In this document: piece after piece, positions 1 to 64,000 of the stretch
Layout of the letters: the number at the start of each line of letters is the position of its first letter
How positions within the stretch are numbered: position 1 is the first letter of the stretch
From: Glutamicibacter nicotianae
GTDB lineage: Bacteria; Actinomycetota; Actinomycetes; Actinomycetales; Micrococcaceae
Assembly: GCF_006539525.1 (NCBI RefSeq)
Contig: NZ_BJNE01000011.1
Span: forward strand, 1 to 64,000
Reading direction: 5' to 3'
Length of the DNA: 64,000 nucleotides
The notes under the pieces: model-generated
Seen by the model: the letters and a program-made list of their open reading frames with translations, nothing else
The model's database searches: none
Told to the model about the DNA's origin: nothing
Position numbers and translations under genes: made by a program

Positions 1-17
1 CCAATAATTGAATACAT

Positions 18-90
18 GCGGTCATAGCTCAGCTGGTAGAGCGCAACCTTGCCAAGGTTGAGGTCGCGAGTTCGAACCTCGTTGACCGCT
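18..90 (+). tRNA. tRNA-Gly (anticodon GCC)
   Basis: A 73-nt cloverleaf can be folded directly. The 7-bp acceptor stem is GCGGTCA with TGACCGC, the D arm reads TAGCTCAGCTGGTAGAGC, the anticodon stem CAACC/GGTTG encloses the loop TTGCCAA with anticodon GCC, and the T loop contains TTCGAAC. The CCA end is not complete in the genome (T discriminator followed by CA). A strong hairpin follows directly downstream. Confidence 0.96.
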
Positions 91-96
91 CAAGAT

Positions 97-137
97 AAAG
101 ATGGGAATCACTTTTCGTGATTCCCATCTTTGCTTTA
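97..137 (+). terminator. Terminator after tRNA-Gly
   Basis: Positions 97-111 and 117-131 form a perfect 15-bp inverted repeat with a 5-nt loop, followed by a T-rich tract (TTTGCTTT). This is a typical intrinsic terminator for the tRNA transcript. Confidence 0.85.
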
Positions 138-331
138 CCCATCCTTTCCAGCCACCACCATCAGCATGCCGCGTGAGCGGCAAACCTGTGCACTGCCTGA
201 CAGACACCAGCAAAACATCTAGATAGCTGGGGGAAATTTTCGTTTTATGCTTCCACGCGTTGGCAGGAGCATCTAGGGTGGTTAGTAGTTGTGGAGCTGA
301 AGGGGTTCCCACAGACGAATGGAGGTGCAGC

Positions 332-541
332 ATGGCAGGATTTGATGATCTGCGTGGCAAGGCAGAGGAATTCGCTAAAGAGAACCCAGAGCAGGTATCC
401 CAGGGTATCGAGCAGGCTGGCGATTTTATCGATGATAAGACCGGCGGCAAGTTCGCAGAGCAGGTAGACGGCGTCCAGGACGGCGCTAACGACTACCTGA
501 ACGGCCTTGGTGGAGGCGAAGGCGAGAACAACGAAGGCTAA
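332..541 (+). CDS. Small MT0933/Rv0909-like antitoxin-family protein
   Basis: This 69-residue, acidic, soluble protein starts at ATG 332, preceded by GGAGGTG at a good distance; the frame is open further upstream, but no better start is seen. The body (DDLRGKAEEFAKENPEQ, then DKTGGKFAEQVDG) matches the pattern of the MT0933_antitox family, small helical proteins named after a proposed mycobacterial antitoxin. The C-terminus is Gly/Glu/Asn rich and probably disordered. No toxin gene lies next to it: its neighbours are a tRNA and a transporter, each insulated by a terminator. Its role as an antitoxin is therefore doubtful, and a CsbD-like stress protein is an alternative reading. Confidence 0.8.
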   Translation: MAGFDDLRGKAEEFAKENPEQVSQGIEQAGDFIDDKTGGKFAEQVDGVQDGANDYLNGLGGGEGENNEG

Positions 542-582
542 TCCCCTCGCAGTACTCCCCTCGGCTTGCCCGAGCATCCATG

Positions 583-615
583 GAAGGTACCGACTGAGGT
601 CGGTACCTTCTTTGC
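583..615 (+). terminator. Terminator after the antitoxin-like gene
   Basis: A perfect 12-bp inverted repeat (583-594 with 599-610, loop TGAG) is followed by TTTGCTTT. Confidence 0.85.
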
Positions 616-663
616 TTTAACCTTCGCTTTAGTGTCATATCGTGGAATTAATGCACTCTGGTT

Positions 664-692
664 TTCGACCGGCCGGTGCCACCCTGTAGAAA
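664..692 (+). promoter_or_regulatory. Probable benE promoter with palindrome in the spacer
   Basis: A -35-like TTCGAC (664-669) and a -10-like TAGAAA (687-692) are 17 bp apart. The palindrome ACCGGCCGGT (668-677) lies between them and could be an operator. The -10 ends 6 nt before the ATG at 699, so the transcript would be nearly leaderless. Confidence 0.45.
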
Positions 693-698
693 AAGAGT

Positions 699-1886
699 AT
701 GGCTCGTCAAACTCCCACGACTGGAAATGCCCTTTCCCAATCGGTCCTTGCAGGATTGATTACCACGATGGTGGGGTTCGTCGCATCCTTCGCAGTCGTT
801 CTGGCCGGTTTGTTCCAGGTAGGCGCCTCGCGCGAACAAGCTGCCTCGGGCTTGCTCGTCCTATCCCTCACCGTAGGATTGAGCACCATTGCTCTGTCCT
901 GGCGCCATCGCCTGCCGATCAGCATTGCCTGGTCCACTCCCGGGGCGGCCATGCTCGCCGCGCTGGCGCCCGGGGAGTTCGGGTTCAACCAGGCGGTGGG
1001 GGCATTCATCGTTGGCGGAATACTCATCATGTCGGCCGGGTTGGTGCCGTCTTTGCACCGGCTGCTCACCCGGATTCCGGTGCCGATTGCCCAAGGCATG
1101 CTTGCAGGAGTCCTGATCCCGCTATGCCTGAAGCCCTTTACTGCAGTGGCCAGCATCCCGTTTCCCGCGCTGGGAATTTTGCTGGTGTTCTTCATCGGGC
1201 TTCGGATTCTTCCAAAATTTGCCGTCGCGCTGAGCATGCTGGCCGCAGTGGGTTTCGGCCTTTGGCACATTGGCCGCACCGAGGCGTGGGATTCGATCGA
1301 GGTGTTGCCGCAGCTGCAGTGGGTCAGCCCCGAATTCTCCTGGCAGGCGATTGCCAGCATCAGCGTTCCGCTGTTCGTGGTGACCATGGCGTCGCAGAAC
1401 ATCCCGGGAGTGGCTGTGCTCAGCTCCTTCGGGTATACGGCCCCTTGGCGATCCACCATGCTGGTGACCGGCGTGGGCTCGGCAGGCGGGGCGCTCTTCG
1501 GCGGACATGCAATTAACCTGGCGGCCATCACCGCGGCTCTGGCTGCCGGGGAGCAAGCCGGGGCAGATCCCCGGCTGCGTTGGCGGGCCGCGGCGAGTTC
1601 AGGCGTGTTCTACCTGGTCTTCGGGGCCTTGAGCGCACTGATCGTCTCTGTGGCCAGCGCCTCGCCCGAGGGACTGTTCCAGGCGGCGGCCGGCTTGGCT
1701 TTGCTGGCCACGCTCGCCAATGCCCTGCTCGGGGCGATGGCCGATAGCGCGTGGCGGCTGAGTGCACTGGCCACGGTGCTGGTCGCCGCCGGAAATCTCA
1801 CGCTCTTCGGGATCGGCGGAGCTTTCTGGGCCTTGGTCGCAGGGCTTTTAACGCACTTCATCGTCGAGCGCAACGCTCGACGATGA
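699..1886 (+). CDS. BenE-family benzoate/aromatic acid:H+ symporter
   Basis: This 395-residue protein is almost entirely hydrophobic, with about 12 predicted membrane segments beginning near residue 15 (SQSVLAGLITTMVGFVASF). The opening, the ISIAWSTPGAAML segment near residue 70 and the ASQNIPGVAVLSSFGY segment near residue 230 are typical of the BenE family of proton-coupled benzoate importers, and the length fits. No aromatic degradation genes are nearby, so the substrate cannot be fixed from context. The gene is alone between two terminators, and a promoter just before the ATG suggests a leaderless message. A perfect 17-bp inverted repeat overlaps its last codons. Confidence 0.85.
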   Translation: MARQTPTTGNALSQSVLAGLITTMVGFVASFAVVLAGLFQVGASREQAASGLLVLSLTVGLSTIALSWRHRLPISIAWSTPGAAMLAALAPGEFGFNQAVGAFIVGGILIMSAGLVPSLHRLLTRIPVPIAQGMLAGVLIPLCLKPFTAVASIPFPALGILLVFFIGLRILPKFAVALSMLAAVGFGLWHIGRTEAWDSIEVLPQLQWVSPEFSWQAIASISVPLFVVTMASQNIPGVAVLSSFGYTAPWRSTMLVTGVGSAGGALFGGHAINLAAITAALAAGEQAGADPRLRWRAAASSGVFYLVFGALSALIVSVASASPEGLFQAAAGLALLATLANALLGAMADSAWRLSALATVLVAAGNLTLFGIGGAFWALVAGLLTHFIVERNARR

Positions 1887-1890
1887 AGTG
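1854..1890. terminator. Bidirectional terminator overlapping the end of benE
   Basis: Positions 1854-1870 and 1874-1890 form a perfect 17-bp inverted repeat with loop CAA. It contains the last ten codons and the stop of the rightward transporter gene and lies 20 bp from the stop of the leftward zapE gene. It can serve both converging transcripts. Confidence 0.75.
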
Positions 1891-1910
1891 GCAAAAGCAG
1901 CTTTTCCAGC

Positions 1911-2951
1911 CTAGATGGCTGGTTCCCCGACCTGGCCCTCGCGGGCCAAGGCAGTCAGGCGGGAAACGGCACGGAAGTACTTCTTCTGGTAGCCGCCGGA
2001 CATCATTTCCGGGGTGAACAGCTCGCTGAACGGCTTGCCCGAGGCCACGATCGGCACGTCCTTGTCGTACAGGCGGTCGGCAAGAACCACGAAGCGCAGG
2101 GCGATGGCCTGGTCGGTGATGGTGTCCACGTTGTGCAGGACCAGCACATCGGTTTCCGCCACCAGCTGGCGGTAGCGCGACGGGTGCACCTTCGAGAGGT
2201 GGGCCACCAGATCATCGAAGTTGTCAACGGCCAGGGTCTTGTCCGGGTAGCGGTCCTGGGCGAAGGCTTCGATCTGCGCATCCTCCAGCGGCTCGGGGGC
2301 ATCGGGCAGGCCTCGGTGGCGGAAGTCCTCGCCTTCGACGCGGTGCACGTCGAACTGCTCGGACAGGGTCTTGATCTCGCGCTGGAAGTCCACTGCCGCG
2401 AAGCGGCCCTCGCCCAGTGCGCCGGGCAGGGTGTTGGAGGTGGCAGCCAGCTTCACGCCGGCGTCGGACAGCTCGCGCATGAGGCGGGACATCAGCACGG
2501 TGTCCCCGGGATCGTCCAGCTCGAACTCATCGATGCAGACCAGCGAGTATTGGCTCAGCACTTCAACGGTCTGGCGGAAGGACAGCGCACCGACCAGGTT
2601 GGTGTACTCGACGAAGGTGCCGAAGGCCTTGCGGCCGGGAGCCGCATGCCACAGCGAAGCGAGCAGGTGGGTCTTGCCCACGCCGAAGCCGCCATCGAGG
2701 TAGATGCCGTTCTTGGTTTCCTTCTTCTTCCCGAACAGCTTGGAGAGGAACGAACCGGAGTTGTTCTTGCCCACGGACTCGGCGAAGGCCTTCAGCTTGG
2801 TGACCGCTTCGGCCTGCGACGGCTGGTTGGGGTCCGGGCGATAGGTATTGAAGGATACTTCACCAAAGCGGTAGGACGGGTGGAAACCGGCCAGCAGTTC
2901 TTCGATTGAAAGATTCGGCTTGGTCTCGCTCAGGTGGGTGATCGTCGCCAT
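1911..2951 (-). CDS. zapE: Cell division protein ZapE (AFG1-like ATPase)
   Basis: This 346-residue P-loop ATPase has a Walker A motif GGFGVGKTH near residues 87-95 and a Walker B motif VCIDEF near 138-143. These and the length fit the AFG1/ZapE family, which in E. coli acts at the Z-ring and in mitochondria acts on membrane proteins. The open frame extends to 3080, but I place the start at ATG 2951 (MATITHLSE), which has a GAAGGA site upstream; the 43 extra residues before it do not look conserved. It is divergent from the sulfurtransferase gene, across about 215 bp, and converges with the BenE-type transporter. Confidence 0.88.
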   Translation of the reverse strand: MATITHLSETKPNLSIEELLAGFHPSYRFGEVSFNTYRPDPNQPSQAEAVTKLKAFAESVGKNNSGSFLSKLFGKKKETKNGIYLDGGFGVGKTHLLASLWHAAPGRKAFGTFVEYTNLVGALSFRQTVEVLSQYSLVCIDEFELDDPGDTVLMSRLMRELSDAGVKLAATSNTLPGALGEGRFAAVDFQREIKTLSEQFDVHRVEGEDFRHRGLPDAPEPLEDAQIEAFAQDRYPDKTLAVDNFDDLVAHLSKVHPSRYRQLVAETDVLVLHNVDTITDQAIALRFVVLADRLYDKDVPIVASGKPFSELFTPEMMSGGYQKKYFRAVSRLTALAREGQVGEPAI

Positions 2952-3166
2952 TGGCTGTGGGAGTCCTTCAGTTGATTGCTCAGGAAATGGTCGGGAAGCC
3001 GTGGCTTGCCCATCGGCCAGTTTACCTTGAACGCGGCGATACATTGCCGAAAATGTCGTAGCCCACACTGTGTTCGCCATAGATGGGGACTAGGCTAGAA
3101 GCAACGCCCGTTGCCCGCTGTGTCCAGCGTGGCAAAAACTGACACCCGCAAGGATCGTGATTAGGA

Positions 3167-4081
3167 ATGTCGTTGCCCGTCGAGTCCAACGAGAAGTATG
3201 CAGCGTACGCTCACCCTGAACGCCTGGTTTCCACCCAATGGGTGGCTGACAACCTCGGAGCCGAGAATCTCGTAGTACTGGAATCGGATGAAGACATCTT
3301 GCTGTATTCCACCGGCCACGTGCCAGGTGCGCTGAAGATCGACTGGCACACCGAGCTGAACGACGAGGTCACCCGCGACTACGTCGACGGCGAGGGATTC
3401 GCGAAGCTGATGGCCGCCAAGGGCATCACCCGCGATTCGACCGTTGTCATCTACGGCGACAAGTCGAACTGGTGGGCAGCCTACGCGCTGTGGGTCTTCA
3501 CCCTGTTCGGCCACGAAGACGTGCGCCTGATGGATGGCGGCCGCGACAAGTGGATCGCTGAAGGCCGCGAGCTGAGCACCGAGAAGCCCGCCGTCACCGC
3601 CACCGAATACCCGGTGATCGAGCGTGTCGACTCGGAAATCCGTGCGTTCCTCACGGAGGTCCTGAACCACCTGGGCAACCCGCTGATCGACGTGCGTTCG
3701 CCCGAGGAATATACCGGCGAACGCACCCACATGCCGAATTACCCGGAAGAGGGCGCCCTGCGCGGCGGGCATATCCCCACCGCCGCATCGGTGCCCTGGG
3801 CCAAGGCGGCGGCCGAGGACGGCACCTTCCGCTCGCGCGAGGAATTGGAAGCCATCTACCTTGATGGCGCAGGCCTGAAGCCGGGCGATGACGTTGTGGC
3901 CTACTGCCGCATCGGCGAACGCTCCAGCCACACCTGGTTCGTGCTCAAGCACCTGCTCGGCTTCGAAACCGTGCGCAACTACGACGGCTCCTGGACGGAG
4001 TGGGGCAACGCGGTGGGTGTGCCAATCGTCCGCGGCGAAGCTGCCGGCGAAGTGCCTGCACAGCGTGGAGCCCGCGCATGA
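3167..4081 (+). CDS. Thiosulfate/3-mercaptopyruvate sulfurtransferase (double rhodanese)
   Basis: This 304-residue protein has two rhodanese domains. The N-terminal one (about 20-135, with [11 protein letters not shown]) is inactive-looking; the C-terminal one (about 165-290) carries the active-site loop CRIGERS with Cys247. The enzyme moves sulfane sulfur from a donor such as thiosulfate to an acceptor thiol. Its stop codon overlaps the start of a sufE gene (ATGA), so the two are translationally coupled, which suggests that the persulfide is used in Fe-S or thiocofactor chemistry. Actinobacterial orthologues are often called CysA or SseA; the exact name is not certain. Confidence 0.9.
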
Positions 4082-4518
4082 GCCAGCTGCCCGAGGCATT
4101 GAACGAGATCGTCGAGGAATTCTCCGAGGTTCCCGAGGCGGACCGCTTGGAGCTGCTGCTGGAGTATTCGCGCGAGCTGCCCGAGCTGCCGGCACGCCTT
4201 GCTGATCATCCCGAGCTTTTCGAGCAGGTCGTCGAGTGCCAGTCCCCGCTGTTCCTCGTCGTGGAGGTCTCGGCCGAAGCCGATAACCCGGTAGGCCTGT
4301 TCTTCTCCGCTCCACCGGAAGCTCCCACCACCCGCGGCTTCGCTTCGGTGCTGGCTGCGGGCCTGGATGGCGCCAAAGCAGCAGAGATTCTCGCAGTCCC
4401 GGATGACATGCCCCAGCAGCTGGGTCTGACCCGTGCGCTGTCGCCGTTGCGCATGCGCGGCATGACGGCCATGCTCGGCCGCATCAAGCGCCAGATTTCA
4501 GAGCAGCTGGCTGCCTAG
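4078..4518 (+). CDS. sufE: SufE family Fe-S cluster assembly/sulfur acceptor protein
   Basis: This 146-residue protein follows the SufE fold order: a helical N-terminus ([23 protein letters not shown]), then the loop with the persulfide-accepting Cys54 (VVECQSPLF), and a C-terminal [13 protein letters not shown] helix. SufE carries sulfur from a desulfurase to the Fe-S assembly scaffold. The ATG at 4078 overlaps the upstream sulfurtransferase stop by 4 nt, so here the sulfur donor may be the rhodanese as well as SufS. No suf operon is in the window. Confidence 0.9.
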
Positions 4519-4576
4519 GGGCGAATCCCAAGCGCCGCGCAGCACCAAATAGCAACAGAGAAGGATCCCCAGGCAC

Positions 4577-5080
4577 GTGGGCAAGAAGAAGCAGGCCGCG
4601 TCCACCCCGGCGACCGCCGCGCTGGACGCCGCAGGTATCAGCTATGTGGCGCACAGCTACACGCATAGCGACTCGGCCGAAAGCTACGGCGCCGAAGCGG
4701 CCGAGCAATTGGGAGCCAGCGGCGACCGGGTCTTCAAGACCCTGATGGTTTCCACCGGAGCCAACGCCACCCAGGACCTGGCCGTGGCGGTGGTTCCCGT
4801 GGATTCGAAGCTGGATCTGAAGGCGATCGGCATCGCGTTGGGCACGAAGAAAGCCCAAATGGCCGACAAGGCTGCCGCGCAGCGGCGCAGCGGCTATGTC
4901 CTGGGCGGGATTTCCCCGTTCGGGCAGCGCCAGAAAACCGATACCGTCATTGATTCCAGCGCCCAGCAGTTCGAGACGATCTTCATTTCCGGAGGTCGTC
5001 GCGGTTTCAGCCTGGAGATCGCTCCGCAGGATGCAGCGAATGCGACCGGTGCCATTTGGGCGCCGATCGCCACCAGCTGA
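4577..5080 (+). CDS. YbaK-type Cys-tRNA(Pro) deacylase
   Basis: This 167-residue protein matches the YbaK/ProX superfamily across its length: LDAAGISYVAHSY near the N-terminus, the FKTLMV strand, the conserved KLDLKAIGIALG segment, then GYVLGGISPFGQRQK, where the glycines and SPFG mark the active-site region, and FISGGRRG near the end. The enzyme hydrolyses Cys mischarged on tRNA-Pro. The start is GTG 4577 behind an AGAAGGA site. It lies 58 bp after sufE on the same strand and probably belongs to the same transcript, giving a group linked by cysteine and sulfur handling. Confidence 0.9.
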   Translation: MGKKKQAASTPATAALDAAGISYVAHSYTHSDSAESYGAEAAEQLGASGDRVFKTLMVSTGANATQDLAVAVVPVDSKLDLKAIGIALGTKKAQMADKAAAQRRSGYVLGGISPFGQRQKTDTVIDSSAQQFETIFISGGRRGFSLEIAPQDAANATGAIWAPIATS

Positions 5081-5094
5081 TGTTTTGCTAGCCA

Positions 5095-5163
5095 AGCCAA
5101 GGGCCCTGCCTGCGCGCCGGCGATCCGTTGATCGTCCGCATCTCGCGGACAGGACCCTTGGCT
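5095..5163. terminator. Imperfect stem-loop between ybaK and the hydrolase gene
   Basis: Positions 5095-5108 and 5150-5163 pair over 14 bp with one mismatch, around a long internal arm. It lies between the converging ybaK-like and alpha/beta hydrolase genes, so it may terminate both. There is no clear T-tract. Confidence 0.5.
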
Positions 5164-5171
5164 ATCTGCGG

Positions 5172-6395
5172 CTAAATGGTTTCGAGCAATGCCATGCGCT
5201 TGCCCAGGAAACCGGTAATCGCCTGCGCGAAACCCTGCGGATCCACATTCGGTTCCCGGGTGTGCCCGGCTTTGGAAAATGTCTTGAGCGTGACCAGGTC
5301 CGGTCGCAGCGCCGCCAGCTTCAGGCTCGGGCCGTTGGGCACGAATTCGTCATCACGGCTGTGCATGATCAGCGTTGGCAGCTTCAATTCATCCGCACGC
5401 TCCACCCAATTCAGCCGGCGCAAATTGACTGGCGCCGCTTGTCCGGTCACCCAGCGTCCCGCCTTGTTGGACAGCAGCCACTGGCCGAACAGGCCCACGG
5501 ATTGCGGGATCTTGTTGGCCCGAGCCTGATGCGAAAGCACATCGACCCAATTGATGACCGGGCCAACCAGAATGAGTGAATCGATATGGCGGGCGAGCTC
5601 GCTTCGATCGGCGGTTTGCAGGCTGATGGCGCCGCCCATGGACCAGCCCATCAGGATGATCCGCTTCGCTCCGTTATCCAGTGCGAATTGGATGCCCGCT
5701 TCCACGTCATGCCATTCGGTATCACCCAGACCATAGCGTCCATCCGGCGCGCCGGGAGCCAAGCCGTCATTGCGGTAGCTCATCAGCAACGTGGTGACCC
5801 CGAGTTCGCCCAAGGCAGGCAGCGCACGGATGGTCTCATTGCGCCGGGCCCCACGGCCGTGCACGCCAATTACCCAGATGTCCACGTTGGCGGAGCCGCG
5901 CACCAGCCAGGCCGGCCCGTCTCCCCCTTCCAACGGCACCACGACATCTTCGGCATCGAAGCCCAGGTCGGAGGGATGCTCGTAGATGGCACCGGACAGG
6001 TTGCCGCGGCGCACCCCTTGGAGGGTGCCGTGGTAGACCTTCTCGATCTTGCGCGCCACCAGCCGGGGTTTGCCCGGGACCGGTTCCGGCGCGGAAAGCC
6101 GCAGGGCGCAGGAATCGAATTCGGTCAGGAAACTGCAGGGCCCGGGTTCGCTGGTATCGGAATCCTTGGTGAAATGCAGCCAGAGCTTGCCCTCGGCATC
6201 GGTGACAACTTCACGGATGATGCTGTTGCCGGTGCGGCGTTCTTCCGGGGTCACTACGCGTCGGGCGAAGTATCCGGCGAGCGCTGAGACGCTGGCGGCA
6301 ACCAAGGAACCGGCGCCCAGTCCCAGTCCAACCCCAATCAGGGTTGCCGGCACTGCGCTGCGGGGTTGCAAGGTATCTACGATGTTCCGAGCCAT
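5172..6395 (-). CDS. Membrane-anchored alpha/beta hydrolase
   Basis: This 407-residue protein has one N-terminal membrane segment (about 17-42) and then a soluble region. The alpha/beta hydrolase core from about 170 on shows the nucleophile elbow GWSMGG (Ser252), a later HSRDDEFVP that supplies the acidic residue, and KAGHTREPN with the catalytic His. The middle region (60-165) is not a domain I recognise. The substrate is unknown. The frame is open to 6494, but ATG 6395 has a GGAAAG site and begins just before the membrane segment. It is divergent from msrB with only 62 bp between the starts. Confidence 0.82.
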   Translation of the reverse strand: MARNIVDTLQPRSAVPATLIGVGLGLGAGSLVAASVSALAGYFARRVVTPEERRTGNSIIREVVTDAEGKLWLHFTKDSDTSEPGPCSFLTEFDSCALRLSAPEPVPGKPRLVARKIEKVYHGTLQGVRRGNLSGAIYEHPSDLGFDAEDVVVPLEGGDGPAWLVRGSANVDIWVIGVHGRGARRNETIRALPALGELGVTTLLMSYRNDGLAPGAPDGRYGLGDTEWHDVEAGIQFALDNGAKRIILMGWSMGGAISLQTADRSELARHIDSLILVGPVINWVDVLSHQARANKIPQSVGLFGQWLLSNKAGRWVTGQAAPVNLRRLNWVERADELKLPTLIMHSRDDEFVPNGPSLKLAALRPDLVTLKTFSKAGHTREPNVDPQGFAQAITGFLGKRMALLETI

Positions 6396-6457
6396 GTTTT
6401 CATCTTTCCATGAGCAGGCCCGGGAATCATCCAGCCTGCTCAAGCGTTTTATATTGC

Positions 6458-6901
6458 ATGAGCGATGAATCGGTAAACCAATCAGCAACATCACCAGATG
6501 AGGCGGCCGCGCGCAGCGATGTGCAGTGGCAGCAGATCCTCTCTCCCGAGGAATTCCATGTACTGCGCCAAGCCGGGACCGAACGCCCCTTCACCGGCGA
6601 GTACTGGGATACTACGACCGAGGGCGTGTATTCCTGCCGGGCCTGCGGTTCGGAACTGTTCGCGAGCACCACGAAATTCGATGCCGGCTGCGGCTGGCCC
6701 TCCTTCTTCGCGCCTTTGGCCGAGGACCGGGTGCGCTACATCAGCGATGAGTCCCTGGGCATGAAGCGAGTTGAGGTGCGCTGCGCCAATTGCGATTCGC
6801 ACATGGGCCACGTTTTCGAGGGCGAAGGATTCAAGACCCCGACTGATTTGCGTTACTGCATGAACTCCTTGAGCCTGACCCTGCGCCCGGCCCAGGGCTA
6901 A
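6458..6901 (+). CDS. msrB: Peptide-methionine (R)-S-oxide reductase MsrB
   Basis: This 147-residue enzyme reduces methionine-R-sulfoxide in proteins. All key elements are visible: FTGEYWDTTTEGVYSCRACG near residues 45-64, zinc cysteines in CRAC (60, 63) and CANC (109, 112), GCGWPSF near 78, and the catalytic Cys134 in RYCMNS. There is no signal peptide, so it is cytoplasmic. The start is ATG 6458; the frame upstream overlaps the divergent hydrolase gene and is not likely coding. Confidence 0.95.
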   Translation: MSDESVNQSATSPDEAAARSDVQWQQILSPEEFHVLRQAGTERPFTGEYWDTTTEGVYSCRACGSELFASTTKFDAGCGWPSFFAPLAEDRVRYISDESLGMKRVEVRCANCDSHMGHVFEGEGFKTPTDLRYCMNSLSLTLRPAQG

Positions 6902-6984
6902 TGCCCTTGACGGTGGCAAGGCGTGGATCACATTTAGAGCAAGAGTTGCTTATTCACTAAGGTCTTAGCATCACCTTTTCTGTT

Positions 6985-7030
6985 GTTTGGGCGTAGCGTT
7001 CAAGGTAAGCACTTGAACGCTGCCCCAAAC
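6985..7030 (+). promoter_or_regulatory. Long leader hairpin before the DUF6421 gene
   Basis: Arms 6985-7004 and 7012-7030 pair through GTTTGGG/CCCAAAC and AGCGTTCAAG/CTTGAACGCT around a small internal loop, with a 7-nt apical loop. The hairpin ends 21 nt before the ATG at 7052 and has no T-run after it. It may be the msrB terminator or a control element in the next gene's leader. Confidence 0.55.
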
Positions 7031-7051
7031 ATGAAAAAGAAGGTGTATGAA

Positions 7052-8437
7052 ATGACTCAGATTTCCTCCAAGCCAGTACCGGCCACCGACGCAGAAGTAC
7101 TACAGATCGCAAACTCGCAAGCTTGGCTGAAGCTGAAGTCTGCCGCCACCGAGTTCCAGGGACTGCAGGCTCAGGACGGTTCCTTGGCCGATAGCGCTTT
7201 CGCACCGAAGGCCGTCCAACTCGTTGATTCCATCATCGAGTCGGTGCAGTCCCTGCGCCCGCACTTCGAGCACGATGCCGAATACCTCGAGCAGCTGGTC
7301 GCGGATCTGCGCCAGTGGGCCGATGCCGGCTTCGGCGTGCCCGACTTCCTCGATTCGCTGATGCAGTTCCAGCCGCAGACCCAGCGCATCGACGGCCTGC
7401 TGCACCTGGTGCTTTTCCCGATGTACACGCAGAACGGCTCGACCAACCGCCACCTCGAAGCTGTACTGGTGCAGGTGATGTGGCCCGAGTTCATCGCCGA
7501 CCTGGAAGCCAAGGACTACACCAACGCGCTGTTCGTGCCGCTGCGCTTCATCGACTTCACCGAAGGCTACAACACCAATTCCGCCGTGCTCTTCCCGGAG
7601 TCCGTAGCGATCCGCGAGACCCCGTCATTCACCTGGGGCGCAATCTTCCAGGATCGTGAAGCAGTGCGCTTCCGCAAGGTCCTTCAGGAAGCCAGCCGCA
7701 TCACCAACCTCGAGTTGCCTGCGGACGCAGCAGAGCTGCTCAAGGACCAGCACCTGACCGAAGAAACCTTCATCATGTGGGACCTGATCCACGACCGCAC
7801 CCACATGCGTGGCGACCTGCCGTTCGATCCGTTCATGATCAAGCAGCGCATGCCCTTCTTCCTGTACTCGCTGGAAGAATTGCGTTGCGATTTGACCGCG
7901 TTCCGCGAATGCATGAAGATCGCCGCGAATCCGGATTCGGATGAGAAAAGCGCCAAGATGGCCAAGCTCGTGCAGTACGCGGTGATCTTCGACCGCATCT
8001 TCCGCTTCGCCATCACCGGCTCGCGCGTGCGCAACTACGACGGCCTCGGCGGCCAGCTGCTGTTCGCCTGGATGCACCAGCACCATGTGCTGCACTGGAC
8101 CGACACCAAGCTGAGCATTGACTGGGATCAGGTGCCCGAAGTGGTTGCAGCCTTGGGGGATGCGATCGACGAACTGTACTGGAAGTCCATCGACCGCCCG
8201 AAGCTGGCTCACTGGCTTGCAGCCTACGAACTGGTTTCTGCCACCGTCACCCCGAACCCCGCTTCGGTCTGGGCCAAGGGCCCGGAGGCCCTGCCGTTGA
8301 CCGCACCGCTGCGCGAAATCACGGACCAGGTCATGGACGACGAATTCCCGCTGTCGATGTTCTATGAAGCACTGAACAAGAAGATGGCCTCCGTCATCGA
8401 ATCGACCAAGGGCATGACCGGGGCAACGAAAATCTAG
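7052..8437 (+). CDS. DUF6421 family protein, putative metal-binding site
   Basis: This 461-residue soluble protein belongs, by my recollection of the sequence pattern, to DUF6421, an uncharacterised actinobacterial family. I chose ATG 7052 because AGAAGGTG lies 8 nt upstream; the frame is open back to 6983. A segment at 240-285 reads WDLIHDRTHMRGDLPF and then SLEELRCDLTAF: His247 and His251 in HxxxH, followed by Glu275-Glu276 and Asp280. This resembles the layout of zinc peptidases in which an HxxxH-type helix is followed by EExRAE, as in the M49 family. Conserved-looking VRNYDGLGGQLLFAW follows at 327-340. The function is unknown; the metal site is an inference. The gene is alone, with a hairpin leader. 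Confidence 0.82.
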   Translation: MTQISSKPVPATDAEVLQIANSQAWLKLKSAATEFQGLQAQDGSLADSAFAPKAVQLVDSIIESVQSLRPHFEHDAEYLEQLVADLRQWADAGFGVPDFLDSLMQFQPQTQRIDGLLHLVLFPMYTQNGSTNRHLEAVLVQVMWPEFIADLEAKDYTNALFVPLRFIDFTEGYNTNSAVLFPESVAIRETPSFTWGAIFQDREAVRFRKVLQEASRITNLELPADAAELLKDQHLTEETFIMWDLIHDRTHMRGDLPFDPFMIKQRMPFFLYSLEELRCDLTAFRECMKIAANPDSDEKSAKMAKLVQYAVIFDRIFRFAITGSRVRNYDGLGGQLLFAWMHQHHVLHWTDTKLSIDWDQVPEVVAALGDAIDELYWKSIDRPKLAHWLAAYELVSATVTPNPASVWAKGPEALPLTAPLREITDQVMDDEFPLSMFYEALNKKMASVIESTKGMTGATKI

Positions 8438-8459
8438 CCTTTCCTCTAGGCTGGAAAAT

Positions 8460-9164
8460 GTGAGCAGAGAAAGCATCTCCTTGAACGAGACATCCAAATT
8501 AGTGCTCCTTGCCGGCGCTACTTCCGCCTCCGGCATTGCCAGCGCCACCGCGCTGGTTGATGCCGGAGCGCGGGTGCTTGCGGTAGGAAGCAACCAAGAC
8601 CGGCTCGATGAGCGCCTGCCATTCGTCCATGCACGCTATGAATGCGATCTGGGCGACTTCGCCGCGGTCAAGCAACTGGCGCTGCAGGTCCATGAAGAGC
8701 ACGGCAGCATCGATGCGCTGATCCATCTGGTCGGCGGCTGGCGCGGCGGCAAATCCATCACCGGGCAAAGTGACGAGGACTGGGAGTTCCTGCACCACAG
8801 CGTGCTGACCACCCTGCGCAACACTTCCCGCGCGTTCGTCGATGATCTGGTCTCTTCCCCCGCAGGACGCTTGGCCATCGTGAGCGCCGAAGCGGTGCTG
8901 AACCCGACCCCGTCCAATGCCAACTACGGAGCCATCAAGGCCGCCGCGGAGCATTGGGTCAATGCGATCGCCCGCCTGTTCGCCAAGCAGGCCGAAAACG
9001 CCGCCGCAGTGAGTTGGGTCGTCAAGGCATTGAGCGACAAGTCACCTGAGGAAGCCCCTTCCGGGCATACCCCGGTGCAATTCCTCGCCCAGGCCGCCGT
9101 GGACCTGCTGGAGCAGGATGCCGGCGAGTTCAATGGCGCCCGCATCGCCTTGCCCAAGGCCTGA
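8460..9164 (+). CDS. Short-chain dehydrogenase/reductase (SDR)
   Basis: This 234-residue oxidoreductase has the nucleotide-binding motif GATSASG at residues 19-25 and the catalytic set Ser142, Tyr156 and Lys160 (YGAIK). The length fits a classical SDR. The motif LIHLVGGWRGG near 88-97 replaces the usual NNAG, a variation seen in some actinobacterial members. The substrate is not predictable. The start is GTG 8460, since an overlapping ATG at 8458 is followed at once by a stop. It lies 22 bp after the DUF6421 gene and may share its transcript. Confidence 0.85.
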   Translation: MSRESISLNETSKLVLLAGATSASGIASATALVDAGARVLAVGSNQDRLDERLPFVHARYECDLGDFAAVKQLALQVHEEHGSIDALIHLVGGWRGGKSITGQSDEDWEFLHHSVLTTLRNTSRAFVDDLVSSPAGRLAIVSAEAVLNPTPSNANYGAIKAAAEHWVNAIARLFAKQAENAAAVSWVVKALSDKSPEEAPSGHTPVQFLAQAAVDLLEQDAGEFNGARIALPKA

Positions 9165-9245
9165 TGATTGGCCAGGACACGCACCCAGGCGCGACCTGGC
9201 ATCGCACACCACTTCACCCCTTGAACCACTAAGGACCACCTCAGC

Positions 9246-10307
9246 ATGACTTTTACCCACGACGCTTCGGTTCGCGGATTCGCTTCGGATAACTACTCGG
9301 GCGTGCACCCGCGGATCCTGGATGCCATTGCCCGCGCCAATGGCGGCCACCAGATTTCCTACGGCGAAGACCAGTACACCGAGGAACTGGGCAACGTCGC
9401 CCGCAATACTTTTGGCCCCGAAGCCCAGATCTTCCCGGTGTTCAACGGCACCGGTGCCAACGTCATCGCGCTGCAGTCGTTGCTGCCGCGCTGGGGCGCG
9501 GTCATTTGCGCATCGTCGGCGCATATCAATGTGGACGAGAACGGTGCGCCCGAGCGCATCGGCGGCTTCAAGCTGCTGCAGGTGGATACCCCGGACGGCA
9601 AGCTCACCCCGGCGCTGATCGACCAAGAAGCATGGGGCTGGGGCGACGAGCACCGCGCGCAGCCGCTGGCCGTGTCGATCACCCAGGCCACCGAGCTGGG
9701 CACGCTGTACACGCCCGAGGAGATCAAGGCCATCACCGACCATGCGCACAAGCTGGGCATGAAGGTGCATCTGGATGGCTCGCGCCTGTCCAACGCCGCG
9801 GCGTCCCTGGGCGTTCCGCTGCGCGCGCTGACCACGGATGCCGGCGTGGATATCGTCTCGCTCGGAGGCACCAAGAACGGCATCCTGCTCGGCGAGGGCA
9901 TCCTGACCCTGCGCAGCGAGCTGGCCAAGGATCTGAAGTACCTGCGCAAGATGAACATGCAGCTGGGTTCCAAAATGCGTTTCATCTCCGCCCAGCTGAT
10001 CGAGCTCTACGGCACCGATCTGTGGCGCGAATTGGCGAGCCATTCCAATGCCATGGCCGCCAAGCTCTCGCAGGCAGTCGAGGAAATTGATGGCGTCCAG
10101 CTGGTCTACCCCACCCAGGCCAACGGCGTCTTCGCCCAGCTGCCTACCGAAGTCAGCGATCAGCTGCGCGAGCACTTCCGCTTCTACGACTGGGACCGCG
10201 CGGCCGGCCAGGTGCGCTGGATGTGCTCTTTCGACACCACCGAGGAAGATGTTGCCGCGTTCATCGCGAAGCTGCGCGAGCTGATGGGCGCCTACGCCGC
10301 CGCATAG
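9246..10307 (+). CDS. Low-specificity L-threonine aldolase
   Basis: This 353-residue PLP enzyme cleaves threonine to glycine and acetaldehyde. Visible family features are the N-terminal FASDNYSGVHPRI, the PFNGTGAN-type segment VFNGTGANV near residue 66, the cofactor Asp in HLDGSRL near 175-181, and the PLP lysine Lys210 in SLGGTKNG. A beta-eliminating lyase is the main alternative, but the length and the SLGGTKNG motif favour threonine aldolase. It is followed by a perfect 13-bp terminator hairpin. Confidence 0.9.
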   Translation: MTFTHDASVRGFASDNYSGVHPRILDAIARANGGHQISYGEDQYTEELGNVARNTFGPEAQIFPVFNGTGANVIALQSLLPRWGAVICASSAHINVDENGAPERIGGFKLLQVDTPDGKLTPALIDQEAWGWGDEHRAQPLAVSITQATELGTLYTPEEIKAITDHAHKLGMKVHLDGSRLSNAAASLGVPLRALTTDAGVDIVSLGGTKNGILLGEGILTLRSELAKDLKYLRKMNMQLGSKMRFISAQLIELYGTDLWRELASHSNAMAAKLSQAVEEIDGVQLVYPTQANGVFAQLPTEVSDQLREHFRFYDWDRAAGQVRWMCSFDTTEEDVAAFIAKLRELMGAYAAA

Positions 10308-10323
10308 CATGCAGTCCCGGTCG

Positions 10324-10355
10324 GCGTGCCGTACCCATGCGCGGGTACGGCACGC
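10324..10355 (+). terminator. Terminator hairpin after the threonine aldolase
   Basis: A perfect 13-bp inverted repeat (10324-10336 with 10343-10355) closes the aldolase transcript. The -10-like box of the next gene begins 2 bp further on. Confidence 0.7.
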
Positions 10356-10356
10356 T

Positions 10357-10362
10357 TAGACT
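10357..10362 (+). promoter_or_regulatory. -10 box of the DUF3000 gene (leaderless)
   Basis: TAGACT ends 6 nt before the GTG start at 10369, which places the transcription start at or very near the start codon. Confidence 0.5.
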
Positions 10363-10368
10363 CAAATT

Positions 10369-11007
10369 GTGACCAATGATCGCCCTGCTTCCGCCATTCC
10401 GAAGGCCTTTGCCAAGGCCCTTGACGAGTTGTCGCATGCCAAGGTGCGCAAGGAACTGAAATTCACCGAAATCCCGGCCCCCGGCAGGCTGGCTCCTTTC
10501 GCACTGGCGCTCAGCGGCGATGTGATGGATGTGGTTGCCCCCGGACACGGACCCCAGGGCCAGGAAATCGGCCGCACCCCGTTCCTGCAACCAGCCGAGC
10601 AGCTTGCCACCGGTCGCTTCATTCTCCTTTTCGACCCGGCGGGCCAAGAACTATGGAATGGCCAGTTCCGCATCGTCACCTATATTCGCGCCCGGCTGGA
10701 TCATGAAATGGGCCAGGATTCCATGCTGGCTTCGGTCGCGTGGTCGTGGCTCGAAGAAGCTCTGCGCGAGCGCGACGCCGCCTACCATTCAGCAGGCGGC
10801 ACCGCGACCCGCGTGATTTCCGAGTCCTTCGGCAATCTAGCCGGGGAACAAGACCACATCGATATCGAGCTGCGCGCTTCATGGTCGCCGGACTCGGATC
10901 ATCTCGGCGCGCACCTGAGCGCGTGGGCAGATATGGTCTGCACTTTTGCCGGACTGCCGCCCTTGCCCGAAGGTGTGCAGCAACTGCCCCACCGCCGCCT
11001 GAGCTAG
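10369..11007 (+). CDS. DUF3000 family protein
   Basis: This 212-residue soluble protein has no recognisable catalytic motif. It starts at GTG 10369 and contains the conserved-looking ELKFTEIPAPGRLAPFALAL near residue 28 and WSWLEEAL near 123, which I associate with DUF3000. In mycobacteria and other actinobacteria, as I recall, the DUF3000 gene lies directly upstream of an RNase D gene and close to dxs; the same order DUF3000-RNase D is present here. No function is known. Confidence 0.82.
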   Translation: MTNDRPASAIPKAFAKALDELSHAKVRKELKFTEIPAPGRLAPFALALSGDVMDVVAPGHGPQGQEIGRTPFLQPAEQLATGRFILLFDPAGQELWNGQFRIVTYIRARLDHEMGQDSMLASVAWSWLEEALRERDAAYHSAGGTATRVISESFGNLAGEQDHIDIELRASWSPDSDHLGAHLSAWADMVCTFAGLPPLPEGVQQLPHRRLS

Positions 11008-11038
11008 CGATCATCGCTGCGGTGGCGCCGATTAGTCC

Positions 11039-11044
11039 TAGAAT
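11039..11044 (+). promoter_or_regulatory. -10 box of the RNase D gene
   Basis: TAGAAT lies 9 nt before the ATG at 11054, consistent with a leaderless or very short leader. It shows that the gene can be transcribed separately from the DUF3000 gene. Confidence 0.5.
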
Positions 11045-11053
11045 GGAAGCATC

Positions 11054-12304
11054 ATGCCGAATTCTGACTCTTCCGCTCCCGCATCATCCACTCCCGCCGC
11101 AGAGGCTGCCGCGCCGGTTCTGACACCGCTGGCCGCACCGCGCGACGGGATCCCCGAAGTCATCGACACCGCACCAGCGTTGCGCCGTGCAGTACGTGCC
11201 TTGGAAGCGGGCACCGGCGACTTGGCCGTGGATACCGAAAGAGCCAGCGGGTTCCGCTATGGCCAGCGCGCCTTCCTGCTGCAGATCCGCCGAGACGGCT
11301 CAGGAACATGGCTGATCGATCCGGAGACCTTGGATGACTTGGCGCCGCTGCGCGAGTTCGTCAACCAGCAGCCCTGGATCCTGCATGCCGCCACCCAGGA
11401 TTTGCCCTGCCTGCATGAATTGGGCATGTCACCGACCTCGCTGTTCGACACCGAGATGGCTGGCCGCCTCGCAGGATTCCCCAGAGTTTCCCTGGGCACG
11501 ATGGTCGGCGAATTGCTCGGGCTGCAGTTGGCCAAGGAGCATTCGGCCGTCGACTGGTCCACCCGCCCGCTACCCGAATCGTGGCTTAATTACGCCGCGC
11601 TGGATGTGGAAGTCCTCGAAGAGCTGCGCCAGGCCATCGCCCAGGTGCTCGAAGAGCAGGGCAAGCTGGAGTTCGCCCGACAGGAATTCGAGCATGAGCG
11701 CACGTTGCCCGACCCTGTCCCGGCAGAAACGCCGTGGCGGAAATTATCCGGCATCCATAAGCTCAAGAGCCGCCGCAACCTCGCGGTAGCCCGCGAACTG
11801 TGGATCTCGCGCGAATCCCTGGCCCAGAGCCGCGACGTGGCCCCAGGCCGGCTGATCCCGGATCGCGCCATCATGGCAGCTGTGGAGCAGCGCGCCACCA
11901 GCGTTCCGGCGCTCTTGCAGATTCCGGGGTTCCACACACGCAATGCCAAGCGCGATGCCGCGCGCTGGGTCGATGCCATCCAGCGCGGCAACAGCACCCG
12001 CGACCTGCCCGATCTGCGGGCACCCAAAAACGGTCTGCCGCACCCCCGCTCCTGGGCCGAGAAGAACCCTGATGCCGCGAACCGCTTGGAAGCTGCCAAG
12101 CAAGTGGTCAATGACGTGAGCGAGCAGTGGAACATTCCCGGCGAGAATCTGCTGACTCCCAAGTACCTGCGCGAGGTGTGCTGGAATGCACCGGCGCGGA
12201 TCAGCGAAGCCAGTGTGGCGGACATGCTGGAAAACCTCGGTGCCCGCCAATGGCAGCGTGAACTGCTTTCGGACAAGCTGGCCGCGGCATTGAAGCAGGC
12301 CTGA
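11054..12304 (+). CDS. rnd: Ribonuclease D (DEDD exonuclease with HRDC domain)
   Basis: This 416-residue protein joins a DEDDy 3'-5' exonuclease domain (about 35-210) to a C-terminal HRDC domain (about 235-320) and a further helical tail. The acidic catalytic residues are seen in LAVDTERASG (DxE), in AATQDLPCL (D), and in YAALDVEVL (YxxxD). RNase D trims the 3' ends of tRNA and other stable RNAs. Residues 1-30 are Ser/Ala/Pro rich and probably disordered. The start is ATG 11054 directly after a -10 box. Confidence 0.92.
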   Translation: MPNSDSSAPASSTPAAEAAAPVLTPLAAPRDGIPEVIDTAPALRRAVRALEAGTGDLAVDTERASGFRYGQRAFLLQIRRDGSGTWLIDPETLDDLAPLREFVNQQPWILHAATQDLPCLHELGMSPTSLFDTEMAGRLAGFPRVSLGTMVGELLGLQLAKEHSAVDWSTRPLPESWLNYAALDVEVLEELRQAIAQVLEEQGKLEFARQEFEHERTLPDPVPAETPWRKLSGIHKLKSRRNLAVARELWISRESLAQSRDVAPGRLIPDRAIMAAVEQRATSVPALLQIPGFHTRNAKRDAARWVDAIQRGNSTRDLPDLRAPKNGLPHPRSWAEKNPDAANRLEAAKQVVNDVSEQWNIPGENLLTPKYLREVCWNAPARISEASVADMLENLGARQWQRELLSDKLAAALKQA

Positions 12305-12364
12305 GCGGATCCGCAGAGTAATTCGCCGAAGGTTCACCGATTCGCGGGGATCGGCAACTTGCAC

Positions 12365-12393
12365 TTCAAGTTACTCCTGAGTAACGTATGGTT
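12365..12393 (+). promoter_or_regulatory. fadA promoter with palindromic operator
   Basis: TTCAAG (12365-12370) and TATGGT (12388-12393) are 17 bp apart. Between them lies GTTACTC-CT-GAGTAAC (12370-12385), a perfect 7-bp inverted repeat with a 2-bp centre. Its size and place fit a TetR-type repressor site that would block RNA polymerase, as expected for a fatty-acid-responsive regulator. Confidence 0.6.
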
Positions 12394-12463
12394 CAGGTCA
12401 CAGTGATGCTGGCCACTGCCCTGTACTCCACGGGCAGCATGAACCAACCCAAGGAGCCCGACG

Positions 12464-13714
12464 GTGACTGCCAACGCTTCGACCGTGCGCAACAGCGCGC
12501 ACCCATCGCTCGACGACCGCGATGTCGTCTTCATCGACGGGGTACGCACCCCGTTCGGCAAAGCCGGCGACAAGGGAATCTACCACGGTACCCGCGCCGA
12601 TGACCTTGCCGTCAAGGCGGTACGCGGCCTGCTGGAACGCAACCCTGAAGTACCCGCCGAGAAAATCGACGAAATCTCCATCGCCGCAACCACGCAGACC
12701 GGCGACCAGGGCCTGACCTTGGGCCGCACCGTCGGCCTGCTCTCCGGCATTCCCCAGTCCGTGCCCGGCTTCGCCATCGACCGCATGTGTGCCGGGGCCA
12801 TGACAGCGGTGACCGCGACCGCAGGCGGCATCGCCTTCGGCGCCTACGACGTTGTCGTCGCCGGCGGCGTGGAGCACATGGGCAACCACCCCATGGGCGC
12901 CGGAGCCGACCCGAACCCGCGTTTTCTCTCCGAGCGCATCGTCGACCCTCAGGCATTGAACATGGGCAATACCGCAGAGAACCTGCACGACCGCTTCCCG
13001 GCGATCACCAAGGAACGCGCCGACCGGTACGCCGTCGCATCCCAGGCAAAGCTGGCCAAGGCCTACGAGAACCAGCAGATCCAGGCGGACCTGATCCCCG
13101 TGGCCGCCAAGCGCCCGGGCGAAGGCTGGGCCGTGAACACGGTTGACGAGCCTCCGCGGCCGGGAACCACCATGGAATCGCTGGCCGAATTGCGCACCCC
13201 ATTCCGCGCCCATGGACGCGTGACCGCAGGCAACGCGGCCGGCCTGAACGACGGCGCCACCGCCGCCCTGCTGGCCAGTGGCGCCGCAGTGCGCGAACTG
13301 GGCTTGGAACCGAAGATGCGCATGGTCTCCTTCGCCTTCTCCGGCGTGGAACCGGATGTGATGGGCTACGGACCGGTTCCGTCCACCGAAAAAGCCCTGG
13401 CCAAGGCCGGCCTGGGCATCAACGACATCGGCCTGTTCGAAATCAACGAGGCCTTCGCCGTCCAGGTGCTCTCCTTCCTCGACTACTACGGAATCGACCA
13501 AGACGATGAGCGGGTGAACCGCTACGGCGGGGCCATCGCGGTGGGCCACCCGCTGGCCTCCTCCGGCGTGCGCCTGATGTCCCAGCTGGCCCGCCAGTTC
13601 TCCGAGGACCACTCGGTGCGCTACGGCATCACCACGATGTGCATCGGCCTGGGCATGGGCGGCACAGTGATCTGGGAAAATCCAAACCACGCGGACTTCG
13701 GCAGCAAGGCATAA
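12464..13714 (+). CDS. fadA: Acetyl-CoA C-acyltransferase (3-ketoacyl-CoA thiolase)
   Basis: This 416-residue thiolase has the nucleophilic Cys in FAIDRMCAGAMTAV near residue 108, GNAAGLNDGATA near 250, NEAFAVQ near 326, the catalytic His in GHPLASSGVR near 363, and the second Cys in CIGLGMGG near 393. It performs the last step of beta-oxidation. The start is GTG 12464 with an AAGGAG site. It is followed after 10 bp by the multifunctional alpha subunit gene, so the two form a trifunctional beta-oxidation complex. A palindromic operator in its promoter suggests fatty-acid-responsive repression. Confidence 0.95.
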   Translation: MTANASTVRNSAHPSLDDRDVVFIDGVRTPFGKAGDKGIYHGTRADDLAVKAVRGLLERNPEVPAEKIDEISIAATTQTGDQGLTLGRTVGLLSGIPQSVPGFAIDRMCAGAMTAVTATAGGIAFGAYDVVVAGGVEHMGNHPMGAGADPNPRFLSERIVDPQALNMGNTAENLHDRFPAITKERADRYAVASQAKLAKAYENQQIQADLIPVAAKRPGEGWAVNTVDEPPRPGTTMESLAELRTPFRAHGRVTAGNAAGLNDGATAALLASGAAVRELGLEPKMRMVSFAFSGVEPDVMGYGPVPSTEKALAKAGLGINDIGLFEINEAFAVQVLSFLDYYGIDQDDERVNRYGGAIAVGHPLASSGVRLMSQLARQFSEDHSVRYGITTMCIGLGMGGTVIWENPNHADFGSKA

Positions 13715-13724
13715 GGAAGAGACA

Positions 13725-15848
13725 ATGACTGCATTGAGCAAAGATTTCCAGACTGTCGCGCAGCTGATGCACGACGAGACCGTCACCCACTCCTACGTGA
13801 AGGATGTGGCACTGCCCAGCGGCAAGACCATGGCGCTGCTGACCCTGGACAACGGGCTGGACCACAAGAAGCCGACTACGCTCGGGCCCAACGGCCTGCT
13901 GGAATTGCGCGCTGCGCTTGAAGTCCAGGCAGAACGCGCGAAGAACGGCGAGATCCACGCACTGGCGATCACCGGCAAGCCATTCTTCCTGGTCGCCGGT
14001 GCCGACCTGTCGGCCGTCACCCGCCTGAGCGAACCGAGCCAGGCCACGGCCATGGCTTCGCTGGGCCATTACACCTATGAGCTGCTTGCCGATTTGGGCG
14101 TCCCCACCTTCGCCTTCATCAACGGCCTGGCGCTCGGCGGCGGCCTGGAAATCGCACTGGCCTGCAACTACCGCACGGTCAGCACCACCGCCGGCGCGCT
14201 GGGCTTGCCGGAAGGCTTCCTCGGCCTGATCCCGGGTTGGGCCGGCGTCTACCGCCTGCCACGCCTGGTCGGCCCGGAGAACGCGCTGAAGGTCATGATC
14301 GAGAACCCGCTGAACAACAACCGTACGCTCTCCGGTCCGGCCGCCGCGAAGATGGGCGTTGCCGATGCCCTATTCGAATCGGCCGACTTCATCGAGCATT
14401 CAATTGCCTTCGCTGACGGCGTCATCTCCGGAACCACCGAGGTCAAGCGCCCCAACGCCGTTGACCCCAGCGATCCCGAAGTTGCCCGCCGCTGGCTTGA
14501 GGCGGCCGATGCCGCCGAGAAGTTCGTCGACGCAAAGCTTTCCGGTGCGGCCCCCGCGCCGTACAAGGTGCTTGAGGTCTTCCGCCGGGGCCTGGCCATC
14601 TCGCAGCAGGAGTCGGCCGCCCTTGAGGTCGAAGCATTGACCGGGCTGATGCGCACCCCGCAGTTCCAGAACACCGTGTACGCCTTTCTGGACCTGGTCC
14701 AGAAGCGCGGAAAGCGTCCGGCCGGCGCACCGGATCCCAAGCTCGCCCGCCCGGTCACCAAGGTGGGCGTCGTCGGCGCCGGCCTGATGGCCAGCCAGCT
14801 GGCCCTGCTGTTCGTCCGCCGGCTGAACGTGCCGGTGGTGATCACCGATCTGGATCAATCGCGGGTGGACAAGGGACTGGCCTACATCCACGGCGAGATC
14901 GACAAGCTGCACGCCAAGGGCCGGATGAGCCAGGATGCGGTGAACCGCACCAAGGCCCTGGTTACCGGCTCGGTCACCAAGGAGGCATTCGCCGATGCCG
15001 ATTTCGTCATCGAGGCAGTCTTCGAAGAACTGAGCGTGAAGAAGCAGGTTTTCGCAGAGGTAGAGGCAGTGGTCTCCCCCGAGTGCATCCTGGCGACCAA
15101 CACCTCCTCGCTCTCGGTCACCGAGATGGGGCGCGACCTTGAGCACCCAGAACGCCTGGTCGGCTTCCACTTCTTCAACCCGGTCGCAGTGATGCCGCTG
15201 CTGGAAATCGCCGCCACCGAATGGACCAGCGATTCCGCGCTGTCCACCGCGTTCGTGCTGGGCAAGAAGCTGAAGAAGACCGCGGTGAAAACCAAGGATT
15301 CCGCCGCGTTCGTGGTCAACCGCGTCCTGCTTCGCCTGATGAGCGAAGTTCAGGCAGCTTTCGATGAGGGCACCGACGCGAAGACAGCTGACTCGGCACT
15401 GGCCCCAATGGGCCTGCCGATGACCCCGCTGACCCTGTTGGCCATGGTGGGCCTGCCGGTCGCGCAGCACGTCAACGAGTCGCTGAACGCCGCTTTCGGC
15501 GATCGCTTCACCATCTCGGGGAATCTGCAGAAGCTGATCGATGCAAAGATCACGACCCTCTGGGTCAAGGACGAGGCAGGCAACCAGGTGCTCAACCCTG
15601 AAGCTGAAAAGCTGATGTCCTTCGGCGATCAGCCCTCGACCGGAGAACAAATCCTGGCCCGTGTCCAGGACGCGCTGGCCGAAGAAATCGGACTGCTGCT
15701 GGATGAAGGCGTCGTTGCCGAAGCCGCCGACGTTGACCTGTGCATGATCACCGGTGCCGGCTGGCCGATGCACCTGGGCGGCATTACCCCGTATCTTGAC
15801 CAGGTTGGCGCCTCCGAACGCGTCAACGGCAAGAAGTTCAACGGCTAG
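13725..15848 (+). CDS. fadB: Enoyl-CoA hydratase / 3-hydroxyacyl-CoA dehydrogenase (FadB/FadJ type)
   Basis: This 707-residue fusion has an N-terminal crotonase domain (about 20-290; ALGGGLEIALACNYR and LPEGFLGLIPGWAG carry the oxyanion hole and catalytic glutamate region) and a C-terminal NAD-dependent dehydrogenase (about 340-700; GVVGAGLMASQ binds NAD, LATNTSSLSV and HFFNPVAVMPLLEI surround the catalytic His). It hydrates enoyl-CoA and oxidises the product to 3-ketoacyl-CoA, the substrate of the thiolase encoded 10 bp upstream. The length is as expected for FadB/FadJ. Two terminator hairpins follow. Confidence 0.94.
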   Translation: MTALSKDFQTVAQLMHDETVTHSYVKDVALPSGKTMALLTLDNGLDHKKPTTLGPNGLLELRAALEVQAERAKNGEIHALAITGKPFFLVAGADLSAVTRLSEPSQATAMASLGHYTYELLADLGVPTFAFINGLALGGGLEIALACNYRTVSTTAGALGLPEGFLGLIPGWAGVYRLPRLVGPENALKVMIENPLNNNRTLSGPAAAKMGVADALFESADFIEHSIAFADGVISGTTEVKRPNAVDPSDPEVARRWLEAADAAEKFVDAKLSGAAPAPYKVLEVFRRGLAISQQESAALEVEALTGLMRTPQFQNTVYAFLDLVQKRGKRPAGAPDPKLARPVTKVGVVGAGLMASQLALLFVRRLNVPVVITDLDQSRVDKGLAYIHGEIDKLHAKGRMSQDAVNRTKALVTGSVTKEAFADADFVIEAVFEELSVKKQVFAEVEAVVSPECILATNTSSLSVTEMGRDLEHPERLVGFHFFNPVAVMPLLEIAATEWTSDSALSTAFVLGKKLKKTAVKTKDSAAFVVNRVLLRLMSEVQAAFDEGTDAKTADSALAPMGLPMTPLTLLAMVGLPVAQHVNESLNAAFGDRFTISGNLQKLIDAKITTLWVKDEAGNQVLNPEAEKLMSFGDQPSTGEQILARVQDALAEEIGLLLDEGVVAEAADVDLCMITGAGWPMHLGGITPYLDQVGASERVNGKKFNG

Positions 15849-15901
15849 TACCCAACCGGCCGTTTTTGGTTGCATCGCTTTTCCCTGGGCGCTGGAACCA
15901 G

Positions 15902-15951
15902 GCAAGGAGCCGAGACTCTTCCCCATCGGGAAGCTGGTCTCGGCTCCTTGC
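15902..15951. terminator. Terminator 1 after fadB
   Basis: Outer arms 15902-15916 and 15937-15951 pair perfectly over 15 bp, and an inner CTTCCC/GGGAAG stem completes the hairpin. Confidence 0.8.
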
Positions 15952-15963
15952 TGTCTTGAAGAT

Positions 15964-16006
15964 GCGCGAACCCCGTACAGCTGGATCCGCTGTACGGGGC
16001 TCGCGC
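15964..16006. terminator. Terminator 2, between fadB and the symporter operon
   Basis: A second long inverted repeat (15964-15981 with 15989-16006, one or two mismatches, 7-nt loop) lies 28 bp before the stop of the leftward small-protein gene. It probably serves that transcript. Confidence 0.75.
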
Positions 16007-16033
16007 GTTCTGAGGAGCTGCGCCTGCTAGCAG

Positions 16034-16165
16034 CTAGATGATGTCCTCGCCGTTGCGACGGGCTTCCAGCCATTCCTGGATGAAACCCCTGCTGATGAAG
16101 AACAGCACTCCTGCTACGATCGCTGGCCATACCAGCACATACAGGCTCAAGAAAAACGCCGTCAT
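16034..16165 (-). CDS. 43-residue membrane protein, putative symporter small subunit
   Basis: A very short gene. The translation begins MTAFFLSLYVLVWPAIVAG, continues as a single membrane helix (about 4-24), and ends with an amphipathic charged tail (QEWLEARRNGEDII). Its ATG overlaps the symporter stop by 1 nt (TAATG), so translation is coupled. As I recall, small proteins of this kind next to sodium:solute symporters are annotated as putative transporter small subunits; the function is unproven. The tight coupling suggests it binds or stabilises the symporter. Two hairpins lie just downstream. Confidence 0.8.
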   Translation of the reverse strand: MTAFFLSLYVLVWPAIVAGVLFFISRGFIQEWLEARRNGEDII

Positions 16166-17856
16166 TATTTGCCTCCCAGGCTCTGTGCGTCGCGTCCGGC
16201 TTCTGCGGTTTCGGCTTGCGCCTCAACTACGTCGAAGTCGCCGGTGCGTATCGCGATCACATCGAAGTCGAATTCCATCTTGGATCTGAAGGACATGAGG
16301 TAGCAGACGATGGTACTGACCGAGTAGGCCACCAGCGACGCGCTCAAGGTGGTGTAATCGCGGAGGAAACCGAAGGCGAACGGAGCGCTGCCCAGGATTG
16401 CCACGACTCCGACAATCTTGGCGACGCGCAGGCCGAAGAAGCCGAAGCTCATCAATGCCAGGACCACGCCGATGCCAATCACCGCGAGCAACTCGATCAG
16501 GAATCCGGTGATGCCGTTGATTGGGATCAGTTCGAAGCGAACCGGGATGAAGATCGCCAGGGCAACCAGTACCGAGACGGTGAAGGCCTTGTTCGTGACC
16601 TTCTTCCAGTAGAAGCTGGCCAAAACCGGGAATACCAGTGCGCCCCAAAGGGCACCAACGAAGACCAGCAGGTCCAGGATATTCAGCTGCATGCTCGCGA
16701 AAGCGACTGCCAGGGCCGTGGCAACGACCATGGTCGCACGTCCAATGAGCAGCATCTTCTTCGGATCAGCCTTGTCCTTGCCGGCGACGTTCTGCCCGTA
16801 TACGTCAGCCATCATGATCGAAGACAGTGCCGCCAAGTCAGAGTCGGCTGTGGAGGACAGCGCACCAATAATCATGATGAAGAACAGCGCCAGCAGAACA
16901 CCGGGCAGGTAGCTGGCTGCCATCTCAGGAATGAGGTTGTTCATGTCGCCACCGGATGGCTCGAATCCGAGGTACAGGGCCAGCACACCGAGCATGCCCA
17001 CGCCGATGACCATCGCGCCGTATCCGACGGTTGCGGTGATGAACGTCGGCTTGATCAGGTCCTCGCGCACTGCGAACAGACGCTGGGCAATGGTCTGGTT
17101 GCCGATTGCGTAGGCCAGTACCGCGGCAATATACGGTGCGCCCTGGCCCAGGAATGCTTCGGAAGAGAAGAAGTTGGACTGCTGCGGGGTCAGGTTGCTT
17201 GCGCCGGTTTCGAACGCGGCCGGGAAGCCTGCGGCAAAGAAGATGACTGGCACGATAATCGCCACGGCGCCGAGCATCGCAACGACCTGGAGAAAGTCGG
17301 TCAGCACCGAAGCACGGAACCCGGACCACAGGGTGTAGAGCAGAACGCCACTGGCGACGGCCAGCACGCCCTGGATGAAGTTGAAGGGCGAGAGCATCGA
17401 GATCAATACGCCGCCGGCAATGAAGTTGGACATCAGGGAGATGACCGAACCGACAATATTGGATCCGGCCAGCATCAGCTGGCTGGAGCGGCCGTGGCGT
17501 GCGTGCATGACCTCGGCGAGGGTGTGCGCGCGTGGCGCGACCTTGCGGATCCGCTTGCCGAATGGGTAGATGAACAGAATCATCAACGCACCCCAGAGAC
17601 CGTAGTGGATGGGGCCGGAGATTCCGTAGGTGTAGCCGGACGTGGCCGAGGCATACATCGACGAAGCCCAAATCCACGTCGCGGTCATACTCGCAGCAGA
17701 AATGCCGAATCCGATTTTATTTCCCGCCGTCATGTAATCGTCGGCGTTTTCCTTCTTTTTCCCGATCCGGGTGGAAATTAAAAAGGTTCCTCCGTAGAAG
17801 ATCACCAAAAGCAAGACAACAGTTAGGGCGCTGAATTGCACGATTTCGTTATCCAC
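16165..17856 (-). CDS. Sodium:solute symporter (SSS family)
   Basis: This 563-residue protein has about 13 predicted membrane segments, beginning FSALTVVLLLVIFYGGTF and including NKIGFGISAASMTATWIWAS near 47-66. The C-terminal 50 residues are cytoplasmic and acidic. The fold and length fit the SSS family, in which Na+ drives uptake of sugars, amino acids, carboxylates or urea; the substrate is not clear from sequence. It starts at GTG 17856 behind a strong GGGAGGTGG site. It is coupled to a 43-residue membrane protein and lies downstream of a 1 kb gene-free spacer that probably holds its promoter. Confidence 0.9.
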   Translation of the reverse strand: MDNEIVQFSALTVVLLLVIFYGGTFLISTRIGKKKENADDYMTAGNKIGFGISAASMTATWIWASSMYASATSGYTYGISGPIHYGLWGALMILFIYPFGKRIRKVAPRAHTLAEVMHARHGRSSQLMLAGSNIVGSVISLMSNFIAGGVLISMLSPFNFIQGVLAVASGVLLYTLWSGFRASVLTDFLQVVAMLGAVAIIVPVIFFAAGFPAAFETGASNLTPQQSNFFSSEAFLGQGAPYIAAVLAYAIGNQTIAQRLFAVREDLIKPTFITATVGYGAMVIGVGMLGVLALYLGFEPSGGDMNNLIPEMAASYLPGVLLALFFIMIIGALSSTADSDLAALSSIMMADVYGQNVAGKDKADPKKMLLIGRATMVVATALAVAFASMQLNILDLLVFVGALWGALVFPVLASFYWKKVTNKAFTVSVLVALAIFIPVRFELIPINGITGFLIELLAVIGIGVVLALMSFGFFGLRVAKIVGVVAILGSAPFAFGFLRDYTTLSASLVAYSVSTIVCYLMSFRSKMEFDFDVIAIRTGDFDVVEAQAETAEAGRDAQSLGGK

Positions 17857-18853
17857 GCGCCACCTCCCTCTTTTAGACAGTGATGAGATCCGCGCCGGGA
17901 GCTATTTGCTCAACCGGCGACTTGTCCTGCACGTCTTCCCGCGAGATGTCATCGCAAGGGGTAAATTTCAGCTGACGCGCACAAGCCCCTGGGCCCATGA
18001 ATCACTTCCCTACACTCAAGTTTCGTTCGTTTCTCATTCGTATCGTTCATCCCTGGTAACGGGGAGCACCACCTTCTGGATTCACTCCAGAACCTGGTGT
18101 TTTGGCTTCACAACGTGAATCCAGACCCCTGGCTCGCCTGCATCTCGCTTGCGACTATCCAGCCTTGCGCGTAACGGCGCTTCGGGTCAGTACAGGCATG
18201 GCATTCGCATTGGCGAATACAGCCTGTTTTCCATCGGAGGACTGCTACCTGGAACTCAACACGCGATCACCGCGCGGAGTATCTCGGTCGGCATCAATAT
18301 GCCTGACAGGTGAACAGTTAAAGCACTCTCCGAAAATGTTAGCTTCAACTAGCTATCCAAATATTAGCATGAATGTAAAGATATCCGAACTATCAGCCGC
18401 CAGGCAGTGAGCCAGCCGACCAGCCCGCCAAGCGTGAACCAAGCCATTCAAATCAATCCATCTCCTGCATCAATTACCGGACGGCGTTCATTCGCGCGTA
18501 ACGTCGCGCACGAAAACAGGAAAACCTCAGCAGGAAAATATCTAGATTTGGCCACTTCCAGCCCAACTGCAAGGCGGCATTGCGACGAAGCTCCACGCGC
18601 AGGTAAAACCCCACCTAGATTACTAACCATGGGCAGAACACAGGGCTCAAGCCGCATCCAACGAGACCGGCCCCCAACGGCCCACACTGTGAATTCGACG
18701 CTGATGCATAAATATGCATAAGGTTCGATAGCCGGATAGGTGAACGGCAAATGAACAGCGCCTTTGCCGGTTGCATTCCACGAACGCGGCGATCGCCAAG
18801 CACGGGCGTTCGGCACTTAGCGCCAGCACAGAGATCTCTGCCAGAATGGGATC
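17857..18853. other. 1 kb spacer without a convincing gene
   Basis: Nearly 1 kb between the divergent symporter and Rieske genes. It looks less G+C-rich than its surroundings. The open frames in it (for example 18102-18410, 18407-18721 on + and 18448-18816 on -) are short, lack good ribosome sites, and have atypical composition. Two stem-loops are visible: arms 18074-18084 and 18114-18124 (perfect 11 bp), and 18192-18197 with 18222-18227 enclosing a 6-bp inner stem and followed by TTT. The region may carry regulatory sites, a small RNA or the remains of a gene; nothing is recognised. Confidence 0.5.
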
Positions 18854-19327
18854 ATGACTGACATTGCCCGACCAGCCCGCCGCACATTCATGTGCGCTTC
18901 GGCAGCACTTGGTTCCGCCGCTCTTCTGACCGCCTGCGGTGATGGACATTCTGAAGCAGACACCCCCGAGGCATTGCCGATCCCGGAACCAACCGGCAAA
19001 GGACAGGCGCTCATGAAGACGAAGGATCTGCCCGTTGGATCACGCGCCTTGGCACCGGCCAAGGATCCGTCCGGAAAGGATGTCGGCATTCTGCTTTTCC
19101 GCAAGGATGAGAAGACCGTATTGGCGTACTCGAACGTTTGCACCCATCAGGGTTGCGCGGTAACCCCTAAATCCAGCAAAGAAGATTTCTACTGCGCCTG
19201 CCACGGCTCACGATTTGCACCCGCTGACGGAACCGTAACCGATGGTCCAGCTATCGCTGCCTTGCCACGATACGCTGCGGCAATTCAAGGCGACGACATC
19301 ATCGCCTACGTCACCGCCGCAGAGTAG
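18854..19327 (+). CDS. Rieske [2Fe-2S] lipoprotein, probably Tat-exported
   Basis: This 157-residue protein begins with a twin-arginine-like signal (ARRTFM), a hydrophobic stretch and a lipobox LLTAC with Cys28. The Rieske domain (about 55-155) carries Cys96/His98 in CTHQGC and Cys114/His117 in CACHGS, with Cys101 and Cys116 placed to form the disulfide of high-potential Rieske proteins. It is therefore a membrane-anchored, extracytoplasmic electron carrier. It is not next to cytochrome bc genes, so its redox partner is unknown. The gene stands alone before a very strong terminator. Confidence 0.92.
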   Translation: MTDIARPARRTFMCASAALGSAALLTACGDGHSEADTPEALPIPEPTGKGQALMKTKDLPVGSRALAPAKDPSGKDVGILLFRKDEKTVLAYSNVCTHQGCAVTPKSSKEDFYCACHGSRFAPADGTVTDGPAIAALPRYAAAIQGDDIIAYVTAAE

Positions 19328-19342
19328 TTTCCCAGCTCTAAT

Positions 19343-19388
19343 CAAGCGCGAAGGGCTGAACCCCACAGGGTTCAGCCCTTCGCGCTTG
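19343..19388. terminator. Bidirectional terminator, Rieske / aldo-keto reductase
   Basis: A perfect 21-bp inverted repeat (19343-19363 with 19368-19388, loop CACA) lies between two converging genes. Confidence 0.85.
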
Positions 19389-19400
19389 GCCCAGATGCCG

Positions 19401-20375
19401 CTAGAACAAGGCAACCTTTTCCGGACCCGGGAAGAGCTCGTCCATCTGGGCCCGCTCGGTCTCCGTCGGAACCCAGCGAACGGCAGCGGCGTTGGCGCGT
19501 ATCTGCTCGGGACGAGTAGCGCCCGCAATCACCGAGGCCACAGGCGACTGCCCGGCCAGCCACGAGAACGCCAATTCGACCGGCGTCAGATCCCGTTCGG
19601 CAGCGAAGGCATTGAACCGGTCCAGCTGCTCGAAATCGCTGGTTTCCACCAGGTGCTGGCGAGCATGCGTCAGGCGGGTGCCCTCCGGGGCATGCCCCTT
19701 GGAGTACTTGCCGGTCAGCAGCCCGTTCGCGAGCGGGAAATAGGGCAAAACACCCAGGTCGAATTCACGAGCAGCCGGCAGCACTTCGAGTTCCGCGCGG
19801 CGGTCAATCAGGTTGTAGTGGTTCTGCGCCGAAATGAAGCGTTCGGTTCCCAACTCACGGGCGACGTACTCCGCCTGGGCAATTTGCCAGCCGGAGCGGT
19901 TCGAATGGCCGATATAGCGAACCTTGCCGCTAGACACCAGATCATCCAGGGCCCGCAAGGTTTCCTCAATAGGGGTCTTCGCATCCGGCGTATGGAACTG
20001 GTACAGGTCGATGTAGTCAGTTCCCAGTCGCTTGAGCGACGCTTCGACCGCTCTGACAATATAGCGGCGCGAGCCTCGTGCGTTGAAGTCCGGTCCGTTC
20101 ACGCCCTGCATATCCATGCCGAACTTGGTGGCCAGCACGATGTCCTTGCGTGCAGGACCCAGCGCCTTGCCGAGGCGGATTTCGGAAAGCCCCGGTTCCT
20201 TGCCATAGATGTCCGCGACGTCGAAGAGCGTGATGCCCGCATCGAGGGCCGCCTTGATCACTGCGTCGGTTCCTTCCTGGGATTCCGTTGCAGTACCTGC
20301 GCGGCCAAGGTTGTTGCAGCCTAGCCCGACGACGGAAACGCTCAGGCCGCTGCGGCCTAGCTGACGGAATTCCAT
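19401..20375 (-). CDS. Aldo/keto reductase
   Basis: This 324-residue TIM-barrel oxidoreductase starts MEFRQLGRSGLSVSVVGLGCN and shows DVADIYG with the catalytic Asp and Tyr near 50-56, LATKFG with the catalytic Lys, and YIDLYQFHTPD with the His. These fit the NADPH-dependent aldo/keto reductase family; YajO/Gcy-type members are closest by eye. The substrate is unknown. The frame is open to 20411, but ATG 20375 has a GAGGTG site 5 nt upstream and starts at the conserved MEFRxLGxSG. It is divergent from argG by about 135 bp. Confidence 0.9.
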   Translation of the reverse strand: MEFRQLGRSGLSVSVVGLGCNNLGRAGTATESQEGTDAVIKAALDAGITLFDVADIYGKEPGLSEIRLGKALGPARKDIVLATKFGMDMQGVNGPDFNARGSRRYIVRAVEASLKRLGTDYIDLYQFHTPDAKTPIEETLRALDDLVSSGKVRYIGHSNRSGWQIAQAEYVARELGTERFISAQNHYNLIDRRAELEVLPAAREFDLGVLPYFPLANGLLTGKYSKGHAPEGTRLTHARQHLVETSDFEQLDRFNAFAAERDLTPVELAFSWLAGQSPVASVIAGATRPEQIRANAAAVRWVPTETERAQMDELFPGPEKVALF

Positions 20376-20482
20376 GGACACCTCATCTGTTGGTTTGCTC
20401 ATCCGCTTCACTGAGCGACGTTATACCCCTAGGCTATCTGGTAGGTACATGTGCTCAACATTTCACGGCACAATTCACTGCA

Positions 20483-20498
20483 TTGCATATTTATCCAT
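20483..20498 (+). promoter_or_regulatory. Possible ARG box in the argG promoter
   Basis: TTGCATA-TT-TATCCAT is an imperfect inverted repeat (5 of 7 positions symmetric) ending 12 bp before the argG start. It resembles ArgR sites of the TTGCATA type. A -10-like TAGGAT begins directly after it. Confidence 0.35.
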
Positions 20499-20501
20499 TA
20501 G

Positions 20502-21938
<1,437 letters not shown>

Positions 21939-21948
21939 GCTCGCGGGC

Positions 21949-22341
21949 TCACGCCCCAAGCGCTGAAAAGCTCGGGCGGGTCCTTCCTTGACCGGAAGGA
22001 TCCGCCCGAGCTTTTTCTTGTGCAGGAGGCCAGGGCACTGTCCGGTTTGCAGCCGGGCGGCAGGGGCTTAGAGGGGCCAGGCCGTTGAGCGCGGCCAGGG
22101 AGTGCAGGGCCATGATGAACCCGACCAGCGGGAGGAACCTGAGGATTCCGTGCACCACAGTTCCCACACGGGTGTCCTTGGCCCTCAGCTTCACCGCTTC
22201 ATCCGTCCACCAAGTGGCCAGCGTGATGACGGTGGCGATCAACGCGATTTGCTCCTCGGGCAGCGTCATCGTCTTGGCCATCACGATCCCGGCAGCGAAC
22301 CCGATCAGCACCTGGGCAGCAGGCCACAGCATCGGACGCAA
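21949..22341 (-). CDS. Small membrane protein 2 of a paralogous pair
   Basis: This frame encodes up to 130 residues, with three hydrophobic segments in the first 90: AAQVLIGFAAGIVMA, then IALIATVITLATWW, then FLPLVGFIMALHSL. It aligns by eye with the protein encoded just upstream (22378-22713) in segment order and in the VGFxxA near the end, so the two look like tandem duplicates. The last 35 or so residues have no counterpart in the paralogue and are encoded across the argG terminator, so the C-terminus may be artefactual or the gene may have lost its stop. The start is TTG 22341 or ATG 22332, both with weak ribosome sites. I do not recognise a family. Confidence 0.55.
   Translation of the reverse strand: MRPMLWPAAQVLIGFAAGIVMAKTMTLPEEQIALIATVITLATWWTDEAVKLRAKDTRVGTVVHGILRFLPLVGFIMALHSLAALNGLAPLSPCRPAANRTVPWPPAQEKARADPSGQGRTRPSFSALGA
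21966..22018 (+). terminator. Strong terminator after argG
   Basis: AAAAGCTCGGGCGG at 21966 pairs with CCGCCCGAGCTTTTT, together with an inner TCCTTCC/GGAAGGA stem, and the hairpin ends in a T-run. It lies inside the 3' part of the opposing membrane-protein frame. Confidence 0.9.
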
Positions 22342-22377
22342 CGTGCGCTGGAGCTTGGAGCGCCCGACGCCCCAAGG

Positions 22378-22713
22378 CTAGGCCTCGATCAGCTGCAGCA
22401 GCGGGCTGACCGCGATGGTGAAGCCGACCAGGGAGACCAGACGCAGCACCAGCCGGATGCGGGCGCCGGAAGTGGTGTTCGGTGCTGGCAGGCGGAAACC
22501 CTGCTCGACGATCCAGGCTGCGATCACCACGATAACGCCAGCCAGAGCCAGCTGCGCGTGGCCGGTCCCGGAGAACAGCGAGGTGATGCCGATGCCGATA
22601 ATGACGCCAACGCAGGCCTGGAACACCAGGTGCAGCGGTGTGCGGGTTGCGCCCATCCGCGGCGCCTTACGCTGAGCGCCAGGGGTTTCGTCCCGGTCTT
22701 CTTGTGGAATCAT
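22378..22713 (-). CDS. Small membrane protein 1 of a paralogous pair
   Basis: This 111-residue protein has an N-terminal charged region of about 25 residues followed by three membrane segments: LVFQACVGVIIGIGIT, LALAGVIVVIAAWIVEQG and LVSLVGFTIAVSPLLQ. The start ATG 22713 follows AAGGAG very closely. It is the upstream member of a tandem pair with the 21949-22341 protein, and it is the penultimate gene of a leftward run headed by dxs. I know no family for it. Confidence 0.75.
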   Translation of the reverse strand: MIPQEDRDETPGAQRKAPRMGATRTPLHLVFQACVGVIIGIGITSLFSGTGHAQLALAGVIVVIAAWIVEQGFRLPAPNTTSGARIRLVLRLVSLVGFTIAVSPLLQLIEA

Positions 22714-22734
22714 TTCTCCTTGTATCCTGCTCGT

Positions 22735-23226
22735 TCAAACCTGCGCCTTCGCTGCACTGCGCGAAGGCGCCAAATCCTTGGACAGCAGCACGCCGCTGCC
22801 GCCGCTGAAAACCACGGTACCCAGCTGCGCAGCCCGGGCCCCTTCCTCGAAGCCCAGGGAGCGGTGGAGCGCCAATGACGCGGCGTTCTGCGCATTGACC
22901 ACGCACCATGCGCTCGAAGCGCGCTGGGCAATCCAGTCCAGCCGTGCTTCCGTCAGGCTCCGACCCACTCCCCGGTGCCGGCATCCGCGGGCAACCTCGA
23001 TCCCAGCCAGGTAATAACCAGCTGGAGCTGTTGCATCAGCTGGTTCCCACCAATGGGCACGGGACCAGCCAAGCAGTTGGCCATCCAGGTTCTTGATGAC
23101 CAGCTGGCACTCTCCGCTCCCCCACAGTTCAGGTTCTGCGTGGCGCCCCAAGCTTTGGGACAGTCTGCGTATGGCCGGGTGGTCCACTGCCCGCATCGGT
23201 TGCGGCGCGGGAATGCCCAGTCCCAT
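22735..23226 (-). CDS. GNAT family N-acetyltransferase
   Basis: This 163-residue protein has the GNAT core: YYLAGIEVARGCRHRGVGRSL near residues 70-90, where RHRGVG binds acetyl-CoA pyrophosphate, and the C-terminal NAQNAASLALHRSLGFEE. The substrate is unknown, perhaps an aminoglycoside-like or small amine compound by general similarity. It lies 6 bp after the unknown 23233-23802 gene and 21 bp before the small membrane protein gene, so all are likely cotranscribed. Confidence 0.85.
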   Translation of the reverse strand: MGLGIPAPQPMRAVDHPAIRRLSQSLGRHAEPELWGSGECQLVIKNLDGQLLGWSRAHWWEPADATAPAGYYLAGIEVARGCRHRGVGRSLTEARLDWIAQRASSAWCVVNAQNAASLALHRSLGFEEGARAAQLGTVVFSGGSGVLLSKDLAPSRSAAKAQV

Positions 23227-23232
23227 CTGCGC

Positions 23233-23802
23233 CTAGTCGATGGACATGGGCTTTGACGGCATTGGGTGGGCCATCTTCAGCTTGTTCACTTCAGCGTAGG
23301 GTGCGACGCCGATGCTCATCTTGGTGAAGTCCAGCTTCGCTTCGCGGATGCACGTCTTGATCGCCGCAACTGCCAGTTTTGGCGCTGGAGAGAGTACCCT
23401 GATGTTCAGCTTGCGGTTGCCGAAATCGCTGGATTCCACGGTGCCCAGTCCGCGCCAGGCCAGGTGGCCGGTCAATGCTTCCTTGGCTTTCTTTTCAAGG
23501 TAGTGGTCACGCTCGGTGCCGTTGGCCGACTTCAGCGCATACTGGACGATCACCCACGACTGGTCTTCCGCTTCGATTTCCTTGTAGCCAGCTTCTGCGC
23601 AGGCTTCCATGAAGCCGGCGAACAACTCGTCCGCGCGATCGTTGTCGACGTCCTGCACATCGCTGGTTTGCGACATATGGCCAACGGAGCCGTGGTTGAT
23701 CACGAACTGGCCCAGTTCTTCGTTCTCGAACTGCTGGAACCACGCCTCGCGGAAATGCAGTACGTTCTTCTCATCCAAACGGTAGGTGCGAACAATCGCC
23801 AT
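23233..23802 (-). CDS. Conserved hypothetical protein
   Basis: This 189-residue protein has no signal peptide or membrane segment. It begins MAIVRTYRLDEKNVLHFREAW, contains an acidic middle (DVQDVDNDRADELFAGFMEA) and ends with a basic, Pro/Met-rich tail. I recognise no family or motif. It starts at ATG 23802 behind an AAAAGGG site and is followed 6 bp later by the GNAT gene. Codon use looks like the rest of the window, so it is likely a real native gene. Confidence 0.7.
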   Translation of the reverse strand: MAIVRTYRLDEKNVLHFREAWFQQFENEELGQFVINHGSVGHMSQTSDVQDVDNDRADELFAGFMEACAEAGYKEIEAEDQSWVIVQYALKSANGTERDHYLEKKAKEALTGHLAWRGLGTVESSDFGNRKLNIRVLSPAPKLAVAAIKTCIREAKLDFTKMSIGVAPYAEVNKLKMAHPMPSKPMSID

Positions 23803-23857
23803 AGGTTTTCCCTTTTCAGGTCAGTGAATCATTCAAGTATGAAATTCTTGGACAGCT

Positions 23858-24448
23858 TCAGGCTGTCGCGAGGTCCGCGACTTTAGCTAACCATGATTCC
23901 CGATGTGCATGGTTGAACGGAGGCGAATTCTTCGCCACGGATTCCAAGAGCTTCTCGCTGGTATCGCGAACTGAATCCTGGAGCTTTTGCGGATATCCCA
24001 TCGACAGCGCGTGATCTGCGAACTCGTCCTCGTCATCAAGGAATGTGCCTTTGCTCCGGGAACGGATAACATCCAGATCCAGGTCAATGGAGTTGATTTC
24101 CCACGCATCGCGTTTCATCTGCAGCCAACCGACATTGCTGGACAGGTCAATGTAGACATCGAAATCCTCTGAGGCATCCGAATACATCGTGGCGACCCAG
24201 TCTCCACGATGCGGGATCAGGCACAACGCGTTGGTGGCAGCCAGGTGGGCGGTGCCAGGACGAGCGACCAGGGAACCGGCCGGCTGATGCAGCCAATGGC
24301 CGAATTCGTCCTGCCCGAGGTAGAAGCCCGGGACAACCCAGTGCGGACTCCCGTCGAACTTCCACGCGCGCGCGACAACGAGCGCGCCGAAGCCGATGTT
24401 CTCAGGGCTGCGGGGCAGATCTGCCGGGCAACCTCTCAAGGTGCTCAC
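23858..24448 (-). CDS. DUF402 domain protein
   Basis: This 196-residue protein matches the DUF402 pattern: a beta-rich N-terminal half ending in [11 protein letters not shown] near 109-119, then [14 protein letters not shown], and the acidic [17 protein letters not shown] near 140-155. Some relatives hydrolyse nucleoside di- or triphosphates in a metal-dependent way; whether this one does is unknown. Its GTG start at 24448 overlaps the dxs stop by 4 nt (GTGA), so the two are translationally coupled. Confidence 0.85.
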
Positions 24449-26412
24449 AGCTTCGGGATCTGCCCGGTGGGCAGGTCCTGGCCAGGCAGCGGGCGGGCGA
24501 AAGGCACCTTGGTACCGAGCACCTGTGCGAGCGTATCGCGGGCTACCTGCTTGGCGGTCAATCCGACGCGTTCAAGCACCTCTCCACGGGTGCCGTGAGC
24601 CAGGAATTCCGTAGGCAGGCCCACTTCGTTCAACGCGGTGTCCACCCCTGCGGCACGCATCTCGGTGCGCAGGCGCGAACCGACGCCTCCGGCACGCACG
24701 CCGTCCTCAATGCACACCACGATGCGGTGGCGGGCAGCCAGGGAAATCACCGACTTCGGCATCGGCAGAACCCAGCGCGGGTCGACGACGGTGACCGACA
24801 CACCCTGGCTGTTCAGGCGCTGGGCAACATCCAGCGACAGCTCGCTCATGGCACCGACCGAAACGATCAGGACATCCGGCGCCGACCGGTCCCCCAGCCG
24901 GGCCAGCACGTCCACGCCATCAGGCAGGCGATCCACGGCTTCCACCGGCTCTCCCACCGAGCCCTTGGAGAACCGCACGACGCTCGGCGCATCGTCGATA
25001 TCCAGGGCTTCGCGCAGTTCTTCGCGCAAGCGGTCCGCATCGCGCGGTGCGGCCAGGTGCAGGTTGGGCACGATCTGGGTCAGCGCCATATCCCACATGC
25101 CATGGTGGCTGGCACCGTCCGGGCCGGTGACTCCTGCACGATCCAGCACGATGGTGACTCCGGCCTTGTGCAGGGCCACGTCCATCAGCAACTGGTCGAA
25201 GGCGCGGTTCAAGAAGGTCGCGTAGACGCAGACGACAGGATGCAGGCCGCCGAAGGCAAGGCCTGCCGCGGTGGTCATGGCGTGCTGTTCGGCGATGCCA
25301 ACGTCGATCACGCGGTCGGGGTGCTCCTGGGACATCTGCTTCAGGCCCACCGGCTGCAGCATAGCACCGGTGATCGCCACGATGTCCTCGCGCTCATTGG
25401 CCACGGCGGCGATTTCCTCGCCGAAGACGCTCGTCCAGCTTTGCGCACTGGGCTTGGACACTGGCAGTCCGGTGACCGGATCGATTACGCCAACCGCGTG
25501 GAACTGGTCAGCCTCATCGGCGCGGGCCGGGGCGTACCCATGGCCCTTCTCGGTCAGGGCGTGGACCAGCACCGGGCCGGCGTACTGCTTCGCCTGCTGC
25601 AGCGCCTCTTCTACGGCACGCTGGTTGTGCCCATCGATCGGGCCGATGTACTTCAGGCCAAGGTCTTCGAACAATCCCTGCGGAGCCCACCAGTCCTTGA
25701 TGCCCTTCTTGGTGGCATGCAGAGACTTGTAGGTGAAGTCGCCGATGGGACCCGAGCCCTTGAGCTTGACTTTGAGCTTGTCCATGGCGTTCTCGTACGC
25801 GGGGTGGGTGCGGAACTTGTCCAGCTGCTGGCGCAGGCCGGAAAGCTGGTTGGCCAGGCCGCCGATGGTCGGGGCGTAGGAGCGGCCGTTGTCGTTGACC
25901 ACGATGACCGCTTTGCGGTCCTTGTCGGCAGCGATGTTGTTGACCGCTTCCCAGGCCATGCCGCCGGTCAGGGCGCCATCGCCGACCAGCGCCACGGCGT
26001 AGCGGTCATTGTGATTCATCAGCTTGTTCGCGCGGGAAATGCCGTCAATCCATGACAACGAAGAGGAGGCATGGGAGGACTCGACAACGTCGTGTTCCGA
26101 TTCACCGCGGTCGGGGTAGCCGGACAGCCCGCCTTGCTGGCGCAGGGTCTCGAAGTTCTGGCGTCCGGTCACCAGCTTGTGCACGTACGACTGGTGCCCC
26201 GTGTCGAAGACGATGGAATCGGTGGGGGAATCGAAGACGCGGTGGATGCCCAGGGTCAGTTCGATCACGCCGAGGTTCGGGCCCAGATGCCCGCCGGTCC
26301 GTGCGACATTGTCGATGAGGAAACTGCGGATTTCCTCTGCCAAGTCGCCGAGCTGTTCAAGGGTAAGCGCCCGCAGGTCGCTTGGTTTCTTGATGGTCTT
26401 CAGTAAAGACAC
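24445..26412 (-). CDS. dxs: 1-deoxy-D-xylulose-5-phosphate synthase
   Basis: This 655-residue, thiamine-diphosphate enzyme makes DXP from pyruvate and glyceraldehyde 3-phosphate, the first step of the non-mevalonate isoprenoid pathway. Visible are [12 protein letters not shown] near 75-86, [16 protein letters not shown] (the ThDP/Mg region), [18 protein letters not shown] with the catalytic Glu, and [15 protein letters not shown]. The frame is open to 26427 with three candidate starts; I prefer GTG 26412 (MSLLKTIKK), with AAGGGG 6 nt upstream, because it matches the usual family N-terminus. It heads a leftward run of six genes. Confidence 0.95.
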
Positions 26413-26581
26413 GTTCATCCCCTTCACAAATTCGCCGACGATAGGCTGGAAAGCCCATGCGAAATACCCAGTTTACCGCGTCCAAGGCTTCTTTCATTAT
26501 CCGCCAACGTTCCTGCTGGTGCTAATTTCCCGGCAATGACGTTCGCTACCCTGCCGGGTCAAGGCATGCGCTTTAGCTGGT

Positions 26582-27436
26582 TCATGCCTGCGCCAGCGTT
26601 TCGGCCAGCATCTGGAGCCCCTGGGCTTCGAAGTCCCTGTCGCCAACTTGGTGAGCCCAGACTGCCGTTCCAAGTCCCTCGCGCAATTGCATGATCCGCC
26701 AGGCTTCGCCTTCCCGTGGATCGTGGCCATATCCCTGGAGAAAAGCGGCTTCCAAATCTGGACGCACCCTCCACTGCTGGACAGCCAGCCGGGCCAGGTC
26801 GCTGGCAGCTGGGCGGAATTCGAAGCGGCCGAAGTCGATAACTCGCAGTTCGCCTTGATCGGCCAGCCAATTGCGCGGTTGCCAATCCCCGTGGGTCGGC
26901 ACCAAGACGGCTGGTTGCGGTTCATAGCTTCTGAGCATCTGCTCGATCTGCCGGCAAGCCGCTGGCTCGATCCGATGTTCGCGTTCCAGGAGCACGAGAA
27001 ACTTCTGCGTCAGCCGAGCTTCATAGCCGGGATCCAGGCATTGCGCTTGCGAATGCAGCAGCTTCAGCGCCGCGCCGGCCTGACGATGGAACTCCGGGTC
27101 GAATTCATATTCCCTGCCCGCACTGAGCTCGCCTGGCTGGAAGTCCAGAATCATCAAGCGCAAGGAATCGCTGGCGTGCAGCAGCTTGGCTGCTTTCCCG
27201 GCTTCTATCAGCGGCCCCGTGTAGCGGCGGTGCGCCAGCAGCTCACGCACTATGTGGTGGTTCTCTTCTCCCCCGGTCTTGGCCACGACGTGCTTCATCC
27301 CCGCCTGCAGGTGCAGCACTTTGGAGTCGCCAAGATTCCACGACATGTCGGCTACAACCTCGACGTCACCCAGCCACTGCCGTATCCGTTGCGCGTGTGG
27401 TGCTGGCACCAAGGCATCAAGGCTCAGCGCATTCAT
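26582..27436 (-). CDS. Aminoglycoside phosphotransferase (APH)-like kinase
   Basis: This 284-residue protein has a kinase-like fold of the APH/choline kinase group. The catalytic loop is THGDWQPRNWL (HGD at 182-184) and the metal-binding motif is VIDFGRFEFRP with Asp201. The N-terminal lobe contains KHVVAKTGGEENHH, where a lysine near 53 would bind ATP. The substrate could be a small alcohol or amino sugar; resistance is not implied. The open frame reaches TTG 27514, but ATG 27436 is the more likely start. It is divergent from a methyltransferase gene. Confidence 0.82.
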   Translation of the reverse strand: MNALSLDALVPAPHAQRIRQWLGDVEVVADMSWNLGDSKVLHLQAGMKHVVAKTGGEENHHIVRELLAHRRYTGPLIEAGKAAKLLHASDSLRLMILDFQPGELSAGREYEFDPEFHRQAGAALKLLHSQAQCLDPGYEARLTQKFLVLLEREHRIEPAACRQIEQMLRSYEPQPAVLVPTHGDWQPRNWLADQGELRVIDFGRFEFRPAASDLARLAVQQWRVRPDLEAAFLQGYGHDPREGEAWRIMQLREGLGTAVWAHQVGDRDFEAQGLQMLAETLAQA

Positions 27437-27589
27437 CGCTGGCGTCCGTGCCGGAACGTGCTGGCCCCAGATTGACGAGGAGACGGGCGATTCGCCGCCA
27501 GATCTTCCATGCAACCTCCATGACTGGTATTTTTCCTGAGCCTAGCAAGGATTGTTCTCCAGGCCCCTGCGGCTCGCTAGGCTTGTCGC

Positions 27590-28204
27590 ATGGAAGCATC
27601 GCAACGCTCGGGCCAAACCGCCGCTCGTTACTCGCAGGTGGCCGAGGCGTATATCGATCTGTTCGGTTCACCGGAGCAGGCGGTGGCTGAGGACCGGGAA
27701 CTGATTGCGGCGTGGGCCGCACAGCTGCACGGACCAGTCCTGGACGCTGGCTGCGGTCCCGGGCATTGGACGCAGTTCATTGCCGATGGCAATCGGCCGG
27801 CCACCGGCGTCGACTTGGTGCCGGAGTTCTTGGACTTCGCACGGCGCACCTTCCAGCAGCCCGATTTCCTGCATGCTGATCTGGCGCACCTGCCATTCGA
27901 CGACGAGCAGTTTTCCGGGGTGCTCGCTTGGTACTCGGTGATCCATGCTGCCCCGGCAGATCTTCCACCCATCTTGGACGAGTTGGCCCGCGTGCTCCAG
28001 CCTGGCGGGAAGCTGCTGCTCGGCTTCTTTGCCGGGGACCAGCTGGAAGTCTTTGGCCATCAGGTCGCCCCCGCCTGGTATTGGCCGCCCGTGGAACTGG
28101 GCGAGATCCTCGAACAGTCGGGCTTTGGCGTGCTGGAAGGTGCCACTCGCACCCGGCCTGCTGCCCGCACCCATGGCCATCTGAGCGCACACAAGCGTGC
28201 TTAA
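27590..28204 (+). CDS. Class I SAM-dependent methyltransferase
   Basis: This 204-residue protein has the SAM-binding motif I VLDAGCGPG at residues 50-58, motif II GVDLVPEFLDFAR near 73-85, LPFDDEQF in the post-II region and LARVLQPGGKLLLG near 132-145. The methylated substrate is unknown; the UbiE/small-molecule group is the nearest type. A TAGGCT box lies about 10 nt before the ATG, so the message is probably leaderless. Confidence 0.88.
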   Translation: MEASQRSGQTAARYSQVAEAYIDLFGSPEQAVAEDRELIAAWAAQLHGPVLDAGCGPGHWTQFIADGNRPATGVDLVPEFLDFARRTFQQPDFLHADLAHLPFDDEQFSGVLAWYSVIHAAPADLPPILDELARVLQPGGKLLLGFFAGDQLEVFGHQVAPAWYWPPVELGEILEQSGFGVLEGATRTRPAARTHGHLSAHKRA

Positions 28205-28207
28205 ATG

Positions 28208-28243
28208 ACCTGAGACCCAAGGCAATTGCCTTGGGTCTCAGGT
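28208..28243. terminator. Bidirectional terminator, methyltransferase / aconitase
   Basis: A perfect 36-bp palindrome (28208-28225 with 28226-28243) lies between two converging genes and would fold in RNA from either strand. Confidence 0.85.
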
Positions 28244-28301
28244 CTTCGCGCGATGCGGAGCTACTTAGAGATTCGCTTCGACCGTAGTCGAGGTGGATCT
28301 G

Positions 28302-31010
<2,709 letters not shown>

Positions 31011-31063
31011 GTGGGACTCCTCTCGCCAGACACTCATTCTGTTGCACACGCACACTTCAATTC

Positions 31064-31083
31064 CAGTTAGGAGTTCCTAACTG
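31064..31083. promoter_or_regulatory. Palindrome upstream of acnA, probable operator
   Basis: CAGTTAGGA-GT-TCCTAACTG is a perfect 9-bp inverted repeat with a 2-bp centre, between the acnA start at 31010 and the RNA methyltransferase stop at 31202. Its form fits a dimeric repressor such as a TetR-type protein. The half-site TTAGG is like that of DtxR/IdeR boxes, but the spacing (4 instead of 9 bp between TTAGG and CCTAA) is wrong. Confidence 0.55.
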
Positions 31084-31201
31084 AGATAGTCAGGCTCCTA
31101 GCGCGGCAGAGCTAAAAACAGTCTATCGCCAAAGCCCGCAAAAAGACTCCTCGGAATAAATTTTGGTCCAAATTCGTGTCTAAACGGACACTTTCAGGTG
31201 C

Positions 31202-32524
31202 TTAACGGCGCACAAACAGCCCGATGGACTCCATATGGTGGGTGTGCGGGTACAAATCGTGAATCTCCATGTGCTCTAATTCGTAGCCTCGGGCCATCAA
31301 GCGCGCGGTATCGCGGGCGAAAGCCGCAGGGTCGCAGGACACGTAACAAATCCGCGAAACAGCGCTGGCGGCCAGCTCCGCGGCGACTTGCTTGTCGATT
31401 CCGGTACGGGGCGGATCAAGCACCACCGCATCCAGCGAAGCGTCCCGGGCGACCTGCCGTAACACTCGCTCAACACGGCCGCGGATCACCGTGGCCTGCG
31501 AGTAGGAGCGCAGGTTCTTCTTCGCATCCGCATGGGTGCCCGGAGCACCCTCAATCGAGAAGACGCGGCCCTCGCGGCCAACCGCCTTGGCCAGCGGAAC
31601 GGAGAACAGGCCGGCACCGGCATAGAGGTCGGCGATTCGCTCGCCGGCGGCCGGCTCGGTCAGCTCGATCACGCGCCGGGTCAGCAGGCTGGCCGCCTCG
31701 CGGTGCACCTGCCAGAAGCCTTCCCCGGTAATCCGGAACTTCTCCCCCAGCACCTTTTCGGTCAGGTGCGCCGAACCGGCCAGAACCTGCAGCCGCCCCT
31801 TGCCGTCGGCCGCCGAGCCGCCCTGCTGGCTGAACGAGGCGACGTTGACGCCTTCGGCGAATTGCTTGGCAACCTTTGCCGCGGCGCCGGGCTTGGCCTC
31901 GGCCAGCAAGATCAGCACGGTTCGGTCATCCTGGCTGGATACCGCGGCTTCGACACGGTCAATGCCGGTGTAGTCCACGGAGTACAGCCCGGTGGCTTCA
32001 ATGGCCGGATGGGCCAGGGGCATCTGCGCAATGCCGGTCAACTGGTTGCTGCGGAATGCGCTCATTGCCAGTCTGCCCTGGGCGTCCACAGAATACGACA
32101 TCCGGGTGCGCCAGCCCAGGCCATCGACCGAGCCCTTGACCGCTTGCACCGCAGGGAAGTTGTAGTCTTCCGCGTTCAGGCCGCCCAGCCGGGTCATCTG
32201 CTCGGCAGCCACCTGCGACTTCAGCTCACGCTGGTGCTCCAGGGTGATGTGGCCGAACTCTGCGCCGCCCACCGGGTCGCGGTGCTTCAAGGCATCAGCT
32301 GCATCCCAGAAGTGCGGCACCCGGTGCTCGCTGGCTTCGAGCACTTCGGCCACGTCGGCACGCCAGAACTTGGCCTCCGGCGCGCTGTCCGTCAGGCGCA
32401 CCTTGACCAGTTCGCCGGGAATGCCATGGCGCACGAAGATCACCCGGCCTTCGTGGCGGGCGACGGTGTGCCCGCCATGGGCAATCTTGCCCAAGCGGAC
32501 GGTGAGCATTGGATTATCAGTCAT
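31202..32524 (-). CDS. RNA (uracil-5-)-methyltransferase, TrmA/RumA family with TRAM domain
   Basis: This 440-residue protein has an N-terminal TRAM domain (about 5-60, GKIAHGGHTVARHEG) followed by a class I methyltransferase domain. Visible are IADLYAGAGLFSVPLA (SAM binding, near 290), VVLDPPRTGID (near 365) and YVSCDPAAFARD with the catalytic Cys near 395. It methylates uridine C5 in tRNA or 23S rRNA; which one cannot be said. The RumA cluster-binding cysteines are not obvious. In mycobacteria, as I recall, the same family member lies next to the KimA-like permease and ceoBC genes, as here. Confidence 0.9.
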   Translation of the reverse strand: MTDNPMLTVRLGKIAHGGHTVARHEGRVIFVRHGIPGELVKVRLTDSAPEAKFWRADVAEVLEASEHRVPHFWDAADALKHRDPVGGAEFGHITLEHQRELKSQVAAEQMTRLGGLNAEDYNFPAVQAVKGSVDGLGWRTRMSYSVDAQGRLAMSAFRSNQLTGIAQMPLAHPAIEATGLYSVDYTGIDRVEAAVSSQDDRTVLILLAEAKPGAAAKVAKQFAEGVNVASFSQQGGSAADGKGRLQVLAGSAHLTEKVLGEKFRITGEGFWQVHREAASLLTRRVIELTEPAAGERIADLYAGAGLFSVPLAKAVGREGRVFSIEGAPGTHADAKKNLRSYSQATVIRGRVERVLRQVARDASLDAVVLDPPRTGIDKQVAAELAASAVSRICYVSCDPAAFARDTARLMARGYELEHMEIHDLYPHTHHMESIGLFVRR

Positions 32525-32554
32525 CGTTCCAGTCTTTCTTCAGAAGCAGTCAAT

Positions 32555-34549
32555 CTAGCGGTGCGCCGAGGATTCTTCGGTCGGGCCCCCGCCAAGGGCA
32601 TGCGAGGCGCTGAGCAGGCGCCACGGGACCGAGGCAATCACTACTCCCGGTTCATGGTGCAAGCGGTTCTTCACGCGCAGCGCGGTTTGGTTGTGCACCA
32701 GCTGTTCCCACCAATGGCCCACGACATATTCGGGAATGTACACAACGATCAGTTCCCGCGGCGATTCACGCTTGATGGAACGGATATGCTCAATCAGCGC
32801 CCCGGGAATATCGCGATACGGCGAGGCCAGCGCAGTGATCGGCACCGGGATCTGCAGCCGTTCCCAATCCTGCAGGGTCTTTTCGGTCTTGCCGCGTTCC
32901 ACGTCCACGATGATCGCTTCAAGCTTCGAGGGACGCGAAGCGCGGGCGAAGGCCAGAGCACGCAGCACCGGCTTGCGCACGGTGGATACCAGCACGAGCG
33001 CATGCACGCGCGAAGGCAAGGCGGTGACGGCGGAGTCCTCGTCGACCGCCAGCTCGTCGTCGACCTTCTGGTAGTGCCGCTGCAGCGAATCCATGATCAC
33101 CATCAGGACGGCAATGCCCAGCACGGCCAGCCACGCACCATGGACCAGGCGGGTGGCCAAGACGACCACGAGCACCAGCGCCGAGAGCACCAGGCCTAGC
33201 AGGTTCAGCAGCCGCTTGCGCTGCTTGGCCGCACGGATCTTGCGGTCTGCAATGGGCACCAGAACACGTTGCCAGTGCTTGAGCATGGCCAGCTGGCTCA
33301 GGGTGAAGGAAACGAATACGCCCACCACGTACAGCTGGACCAGCAAGGTGACATCGCCTTGGAACAGCAGCACCAGCGCGATCGCGGCAATGCCCAGGCA
33401 CAGGATGCCGTTGGAGAAGCCCAGGCGATCGCCACGGGTGCGCAGCTGGCGCGGGAGGAAGCCGTCGGTCGCCAGATGGCTGGCCAGCAGCGGGAAGGAA
33501 TTGAAGGCCTGATTGCCGGCCAGCAGCAGCACGGCAATGGTCAGCACCGAGACGATCACCAGGCCGAAGGTGAAGTCGCCGAACACCGCCTGGGCCAGCT
33601 GGCCCAGCACCGGGATCTGCACGAAGCCTTCGGGGATCGGCTCGCCGTGAAGCAGGAACGAGGCCTGCGGATCGGCGACGACCTTGATGCCGGTGGCCCG
33701 GGCAAGCATCAGCGTGCCCAGTGTCAGCACGCCGGAGAGCAGGCCCAGCACCAGCAGGATCCGCGCCGCGTTCTTCGCCCGCGGCTTGGCCAGCGTCTGC
33801 ACGTTGGAGATCGGGACCTCGATGCCGGTCAACGCGGCCGACCCCGTGCTGAAGGCACGCAGGATCAGCAGCGCGCCGACAACGCCATGCAGGCCATTGG
33901 CGAACTCGGCCTCCGGCACAATCGTGAAGCCCGCACTCGGGGCGAGCCCGAGGGAACCGGTCAGCGCCATCACGCCGCCAATGGCCACGAGCAGCAGCAT
34001 GCCGATGACGAAAAGGTAGACCGGGATGGCCAGCGTCCAGCGGCCTTGCCCTTTGCCGCGCAAATTGCCGACCACGAGGAAGGCGACCAGGGCGGCGGCC
34101 ACCCACGCCTTGTATTCGGCCACTGCCGGGAAAATGGCGGCAAGATACAGGGCCGCCGACGAGCTGGAAACAGCAACGGTGAGCACGAAGTCGACCAGCA
34201 GCGCCGCGGCCACCGCAGTGCCCGGACGTGCGCCGAGGTTCTTCTTCACGATTTCATAGTCGCCGCCACCGGAAGGGTACTCCATTACCGATTGGCGGTA
34301 GGACAGCACCAGCACCACCAGCACCGCGAGGACCGCCAGTCCAACCATTGGCGAGAGCGCGGTCGCGGCGATGCCCGCAATGGCCAGGGTCAGCAGGATC
34401 TCGTCCGGCGCGTACGCCAAGGACGACAGGGCGCTGGAGGAGAAAATCGGCAACGCGACCTTGGGTGGCAACGGCTTCTTTTTCAGCTGTTCAGTGCTGA
34501 AAGGCCGGCCCACCAGGATCCGCTTCAAACCGTCAAATAATGCAGGCAC
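32555..34549 (-). CDS. APC-superfamily permease, KimA-like K+ transporter
   Basis: This 664-residue protein has 12 or so membrane segments in the first 470 residues and a cytoplasmic C-terminal domain of about 190 residues. The N-terminus (KRILVGRPFSTEQ, then IFSSSALSSLAYAPDEIL) resembles KimA, the c-di-AMP-regulated K+/H+ symporter of Bacillus, and YPSGGGDYEIVKKNLG near 92 is the family substrate loop. It is divergent from two TrkA-type regulators, which supports K+ as the substrate; this remains an inference. The start is GTG 34549, without a clear ribosome site, perhaps leaderless. Confidence 0.82.
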   Translation of the reverse strand: MPALFDGLKRILVGRPFSTEQLKKKPLPPKVALPIFSSSALSSLAYAPDEILLTLAIAGIAATALSPMVGLAVLAVLVVLVLSYRQSVMEYPSGGGDYEIVKKNLGARPGTAVAAALLVDFVLTVAVSSSSAALYLAAIFPAVAEYKAWVAAALVAFLVVGNLRGKGQGRWTLAIPVYLFVIGMLLLVAIGGVMALTGSLGLAPSAGFTIVPEAEFANGLHGVVGALLILRAFSTGSAALTGIEVPISNVQTLAKPRAKNAARILLVLGLLSGVLTLGTLMLARATGIKVVADPQASFLLHGEPIPEGFVQIPVLGQLAQAVFGDFTFGLVIVSVLTIAVLLLAGNQAFNSFPLLASHLATDGFLPRQLRTRGDRLGFSNGILCLGIAAIALVLLFQGDVTLLVQLYVVGVFVSFTLSQLAMLKHWQRVLVPIADRKIRAAKQRKRLLNLLGLVLSALVLVVVLATRLVHGAWLAVLGIAVLMVIMDSLQRHYQKVDDELAVDEDSAVTALPSRVHALVLVSTVRKPVLRALAFARASRPSKLEAIIVDVERGKTEKTLQDWERLQIPVPITALASPYRDIPGALIEHIRSIKRESPRELIVVYIPEYVVGHWWEQLVHNQTALRVKNRLHHEPGVVIASVPWRLLSASHALGGGPTEESSAHR

Positions 34550-34694
34550 GACACAACGTTATCGCAGGGTGCACGGCGCGGGCGTGCTTCACCATCGATA
34601 AACTGGGCGCGATCAGCGCTATTGTTGCATTCGTAGCACACAGCCCGTGGGCGCCAAGCGGCACGCGGCAAGCAGCAAAACCAAGGAGTTCTCG

Positions 34695-35372
34695 GTGGCA
34701 CATTTCGTGATCATGGGGTGCGGACGCGTCGGTGTCGCGCTGGCCCACACGCTGGATTCGGCGGGGCATTCCGTGGCAGTCATTGACCAGGACCCGCATG
34801 CCTTCCGCCGGCTGAGCAAGGATTTCTCCGGCACCACGGTGACCGGCATGGGATTCGACAAGGACACGCTGGACGCTGCCAAAATTGGCGAGGCCTACGC
34901 GTTCGCAGCTGTTTCCAGCGGTGATAATTCCAACATTCTCGCCACTCGCGTATCGCGCGAAACCTATAACGTGCCCCACGTCGTGGCCCGCATCTATGAC
35001 CCAGGACGAGCGGAGATCTATCAGCGACTGGGCATCCCCACCGTGGCAGCGGTCCGCTGGAGCACCGATCAGGTGCTTCGCCGGATCCTGCCGGACTATT
35101 CGATGCGCGGGGACTTCCGGGAGCCCTCGGGACGCCTGGTGCTGTCCGAAGTGGCCTTGCACCGCGACTGGTATGGCCACCTGGTCAAGGAGCTGGAAGC
35201 CGCCGCCGGGGTGCGCGTGGCCTATTTGACCCGCTTCGGCGAAGGCACCATCCCGGAGAACCGCACCCGGCTGCAGGGCGGCGACCTGGTGCATGTGATG
35301 ATGCGGCTGGACGAGTCCAAAGACGTGGAAAAGATCCTTGCCAGCCCGCCAGCGGCGCAGACCAACGAATAA
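34695..35372 (+). CDS. TrkA family K+ uptake regulator (CeoC-like)
   Basis: This 225-residue protein has an N-terminal NAD-binding RCK (TrkA-N) domain with GCGRVG near residues 8-13 and VAVIDQDPHAF near 30, and a C-terminal TrkA-C domain (about 135-220). These proteins gate K+ transporters in response to nucleotides. I start it at GTG 34695 (MAHFVIMGCGRVG), with AAGGAG 6 nt upstream, rather than at 34647. It is 15 bp ahead of the second TrkA gene and divergent from the KimA-like permease. Confidence 0.9.
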   Translation: MAHFVIMGCGRVGVALAHTLDSAGHSVAVIDQDPHAFRRLSKDFSGTTVTGMGFDKDTLDAAKIGEAYAFAAVSSGDNSNILATRVSRETYNVPHVVARIYDPGRAEIYQRLGIPTVAAVRWSTDQVLRRILPDYSMRGDFREPSGRLVLSEVALHRDWYGHLVKELEAAAGVRVAYLTRFGEGTIPENRTRLQGGDLVHVMMRLDESKDVEKILASPPAAQTNE

Positions 35373-35387
35373 CCTGAGAGGCATCCC

Positions 35388-36053
35388 ATGAAGGTCATGA
35401 TTGCCGGGGCCGGCTCGGTCGGTTCCTCCATTGCCCGTGAACTAGTCATCAACCACCACGAAGTCCTGCTGATCGATCTGCAACCGGAAATGGCCGAACG
35501 CGCAGATCTTGAAGCGGTGAAGTGGCTGATTGGCGACGCTTGCGAATTAGCTGTCTTGCAGCAGGCGCAGCTTGAAGAGTACGACGTGGTCGTTTCGGCG
35601 ACCGGCGACGACAAGGTCAACCTTGTGGTCTCGTTGCTGGCCAAGAGCGAATTTGGCATCCGCCGCACTGTGGGCCGCGTGAACAATCCGAAGAATGAAT
35701 GGATGTTCGACGATGCCTGGGGCGTCGATGTTGCGGTCAGCACGCCGCGGCTGATGACCGCGCTGGTCGAGGAAGCCGTGGAGGTCGGGGACCTGGTGCG
35801 GCTGCTGACGTTGAAGACCGGCGAGGTCTACATGGTCGAGTTCACCGTCCCGCACGATTCGGCGTTGATTGGCCGAAGCATCGGGCGCATCTCGTGGCCC
35901 GAAGACACCACCATGATGGCAGTGGTCCGCGACAAGACGCCGTTCCCGCCCAGTGCCGATGATGTAATTGAGGGTGGCGATGAAATCTTCTTCATCACCA
36001 CCCCGCACGCAGAACCCTTGCTGCGCCGCACGTTGCGCGACGCCACCCGCTAG
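35388..36053 (+). CDS. TrkA family K+ uptake regulator (CeoB-like)
   Basis: This 221-residue protein is a second RCK protein: GAGSVG at residues 7-12, VLLIDLQPEMAE near 26, VVVSATGDDKVNLV near 65, and a TrkA-C domain after 135. Mycobacteria carry an equivalent pair, ceoB and ceoC, next to the same permease gene. The two subunits probably form a hetero-oligomer that controls the permease. Its stop shares the 4-nt palindrome CTAG with the stop of the converging DUF3159 gene. Confidence 0.9.
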   Translation: MKVMIAGAGSVGSSIARELVINHHEVLLIDLQPEMAERADLEAVKWLIGDACELAVLQQAQLEEYDVVVSATGDDKVNLVVSLLAKSEFGIRRTVGRVNNPKNEWMFDDAWGVDVAVSTPRLMTALVEEAVEVGDLVRLLTLKTGEVYMVEFTVPHDSALIGRSIGRISWPEDTTMMAVVRDKTPFPPSADDVIEGGDEIFFITTPHAEPLLRRTLRDATR

Positions 36054-36781
36054 GCCGCTGGCTTGGGCGTGCTGGTCTCGTCGCCGGCTACGGCCGCCGG
36101 CTTCGAGACCAGCCACGCGAACCACAGCCCCGCCGCATACAGCGGCACTCCCATCAGGGCACGGGCCAAGCCCAGGGCCACGACATCATCTGCGATGTAC
36201 ATCGGGATCTGCACCGCCAGGCGCAGCGCGAAAACAGCAATGATGATCCAGGTAGCCACCTGGTAGCGGCGCAGGCGTTCGGGCTTCTTGCGCCATTCAG
36301 TGCCTTCATTGCGGATGAATCCGAAGAGCAGGCCGATCAGCGGCCAGCGGGCCATCACCGAAATCAGCAGTCCCGCCAGATAGGCGGCAGACACGTAGAA
36401 CCCCGGAATGTAGTAGTCCTTGGCGTTGCCCGAAGTCCGTGCGGCGAAGGCGCAGATCAGGATGCCGATCAGCCCAGAGCCTGCCTGGATCAGCGTCGAG
36501 CGCTTGGCCAGGCGGATGATCATGAACACGACGCCGAGGCTGATCGAAGCGATCAGCCCCCAGCCCAGATTGCTGGTAAGCGCGAAGACCATGATGAACA
36601 CGAAACCGGGAAGCACGGTTTCCAGGATGCCGCGCACGCCGCCAACGGTGGAGAGCAAGTCAATTCCGCCGTCAGCGTTTTGCGTGATGTTGGAGTTCGA
36701 GCCGATCATCTCGGCGAAACTCGGATGCTTCGTTTCCGGTGCGGAATCATCGTCCGGACGGGATGCGTCGTTGTTCACCAT
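36050..36781 (-). CDS. DUF3159 family membrane protein
   Basis: This 243-residue protein has a soluble acidic N-terminus of about 60 residues and then six or so membrane segments (for example LPGFVFIMVFALTSNLGWGLIASISLGVVF near 60-90). It matches DUF3159, an uncharacterised actinobacterial family. It starts at ATG 36781, 62 bp after the OB-fold gene, and is the last gene of the leftward run dut-DUF3710-OB-DUF3159. Its stop overlaps that of the TrkA gene. Confidence 0.85.
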   Translation of the reverse strand: MVNNDASRPDDDSAPETKHPSFAEMIGSNSNITQNADGGIDLLSTVGGVRGILETVLPGFVFIMVFALTSNLGWGLIASISLGVVFMIIRLAKRSTLIQAGSGLIGILICAFAARTSGNAKDYYIPGFYVSAAYLAGLLISVMARWPLIGLLFGFIRNEGTEWRKKPERLRRYQVATWIIIAVFALRLAVQIPMYIADDVVALGLARALMGVPLYAAGLWFAWLVSKPAAVAGDETSTPKPAA

Positions 36782-36843
36782 GCCTACTTCCAATTAGACG
36801 CCAGCTGGCTGGCGTTCTCGAATCCTTGAGTGGCCGTCGCCGG

Positions 36844-37218
36844 TCATCGACGGGCTTCCGGCACGATGACGTAGCGCGGATTGAAGATCGTCGGGATCTG
36901 ATCCACAGGAGCAACCATTCCCGAGTACTCCACCTTCACGCCCGGCTTGATGCCCGGAACGGTTTTCTGTCCCATGAACGCCAAGCGAACATGCGGCACA
37001 GTTCCGCGACGGGCCGACACGGTACCGAGCCGATCCACCACTACAGCGGTCAGCCGCGGGGCGACATTCGGCGCGGAGTAGCTCACCGATTGGACGTACC
37101 CGGTGTGCTCGACCCGCCCCTTGGATGGCAGCTGTTCCAGGCTGTCCAGCCGCTGGTAGGTGGGCTTCTGGCCCGAGGGGCCGAGCTGCGGAGTGACGGG
37201 CTTGTCCTTCAGCGACAT
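36844..37218 (-). CDS. OB-fold nucleic-acid-binding domain protein
   Basis: This 124-residue protein is basic and beta-rich. GRVEHTGYVQSVSYSAP near 34-50 and the later PGVKVEYSGMVAPVDQIPTIFNPRYVIV resemble the OB-fold proteins that follow DUF3710 genes in actinobacteria. Its start at 37218 is 3 bp from the DUF3710 stop, so the two are probably coupled. The nucleic acid bound, if any, is unknown. Confidence 0.8.
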   Translation of the reverse strand: MSLKDKPVTPQLGPSGQKPTYQRLDSLEQLPSKGRVEHTGYVQSVSYSAPNVAPRLTAVVVDRLGTVSARRGTVPHVRLAFMGQKTVPGIKPGVKVEYSGMVAPVDQIPTIFNPRYVIVPEARR

Positions 37219-37221
37219 TCT

Positions 37222-37911
37222 CTAGCCGATCTGGGTGATCTCTGGTCCGCGTTCTGGACGCTTCAGCTCAGGGTTCTGCTCGGGGGCTGCCGGACGGGCC
37301 TGGGCATTGGACGGGACGCTCAATGGCAGAAGTTCAGCCGGAGGCAGCGGCTTGTCGCCGCGATTGACCACGACGTCACGCAGAATCCCGTCGACAATGT
37401 TGGCGGCCTCCTCGTTGCCGATGGCCGCGCCGCCAATGACTGCACGCAGGAACCAGCGGCGGCCATCGATGCCGACAAAGCGCAGCGCAACATGCCCGGC
37501 GCGGCCGTCTGGCAGCTGCTGCGGCACCTTGGCGAGCAGCTCCTGGCCGTACTCGCCATCACGGGTGAAGATTTCACCGTTCTGGGCGCTGATGTCGCTC
37601 TTGATCTTGTCGCTGATGCCTGGCCACAGCGACTCGGACTTCGAAGACGAGAAAGCCATCAACTGGATCCGCGACTCGGCGATCTCCAGCGACACCGCGA
37701 TGACACGCTTGTTGGACTCTTCAACGTCCATGCGGACCTTCAAGCCGGCTACCGGCTTGATCAGGATTGAGCCGAAGTCCAGGTACTCCTGCGTATTCTC
37801 GATGTCGTCGTAATCGAACGGGCCGGTCTTCGGCTCCTGCTCGTTCTGGGCTGCATCCTCAGCTGGTTCGGCGACTGGCTGCTCTTTGGCCTTCTTGCGC
37901 TTGAAAATCAT
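37222..37911 (-). CDS. DUF3710 family protein
   Basis: This 229-residue protein starts at ATG 37911 behind AAGGAC. The first 45 residues are charged and low in complexity; the core (about 45-195, with YLDFGSILIKPV and FVGIDGRRWFLRAVIGG) matches DUF3710. It has no known function. It lies between dut and the OB-fold gene in an order conserved, as I recall, in mycobacteria, which suggests a role near DNA metabolism. Confidence 0.85.
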   Translation of the reverse strand: MIFKRKKAKEQPVAEPAEDAAQNEQEPKTGPFDYDDIENTQEYLDFGSILIKPVAGLKVRMDVEESNKRVIAVSLEIAESRIQLMAFSSSKSESLWPGISDKIKSDISAQNGEIFTRDGEYGQELLAKVPQQLPDGRAGHVALRFVGIDGRRWFLRAVIGGAAIGNEEAANIVDGILRDVVVNRGDKPLPPAELLPLSVPSNAQARPAAPEQNPELKRPERGPEITQIG

Positions 37912-37949
37912 GGTGTCCTTAGAAAATCTTGTTTTGCTCTCAAGGGTAC

Positions 37950-38408
37950 TTACTTGGAGTTGAATCCGCCGGTCGAACCGAATCCGCCTGCGCCGCGGGC
38001 GCTGTCTTCCAGCGAATCCACTGCGATGAAGGCCGCCTGCTCGACTTTCTGGATCACCAGCTGGGCAATTCGGTCGCCCCGGCTGATTTCGAAGGGCTCG
38101 GACTTGTCCGTATTCAACAAGGTGACCATGATCTCACCCCGGTACCCAGCGTCAACAGTACCCGGTGCATTTACCACGGTAATGCCGTGCTTGGTTGCCA
38201 AGCCGCTGCGTGGGTGCACCAGACCGACATAGCCATGCGGGATGGCTAGCGCGATGCCGGTCGGAACGAGCGCGCGGGCACCTGGCTCCAGCACCAGGGA
38301 TTCGCGAGCATGCAAGTCAGCACCGGCGTCCGAAGGATGCGCGTAGCTGGGGACCGGCAAATCGGTGTCAAGCATCTTGATGGCAATGGAAATTGATGGC
38401 TCACTCAT
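37950..38408 (-). CDS. dut: dUTP diphosphatase
   Basis: This 152-residue enzyme converts dUTP to dUMP and keeps uracil out of DNA. The motifs of trimeric dUTPases are visible: DAGADLHA near 25-32, [12 protein letters not shown] near 64, [14 protein letters not shown] near 80, [11 protein letters not shown] near 110, and [11 protein letters not shown] at the C-terminus (the lid). ATG 38408 is the start because the family N-terminus fits it; the frame is open to 38501. It heads a leftward run of four genes. Confidence 0.96.
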
Positions 38409-38549
38409 CGATGTAGGTCTTCCCCCGGAGTCTTGTGAAATGGTCACTCGATAGTTTCTCGTGCCTAACTCTATCGCGCACGCCGTCCAATGGCCTGCCA
38501 ACCGGCTTCGAGGTCTTGAATCGGAGAATTATTGCCTAGACTTGGAACC

Positions 38550-39083
38550 ATGAGTAATTCCAGCCCCGCGGGTTCGAACGTCCAGTACAGCGAAAAGCTT
38601 TGGCCATCGGCCAGCACCTGGATTTGGCCAATCATCATTTCCATCACCGCAGGTATTGCGCTAGCTCCGATCAGCAGCATCCTGGGATGGATTGCCGGTG
38701 CCGTCGTCTTGCTTTCGCTGATCGTGGTGTTCCTGCTGCGCACGCCGACCATCGAGGTCACCGATGACTTGGTGACCGTTGGACGGGCCAGCATTGAACG
38801 CAAGTACATCGGGGAGGTTGTCGGCTACCGCGGCGATGAGGCGTTCAAGCAGCGTGGCCAGAAGCTGCACGGCCTGGCTTACATGCTGCTGCGCGGCTGG
38901 ATCGACGGAGTCGTTCGCATGGAGGTCACCGACGAGCGTGACACCACGCCGTATTGGCTGACGTCTACCCGGCGTCCCGAAGAGCTGGCGGCCGCCCTCT
39001 CGGGCGTGATGTACGAATTCACCGACGAAGGCAAGGCAGAAGCAGCCAAGCTGGAACAGTCCGAAGACGCTGCCGGCGAATAG
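38550..39083 (+). CDS. DUF3093 family membrane protein
   Basis: This 177-residue protein has two membrane segments (about 28-48 and 52-70, IIISITAGIALAP and GWIAGAVVLLSLIVVFLL) and a soluble C-terminal domain that contains DERDTTPYWLTSTRRPEEL. These features match DUF3093. ATG 38550 is preferred over the in-frame start at 38532, as a -10-like TAGACT lies just before it. It is divergent from dut, as in mycobacteria by my recollection. Confidence 0.85.
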   Translation: MSNSSPAGSNVQYSEKLWPSASTWIWPIIISITAGIALAPISSILGWIAGAVVLLSLIVVFLLRTPTIEVTDDLVTVGRASIERKYIGEVVGYRGDEAFKQRGQKLHGLAYMLLRGWIDGVVRMEVTDERDTTPYWLTSTRRPEELAAALSGVMYEFTDEGKAEAAKLEQSEDAAGE

Positions 39084-39102
39084 CGTTGACTGCCTTGGAG
39101 CC

Positions 39103-39154
39103 CGAAAAGCGCATGGCGCCCAACCTTCTGGTTGGGCGCCATGCGCTTTTCGGA
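39103..39154. terminator. Bidirectional terminator, DUF3093 / DUF4193
   Basis: A perfect 24-bp inverted repeat (39103-39126 with 39131-39154, loop TTCT) separates two converging genes. Confidence 0.9.
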
Positions 39155-39170
39155 ACTGCTGCGCGGGTTT

Positions 39171-39470
39171 TCATCCTTCGCACTCGCTGCAGAATTTTTG
39201 CCCGTTGTCCTCACGGACCAGCTGCGTGCGGTGGCGCACCATGAAGCATGACGCGCACGTGAATTCATCGGCCTGTTCCGGCAGGATTTCGACGCTCGCT
39301 TCCTCCTGCGGCGCCTCGCCGCCGGGCAGAACGTACTCTTCAGCCAAGGGGGTTTCCGCTTCGTCAACCATGTTGGCCATGGCTGCGGTCTTGCCTGCTT
39401 TGAGCTGAGCGATTTCCTTGGCTCGTTCCGCTTCTGACATTGCCACGGGTGCAGCAGATTCACTTGCCAT
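39171..39470 (-). CDS. DUF4193 family zinc-ribbon-like protein
   Basis: This 99-residue acidic protein ends in two CxxC pairs, CASC near residue 72 and CSEC near 95, that could bind zinc. It matches DUF4193, found across actinobacteria next to the dut region. The function is unknown; a link to RNA polymerase or ribosomes is possible for such small ribbons but unsupported here. Confidence 0.87.
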   Translation of the reverse strand: MASESAAPVAMSEAERAKEIAQLKAGKTAAMANMVDEAETPLAEEYVLPGGEAPQEEASVEILPEQADEFTCASCFMVRHRTQLVREDNGQKFCSECEG

Positions 39471-39729
39471 AATCGTTTTTGCTCTTTCCTGCAGGTCTTC
39501 GTCCTAGCCGGCTGCTCCACGAGGTGGAAACTTGTACCGGCATAGAAGTATAACGTTCTTCTGGGTAATCCATTCCCGTTCCTGCCACGCTATGCCATGG
39601 GCGCAAGGTTCGAGGAATTACTGCGTGAAGTTGAGGACTAATCTTGCGCCACACCCAGCGTGGTGGTAGGAATTCGCGCCTCAAGGTGGCAGAGTTTTAC
39701 ACAGGAAATAGAGCGTGTGGAGGGTAGGA

Positions 39730-40794
39730 ATGCGTCAGCTGAGACTGGTAGGAATTCATGAAAATGGTTCCAGCCTGCAGGTCAGCAGTGACGATGGGAT
39801 GAGCTTCGAGCTGCCTGTTGACGATGCACTGCGCAGTGCAATGGCTGAAATCGCCCGTTCGAGGGCTCCGAGGAACCGCGAGGAGTCCTCGGTCCATTCG
39901 CCGCGCGAAATCCAGGCACGAGTGCGCGCTGGCGCCTCCGCCTACGACCTGTCGCTTGAATGGGATGTCCCCGTCGAGGATATCGTCAAGTACGAAGGCC
40001 CGGTACTGGCTGAACGCGAGCACATCGCCGAGCTGGCACGCCGCGTCGAGGTTTCCGGACCGCAGACCGACGCAGAATACCGCGAGGTGTTCGGCGAAGA
40101 GCCGGCCGATCTCGGTTCCATGGTGGTCCACCGCCTGCACCAGCTGCACATCGATGCCGAGTCGGCGCGCTGGAATGCCTGGAAAGACCCAGAGGGCCAG
40201 TGGATCGTCACCGTGGAGTTCGATTCCCCGCTGCCGACCGAGAATGTCGAGTCACTGGATTCGGATTCGACTGCCGCTGCCGAGAACATTGCGCGGTGGG
40301 CTTTCACTCCCGCGCGCAAGACGTTGAAGAACCTGAACCGCTGGGCCCAGACCCTGAGCGAGCAGGTAGCTCCTGAATACTTTCGCCCGGTCTCTGCACT
40401 GAACCAGCCAGAGGTGGAACCGGCCACCGCAGCCAGCACTCCGGAACCCGATGAGACCGAAGAACTGGTCACCTTGCTCAACGCTCGCCGCGGGCAGCGC
40501 ACTAAGGACCAGGACCCGGAACGCGAGGCTCGCTACAACGAGATCATCGAACGCAGCATGAGCAAGTACGACACCGATGACGAGGACGCGCTGCCGCATC
40601 TTCCGCAAGGGATTTCCGCGCGCACCTCGCAGCTGGTGGTCGTCACCAATGAGGACGACGATTCGGGCCGTGCCGAGGACAAGCCAGCTGAACAGCCTGC
40701 CGAGGAGTCAGCTCCGCGCAAGGCCAAGCGTTCGTCCGTTCCCAGCTGGGATGACATCATGTTCGGCAAGCGCAAGAAGGACACCGACTCCTAG
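39730..40794 (+). CDS. sepH: Septation protein SepH
   Basis: This 354-residue protein has the SepH (DUF3071) layout: a conserved N-terminal region (about 1-170, MRQLRLVGIHENGSSL) with a helix-turn-helix-like motif (EIQARVRAGASAYDLSLEW near 58-76), an acidic low-complexity middle, and a short conserved C-terminal tail (RSSVPSWDDIMFGKRKK). SepH binds FtsZ and aids division in Streptomyces. The RBS GGAGG followed by ATG 39730 is clear. It stands alone before a terminator. Confidence 0.9.
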   Translation: MRQLRLVGIHENGSSLQVSSDDGMSFELPVDDALRSAMAEIARSRAPRNREESSVHSPREIQARVRAGASAYDLSLEWDVPVEDIVKYEGPVLAEREHIAELARRVEVSGPQTDAEYREVFGEEPADLGSMVVHRLHQLHIDAESARWNAWKDPEGQWIVTVEFDSPLPTENVESLDSDSTAAAENIARWAFTPARKTLKNLNRWAQTLSEQVAPEYFRPVSALNQPEVEPATAASTPEPDETEELVTLLNARRGQRTKDQDPEREARYNEIIERSMSKYDTDDEDALPHLPQGISARTSQLVVVTNEDDDSGRAEDKPAEQPAEESAPRKAKRSSVPSWDDIMFGKRKKDTDS

Positions 40795-40820
40795 TGCCCA
40801 GGTGACACTGGAAACCACAA

Positions 40821-40861
40821 GGGTGCGGGAACAGCATTGGACCAATGCTGTTCCCGCACCC
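40821..40861. terminator. Bidirectional terminator, sepH / phosphodiesterase
   Basis: GGGTGCGGGAACAGCATTGG and its reverse complement, with a 1-nt centre, form a nearly perfect 41-bp palindrome between converging genes. Confidence 0.85.
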
Positions 40862-40874
40862 TTTGCGTTGCCGG

Positions 40875-42059
40875 CTATTTGGTGCGGTGCACCAGCAGCG
40901 GGACGAACCGCTCCCCCGCGGTGAGCGACCCGTGCTGCCCCACCATGTCGAAGGCCATCGGTGCGACGCGTCGGCCGTCATAGAATGCGATGGCTTCGGC
41001 CGCCAAGATCATCAGATCGCCCAGCCGTGCCGCATGTTCTTCGGTGATGGCGCCGAAGTAGCCGCGTTCTATGGCTTCCTCGCGCGTCATCACCCAGGCT
41101 TTGGTGCCATAGGCCCGCTGCCAGGCCTCGCGGACCCGTAGCCGGCAGGCGTCATCGGCCTGCGGGTCGAAGGTCAGTTGGACGCCACGAGGTTCACCGC
41201 TGGTCAGCTCGACGCCCTCGACCAGCTCAGGCTGCTGGCTGTAGTCGATGCGCTGCGACGCTGGAATATCCACCATTCCATGGTCGCCGGTGATCAGCAC
41301 CGTGGTTTCTTCCGGCAGCTTGGACACCAGGGTCTTGATGACGTAGTCCAGTTCTTCGAGGGTGTCCCGCCACTGGCTGGAGTCGACGCCGTATTTGTGG
41401 CCTGCCTTGTCCAATTCATTGAAGTACGTGTAGACCAGCGCGTTGCGGTTCGAGTCGAAGATCGTGCGGGTGGCACGTGCGCGCGCCGCCGGCTGGTTGG
41501 CCGGCACGAATTTGGGCCCGCGCAAGGACGCACGGGTCAGGGCCGACTTGGCGAACATGGGGATCGACACGGTCGCCACGTGGATGCCGTGATCGGCGAT
41601 CTTCTGGAAAACGGTCGGGCGAGTCTGCCAGGTTTCGGGGTCCAAGTCCCCAGGCCACCCGCCCAACTGGTTGACCACACGACGCTTGGCCGGGTCGATG
41701 ACGTCATAGCCGACCATTCCATGCTCGCCGGGAGCCAGGCCCGTGGCCAGGCTGCTCAGGGATGTCGCGGTGGTCGAAGGGAAGCCAGTGCCCAGCTTCT
41801 GCCCCTTCTCGAACAGGCCGCGCAGGAAGGGCGCATGCCCGAGATGGCTTTTAAGCTGGTTCCAGCCCAGTCCATCAACCATGATCAGGGCTACTCGCTT
41901 GGTTGGGGCGAAGCCCAAGGCATTCTGATAGCCGTCAACCCCCATTGCCGCTGCCGCTGAGGGAAGAATCTCCGACAGCGTAGCCTGGCCGTATTTGGGT
42001 GCTTCCGGGATTTTCTGCGGCGGTTCAGGCAGGCTGCTGAGCTTTTGTTCCTCGATCAT
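40875..42059 (-). CDS. Alkaline-phosphatase-superfamily nucleotide pyrophosphatase/phosphodiesterase
   Basis: This 394-residue protein has the fold markers of the alkaline phosphatase superfamily: ALIMVDGLGWNQL near 57 (metal Asp), TGFPSTTATSLSSLATG near 91 (nucleophile Thr), HKYGVDSSQW near 220 (metal His) and ITGDHGMVDIP near 255 (Asp-His). It has no signal peptide. The substrate, probably a phosphodiester or nucleotide, is unknown. It begins 2 bp after the DUF5998 stop, so the two form an operon. Confidence 0.88.
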   Translation of the reverse strand: MIEEQKLSSLPEPPQKIPEAPKYGQATLSEILPSAAAAMGVDGYQNALGFAPTKRVALIMVDGLGWNQLKSHLGHAPFLRGLFEKGQKLGTGFPSTTATSLSSLATGLAPGEHGMVGYDVIDPAKRRVVNQLGGWPGDLDPETWQTRPTVFQKIADHGIHVATVSIPMFAKSALTRASLRGPKFVPANQPAARARATRTIFDSNRNALVYTYFNELDKAGHKYGVDSSQWRDTLEELDYVIKTLVSKLPEETTVLITGDHGMVDIPASQRIDYSQQPELVEGVELTSGEPRGVQLTFDPQADDACRLRVREAWQRAYGTKAWVMTREEAIERGYFGAITEEHAARLGDLMILAAEAIAFYDGRRVAPMAFDMVGQHGSLTAGERFVPLLVHRTK

Positions 42060-42061
42060 GC

Positions 42062-42649
42062 TCAGGCGATCGTGGCCAGGCGCAGGCGCACAGCGAACTC
42101 GCGGGCCTTGTTCACGGCCTGCTGGCCATCGGCTTCGGCACTGACGCGGATGACCAAGTCCTCAGGCTGCGAGGTGCCATTCAGCCCGTGGTCGGCATCG
42201 CACTGCGGATCTCCGCAGGAAGCAGGGGCCAGGTCGATCCGCTTGGTTCCGTCCCAGGACAGCCCGAAGGTCAGTTCCTTGACTGGGTCAGCGGACGAGT
42301 AATGCTGCGGCTGGTGATAGACGAAGCTCGTGGCAACCGAAGCGATGCGCGCCAACGAAATCATCTCGACTGATACCTGCGCCATGACATCTTTGCCATG
42401 GTCATCAAGCTGCTGGTCATCTACGTGCAAGATGAAAAGCACCTTTTCGCTCATCACCATGACGGTGATGTGGCGGTGGACCTCGGTATGGTCGAAGTGA
42501 GTTTCCAGATGCACATAGTGGTCAAGCACCGGTTGGCCCATCATGGCCTCAGCCAGGACATCCTGGACCATCTGCGGATAAAAACCCGCACGGACCAAGT
42601 CATGCTGAAGCTCAGCGCCAGGAGTGGTCGAATACGTTGGAGAACTCAT
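42062..42649 (-). CDS. DUF5998 family protein
   Basis: This 195-residue soluble protein matches DUF5998, an actinobacterial family with no known function. It contains HYVHLETHFDHTEVHRHITVMV near 44-65, rich in histidines, and ASCGDPQCDADHGLNG near 142, with a CxxxxC pair that could bind a metal. A TAGAAT box at 42656-42661 on this strand lies 6 nt before the ATG, which suggests a leaderless transcript. The gene is upstream of the phosphodiesterase with a 2-bp gap. Confidence 0.83.
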   Translation of the reverse strand: MSSPTYSTTPGAELQHDLVRAGFYPQMVQDVLAEAMMGQPVLDHYVHLETHFDHTEVHRHITVMVMSEKVLFILHVDDQQLDDHGKDVMAQVSVEMISLARIASVATSFVYHQPQHYSSADPVKELTFGLSWDGTKRIDLAPASCGDPQCDADHGLNGTSQPEDLVIRVSAEADGQQAVNKAREFAVRLRLATIA

Positions 42650-42655
42650 GCCCCA

Positions 42656-42661
42656 ATTCTA
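42656..42661 (-). promoter_or_regulatory. -10 box of the DUF5998 operon (leaderless)
   Basis: TAGAAT on the minus strand ends 6 nt before the ATG at 42649. Confidence 0.5.
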
Positions 42662-42700
42662 CTCAGTCGCCACCGGCAATTCACGTTTCGGCGTTTGCAC

Positions 42701-45361
42701 TCAGCTGCGCAGCGCACGGCGGACGCTATCCGTGCGCTGCTCTGCGTTGCTGATCTGGATGCTCACTGCCAGCACACTCAGCGAATCTGTGGCAACAGTG
42801 ATCGGCGCGAATTTGGCAACTGTCACTTCAGGATGGTTGTCCTTGAAGAGCGAGACACGGGTGATGAAGTCTTTCAAGGCCTCCAGATCCACTGCCGGCA
42901 ATCCCTGGTAGCCGAATAGACGCACGCTGCTGCGCGGACGGCGGATGAGCTGTTCCAGGTCATGGGTGGAGAACGGCGCCACGCCGTGGGCCCAGTCATC
43001 GAGCAGGTTGACCGGATCGCCGCTGAGCCCGAAGGAAATAACCGGACCCAGCAACGGGTCCTCCATGGCCTTGACAACGCAAGCCTGCCCGGCTGGCGCC
43101 ATGCTCTGCACATCCAGGGAGTCCACGCCGTATGCGGCCATCAGCGACTTCATGTGGGCGAAGTTCGCTTCCAGGCTCTGCTTGTCCGGGATGCTCAAGC
43201 GCACGCCGCCCAGGTCCAGGCGTTGCCGCAGATCGGGGTCGTTGGCTTTCAACGCGACCGGCCAGCCGAGCTCGTCGGCCGCTGCGACAGCTTCCTCTGC
43301 GCTGTGCACCACCCGGTGGGACAGGAACTTGATCCCGTAGAAGTCCAGCAGCTTCTGCACCTGCTCGTCGTTCAATTCCAGCAGGTTGGTCCCCGAAATG
43401 GTCTTCACCAACTCGTCAAGGTACTCTGCCGCGCCTTCGACATCGATTCCTTCCGGGTCTCTCATCGGCTCGTAGGGAACGTCCACCCACTGCTGGTATC
43501 CATAGGCCTTGGCCAAGGCGCCGATGACCGTGGTGGGCGACGTATACACCGGAATTCCCTGCTTGAGGCCTCCGGTAATCTTCGTATCCGCCAGCCCCGG
43601 AACCAGGGCCACCACCGGTTTCGGCTGGCCTATGAACTCCTTGGCGACCTTGAGCACCGCACGGGTATCCAGCTCCGAGTAGGGCAGGTGCGCCAACAGG
43701 ATTGCGTGGACTTCCGGGTCATCCACCAGTTCCTGGATCCGGGCGCGCAGCACGGGTATGGCCTTTGACTGGCCGATGCTGTAGTCCAGCTCTTCGCCTT
43801 CCACCACGGTGTTCAGGTTCCGGTCTTCAGCGACATCGCACACCACCTCGGCGATGGTCAAGGAATTGGACAGGATCGCGACGTTCGGGCCCTTGGGCGG
43901 AGGGAAGACTGAAAGCAGGGAGGTGACATCCAGGAGCTCTTCGGCGGAGCGGACGCGGATCACGCCGGACTGGCGAAGAATTGCGTTCATTGCCCCCGGT
44001 GCTGCCTGCCCTACGCGCACAGAATGGCCGGGTGGAAGGCGACGGCCCATCACGTCGGACTTGGCCACGATTACCGGCTTGCTGCGGGCCAGGCGCCGAG
44101 CGATGCGCGCGAATTTGCGCGGGTTGCCGAAGGATTCCAGGTACAGCGCCACCACATGGGTCCGCGGGTCGTCCTCGAAGAACTGCATGGCGTCGTTGCC
44201 GGAAACATCAGCGCGCAGGCCGGCGGAAATGGCGCTGCTGGGGCCTACCCCCTGCTGCAGGGCGACGCCCTGGATGATCGTGCCCATGGCCGCCGATTGG
44301 GTGAAGAATCCTACGTTTCCTGCGGCCGGGACATGCTGGCTCCCAGTGGCATACAGCTTCACCTGCGGGTCGGTATTCATCAACCCGGCCGATCCCGGCC
44401 CGACTACGCGCATGCCGTTGGCACGAGCCAGCGCCACAAGTTCGCGCTGTGCGCCCAGCCCTTCAAGGGTTTCGTATCCTGTGGTCATGATGACCAGGGA
44501 CTTCACCCCGTGGGCGGCGCAGTCGGCAATGGCGTCCTTGACCCCCTCACGCGGAATGCACAGTACGGCGACATCCACCGGTCCTGGAATTTCGGTGACC
44601 TTTCCGTAGGCCACCATGCCGCCGACTTCCAAGGCCGCATCGTTCACCGCATAGACCGCACCGGTGTACCCGGATTCGATAATTTGCTCCAGCACGTCGT
44701 GCCCGAGCTTGCCCCAGGTGCGGCTGGCACCGATCACTGCCACCGACTTGGGCGCCAGCAGCGCTGCCACGCTGCTCGCTTCGGCGCGGTGCTCTCTCGC
44801 CTCGGTCACTTCGCGGGACTTCTCGGTGGGGCTGATGGAAAATTCGAGCATCACCACGCCATCTTCGAAATGGCGGGCGACGGCGTAGCCCGCATCGGAG
44901 AAGACAGTGAGCATCTTGCGGTTCTCCGGAAGCACCTCGGCTGAGAATTTCTCAATGTCGTTTTCACGGGCCGCCGCGGCCAGGTGCTCCAACAGGATCG
45001 AGCCGATCCCAGTTCCCTGGTACTCGTCCGAGACGTTGAAAGCTACTTCGGCTTCCCGCGGATCATCCAAGCGATCGTAGCGGCCGACACCGATGATCCT
45101 TGCGCCACGAACCACTGTAAAGGCGACGCGATTCACATGGTCCACATTCGTGAATCGCTCCAGCTCTTTGGGGGTCAGCGACGACTTGTACGTAAAATAG
45201 CGTAGGTAGACTGACGTCTCGGACTGCTGCTTGTGCATGTCCTGGAGCGCTTGGGAATCCTGCGGGGTGATTGGCCGCAGGTGCGCTGTTGTCCCGTCGC
45301 GAAGCACAACATCTGCTTCCCAATGCGCCGGATATGCCGCCGAAAGTTTACGATCCACCAT
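42701..45361 (-). CDS. GNAT acetyltransferase fused to NDP-forming acyl-CoA ligase-like domains (Pat type)
   Basis: This 886-residue protein has a GNAT domain at the N-terminus (about 10-170, with DEYQGTGIGSILLEHL), then a CoA-binding domain (about 200-300, SVAVIGASRTWGKLG), a succinyl-CoA-ligase-like region (about 325-610) and an ATP-grasp domain (about 660-885, WPVALKAND). Such proteins acetylate lysines, often to switch off acetyl-CoA synthetase; in PatZ the order is reversed with GNAT at the C-terminus. The ligase SHTG histidine motif reads GHSV here, so ligase activity is doubtful. It is divergent from parC. Confidence 0.88.
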   Translation of the reverse strand: MVDRKLSAAYPAHWEADVVLRDGTTAHLRPITPQDSQALQDMHKQQSETSVYLRYFTYKSSLTPKELERFTNVDHVNRVAFTVVRGARIIGVGRYDRLDDPREAEVAFNVSDEYQGTGIGSILLEHLAAAARENDIEKFSAEVLPENRKMLTVFSDAGYAVARHFEDGVVMLEFSISPTEKSREVTEAREHRAEASSVAALLAPKSVAVIGASRTWGKLGHDVLEQIIESGYTGAVYAVNDAALEVGGMVAYGKVTEIPGPVDVAVLCIPREGVKDAIADCAAHGVKSLVIMTTGYETLEGLGAQRELVALARANGMRVVGPGSAGLMNTDPQVKLYATGSQHVPAAGNVGFFTQSAAMGTIIQGVALQQGVGPSSAISAGLRADVSGNDAMQFFEDDPRTHVVALYLESFGNPRKFARIARRLARSKPVIVAKSDVMGRRLPPGHSVRVGQAAPGAMNAILRQSGVIRVRSAEELLDVTSLLSVFPPPKGPNVAILSNSLTIAEVVCDVAEDRNLNTVVEGEELDYSIGQSKAIPVLRARIQELVDDPEVHAILLAHLPYSELDTRAVLKVAKEFIGQPKPVVALVPGLADTKITGGLKQGIPVYTSPTTVIGALAKAYGYQQWVDVPYEPMRDPEGIDVEGAAEYLDELVKTISGTNLLELNDEQVQKLLDFYGIKFLSHRVVHSAEEAVAAADELGWPVALKANDPDLRQRLDLGGVRLSIPDKQSLEANFAHMKSLMAAYGVDSLDVQSMAPAGQACVVKAMEDPLLGPVISFGLSGDPVNLLDDWAHGVAPFSTHDLEQLIRRPRSSVRLFGYQGLPAVDLEALKDFITRVSLFKDNHPEVTVAKFAPITVATDSLSVLAVSIQISNAEQRTDSVRRALRS

Positions 45362-45459
45362 AGGCTTAGGATAGTCGGCAGTTCGGCGTTGCGCCCAGAT
45401 GCAACACGAAGATTCGGCACTTCCGGCCCTAAGACAGTAGATGAAGGACGAACAGAGTA

Positions 45460-48093
45460 ATGGCTCCTAAGAAGTCTGAAGAGATTCCAGCGGATTTCGT
45501 TGAAAATATCGTCGATATAGACGTCACCAATGAAATGGAATCATCCTTCTTGGAGTACGCCTACTCTGTCATCTACTCCCGTGCGCTTCCCGACGCCCGA
45601 GACGGCCTGAAGCCGGTTCAGCGGCGCATCCTGTTCCAAATGGCCCAGATGGGCTTGCGCCCCGAGAAGGGCCACGTCAAGTCGGCCCGCGTGGTCGGCG
45701 AGGTCATGGGCAAGCTGCATCCGCATGGCGACACCGCAATCTACGACGCCATGGTCCGTTTGGCCCAGGATTTCTCGCTGCGGCTTCCGCTGATCGACGG
45801 CCATGGCAACTTCGGTTCGCTCGATGACGGACCAGCAGCCCCGCGCTACACGGAGGCCCGCCTGGCAGCTTCTGCAGTCGCGATGACCGCAAATCTGGAT
45901 GAAGACGTCGTCAACTTCGTGCCGAACTACGACAACCAGTTCATGCAGCCAGAAGTGCTGCCCTCTGCGTTCCCGAACCTACTGGTCAATGGCACCACCG
46001 GCATTGCCGTGGGCATGGCCACCAATATGGCTCCGCACAATCTGGGCGAAGTTGTCGCCGCTGCGCAGCACCTGCTCAAGGAACCTGAAGCCACCGTCGA
46101 AGAGCTCATGAAGTTCATTCCGGGCCCGGATCTGCCGTCAGGTGGCAGCATCATCGGCTTGGACGGCATCAAGGATGCCTACCGCACCGGTCGCGGATTG
46201 TTCCGCACCCGGGCCACGGTGATCATGGAGAAGATTTCAGCACGCAAGTCGGGCCTCGTGGTCACCGAACTGCCATATGGCGTGGGTCCTGAAAAGGTCA
46301 TCGAGAAAATCAAGGATGGTGTCAACAGCAAGAAGATCTCCGGCATTTCCGATGTCGTGGACCTGACCGACCGGCATCACGGCCTGAAGCTGGTCATCGA
46401 GCTGAAGAACGGTTTCAACCCGAACGCCGTGCTTGCCAGCCTGTACAAGTACACCCCGATGGAAGATTCCTTCGGCATCAACAACGTTGCCCTGGTCGAT
46501 GGCCAGCCGCGCACCATGGGGCTGCGTGAGCTGCTGACCGTGTATGTGGACCATCGGATAGATGTAGTACGCCGCCGCACCGTGCACCGCCTGGCCAAGC
46601 GCGAGAACCGCCTGCACCTGGTTGAGGGCCTGCTCATTGCCATCGTTGATATTGACGATGTCATTGCCATCATCCGTTCTTCCGAGCAGACCGCTGAAGC
46701 ACGCGAACGCCTGATGACGGTCTTCGACCTGAGCGAACCGCAGGCCAGCCACATCCTGGAACTGAGGCTGCGCCAGCTGACCAAGTTCTCCAAGCTGGAG
46801 CTTGAAACCGAGGCCGAGCAGCTGCGCAACGAAATCGAGGAATTGCGCGCCATCCTGGAGTCCGACGAGCTGCTGCGCACCGTGGTTTCCAACGAACTCG
46901 GTGAAATGGCCGAGACCTTCGGCACACCGCGCCGGACCAAGCTGCTGAAGTCTGCCCAGCTGGCACCGCTGAAGGGCACCGCGCTGCCCGAAGAAGTCGG
47001 AACCGGCAAGAAGGCCAAGCTGGCGATGGAAGTATCCGATACCCCATGCTGGGTTCTGCTCTCTGCCACCGGGCAGATCGCCCGGACCCCCGATCGGCAG
47101 GCCGTGGATTACGCCGCGGCGCGCATCAAGCATGATGTGCTCACCTCGCAGGTCGCCTCCAGCGCCCGCGGAGAAATCGGCGCCCTGACATCTGCCGGCC
47201 GCATTATCCGCATCTCGCTGATCGATGTTCCGGTGCTCCCCGAGTCCCACGGCTTCCCGCAGCTGGCCCATGGCGTGCCGATCTCCGAATTCCTTAAGCT
47301 GGGCAAGGGCGAAAGCGCGGTGGCGCTGGTTCCGCTGAACCGGGTCCTTGCCATTGGCACGCAGAACGGCGTGGTCAAGCGCGTGAGCCCTGACTACCCG
47401 CTGAACCGTGACGAGTTCGAGGCGATTACGCTCAAGGACAAGGACGTGGTGATTGCCGCGGCACCGGCCGAAGACGCCGACGAGCTGGTGTTCATGACCA
47501 AGAACGCGCAGTTGCTGCGTTTCAGCGCTTCGGCCGTGCGCGCCCAGGGCCGCACCGGCCAAGGCATGGCGGGCATCAAGCTCGCTGCCGACGACCAGGT
47601 GATTTTCTTCGGAGTGGTCCCTGCCGGTGCCAGCGACGCCGTGGTAGCCACCATCGCTGCCGGTTCGCAAACCCTTCCTGGGACGTCGGGCCAGTCGGTG
47701 AAGCTCACCGATTTCTCCGAGTTCCCGGCCAAGGGCCGCGCCACCGCGGGCGTGCGGGCGCACCGTTTCGTCAAGGGCGAGGACCACCTGCAGCTGGCTT
47801 ATGCCGGCCAGGGCCCGGCACGCGCCAGTTCCACGGCGGGTGTGGTGCGTGCATTGCCTACCGAATACGGCAAACGCGATGGTTCGGGAGCCCCGTTGGC
47901 CCAATCAGTGAACATCATTGGCGGAGCCATCAGCGGAGGAGACGAAGCTCCGGCGGCACCCGCTGCCCAGGAACCCATCCCAGCCGCAGCACAGGAAGCG
48001 TTGATTCCCGAACCGGCCAAGGCCAAGCCAGCTCCCGCCATCACGCCGGGAGAAGATGCGCTGCCTTTTGATGACGGCGGCGTAATCCTCTGA
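45460..48093 (+). CDS. parC: DNA topoisomerase IV subunit A
   Basis: This 877-residue protein is the breakage-reunion subunit. [26 protein letters not shown] near residues 33-58, [12 protein letters not shown] near 84-95 (the quinolone region, with Thr at the position of E. coli GyrA Ser83), and APRYTEARL with the active-site Tyr near 131 are diagnostic. A beta-pinwheel C-terminal domain follows from about 510, and the last 60 residues are Ala/Pro/Glu rich. The partner parE gene lies 8 kb away, beyond the cytochrome bd island. ParC rather than GyrA is chosen because of this pairing and because no gyrB or dnaA region is nearby. Confidence 0.88.
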
Positions 48094-48130
48094 ACCGAAA
48101 TGCGCTAAGCCGTCAGCGCCAGAATTGAAC

Positions 48131-48175
48131 GCGGCGCCGTATCCCCCTTGCATTCCACTGCGGGCACGGCGCCGC
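48131..48175. terminator. Inverted repeat between parC and cydDC
   Basis: GCGGCGCCGT and ACGGCGCCGC pair over 10 bp around a 25-nt loop between two converging genes. Confidence 0.5.
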
Positions 48176-48179
48176 CGGT

Positions 48180-51100
48180 CTATACGCAGACGGCCGGCTT
48201 CCGGCTGCCGAGTTCAATGCGGTGGGTGCACTGCTCGGCGAGCTGCTGGTCATGGGTGATCATGACGACGGTTCGCCCGGCAAGGGCCTGACGCAAAGTC
48301 GAAAGCAGCCCTCGGGCCTCATCGACGCCGAGGTGGGCCGTGGGTTCATCGAGCAGGATGACCTGGTGGCCGCCTGCCAAGGCACGGGCTACGGCAAGCT
48401 TGCAGCGCTGTCCGCCAGAAAGCTGGTGCCCGCCGGATCCGATGCGTGTTTCGAGGCCTTCGGGCTGGGCCGCCAGCCAGTCCGCGAGCCCGACCTGCGC
48501 CAAGGACTCTTCCAGCTGGGCATCGCTGCGCTGATGGTCGTCATCGACTCCCAGCATCAGGTTCCGGCGAATCGACGAGTCGAACAGGTGCGCTTCTTGC
48601 GGGCACCACGCCACCGACGACAATTCTGCCCGCTGCAGATCCAGCAGGTTGCCCTGGGCATCGATTCCCTTCAGCCATCCCGAGTGCGCGGGCAACGCAC
48701 CGAGCAATGCGGTAAGCAATGTGGATTTGCCTGAGCCCGAAGGGCCGGTAATGGCCGTCCACTGACCCGCGGGAATGCGGGCGCTCAGATTCTCCACTAC
48801 CAATGGGCCATCGTCGTAACCGAGGCTGAGTGCTTGCGCTTCGTAGCCGGCAATCTTGCTCGGTCCCGCTGGGCGATTGTCCTGCGTTGCTGGTGCCGGG
48901 CCGCTGTGCATGCCGCGTTCGGCCAGCTTCGATGACAGTTCTCTCAGTGCCCGCCCCTGCTGCACCGCGAGCAAGGCATTTCCAGCGCTCTCCCCCAACG
49001 CCAGGCTCAAGAGCACGGCGAGCGCTGTATGGGATGCGCTGCTGTGCGACAACGCGGTGATGGCGATGGCAAGCAGCACGCTGGTCAGCGTGGCCAAGGC
49101 AGTGGCGCTACCTTGTCCTAACGCATGCCGGCGAGATTGTTGCGTATTGCGGGTTTCGTCCTCTTGGAATCGGCCCAGGATTCGTTCCAGCGCCTGGTTG
49201 CTGCGCAGCGCGGTCTTGTGCCGCAAGATTCCCAGCACGCTCTGGTTCATCTGCATCCGGTGGCGCAGCTGGAGCACGAAGTGCTCGCCTTCGATGCGCT
49301 GGACAAGCCAACGAACCGGGAAGACCAGCACCCCGAACGCACCAAAGGCAAGATAGCCGAACTCCGGCTGGATAATGCCCAGGGCCGCAGCAGCCGCCAT
49401 CCACAGTGCGATGGCCTGCAGTGGCGGGAACAGCACGCGGGCCAACAGGTCGCGCAGTTCATCCACCTCAGCCAGCAGGAATCGCAGGATGACCGAGGAA
49501 CGGCTGAGCAGGCCCCATCGTGCCGGGTTGGCCACCATGGCGTTCCACATCTTCTCGCGCAGATCAGCAGCGTAGGCCAGGACCGCGTCGTGGATTGCCA
49601 GTTGTTCCAGGTAGCGGAAGACCGCTCGCCCGATGCCGAGGGTGCGGACCATGACGAAAGCTACGGTCAGGTGGAGAATGGCTGGCTGATAGCTGGATTC
49701 AACGATCAGCCATCCGCTCAGCGCCGCGAGCGCCACGGCGCACAGCACGCTGGCGGTCCCCCAAAGCACCGCTTTCGGGGCGGCCTTGTAGCCCATGAGC
49801 AAATCGCGCGTCGGATTGAACCGGGAGTTCCCCGGCCCTGGGGCAGTTGCCTCCGGCTGGGTCTGCGCGGCATCTGGCTGCTGGTGGCCCATGGTCTGCC
49901 CGTGCGCCGCGGCATCGGCAGCTTCGGCGGCTTGTCCCGGATTCTGGCTCTGGCCAAAGGCTGGGTCGTGGCTGGCGAGCAGCATGGCGCAGCGGGCAGG
50001 CAATTCGCCCAGCAGTTCGCGCACTGCCCGGGCGTTGGCCTCGTCAAGGTGCGCGGTGGGCTCGTCGGCCAGCAGCACGGTGCAGTCATCGTCGCTATGG
50101 ATCCGCAGCAGTGCACGCAGGACTTCCAGTCGGCGCAGCTCTCCGGGCGAGTATTCTCCAATTGGGCGGTCGAGCATGGTGTGCAGCGACAGCCGGGTGC
50201 TGAGCTCTTCGCGCAATTCTGCAGGTGCTGCCGGGGCATCCTGGTCAAGTTGTTCGCTGCCTGTCATTGCGTTGAATGCAGGATGCTGGCTGATCATGGC
50301 CAGCTGGCCGGCAACGAAGATCCGTCCGCTAGCGAGAGCCGGGTCGAAGGTGTTGTCGCTGCTGTGCGCCTCGGCGATCAGCTTGAGCAGCGTGCTCTTG
50401 CCCGTGCCGCTTGCCGTGGACAGCACGAGCCGTTCGCCGGCACGCAATTGGATATCCACGGCGTGGTGGATTGGATGCTCGCCATCGTAGCTGAACTGCA
50501 GATCCGAGACTTCCAGGAGGTTCTGCGGATTATTTGCGGTGCCAGCCCGCAGCTGATGGGCCGGGATGGGTGCGGTGAGGGCCGTGTACTTCTGGTAGGC
50601 GGCCAGCCCGTCATCGGCCGCATGATAGGCGGAGCCCACTTCGCGCAGTGCGGAGAACAGCTCTGGTGCCAGGATCAGGATGATCAGCCCGGAGGCGAGA
50701 TCCATATTTCCGCCGACCAGCCTCACGCCGATCATTACCGCGAGGACCGCCACCGAGAGGGTCGAGATCAGTTCCAGCCAGAAGCTGGACATGAAGACGG
50801 TCTTCAGGTTGGCCATGGTGGCCGCCCGGTACTTGTTGCTCACTGCCGCGATGGCGTTGCCATGGGCGCGAGCCCGGCCAAGTCCCAGCAGCGCCGGCAG
50901 GCCCTGGGCCAGTTCGTAGAGCTGATGGGCAAGCCGGTCGAGGGTGGCTTGGGATTCATTGAGGGTGTCCTGGGTGTGCAGGCCGATCAGCGCCATGAAC
51001 ACCGGGACCAGCGGGATGGTCAGGACCAGCACCACCGCGCTGATCCAGTCCAGCTGGAGGATGAAGATGCCAAGCAGCAGCGGTACGGCCACCGCGCCAA

Positions 51101-51509
51101 TGAACGCAGGGATGAATTTGGTGAAGTAGTCATCTAGCTTCTCCAGGCCATGGCTGGCCAGGGTCGCGGTGACCGGTATGGACTGCTGTTCCGCTGCGGG
51201 GGCGATAGCCGGCTGCGCCGCTTGCCTGCGGACCAGGTTCAACCGCAAGCGTTCCTTTGCACCCAGGCCCATGCGCCGGGCTCCTGCATTCAAGCCCCAC
51301 GCGCTGAGTGCTCGAAGCGCGGCCCCGGCTAATGCCAGGACCAGCAACTGCGGTTCATTGGCGCCCCCCGCGGCCATGGTGGCGATCCATTGGCCCAGGG
51401 CGTAGGCGACGAGGACCAGCCCCGCGACCTTGAGCGCTGAGTACAGCGCCAAGACCAGGAATTGTCGTGGCGTGATCAGTTCACGCGGCAGGAATCGCGG
51501 GGTTGGCAT
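48180..51509 (-). CDS. cydDC: Fused CydD-CydC thiol reductant ABC exporter
   Basis: This 1109-residue protein is a complete heterodimeric ABC exporter in one chain: membrane domain 1 (about 15-310), ATPase 1 (about 330-540), a Gln/Ala/Pro-rich linker (about 540-590), membrane domain 2 (about 590-880) and ATPase 2 (about 890-1105). CydDC exports glutathione/cysteine (in other bacteria) or haem and is needed to assemble cytochrome bd. ATPase 2 is canonical (GPSGSGKST, LSGGQR, ILLDEPTAHL); ATPase 1 is degenerate (STASGTGKST, signature YSPGELRR), as expected for one inactive site. I chose ATG 51509 with a GGAAAGAG site. Confidence 0.93.
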   Translation of the reverse strand: MPTPRFLPRELITPRQFLVLALYSALKVAGLVLVAYALGQWIATMAAGGANEPQLLVLALAGAALRALSAWGLNAGARRMGLGAKERLRLNLVRRQAAQPAIAPAAEQQSIPVTATLASHGLEKLDDYFTKFIPAFIGAVAVPLLLGIFILQLDWISAVVLVLTIPLVPVFMALIGLHTQDTLNESQATLDRLAHQLYELAQGLPALLGLGRARAHGNAIAAVSNKYRAATMANLKTVFMSSFWLELISTLSVAVLAVMIGVRLVGGNMDLASGLIILILAPELFSALREVGSAYHAADDGLAAYQKYTALTAPIPAHQLRAGTANNPQNLLEVSDLQFSYDGEHPIHHAVDIQLRAGERLVLSTASGTGKSTLLKLIAEAHSSDNTFDPALASGRIFVAGQLAMISQHPAFNAMTGSEQLDQDAPAAPAELREELSTRLSLHTMLDRPIGEYSPGELRRLEVLRALLRIHSDDDCTVLLADEPTAHLDEANARAVRELLGELPARCAMLLASHDPAFGQSQNPGQAAEAADAAAHGQTMGHQQPDAAQTQPEATAPGPGNSRFNPTRDLLMGYKAAPKAVLWGTASVLCAVALAALSGWLIVESSYQPAILHLTVAFVMVRTLGIGRAVFRYLEQLAIHDAVLAYAADLREKMWNAMVANPARWGLLSRSSVILRFLLAEVDELRDLLARVLFPPLQAIALWMAAAAALGIIQPEFGYLAFGAFGVLVFPVRWLVQRIEGEHFVLQLRHRMQMNQSVLGILRHKTALRSNQALERILGRFQEDETRNTQQSRRHALGQGSATALATLTSVLLAIAITALSHSSASHTALAVLLSLALGESAGNALLAVQQGRALRELSSKLAERGMHSGPAPATQDNRPAGPSKIAGYEAQALSLGYDDGPLVVENLSARIPAGQWTAITGPSGSGKSTLLTALLGALPAHSGWLKGIDAQGNLLDLQRAELSSVAWCPQEAHLFDSSIRRNLMLGVDDDHQRSDAQLEESLAQVGLADWLAAQPEGLETRIGSGGHQLSGGQRCKLAVARALAGGHQVILLDEPTAHLGVDEARGLLSTLRQALAGRTVVMITHDQQLAEQCTHRIELGSRKPAVCV

Positions 51510-51535
51510 TGCTACTCTTTCCGTCGAAAACGCAG

Positions 51536-52561
51536 TTACTTGATGATCGAGACGACACGATGGGTGTCGGGAATATGCTCTTCGCGCAAGCGCTTGCGGA
51601 ATACCCAGTAGCTCCACGCCTGGTAGGCCAGGACCATCGGCACGCCAAAGGCAGCGACGATGCTCATGAGCTTCAAGGTGTAGGCCGTGCTTGACGCGTT
51701 GGCCACGGTGAGATCGAAGGCCGGGTCAATGGTCGACGGCAGCACCACCGGGTAAGCGGCGGTGAAGATCGCGGCAACTCCGGCCAACAGGGTGACTCCC
51801 AGCGCGATGAAGGAAACTCCTTCGCGTCCAGCGCGTCCGCTGATCATCGATGCAGCCAGGGCGATGACCGCCAGGCCCATCACTGCCCATGCGATGCCGG
51901 AGTCGTTATCCAGCAGCACCAGCAGTGCCCACGCAACCAGGGGCAGGATTGCTACCGGCAGCCAGCGGCCTACGAGCTTGCCTGCTTCGTGGCGGACCGC
52001 ACCGTCGGTTTTCAACCGCAGGAAAGCCAATGCATGGATCCAGCAGAACGCCACCACCGCTACGCCACCGAGAATGGCATGCCAATTCAGCCAGGCGAAG
52101 GCTCCGCCGATCCGGTCCCCGTTCTCATTCAAGGGCAACCCCAAGGTGGTCAACGCCAGCATGGCTCCGACGCCGAAGGCAGCGACCAACGATCCGAGGC
52201 CCAAGGCCAGATCCCATGCTTTCCGGGTTGCGGCGGTGATCGCCTTGCCCCGGTATTCGATGGCCACAGCACGGAAGATCAATGCCACCAGGACAATGGT
52301 CAACGGAATGTAGAGTGCCGAGAACAGCGAGGCGTACCAGTGCGGGAAGGCGGCGAAGGTCGCGCCACCGGCGGTCAGCAGCCACACTTCGTTGCCGTCC
52401 CAGACCGGGCCAATGGTATTCAGCAAGAGGCGCTTGCGTTTCTCAGTGGAACGTCCAAGCCCGATGAGCATGCCGACCCCGAGGTCGAAGCCTTCAAGGA
52501 AGAGATAGCCGCACCAGAGCAGCGCTATCACAACGAACCAAAGTGTTGGAAGCCAATCCAT
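51536..52561 (-). CDS. cydB: Cytochrome bd oxidase subunit II
   Basis: This 341-residue membrane protein has eight or so hydrophobic segments; it begins MDWLPTLWFVVIALLWCGYLFLEGFDLGVGM, with the conserved ExFDxG near residue 25, and has GNEVWLLTAGGATFAAFP near 56-73. These fit CydB. It starts at ATG 52561 with AAGGAGA 7 nt upstream, 24 bp after cydA, and is followed by the cydDC gene 26 bp later. Confidence 0.96.
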   Translation of the reverse strand: MDWLPTLWFVVIALLWCGYLFLEGFDLGVGMLIGLGRSTEKRKRLLLNTIGPVWDGNEVWLLTAGGATFAAFPHWYASLFSALYIPLTIVLVALIFRAVAIEYRGKAITAATRKAWDLALGLGSLVAAFGVGAMLALTTLGLPLNENGDRIGGAFAWLNWHAILGGVAVVAFCWIHALAFLRLKTDGAVRHEAGKLVGRWLPVAILPLVAWALLVLLDNDSGIAWAVMGLAVIALAASMISGRAGREGVSFIALGVTLLAGVAAIFTAAYPVVLPSTIDPAFDLTVANASSTAYTLKLMSIVAAFGVPMVLAYQAWSYWVFRKRLREEHIPDTHRVVSIIK

Positions 52562-52585
52562 TGAAATTCTCCTTCGTCCGTTCCG

Positions 52586-54184
52586 CTAGTAGGCGAATGC
52601 CAGTACGTCGTCATCATCGTTGTCAGGCCCCTTAGGGCCTCCGGATGACGAATGATCTGCCGCTTCGAGCTCCGGCATTGCCGATGCCACGCCGCCTCGG
52701 ATGTAGCGAGTGAGCAGGACCAGTTCCACAACCAGCAGCACGCCATAGATTGCAGTGAGCGAGATCAGCGAGAACAGCATTTCTCCTGCAGTGACGGTCG
52801 GAGAGACCGAGGCCGCGGTATACATGAACACCTGGTCCACCCCGCCCATCTGCGGGTTAGGCGCAACGGTGAACGGCTGCCTGCCCATTTCGGTGAAAAT
52901 CCAGCCAGTGGCGTTGGCGCCGAAGGGTGCGGCGATGCCCAATACCGCCAGTCTCGAAAGCCATTTGCTTTCCGGGACGGTGCCCTTGCGGGTGATCCAC
53001 AGCGCGACACCGGCTGCCAGTGCCGAGAGTCCGCCCAGAGTGATCATCAAGCGGAAGCCCCAGTAGGTCACTTCCATCACGGGCAGGTAGTTGATTTCCT
53101 GGCCCGCGTACTGGCCGAAGGACTCATCGCTTGGATAGTACTTGCCGTATTTTTCCTGGTATTCCGGAATCAGGGTATTCACGCCCTTGATTTCGGTGGT
53201 GAAATCTCCGTTGGCCAGGTACGAGAGAATGCCCGGAATTTCGAAGACAGCTACGACGTTGTCGCAGTTGGTTGCGCCTTGGGCGGTGATATCGCCCAAC
53301 GACAGCACGGAGAAGCCGGTACCATCATGGCAAGCTGCCTCTGCCGCTGCCATTTTCATCGGCTGCTGTTCGAACATCAGCTTTGCTTGCTCGTGCCCGC
53401 TCAGAGCAACACCGAGAAAGGCGACCATGGCTACCGAAGCACCGATGCGCAGTGACTTAATCCAGACCTGGTAGTCGGTCTTGTCGCGGTTCTTGCCGCG
53501 GTTTGGGTCTTCACCCACGACTACATATCCGTTGGCATCCACGGTGTCGATGCCTTCCTTGCGGCGGCGGTAGAGGTGGAACCAGGAGATGCCCAGCAAG
53601 AAGCCGCCGGCAACGGCGAAGGCGCCGAAGATGGTGTGCGGGAAGGTCACGAGCGCAGTGTTGTTGGTGAACACCGCCCATGCGTCGGTCATCACGGCAC
53701 GGCCGTCAACTAATTTCGTTCCGACCGGGTGCTGCATCCACGAGTTCGCAACGAGGATGAAGTAGGCCGAAAGGATCGTCGCCAAGGAAGCGCACCAGAT
53801 CGTTGCCAGGTGGACACGCTTGGGTAGCTTCTTCCAGCCGAAGATCCAGAGCCCCAGGAAGGTGGATTCCACGAAGAAAGCCAGCAGGGCTTCCATGGCC
53901 AACGGCGCACCGAAAACGTCGCCAACATAGCGGCTGTATTCGCTCCAGGCCATGCCGAATTGGAACTCTTGGACGATGCCCGTGGCAACGCCCATGATGA
54001 AGTTGATGAGGAAAAGCTTTCCCCAGAATTTTGTCATTCGCAGCCAGTGTTCGTTGCCGGTGCGATGCCACATGGTTTGCAATGTGGCCACGGTCAAGCC
54101 CAGTCCAATGGTCAGGGGCACCATCAAGAAGTGGTAGACCGTCGTAATGCCGAATTGCCAGCGGGCAATCTCTAGAGCATCCAT
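52586..54184 (-). CDS. cydA: Cytochrome bd oxidase subunit I
   Basis: This 532-residue protein binds haems b558, b595 and d and oxidises quinol. It shows the N-terminal ARWQFGITTVYHFLMVPLTIG with the haem-ligand His near 18, the GWIFTEMGRQPF motif near 435, and a Q-loop of the short type. The start ATG 54184 follows GAGGAATCC. It is the first gene of the leftward operon cydA-cydB-cydDC, which makes the bd oxidase and its assembly exporter. Two inverted repeats of a BlaI-like type lie within 105 bp upstream. Confidence 0.96.
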   Translation of the reverse strand: MDALEIARWQFGITTVYHFLMVPLTIGLGLTVATLQTMWHRTGNEHWLRMTKFWGKLFLINFIMGVATGIVQEFQFGMAWSEYSRYVGDVFGAPLAMEALLAFFVESTFLGLWIFGWKKLPKRVHLATIWCASLATILSAYFILVANSWMQHPVGTKLVDGRAVMTDAWAVFTNNTALVTFPHTIFGAFAVAGGFLLGISWFHLYRRRKEGIDTVDANGYVVVGEDPNRGKNRDKTDYQVWIKSLRIGASVAMVAFLGVALSGHEQAKLMFEQQPMKMAAAEAACHDGTGFSVLSLGDITAQGATNCDNVVAVFEIPGILSYLANGDFTTEIKGVNTLIPEYQEKYGKYYPSDESFGQYAGQEINYLPVMEVTYWGFRLMITLGGLSALAAGVALWITRKGTVPESKWLSRLAVLGIAAPFGANATGWIFTEMGRQPFTVAPNPQMGGVDQVFMYTAASVSPTVTAGEMLFSLISLTAIYGVLLVVELVLLTRYIRGGVASAMPELEAADHSSSGGPKGPDNDDDDVLAFAY

Positions 54185-54222
54185 GGATTCCTCAACTATC
54201 GTGGGATGGAATGTAAACCGCT

Positions 54223-54241
54223 TTTCTACGTTTCGTAGAAA
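54223..54241. promoter_or_regulatory. Operator site 1 near cydA, 8-3-8 inverted repeat
   Basis: TTTCTACG-TTT-CGTAGAAA is a perfect 8-bp inverted repeat (extended to 10 bp on both sides), 38 nt upstream of the cydA start. It is a likely site for the BlaI-type repressor encoded at 54584. Confidence 0.65.
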
Positions 54242-54266
54242 AGACCTCCAAGGACAGAATAGATGA

Positions 54267-54285
54267 TTTCGACAGCTTGTAGAAA
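54267..54285. promoter_or_regulatory. Operator site 2 near cydA
   Basis: TTTCGACA-GCT-TGTAGAAA has the same form as site 1 with one mismatch between its arms. Its centre is 44 bp from that of site 1, about four helix turns. A -10-like TATTCT on the cydA strand lies 18 bp from a TTTCTA inside it, so it may overlap the cydA -35. Confidence 0.55.
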
Positions 54286-54463
54286 TCGACGGGATTAGCA
54301 GGTTTCGCCGGCTGCAAATTTCAACACCGCGGGCGCGAGCGCAAATACTAAGCCTATTGACAGGGTTGTGTCTACGGCTCTTAAAAAACCCAAGTCAACA
54401 AGTTTCACCCGGGACATTCGCATAACGCGCAGCGAAACTGCTAAAGCCTGTACTCACCCATCT

Positions 54464-54482
54464 CTTTTACGCTCCGTAGAAA
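54464..54482. promoter_or_regulatory. Operator site 3 near the BlaI-type gene
   Basis: CTTTTACG-CTC-CGTAGAAA shares the right arm and the 3-bp centre of site 1, with two mismatches in the left arm. It overlaps the probable -35 of the repressor gene (see 54476-54505). Confidence 0.55.
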
Positions 54483-54505
54483 TATTTTGGAAAGATGGCT
54501 ACAAT
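54476..54505 (+). promoter_or_regulatory. Probable promoter of the blaI-like gene
   Basis: GTAGAA (54476-54481) and TACAAT (54500-54505) are 18 bp apart; the first overlaps operator site 3. The start codon at 54584 is about 70 nt beyond the expected transcription start. Confidence 0.4.
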
Positions 54506-54583
54506 TAAGAGCCCAAGCAGTCTGCATGCTCTCGCTGAGTGCAAGCAACCGCGTTAGAACTAATGCAAGTGAGGTACGACCTA

Positions 54584-54955
54584 GTGGCCAGCCTTGGCGA
54601 TCTGGAACGCTCCGTCATGGATCTTCTGTGGGATTCCGCAGAACCACTCACCGCGAATGACCTTCGTGATGATTTGGCGGCGCTTGGCACCGACGCGAAA
54701 GAACTCGCAGTAACGACGGTGCTGACCGTGCTAGCACGTCTCGAGAAGAAGGGTCTGGTGGAGCGCGAGCGCACTACCCGCCCTCACCGATACGCAGCTT
54801 CATCCTCCCGTGAGGATCACACCGTTGGACTGCTCAACGACGCACTGGGCACCGCCCAGGACCGTGAAGCAGTCTTGGCACGATTCATTGGAGGCATCTC
54901 CCCCGACGAAGCAGCTTCCCTGCGTGCTATCTTGGACTCAGTAAAGTCCGCATAA
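54584..54955 (+). CDS. BlaI/MecI/CopY family transcriptional repressor
   Basis: This 123-residue winged-helix repressor begins MASLGDLERSVMDLLWD, matching the family start, so GTG 54584 (site GAGG 9 nt upstream) is preferred to earlier starts at 54539 and 54563. The recognition helix lies near 37-52 (DAKELAVTTVLTVLARLEKKG). The C-terminal dimer domain contains LARFIGG near 98-104; the Arg-Phe there is at about the place of the protease-cut Asn-Phe of S. aureus BlaI, which is an inference. It is followed by an M56 protease gene, the usual partner. Three matching inverted repeats lie upstream and in front of cydA. Confidence 0.92.
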   Translation: MASLGDLERSVMDLLWDSAEPLTANDLRDDLAALGTDAKELAVTTVLTVLARLEKKGLVERERTTRPHRYAASSSREDHTVGLLNDALGTAQDREAVLARFIGGISPDEAASLRAILDSVKSA

Positions 54956-54978
54956 TTTAGATGAACTTCGGGGACTGA

Positions 54979-55941
54979 GTGCTTCTCACCTCATATTTCC
55001 TAGCGGCGTTGGCTATCGCATTGGCGTGGCCGACGCCGTTGGCTTTATCCAAGGCGAATTGGACCGCGCGCTCACCAGTGCAAGCGGTACTCCTGTGGCA
55101 AGCCATTGCTTTAGGCGGTGGCCTTTCCATGATCGGCTCAATGCTTGTCTGGGGCTTGGACCCACTGGGCGATGATCTGATCTCCGCGCTGCATGGTGGA
55201 TGGCTCCTACTGACAGGAGACACGAGTGTGCCCTACCCCGGCATCGTGCACCTCTTCGCCTTGAGCACAGCTCTGCTCTTCGGTTTCCACCTGGTATTGA
55301 CCCTCATGCGCGCTGCTTGGCGCACCTCCCGCCAACGAGCCAAGCACCGACAGCTACTTCGCCTGTTGAGCAACCCCTCGCAGACGAGCGCGAACACCTT
55401 GGTGATCGATCATGATATGCCCGTGGCATACTGCGTGCCCGGCATCTCGCAGTCGGTGACCGTGCTGTCACGGGGATTGCTCACCCAGCTTTCGGCTCAA
55501 GAGCAGCAGGCGGTCATCGCCCATGAACGCTCCCATTTGGATCAACGGCATGATTTGCTAATCCTGGCCTTCACGGCCTGGCACGAAGCGTTGCCCTGGC
55601 TGCCGACCTCACGGCTTGGACTCGATGCAGTGCGCCAACTGATCGAAATGCTGGCCGACGACAAAGCGCTGGAAAAGGCCAATCGGCAGACGCTGCTCAA
55701 AGCCATCGTCACTGTGGCCACCGCAGCGACCATGGATGACCGCTCGTCAACGCCTCATGCCTCTAGCGCCGGTCTGGTTGGCATGCCCGATGGCGAAGTA
55801 TCATCCCGCAGGCTCAAGCGCTTGCTCTCCCCGCAAGATCCGCTGAGCCGCCCGCAACGGGCACTGGTGCTGCTGAGCACCATCATGCTGATGGTCTGCC
55901 CGACAGTTCTGCTCATAGCGCCACGGCTGCTGGACTGGTAG
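54979..55941 (+). CDS. M56 family (BlaR-like) membrane metallopeptidase
   Basis: This 320-residue protein has three N-terminal membrane segments (about 3-22, 38-58, 88-110), the zinc-peptidase motif HERSH at 182-186 with a downstream acidic ligand in IEMLADD near 222-227, and one C-terminal membrane segment near 293-316. It is like the protease half of BlaR1/MecR1 but lacks their extracytoplasmic penicillin-binding domain of about 250 residues, so its signal is unlikely to be a beta-lactam bound in that way. It starts at GTG 54979, 23 bp after the repressor gene, and would cleave that repressor. Confidence 0.9.
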   Translation: MLLTSYFLAALAIALAWPTPLALSKANWTARSPVQAVLLWQAIALGGGLSMIGSMLVWGLDPLGDDLISALHGGWLLLTGDTSVPYPGIVHLFALSTALLFGFHLVLTLMRAAWRTSRQRAKHRQLLRLLSNPSQTSANTLVIDHDMPVAYCVPGISQSVTVLSRGLLTQLSAQEQQAVIAHERSHLDQRHDLLILAFTAWHEALPWLPTSRLGLDAVRQLIEMLADDKALEKANRQTLLKAIVTVATAATMDDRSSTPHASSAGLVGMPDGEVSSRRLKRLLSPQDPLSRPQRALVLLSTIMLMVCPTVLLIAPRLLDW

Positions 55942-55956
55942 CACCCGCTCGATCCC

Positions 55957-56005
55957 ATGCAACGACGTCCTTGAACCCCAGTGGAGCTCAAGGACGTCGT
56001 TGCAT
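55957..56005. terminator. Bidirectional terminator, M56 peptidase / parE
   Basis: A perfect 18-bp inverted repeat (55957-55974 with 55988-56005) lies between the two converging genes. Confidence 0.8.
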
Positions 56006-56013
56006 CTGCGGTT

Positions 56014-58122
56014 CTAAACGTCGATGCGTTCCCGTTCAAGATCGTCGGCGCCGTCGATGATGAACTTCTTGCGCGGTGCCACATCCGAGCCCATCAGCAG
56101 GTCGAAGACTTCTTCGGCTGCCTGCGCATGCTCGATGCCAACACGGCGCAGCATGCGATGGCGTGGATCCATGGTGGTTTCAGCCAGCTGGTCTGCATCC
56201 ATCTCGCCCAGGCCCTTATAGCGCTGGATCGGCTCCTTGTAGCGTCGGCCTTCCTTCTCCAAGCTGGCCAGCAGCTTGGTCATTTCCGTCTCAGAGTAGG
56301 TGTAGATGACTTCGTTCTGCTTGGCGCCCGGATTAATTACCTCGATGCGGTGCAACGGCGGGACCGCCGCATAGACGCGACCGTGCTCAATCATCGGACG
56401 CATATAGCGATAGAACAGCGTCAGCAGCAGGGTGCGAATGTGCGCACCGTCAACGTCAGCATCGGTCATCAGGATAATCTTGCCGTATCGCGCTTGCTCG
56501 ATGTCGAAGCTGCGGCCCGAACCAGCACCTATCACCTGGATCATCGCTGCGCACTCAGCATTGGAGAGCATGTCCGAGATCGACGCCTTTTGCACATTGA
56601 GGATCTTGCCACGAATCGGCAACAACGCCTGGTACTCGCTGGAGCGTGCAAGTCGGGCAGTGCCCAATGCGCTGTCGCCCTCGACGATGAACAGTTCGGA
56701 TTTGCCGACTTCCTTGCTCCGGCAATCAAGCAGTTTGGTTGGCAGCGACGAGGATTCCAAAGCCGTCTTGCGACGCTGGGTTTCCTTATGCATGCGTGCC
56801 GACACACGAGACTTCATCTCGTTGACGACCTTCTCCATCAGCGTGGAGGCTTCAGCCTTTTCGTTGCGTTTGCTGGAGCCCAGACGATCATTGAGCGCCT
56901 TTTCCAGCACCTTGGAAACAATCTGGCGCACTTGTGGGGTGCCCAAAATTTCCTTGGTCTGGCCCTCGAACTGGGGCTCGGCCAATCGGACGGTCAGCAC
57001 GGCAGTCAGGCCGGCCAGAACGTCGTCCTTTTCCAGCTTGTCCTTCTGGCCGAACTTGAGCTTGCGCGCGTTGGCCTCGATATTCTTGCGGAAGGACTTG
57101 AGCAGGGCCTGCTCGAAGCCTGCGGTATGCGTACCGCCCTTGGGTGTCGCAATAATATTGACGAAGCTGCGCAGCGTGGTTTCGTAGCCGATCCCCCAGC
57201 GGACCGCCACGTCCACTTCGCAGACACGCTGCACATCTTCAATATGGCTGCGGCCGTTGCTGTCGATGACCGGAACCTTTTCATGGAAGGAACCGCTGCC
57301 GTGGAAGCGCCAGATGTCGGTAACCGGTGAATCGCTGCTCAGGTAGTCAACGAATTCGCTAATGCCGCCGTCGTGCTGGAACACTTCCTCATGAGGTCCG
57401 TCTGCGCCCGGAGTGTCCGGCAGTCCGCGTTCATCACGCAGGGTGATGCGCAGCCCCGGGACCAGGAAGGAGGTTTGGCGGGCGCGATCCTGCAATTCCT
57501 TATAGGAGAATTTCGCATCCGGGGTGAAGATATGGCTGTCGGCCCAGTATCGAATGCGCGTTCCGGTTACGCCGCGTTTGGCTTTGCCGATAATTCCCGG
57601 AGGCGTTGCGGTCTCATGGGCCTTGAACGCCGCATCGGCTTTCTTGCGTCCCTTATCGGTAAATTTGCCTGGTTCGCCACGACGGAACTGCAAGCCGTAG
57701 GTTTTGCCGCCGCGGTCAACTTCCACGTCCAAGCGGGCCGACAGAGCATTTACTACTGAGGCACCCACGCCGTGCAGGCCGCCGGATGCGCTGTAGGAGC
57801 CACCGCCGAACTTGCCACCGGCGTGCAGTTTGGTGAAGACGACTTCCAAACCGCTCAGCCCAGTCTTGGGTTCAACATCCACGGGGATGCCACGGCCATC
57901 GTCTTGGACTTCGACCGAGCCGTCAGAGTGCAAGATGACATCAATGGCCTGCCCAAACCCGCCTAACGCCTCGTCAACAGAGTTATCGATGATCTCCCAG
58001 AGGCAATGCATCAAGCCACGGGAGTCGGTGGAGCCGATGTACATGCCTGGTCGCTTACGAACTGCTTCCAGGCCTTCCAATACGGAAAGGTGCCGGGCAC
58101 TGTAATTGTCGGATGAAGCCAC
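56014..58122 (-). CDS. parE: DNA topoisomerase IV subunit B
   Basis: This 702-residue GHKL ATPase has YSARHLSVLEGLEAVRKRPGMYIGST near the N-terminus, DNSVDEALGG (ATP/Mg), QDDGRGIPVD, GGLHGVGASVVNALS (lid), and the TOPRIM motif FIVEGDSALGTA near 440. The C-terminus PIQRYKGLGEMDADQLAETTMD is typical. The frame opens at ATG 58146, but an AGGAG lies inside this extension, 11 nt before GTG 58122, which I prefer. The partner parC is 8 kb away at 45460. ParE is favoured over GyrB for that reason. Confidence 0.88.
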   Translation of the reverse strand: MASSDNYSARHLSVLEGLEAVRKRPGMYIGSTDSRGLMHCLWEIIDNSVDEALGGFGQAIDVILHSDGSVEVQDDGRGIPVDVEPKTGLSGLEVVFTKLHAGGKFGGGSYSASGGLHGVGASVVNALSARLDVEVDRGGKTYGLQFRRGEPGKFTDKGRKKADAAFKAHETATPPGIIGKAKRGVTGTRIRYWADSHIFTPDAKFSYKELQDRARQTSFLVPGLRITLRDERGLPDTPGADGPHEEVFQHDGGISEFVDYLSSDSPVTDIWRFHGSGSFHEKVPVIDSNGRSHIEDVQRVCEVDVAVRWGIGYETTLRSFVNIIATPKGGTHTAGFEQALLKSFRKNIEANARKLKFGQKDKLEKDDVLAGLTAVLTVRLAEPQFEGQTKEILGTPQVRQIVSKVLEKALNDRLGSSKRNEKAEASTLMEKVVNEMKSRVSARMHKETQRRKTALESSSLPTKLLDCRSKEVGKSELFIVEGDSALGTARLARSSEYQALLPIRGKILNVQKASISDMLSNAECAAMIQVIGAGSGRSFDIEQARYGKIILMTDADVDGAHIRTLLLTLFYRYMRPMIEHGRVYAAVPPLHRIEVINPGAKQNEVIYTYSETEMTKLLASLEKEGRRYKEPIQRYKGLGEMDADQLAETTMDPRHRMLRRVGIEHAQAAEEVFDLLMGSDVAPRKKFIIDGADDLERERIDV

Positions 58123-58343
58123 TGAGCTGTTGTCTCCTACTTGCATGAGAAAGTACGTCTTGCTTCATATTCTAATCGTTAATGTGTTCGAATACCCGCT
58201 ATTTTCCGGTGCTGGCGGGCACGCCGGGCAGGTATGAGCTTATCCACATGCGCTACGCGGTGAGCGAAAGAACAGCCAATTCGGGATAAAGTCGGGATCC
58301 AAGCTGGTTGTATAGAGTAACCATCAACTTTAGGAGGCTGGCA

Positions 58344-58568
58344 ATGACTACTACGACCGCTAGTCGTGAACTTAACGCCCTCGACCGGTGCGACCGTTGC
58401 GGCGCACAGGCCTACGTGCGAGCCGTGCTGGCTTCGACCGGCGGTGAGCTGCTTTTCTGCGCTCACCATAGCCGCGATGTAGAACAAAAACTGCGTCCGC
58501 AGACTTCCCTCTGGCAGGACGAGTCCTCGCGGCTCTACGAAAAGCCCAAGGTAGACGCCAACGACTAA
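58344..58568 (+). CDS. DUF7455 small zinc-binding-like protein
   Basis: This 74-residue protein has CDRC near residues 16-19 and CAHH near 39-42, which could form one zinc site, and a C-terminal SLWQDESSRLYEKP. It matches the DUF7455 group found beside the principal sigma factor gene in actinobacteria. The AGGAGG site before ATG 58344 is the strongest in this region, so it may be highly expressed. The function is unknown. Confidence 0.9.
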   Translation: MTTTTASRELNALDRCDRCGAQAYVRAVLASTGGELLFCAHHSRDVEQKLRPQTSLWQDESSRLYEKPKVDAND

Positions 58569-58591
58569 TCTCGTGGCCAACTGCTGATCAA

Positions 58592-58627
58592 AGAAGGCGA
58601 CCCGCTTTGGGTCGCCTTCTTCTTGCA
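58592..58627 (+). terminator. Terminator after the DUF7455 gene
   Basis: A perfect 12-bp stem (58592-58603 with 58609-58620, loop GCTTT) is followed by TCTTGC. Confidence 0.8.
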
Positions 58628-58643
58628 TTAATGGCAATAAAGA

Positions 58644-58682
58644 ATGTGGCCAGCAGTTCATTGCATGAACTGCTGGCCACAT
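58644..58682 (-). terminator. Terminator after sigA
   Basis: A perfect 17-bp stem (58644-58660 with 58666-58682, 5-nt loop) is followed on the minus strand by TTCTTTATT. Confidence 0.85.
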
Positions 58683-58692
58683 CCTCAGTTTC

Positions 58693-59904
58693 TTAGTCCA
58701 GGTAGTCGCGCAGCACCTGGGAACGCGATGGGTGACGCAGCTTCGACATCGTCTTGGATTCGATCTGGCGAATGCGCTCGCGGGTCACCCCGTAGACCTT
58801 GCCGATTTCGTCCAGCGTCTTAGGCTGGCCATCGGTCAGGCCGAAACGCATTGCCACGACGCCTGCTTCGCGCTCCGAAAGCGTGTCGAGCACCGAATGC
58901 AGCTGTTCCTGCAACAGGGTGAAGGACACTGCATCGGCTGGCACAACGGCTTCCGAGTCTTCGATCAGGTCACCGAATTCGGAGTCGCCGTCTTCGCCCA
59001 GTGGGGTATGCAGGGAAATCGGCTCACGACCGTATTTCTGGACCTCGACGACCTTCTCAGGAGTCATGTCCAATTCCTTGGCCAACTCTTCTGGGGTCGG
59101 TTCGCGACCGAGATCCTGAAGCATCTGGCGCTGGACACGCGCCAGCTTGTTGATGACTTCAACCATGTGCACAGGAATACGAATGGTACGCGCCTGGTCC
59201 GCCATGGCACGGGTGATTGCCTGGCGAATCCACCAAGTGGCATAGGTCGAGAACTTGAAACCCTTGGTGTAGTCGAACTTCTCCACCGCACGGATCAGGC
59301 CCAAGTTGCCTTCCTGGATCAGGTCCAGGAAGAGCATGCCGCGGCCGGTGTAGCGCTTGGCCAGGGAAACTACCAGGCGAAGGTTTGCTTCCAGCAGGTG
59401 GTTCTTGGCAATCTTGCCATCGTGGATGATCTGCTCGTAGTCCCAGCGCAGACGCTGATCCATGGAGCCATCGTCCTTCTCCAGCTTGTCAGCTGCGAAC
59501 AGGCCAGCTTCAATGCGCAGAGCCAAGTCGACTTCTTGCTCGGCGTTCAGCAGGGCAACCTTGCCAATCTGCTTCAGGTAGTCCTTGACCGGGTCAGCGG
59601 TCGCGCCGGCCACCATGACCTGCTGCTGCGGAGCGTCGTCATCACCGGTTGAAAGTGTGAAGCCCTTTGATTCATCGTCGGACTTCGCATCCTTCGAATC
59701 GGTGCCTGGCTCAGCATCGTCATCGGCGTCAGCCAACGCTCCGGTTGATTCGTCTTGCGCTGCGGTTTCGGCAGCGACCTTTTTAGTCCGAGGCTTGGCC
59801 TTGGTAGCGCGCTTCTTCGCTGCAGGGGTGGCTGATTCGGCCTCAGCCGCGTCGACCTCGGCCTCAGTTGCTATGCGATTAGCGTTCGTCTCAGAAGATG
59901 ACAC
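58693..59904 (-). CDS. sigA: Principal RNA polymerase sigma factor
   Basis: This 403-residue protein has an acidic, Ala/Lys-rich N-terminus of about 90 residues, then sigma region 1.2 ([16 protein letters not shown] near 107), regions 2.1-2.4 ([24 protein letters not shown], then [24 protein letters not shown]), region 3 and region 4.2 with the helix-turn-helix [21 protein letters not shown] at the end. This is the housekeeping, group 1 pattern. The start is GTG 59904 with GAAAGG upstream. In other actinobacteria DUF7455 and DUF4192 genes are near it, as here. Confidence 0.95.
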
Positions 59905-60158
59905 GAATAACCTTTCTAACGATGCGTTCCGGATGCACCTGCCGGTAACACCACTATGACCCTGTCAAGTCCGATAGTGCTCAGTCGCTGACTAAACACC
60001 TAGGGCTGGCACATTGGTATCAACGCATCAAGCCCGCCTAATGTTCCCGAAATCCACAGATTTCAAGACCTAGGCAATTCGAACCTAACCGGGTCTGTTG
60101 TCCCATTATCCATGAATTAGCATCAGGACACCACTTGAGACACTCCGGCCTCCGTTGC

Positions 60159-61262
60159 TCAGCTGAAATTGGCACGCCAAGCCCGCAATTTATCGGTCGC
60201 CCACTCGGGCATGATTCCATGGGACATCAGCTTCTGCAGCAACCGCGCCAACTCGTAGTTCGGGTTTTCTTCTACAGCCCTGCCCAGCAGGCACAAGGCC
60301 ATAGTCCCCCGGCCTCGTGCCCACTCGATCCAGGCAAGAATGCACAGCAGGGCCTGCCGGTTGTTGCCTTCGGCCACACCGAGCAGGTCTCTGGCTACCG
60401 ACCACAGCCGGTCAATCCGCTGCCAGTCTGGCGAATGCCAACCACGGCCCAGCAAATAGTTGGTCAAGGGCGAGGCAGCCGCTTCCCGATCTCCGCGCAT
60501 CACGCCAAACAGCACATCCAATGCCGCGTCCAGACCTTGGCCAGCCAAATACGGAAGCAGGTCTCGGACGATTTTCACTTCCAGGGAACCAAGCAGCAGT
60601 GCGGTGTGCTCATGCTCTTCGTGGATCCAAGTTCGGGCTTCAGTTTCGGCGAGGTCCATCGTCTGCAGCCATGCTTCAAGGCAGTTGATCACGTTGTGCT
60701 GCTGGCTGGAAACAATCTTCAGGATCTCGGCGGCCTGCGGCCACTCAGGGATTCCACTGCCGTCCCATGGAACATCCAACGGTGCTGATCCAGCAAAGAC
60801 CAGCGACAGATGCGTCTCGTTGGTTTCCAGCGGGCGCACCGGGGTCGGCTCTGCGTAGTCGTCGGTCGCGTAGTTCCAGACGAATCGGCCCTGCCGGCAC
60901 CAGCTGTGGCGCAACAGGACTTTTTTGCCAGCCAGCCCCTGTTCGAGCTGCGCAACCATGTGCGAGTACGGAATACGGCCCTCGGCCAGCGAATCTTCCG
61001 GCGCGTAGACCACCAGAACCACCCCTTGGATATGGGGCATGCGATCCAGGAGGCGAAGCACCTGCGCGGTCCACGACTCCCGCTCGGACGAAGTGTCCTC
61101 TTCCGGCAAATCGACACGCAGGGTCGCTTCCAGGTGGTCCTCGTCGATCAGCATGAGCACAGCAGAATTTTGCGGATAGAAGCCGAGGGCATGAGGCACA
61201 TAGGCCAGGATGTCCTCGCAGCTGGACAGCGAGAGGGGATGGCGTTCTGGTGTAGTTGTCAT
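60159..61262 (-). CDS. DUF4192 family protein
   Basis: This 367-residue soluble protein starts MTTTPERHPLSLSSCEDILAYVPHALGFYPQNSAVLMLI, the hallmark of DUF4192, which is common next to actinobacterial sigA. It has no known function or catalytic motif. The open frame reaches 61292, but ATG 61262 with GGAG fits the conserved start. About 250 bp with no visible gene separate it from sigA. Confidence 0.87.
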   Translation of the reverse strand: MTTTPERHPLSLSSCEDILAYVPHALGFYPQNSAVLMLIDEDHLEATLRVDLPEEDTSSERESWTAQVLRLLDRMPHIQGVVLVVYAPEDSLAEGRIPYSHMVAQLEQGLAGKKVLLRHSWCRQGRFVWNYATDDYAEPTPVRPLETNETHLSLVFAGSAPLDVPWDGSGIPEWPQAAEILKIVSSQQHNVINCLEAWLQTMDLAETEARTWIHEEHEHTALLLGSLEVKIVRDLLPYLAGQGLDAALDVLFGVMRGDREAAASPLTNYLLGRGWHSPDWQRIDRLWSVARDLLGVAEGNNRQALLCILAWIEWARGRGTMALCLLGRAVEENPNYELARLLQKLMSHGIMPEWATDKLRAWRANFS

Positions 61263-61351
61263 GGCTCCACGGTGCATCGCGGCGCTTGGCACAGGACGTC
61301 AACGCGTGCGAGCTGTGGAGAACCTTCTGGTCCGGGCCTCGGGGCCGGCGG

Positions 61352-62614
61352 TTACTGTTCGGCGAGGAATCGGCGCGCCTTGCGGCGTTCGATGACCATG
61401 AATGCCATCCCGAGCAATGCCATCACGAATTGGAAGGACAGTGCCACCCGGAAAGCCGGCAGGTTGTAGAGTTCTCCGACCGAGCCGTTGGCCTTGTGCA
61501 GCATGTCCATGATGAAACCGATGACGTAGATGGTGACGAATGCTCCGATGAATCCGCCGGTATTCACCAGGCCGGTGGCAGTTCCCAGAACCCGCGGCGG
61601 GTTGAACGTACGTGCGAAGTCGAAACCGATCACTGAGGCCGGGCCGCCGGCGGCAATGACGACCATCAGCAGCACCAGAATCCATAGCGGCGCCTGTCCT
61701 GGCCAGAGCAGAACGGCCGCCCATAGCGCCAAGATGGAGCCCACGATGGACAACGCAATATTGGAACGCTGGCTGGCATGGCGCGCGGTCAAGGCGCCGA
61801 GGATCGGACCCAGCACGATGGCGACGACAACGAATACAGCCATCAGGCCCGAAGCTAACGCACCGTCTATGCCTTGGCCCTCGACAAGGAATGGGTAGCC
61901 CCACGTCATCATGAAGGTGTTGATCATGAAGGCCGTAGAGAAGTGGGTCCAGAAACCCAAGCGGGTCCCTGGCTGCTTCCATGCCTGCGAGATCCGCGAG
62001 CCGGTCTCCTGCTCCCCCGCGCCATGCCCATTCCAGTTCTTCCCATTGCGCACGAAGGCGATCGTCGTGATGAAGGTGGCGAAAGCGAACCCTGACATGA
62101 TCGAGAATGCCGCGGACCAGCCGACGCCAAGCAGGATCATATGGAATGGAAAGAGGCTGATCAGCTGCCCGAGCTGGCCAAAAGTACCGGTGAGCTGGGT
62201 GAGCACCGGAATGCGCGAACCGGAGAACCACAGGGGCAAGAGCTTGAGCACGGAGACGAAGACCATCGCGTCGCCCATGCCGACCATGACGCGCCCGGCC
62301 AAGCCCATGGGCACGTTGACCGAAATCGCCAGGAACGCTTGGCCGGCAGCCATCAGCAACGCGCCGCAGGTAATCAGGATGCGGGGCCCGAATTTATCCA
62401 GCAGCAGCCCTACGGGGACCTGCGCCCCGGCATAGACAACGAGCTGCACGACCGAGAACGTCGCCAGGATCTGTGCGCTGGCATCGAAGCGTTCGGTGGC
62501 TTGGATGCCTGCGACTCCGAAGCTGGTGCGTTGGGAAATTGCAGAAATGTAGGCAAGAATTGCGAAGCCGAAGACGAGCCACGATTTCGGCGAATTCAGC
62601 TGGGCTTGGCTCAC
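61352..62614 (-). CDS. MFS transporter
   Basis: This 420-residue protein has 12 predicted membrane segments. Segment 2-3 loop GLLLDKFGPRILI near 68-80 is the MFS signature and a long central loop near 210 (NGKNWNGHGAGEQETG) separates the halves. It resembles nitrate/sugar-type or general drug:H+ transporters only in general; the substrate is unknown. Its GTG start overlaps the stop of the PAC2 gene by 4 nt (GTGA), so the two are translationally coupled. Confidence 0.88.
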   Translation of the reverse strand: MSQAQLNSPKSWLVFGFAILAYISAISQRTSFGVAGIQATERFDASAQILATFSVVQLVVYAGAQVPVGLLLDKFGPRILITCGALLMAAGQAFLAISVNVPMGLAGRVMVGMGDAMVFVSVLKLLPLWFSGSRIPVLTQLTGTFGQLGQLISLFPFHMILLGVGWSAAFSIMSGFAFATFITTIAFVRNGKNWNGHGAGEQETGSRISQAWKQPGTRLGFWTHFSTAFMINTFMMTWGYPFLVEGQGIDGALASGLMAVFVVVAIVLGPILGALTARHASQRSNIALSIVGSILALWAAVLLWPGQAPLWILVLLMVVIAAGGPASVIGFDFARTFNPPRVLGTATGLVNTGGFIGAFVTIYVIGFIMDMLHKANGSVGELYNLPAFRVALSFQFVMALLGMAFMVIERRKARRFLAEQ

Positions 62615-63573
62615 TGGTCGTGATCACCTGGCAACGGTTCGATATGACCGTTTTTCAACCAATCTTCGGTGTTCTCGATGGCGGCCAGGAAATGCTCGGC
62701 ACTGGCGCCCAGTTCCTCGGCATCCGCCATCTGCTCATCTTCGTCCAGCAACAGCGAACGCGACTCGTGCTCCTTGGCATGCGCGTCGAAACGTTCCTCG
62801 AATCCGTCCACCATCTGGCGGACGTCGCTATTGGCTTGAAGCTGCTCGGCGAGCTGCTGGTCAACCAATCGGGCCGCTTCGCGCAGCTTGTCGGTCGGCA
62901 GAGCCAGCTTCAGCGCCGCGCCCACATACTCCAGCGTCGCAACGGCGACCGCCGGGTACTCGGATTCGGCAAGGTAGTGCGGGGTATGCATCGAGTAGCC
63001 CACGACATCCCGGCCGGCTTCGCTCAGGCGGATTTCGAGCAGCGAGGCCAAGCCTGCAGGAGATTCGACCGTAGGGCTCCACGTCGAGATGTTCTCGATC
63101 AGATCCTTGCGGTTGCCGTGGGCGGTCACGCCGACCGGCCGGGTATGCGGCACCGGCATCGGCAATGATGCGGTCCCAACAACCAGCGATACGTTGAAGG
63201 CCTCGATGAATGACTGCAGTTCCGCGATCACGCGTTCCCACTTCAGATCCGGTTCAACTCCGTTGAGGAACCAGAACTTGCGGTCCATCTCATCAGTCAT
63301 CAGGTAGATCTCGATGCGCGGGGCCTGGTATCCGGCGAAGTGGTCGCCGAGGAAAGAGACCCGCGGGCGCTGGGAGGTGTAGGCGATCAGCTCGTCGGCA
63401 TCGAAAGTGGCGAAGAGTTCGGATTCCAGACGGCCGAAAAGCTCGTTGGAGACCTGCGCGTGATTATGCCCGGCATCACTGATGCTCTTCAGCGAGATGA
63501 ACATGCCAAGACCTTGAAGGCGCGAGTTATCCAAATCGTCTGCGACCAGCGTCATCAACGAATCCTTGGACAT
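62611..63573 (-). CDS. PAC2 family protein
   Basis: This 320-residue protein matches the PAC2 (proteasome assembly chaperone 2-like) family: FLGDHFAGYQAPRIEIYLMTDEMDRKFWFLNG near 75-105, VVGTASLPMPVPHTRP near 130-145, and a helical C-terminal part. In bacteria the function is unknown; actinobacterial members often lie near proteasome or sigma factor genes. GAGGAGAAA directly before ATG 63573 fixes the start. It is coupled to the MFS gene and divergent from pepA. Confidence 0.9.
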   Translation of the reverse strand: MSKDSLMTLVADDLDNSRLQGLGMFISLKSISDAGHNHAQVSNELFGRLESELFATFDADELIAYTSQRPRVSFLGDHFAGYQAPRIEIYLMTDEMDRKFWFLNGVEPDLKWERVIAELQSFIEAFNVSLVVGTASLPMPVPHTRPVGVTAHGNRKDLIENISTWSPTVESPAGLASLLEIRLSEAGRDVVGYSMHTPHYLAESEYPAVAVATLEYVGAALKLALPTDKLREAARLVDQQLAEQLQANSDVRQMVDGFEERFDAHAKEHESRSLLLDEDEQMADAEELGASAEHFLAAIENTEDWLKNGHIEPLPGDHDQ

Positions 63574-63826
63574 TTTCTCCTCATTCAGGGTCGGCATCCG
63601 GCACAGCAGGGCGGCAACCATCGGCCAGGACTGAACTTCTGCAACAGATCAATGCTCCATCCTATCGCTACTTGGCTTTCGCTCGCTGTGAAGTAACGCA
63701 CGATGACGCGGAACCTCGGATAACCTAGATGCAGGAGACGCACAGCCCACCGGCAGGATCTGCTCCGGAATACCACTTGGGCTGTCGCGACCTTAGACCC
63801 TACAAAGGCATAGAAGGAATGATTTT

Positions 63827-64000
63827 GTGATCAACTCCAGTGATCTCACTCTGAGCGCCATTGGCACTGACATCAAGCGCAAGAGCGCTGACGCCCTCAT
63901 CCTGGGCGTACTCAAGAACGGCGACAAGGTGTCCATCGCGGCATCCCCCTTCGCCGCCGACACCACTACCTCGCTGGAGCAGTCGCTCTCGGCTTTGGGC
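63827..64000 (+). CDS. pepA: Leucyl aminopeptidase, N-terminal part (truncated by the window end)
   Basis: The frame opens at GTG 63827 with AGAAGGA upstream and runs to the end of the window (58 residues seen). The translation begins MINSSDLTLSAIGTDIKRK, then ADALILGVLKNGDKVSIA, which resembles the N-terminal macro-like domain of M17 leucyl aminopeptidases. The catalytic domain is outside the window, so the call rests on this region alone. Confidence 0.7.
   Translation, partial: MINSSDLTLSAIGTDIKRKSADALILGVLKNGDKVSIAASPFAADTTTSLEQSLSALG

What the first reader, a model, noticed from the sequence alone, without database searches (positions are those of the whole stretch)
54185..55941. A BlaI repressor and a sensor-less BlaR protease appear to control cytochrome bd
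The cydA-cydB-cydDC operon is divergent from a BlaI-type repressor gene and an M56 membrane protease gene. Three 8-3-8 inverted repeats related to TTTCTACG-N3-CGTAGAAA lie in the shared 399 bp. BlaI-family proteins bind such short dyads, and M56 proteases release them by cleavage. The protease here lacks the penicillin-binding domain, so the signal is probably not a beta-lactam; it could be the respiratory state, haem, quinone or membrane stress. Control of a terminal oxidase by such a pair would be an uncommon form of respiratory regulation.
Basis: partly seen in the sequence, partly recalled or inferred. Interest (0 to 1): 0.8.

Follow-up and report, generated by a model that had tools for sequence, protein, structure and literature searches.

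The report
BlaI-protease switch for respiration genes
A gene pair of the kind known for switching on penicillin resistance appears here, and in many relatives, to control the backup respiratory oxidase together with genes for haem, cytochromes and nitric-oxide defence, which points to respiration rather than antibiotics as its job.

Summary
A BlaI-type repressor gene and a 320-aa M56 protease gene without a penicillin-binding domain are divergent from cydA-cydB-cydDC. The dyads between them are real: four matches in 64 kb, all in this gap, 0.08 expected. The conserved core is TTCTAC-N5-GTAGAA. All 30 family loci examined (the window's own included) hold a perfect copy, with 55 different spacers in 76 dyads. 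Genomes with the repressor average 5.3 perfect dyads, those without 0.38. Where cydA and blaI are unlinked, dyads remain. A variant dyad precedes cydA in 6 of 6 genomes of another family.

Control looks wider than proposed: the dyad also stands before hmp, hemQ, hemH, ctaB, ctaE-qcr, SURF1, a ctaA operon, cytochrome c maturation, a copC cluster and perhaps ATP synthase. Best reading: BlaI represses a respiration/haem regulon that the sensor-less protease releases on a respiratory, haem or copper cue. Binding, cleavage and cue are inferred.

Not wholly new: papers report M. tuberculosis BlaI at cyd and atp promoters, and cyanobacterial PetR/PetP is a close analogue. New are the conserved, broad regulon and the evidence that respiration is its main business.

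The parts
54584..54955 (+). blaI repressor gene (ORF opens at GTG 54539; likely start GTG 54584)
   Evidence: ORF; PF03965 E 1.7e-20; only solved structure matched is 2g9w, 76.8 bits (recalled as M. tuberculosis BlaI, the record says conserved hypothetical protein); only PF03965 match in the genome
54979..55941 (+). sensor-less M56 (BlaR1-type) membrane zinc protease gene, 320 aa, HERSH at residues 182-186, E223xxxD227
   Evidence: AlphaFold model pLDDT 90, best PDB matches S. aureus BlaR1; only PF05569 match in the genome
52586..54184 (-). cydA, cytochrome bd subunit I
   Evidence: PF01654 E 7.4e-151
51536..52561 (-). cydB, cytochrome bd subunit II
   Evidence: PF02322 E 2.9e-94
48180..51617 (-). 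fused cydD-cydC exporter gene
   Evidence: TIGR02857 residues 52-553 and TIGR02868 residues 616-1123
54223..54241 (.). dyad 1, TTTCTACG-TTT-CGTAGAAA, perfect, 38 bases between it and the cydA start
   Evidence: kept in all four other same-genus loci
54267..54285 (.). dyad 2, core TTCGACAGCTTGTAGAA with 1 mismatch
   Evidence: same one-mismatch form in all five loci of the genus
54464..54482 (.). dyad 3, blaI-proximal, core TTTTACGCTCCGTAGAA with 1 mismatch; overlaps a promoter-like -35
   Evidence: same one-mismatch form in all five loci of the genus
54477..54505 (+). promoter-like TAGAAA-17-TACAAT for blaI overlapping dyad 3 (consensus match only)
   Evidence: 2 sites found in 501 bases against a mean of 0.5 in shuffles
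54369..54387 (.). weak fourth dyad, probably not functional
   Evidence: 3 mismatches; found in one of four other same-genus loci

Best explanation
BlaI (54584-54955) dimers bind TTCTAC-N5-GTAGAA dyads and repress cydABDC, their own operon and a dispersed set of genes for haem, cytochrome oxidase assembly, cytochrome c maturation, NO detoxification and copper handling. The membrane M56 protease, which has no beta-lactam sensor, cleaves BlaI when respiration is impaired (candidate cues: loss of haem-copper oxidase function, copper or haem shortage, NO), freeing the regulon so that the copper-free bd oxidase and new cytochromes are made. Supported by comparative sequence evidence: the dyad, its link to BlaI, and the target set. 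Inferred: binding, repression, cleavage, and the nature of the signal.
For: Dyads far above chance. 30 loci, the best 30 of 94 BlaI matches and including the window's own: all have a perfect dyad and a downstream M56, 29 have divergent cydA; 76 dyads with 55 different spacers, reverse complements merged. 87 BlaI+ genomes average 5.3 perfect dyads (84 of 87 have >=2), 13 BlaI- genomes 0.38; reversed-pattern control 0.41 and 0.15. M56 shows the same presence/absence as BlaI but for G087, 85% complete. In G004 and G035 cydA and blaI are on different contigs: cydA has two dyads in each, and blaI has one (fetched for G004; by coordinates for G035). Of the 13 BlaI- genomes eight have cydA; four keep one cydA dyad and these four have a diverged BlaI (48-52 bits) with an adjacent HExxH protein; the other four have no PF03965 match and no cydA dyad. 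In ten relatives (four genera) I fetched all 36 perfect sites outside cyd and blaI: 25 are at hemQ, hmp, cytochrome c maturation, PNPOx-like, qcrC, a copC-cluster membrane gene or a globin-like gene, 9 at two recurrent unknown membrane proteins, 2 unresolved. A clostridial BlaI motif has 6-mer arms five bases apart (PMC8457756 passages). Mtb BlaI reported at cyd and atp promoters (PMC5473688; PMC12565901).
Against: No binding, expression or cleavage data for this organism. At looser thresholds the dyad is not enriched genome-wide: 14 versus 11 control at <=3 mismatches of the 19-mer, 94 versus 217 control at <=2 mismatches of the 17-mer; at <=1 mismatch four relatives have 17-20 against 9-15 control, so single one-mismatch sites need conservation to be believed. 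In G051 5 and in G094 6 of 16 fetched sites outside the cyd gap match no target of the set. The atp site is identical, spacer included, in G000, G051 and G094, so another constraint is possible. BlaI may act as activator at some targets (ctaE dyad about 120 bp upstream). Protease match to BlaR1 has low global TM (0.35).
Confidence: 0.78

Rival explanations
1. The pair is a cell-wall or beta-lactam stress switch, as in staphylococci and as named in mycobacteria, and cyd is co-induced because antibiotics disturb respiration.
For: Family names; passages say Mtb BlaI represses blaC and that beta-lactam treatment raises blaI-blaR and cydAB (PMC12565901; PMC5473688). One own-genome site lies inside an ORF that I read as MltG-like, a cell-wall gene, and the atp site lies beside a wecA-like gene (names by my reading).
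Against: No penicillin-binding domain. I recognised no beta-lactamase or PBP gene next to the 15 own-genome sites at <=1 mismatch or the 36 sites fetched in ten relatives; this is by reading ORFs, with Pfam for some of them, not a family search of every neighbour.
Confidence: 0.08
2. The pair is a copper switch like cyanobacterial PetR/PetP: the protease reads copper and the regulon swaps copper-dependent and copper-free oxidase.
For: PetR/PetP are BlaI- and BlaR1-type and respond to copper (PMC7896320; PMC12292863; PMC13421787). Targets include a CopC cluster, SURF1, CtaA and CtaB. In copper-poor medium Mtb delta-sigC shows raised cyd and atp genes, and the passage counts blaI among the regulators touched (PMC7924339).
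Against: hmp, hemQ, hemH and cytochrome c maturation are not copper genes. BlaI here has no cysteine, so no CopY-type metal site in the repressor itself.
Confidence: 0.3
3. Another regulator (for example the Rrf2/NsrR-like protein beside hmp) binds the dyads and BlaI is a bystander.
For: An Rrf2-family gene lies next to the hmp dyad.
Against: Dyads sit at blaI's own promoter even when cyd is elsewhere (L116) and follow presence of BlaI across 100 genomes.
Confidence: 0.06

Closest known systems
M. tuberculosis BlaI (Rv1846c)/BlaR (Rv1845c)
   Same: 2g9w, recalled as its structure, is the only solved match for this BlaI alone (76.8 bits) and by far the best for the nine-sequence profile (168 bits). 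BlaR without sensor; BlaI reported at cyd and ATP synthase promoters (PMC5473688 passages; PMC12565901 passages).
   Different: In the passages I saw it is treated chiefly as the blaC/beta-lactam regulator; here blaI-M56 is beside cyd and the predicted set is haem, oxidase assembly, NO and cytochrome c genes. The primary regulon paper (Sala 2009) was not held.
PetR/PetP of Synechocystis
   Same: BlaI-type factor plus BlaR1-type protease choosing between electron-transfer proteins of different metal need (PMC7896320, part 1 of 2 read).
   Different: Targets plastocyanin/cytochrome c6, copper cue, PetR both represses and activates; four-protein regulon; other phylum. Not compared by sequence here.
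S. aureus BlaI-BlaR1 and MecI-MecR1
   Same: Protease: 8exs, 8exq, 8exp are the top three PDB matches, E 1.0e-4 to 5.2e-4, same HExxH...ExxxD signature (PMC9834060 passages). Repressor: profile matches MecI and S. aureus BlaI at 28-32 bits.
   Different: No extracellular penicillin sensor; no beta-lactamase target recognised; low global TM-score (0.35), rmsd 15-20 A, 12-13% identity.
CopY-type copper repressors
   Same: Weak match to the CopY model; both recalled as BlaI/CopY-type repressors.
   Different: CopY model score 24.8 against a cut-off of 121.95; no cysteine in this protein.

Membership tests
BlaI/MecI repressor family (PF03965) | Pfam match above curated cut-off | tested here: met
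   74 bits against 22.6
BlaI/MecI repressor family (PF03965) | binds paired inverted CTAC/GTAG-type half sites at its own promoter | tested here: inconclusive
   Sites present and conserved; binding not tested
BlaI/MecI repressor family (PF03965) | cleavable by partner protease | not testable with these tools
   The MecI segment LNFVE aligns with the invariant F of this family; the MecI/BlaI cleavage position is recalled
M56 / BlaR1 protease | HExxH and ExxxD zinc signature in a membrane protein | tested here: met
   H182, E183, H186, E223, D227 in 30 of 30 family loci; in named loci 78 of 78 (HEH) and 77 of 77 aligned rows (E, D); HExxH in 77 of 77 extracted proteins; model and PDB match
M56 / BlaR1 protease | extracellular penicillin-binding sensor domain (BlaR1 proper) | tested here: not met
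   320 aa, no such domain; 294-421 aa, median 306, in 77 named relatives
Mycobacterial BlaI/BlaR pair | repressor closest to Rv1846c, sensor-less protease next door, cyd and atp targets | tested here: inconclusive
   Closest solved structure 2g9w and sensor-less M56; cyd strongly, atp weakly supported; orthology by tree not tested
PetR/PetP-type copper switch | copper-dependent activity | not testable with these tools
   Only gene content suggests copper (CopC, SURF1)
CopY-type copper repressor | cysteine metal site (recalled) | tested here: not met
   no cysteine in the protein

The most novel reading that the evidence does not exclude
BlaI plus sensor-less M56 is an old actinobacterial respiratory-homeostasis system that runs the whole cytochrome economy (bd oxidase, haem a and haem b synthesis, bc1-aa3 assembly, cytochrome c maturation, NO defence), and its beta-lactam role is a later or side use. 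The protease senses the state of the respiratory membrane directly, perhaps through the conserved cysteine 152 (AYC-x-PG), on a predicted beta-strand (residues 150-153) ahead of the zinc-binding helix.
Probability: 0.35. Interest if true: 0.82.

Novelty: new variant of a known kind. Interest (0 to 1): 0.64.

Why it matters
How actinobacteria decide between the efficient haem-copper oxidase and the emergency bd oxidase is a practical question, since bd oxidase helps mycobacteria tolerate respiratory drugs (established knowledge). If a BlaI/M56 pair sets this choice across the class, a protein pair filed under penicillin resistance becomes a respiratory sensor, the unexplained sensor-less BlaR proteases gain a job, and several unknown membrane proteins gain a context. 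The predictions can be tested in harmless soil bacteria.

Tried and rejected
Loose dyad scans of the own genome (<=3 mismatches of the 19-mer; <=2 of the 17-mer) are not enriched over the reversed pattern, so only 0-1 mismatch sites supported by position or relatives are used. The fourth dyad at 54369 is set aside (one of four same-genus loci). Own site C1:159628 lies inside an ORF and is treated as chance. In relatives L109 and L120 are counted as unresolved (L120 has only a 31% match to the copC-neighbour protein; L113, of a genome not counted among the ten, is like L109). A first spacer count (61 in 76) did not merge reverse complements; the merged count is 55. The pattern for the f6 cydA sites was fixed after seeing the sequences. 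No RNA family was found in 48000-58200. Rex control of cyd was not tested. Genomes put down as BlaI-negative at E <= 1e-15: four of 13 proved to have a diverged BlaI, and four more (G005, G033, G068, G083; none with cydA) have weak partial PF03965 matches of 20.6-23.3 bits, G005 and G083 at or just over the cut-off.

Literature: ten searches; among the rows listed I saw no paper on a BlaI/M56 regulon of respiration outside mycobacteria and cyanobacteria. Several listings were cut, the library is partial and lacks Sala 2009. Fifteen papers were opened, by passages except PMC7896320 (part 1 of 2); PMC8265638, PMC11561320, PMC10581053, PMC4301838 and PMC4757040 gave nothing that I use, and PMC5874750 only repeats the atp link.

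Full report
What is there. The cydA-cydB-cydDC operon (minus strand, 48180-54184) and a blaI-M56 operon (plus strand, 54539 or more likely 54584 to 55941) are divergent. The genome has one PF03965 match and one PF05569 match, both here. The gap contains three good dyads (54223, 54267, 54464) and one weak one; the 19-mer is expected 0.08 times in 64 kb at the tolerance used and is found four times, all here. The blaI-proximal dyad overlaps a promoter-like -35 element (consensus match only).

Conservation. The dyad core is TTCTAC-N5-GTAGAA. I examined 30 loci, the best 30 of 94 BlaI matches in 100 genomes of the family, the window's own locus included. All 30 have M56 after blaI, 29 have cydA divergent (L049 does not), and all 30 have at least one perfect dyad within 500 bp upstream of blaI. 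Arms stay, spacers vary: 55 different spacers in 76 dyads, reverse complements merged. In the genus two of the three dyads carry the same single mismatch in all five loci. M56 is present in 86 of 100 and BlaI in 87 of 100 genomes, with the same absences except G087, which is 85% complete.

Link between dyad and repressor. Perfect dyads per genome: mean 5.3 in 87 BlaI+ genomes (84 have two or more; G044, G061 and G090 have 1, 1 and 0), 0.38 in 13 BlaI- genomes; the reversed pattern gives 0.41 and 0.15 (Mann-Whitney p 1.2e-8, genomes not independent). In G004 and G035 cydA and blaI lie on different contigs: cydA keeps two dyads in both, and blaI keeps one (fetched in G004; by coordinates in G035). 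In G042 and G066 a cydA-like gene with no blaI within its fetched locus has two. Of the 13 BlaI- genomes eight have cydA. Four (G011, G041, G065, G088) keep one perfect dyad at cydA, and these four turn out to have a diverged BlaI (48-52 bits) followed by an HExxH protein with a weak M56 match. The other four (G002, G036, G059, G081) have no PF03965 match at E <= 0.001 and no cydA dyad. The remaining five lack cydA; four of them have only weak partial PF03965 matches.

Beyond the family. In 246 genomes drawn from the phylum, 24 have a match at E <= 1e-15, so close relatives are patchy. In six genomes of family f6 (mycobacteria-like by my judgement) the fetched cydA locus holds no blaI, yet TACTAC-N5-GTCGTA lies 33-60 bp upstream of cydA in 6 of 6, with 0 matches in 12,000 shuffles; the pattern was fixed after seeing the sites. 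In the Micromonospora type the order is blaI-M56-cydA on one strand. A dyad-like site (<=2 mismatches) lies upstream of cydA in 18 of the 30 (my count of the rows).

The regulon. In the own genome 15 sites are within one mismatch. Three are in the cyd-blaI gap; one lies inside an ORF. The other 11 are at hmp, a pyridoxamine-oxidase-like gene, a copC gene cluster, ctaE-qcrCAB, DUF3099 (with SURF1 nearby), a second SURF1, an ABC-ABC-ctaA operon, ctaB, a 116-aa membrane protein beside sucB, a DUF308 protein, and the region between wecA-like and ATP synthase genes (wecA, atp and ABC names by my reading). G051 (same genus) has a site at 10 of these 11 genes, G094 (another genus) at 9 of 11: the second SURF1 is missing in both and DUF308 in G094 (my count). 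Against that, 5 of the 16 sites of G051 and 6 of the 16 of G094 outside the cyd gap match none of these targets or the haem genes named below. In ten relatives of four genera I fetched all 36 perfect sites outside cyd and blaI: 10 hemQ, 5 hmp, 4 at the YceI / histidine phosphatase-ResA-CcdA-ResB junction, 2 PNPOx-like, 2 qcrC, 1 copC-cluster membrane gene, 1 globin-like, 7 a 105-142-aa membrane protein next to DUF308, 2 the sucB-side membrane protein, 2 unresolved (ResA, CcdA, ResB and globin by my reading, the globin-like protein has no Pfam match). G051 and G023 also have a site 7-8 bp before hemH, and G094 one between hemA and a hemE-like gene.

Mechanism. By analogy with BlaI-BlaR1 (established family knowledge) the protease cuts the repressor. 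The M56 model is confident (pLDDT 90, pTM 0.85), its best solved matches are S. aureus BlaR1 structures (E 1.0e-4 to 5.2e-4, but global TM 0.35 and rmsd 15-20 A), and the zinc signature is complete. No sensor domain is present. BlaI has no cysteine, so the cue is more likely read by the protease. Cysteine 152 is present in 30 of 30 family loci, 78 of 78 named loci, 4 of 4 diverged ones (there with other flanking residues) and 18 of 23 phylum rows that include paralogues: a lead, not a finding. The invariant phenylalanine of BlaI aligns with that of the MecI segment LNFVE, where cleavage is recalled.

Known work. PMC5473688 (passages) says that Mtb BlaI binds the cyd and ATP synthase promoters, citing Sala 2009, and that mycobacterial BlaR lacks the sensor. 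PMC12565901 (passages) shows BlaI binding at the Rv1303-atp promoter. PMC7924339 (passages) reports cyd and atp genes raised in delta-sigC in copper-poor medium and counts blaI among the regulators touched. PMC7058343 (passages) finds blaR needed for growth on haem iron in transposon data. PMC8457756 (passages) gives a clostridial BlaI motif of inverted GTCTAT repeats five bases apart. PMC7896320 (part 1 of 2), PMC12292863 and PMC13421787 (passages) describe PetR/PetP. PMC9834060 (passages) gives the BlaR1 motifs. So the kind is known and the cyd link has a precedent; the conserved regulon and the neighbourhood are what this adds.

Limits. Everything here is comparative. One-mismatch sites are not far above the number expected by chance (17-20 against 9-15 in four relatives) and rest on conservation. 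The atp site is identical including the spacer in the compared genomes, which weakens it as a footprint. Direction of control at each target is unknown.

Noticed in passing
own genome C2:307148 (L020); relatives L088, L096, L100, L104, L108, L111, L126: A dyad recurs beside a DUF308 membrane protein and a 105-142-aa membrane protein of unknown function: likely unnamed regulon members.
   Followed up: partly
own genome C11:68955 (L024:6992-7342), L106, L112, L181, L198: A 115-120-aa membrane protein (the own copy has no Pfam match) beside sucB has a dyad 19-62 bp upstream in three genera.
   Followed up: partly
L091, L095, L098, L103: The dyad at the cytochrome c maturation operon lies about 2 kb from a rex-like gene (name by my reading), so the NADH sensor and BlaI targets are neighbours.
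   Followed up: no
window 54979-55941 (M56 residue 152): A cysteine in AYC-x-PG ahead of HExxH is nearly invariant in these sensor-less proteases.
   Followed up: partly
genomes G012, G042, G066, G089 (genus g13): These carry 9-15 perfect dyads, about two to three times the family mean; the extra targets were not examined.
   Followed up: no
own genome C7, L022:4057-5010: The ABC ATPase gene before ctaA has an in-frame stop at codon 125 in this assembly, while the relative L179 has an open frame; real loss or sequence error not settled.
   Followed up: no
window 48180-51617: CydD and CydC are one polypeptide of up to 1145 aa; the ORF start overlaps cydB, so the true start is probably later.
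   Followed up: no
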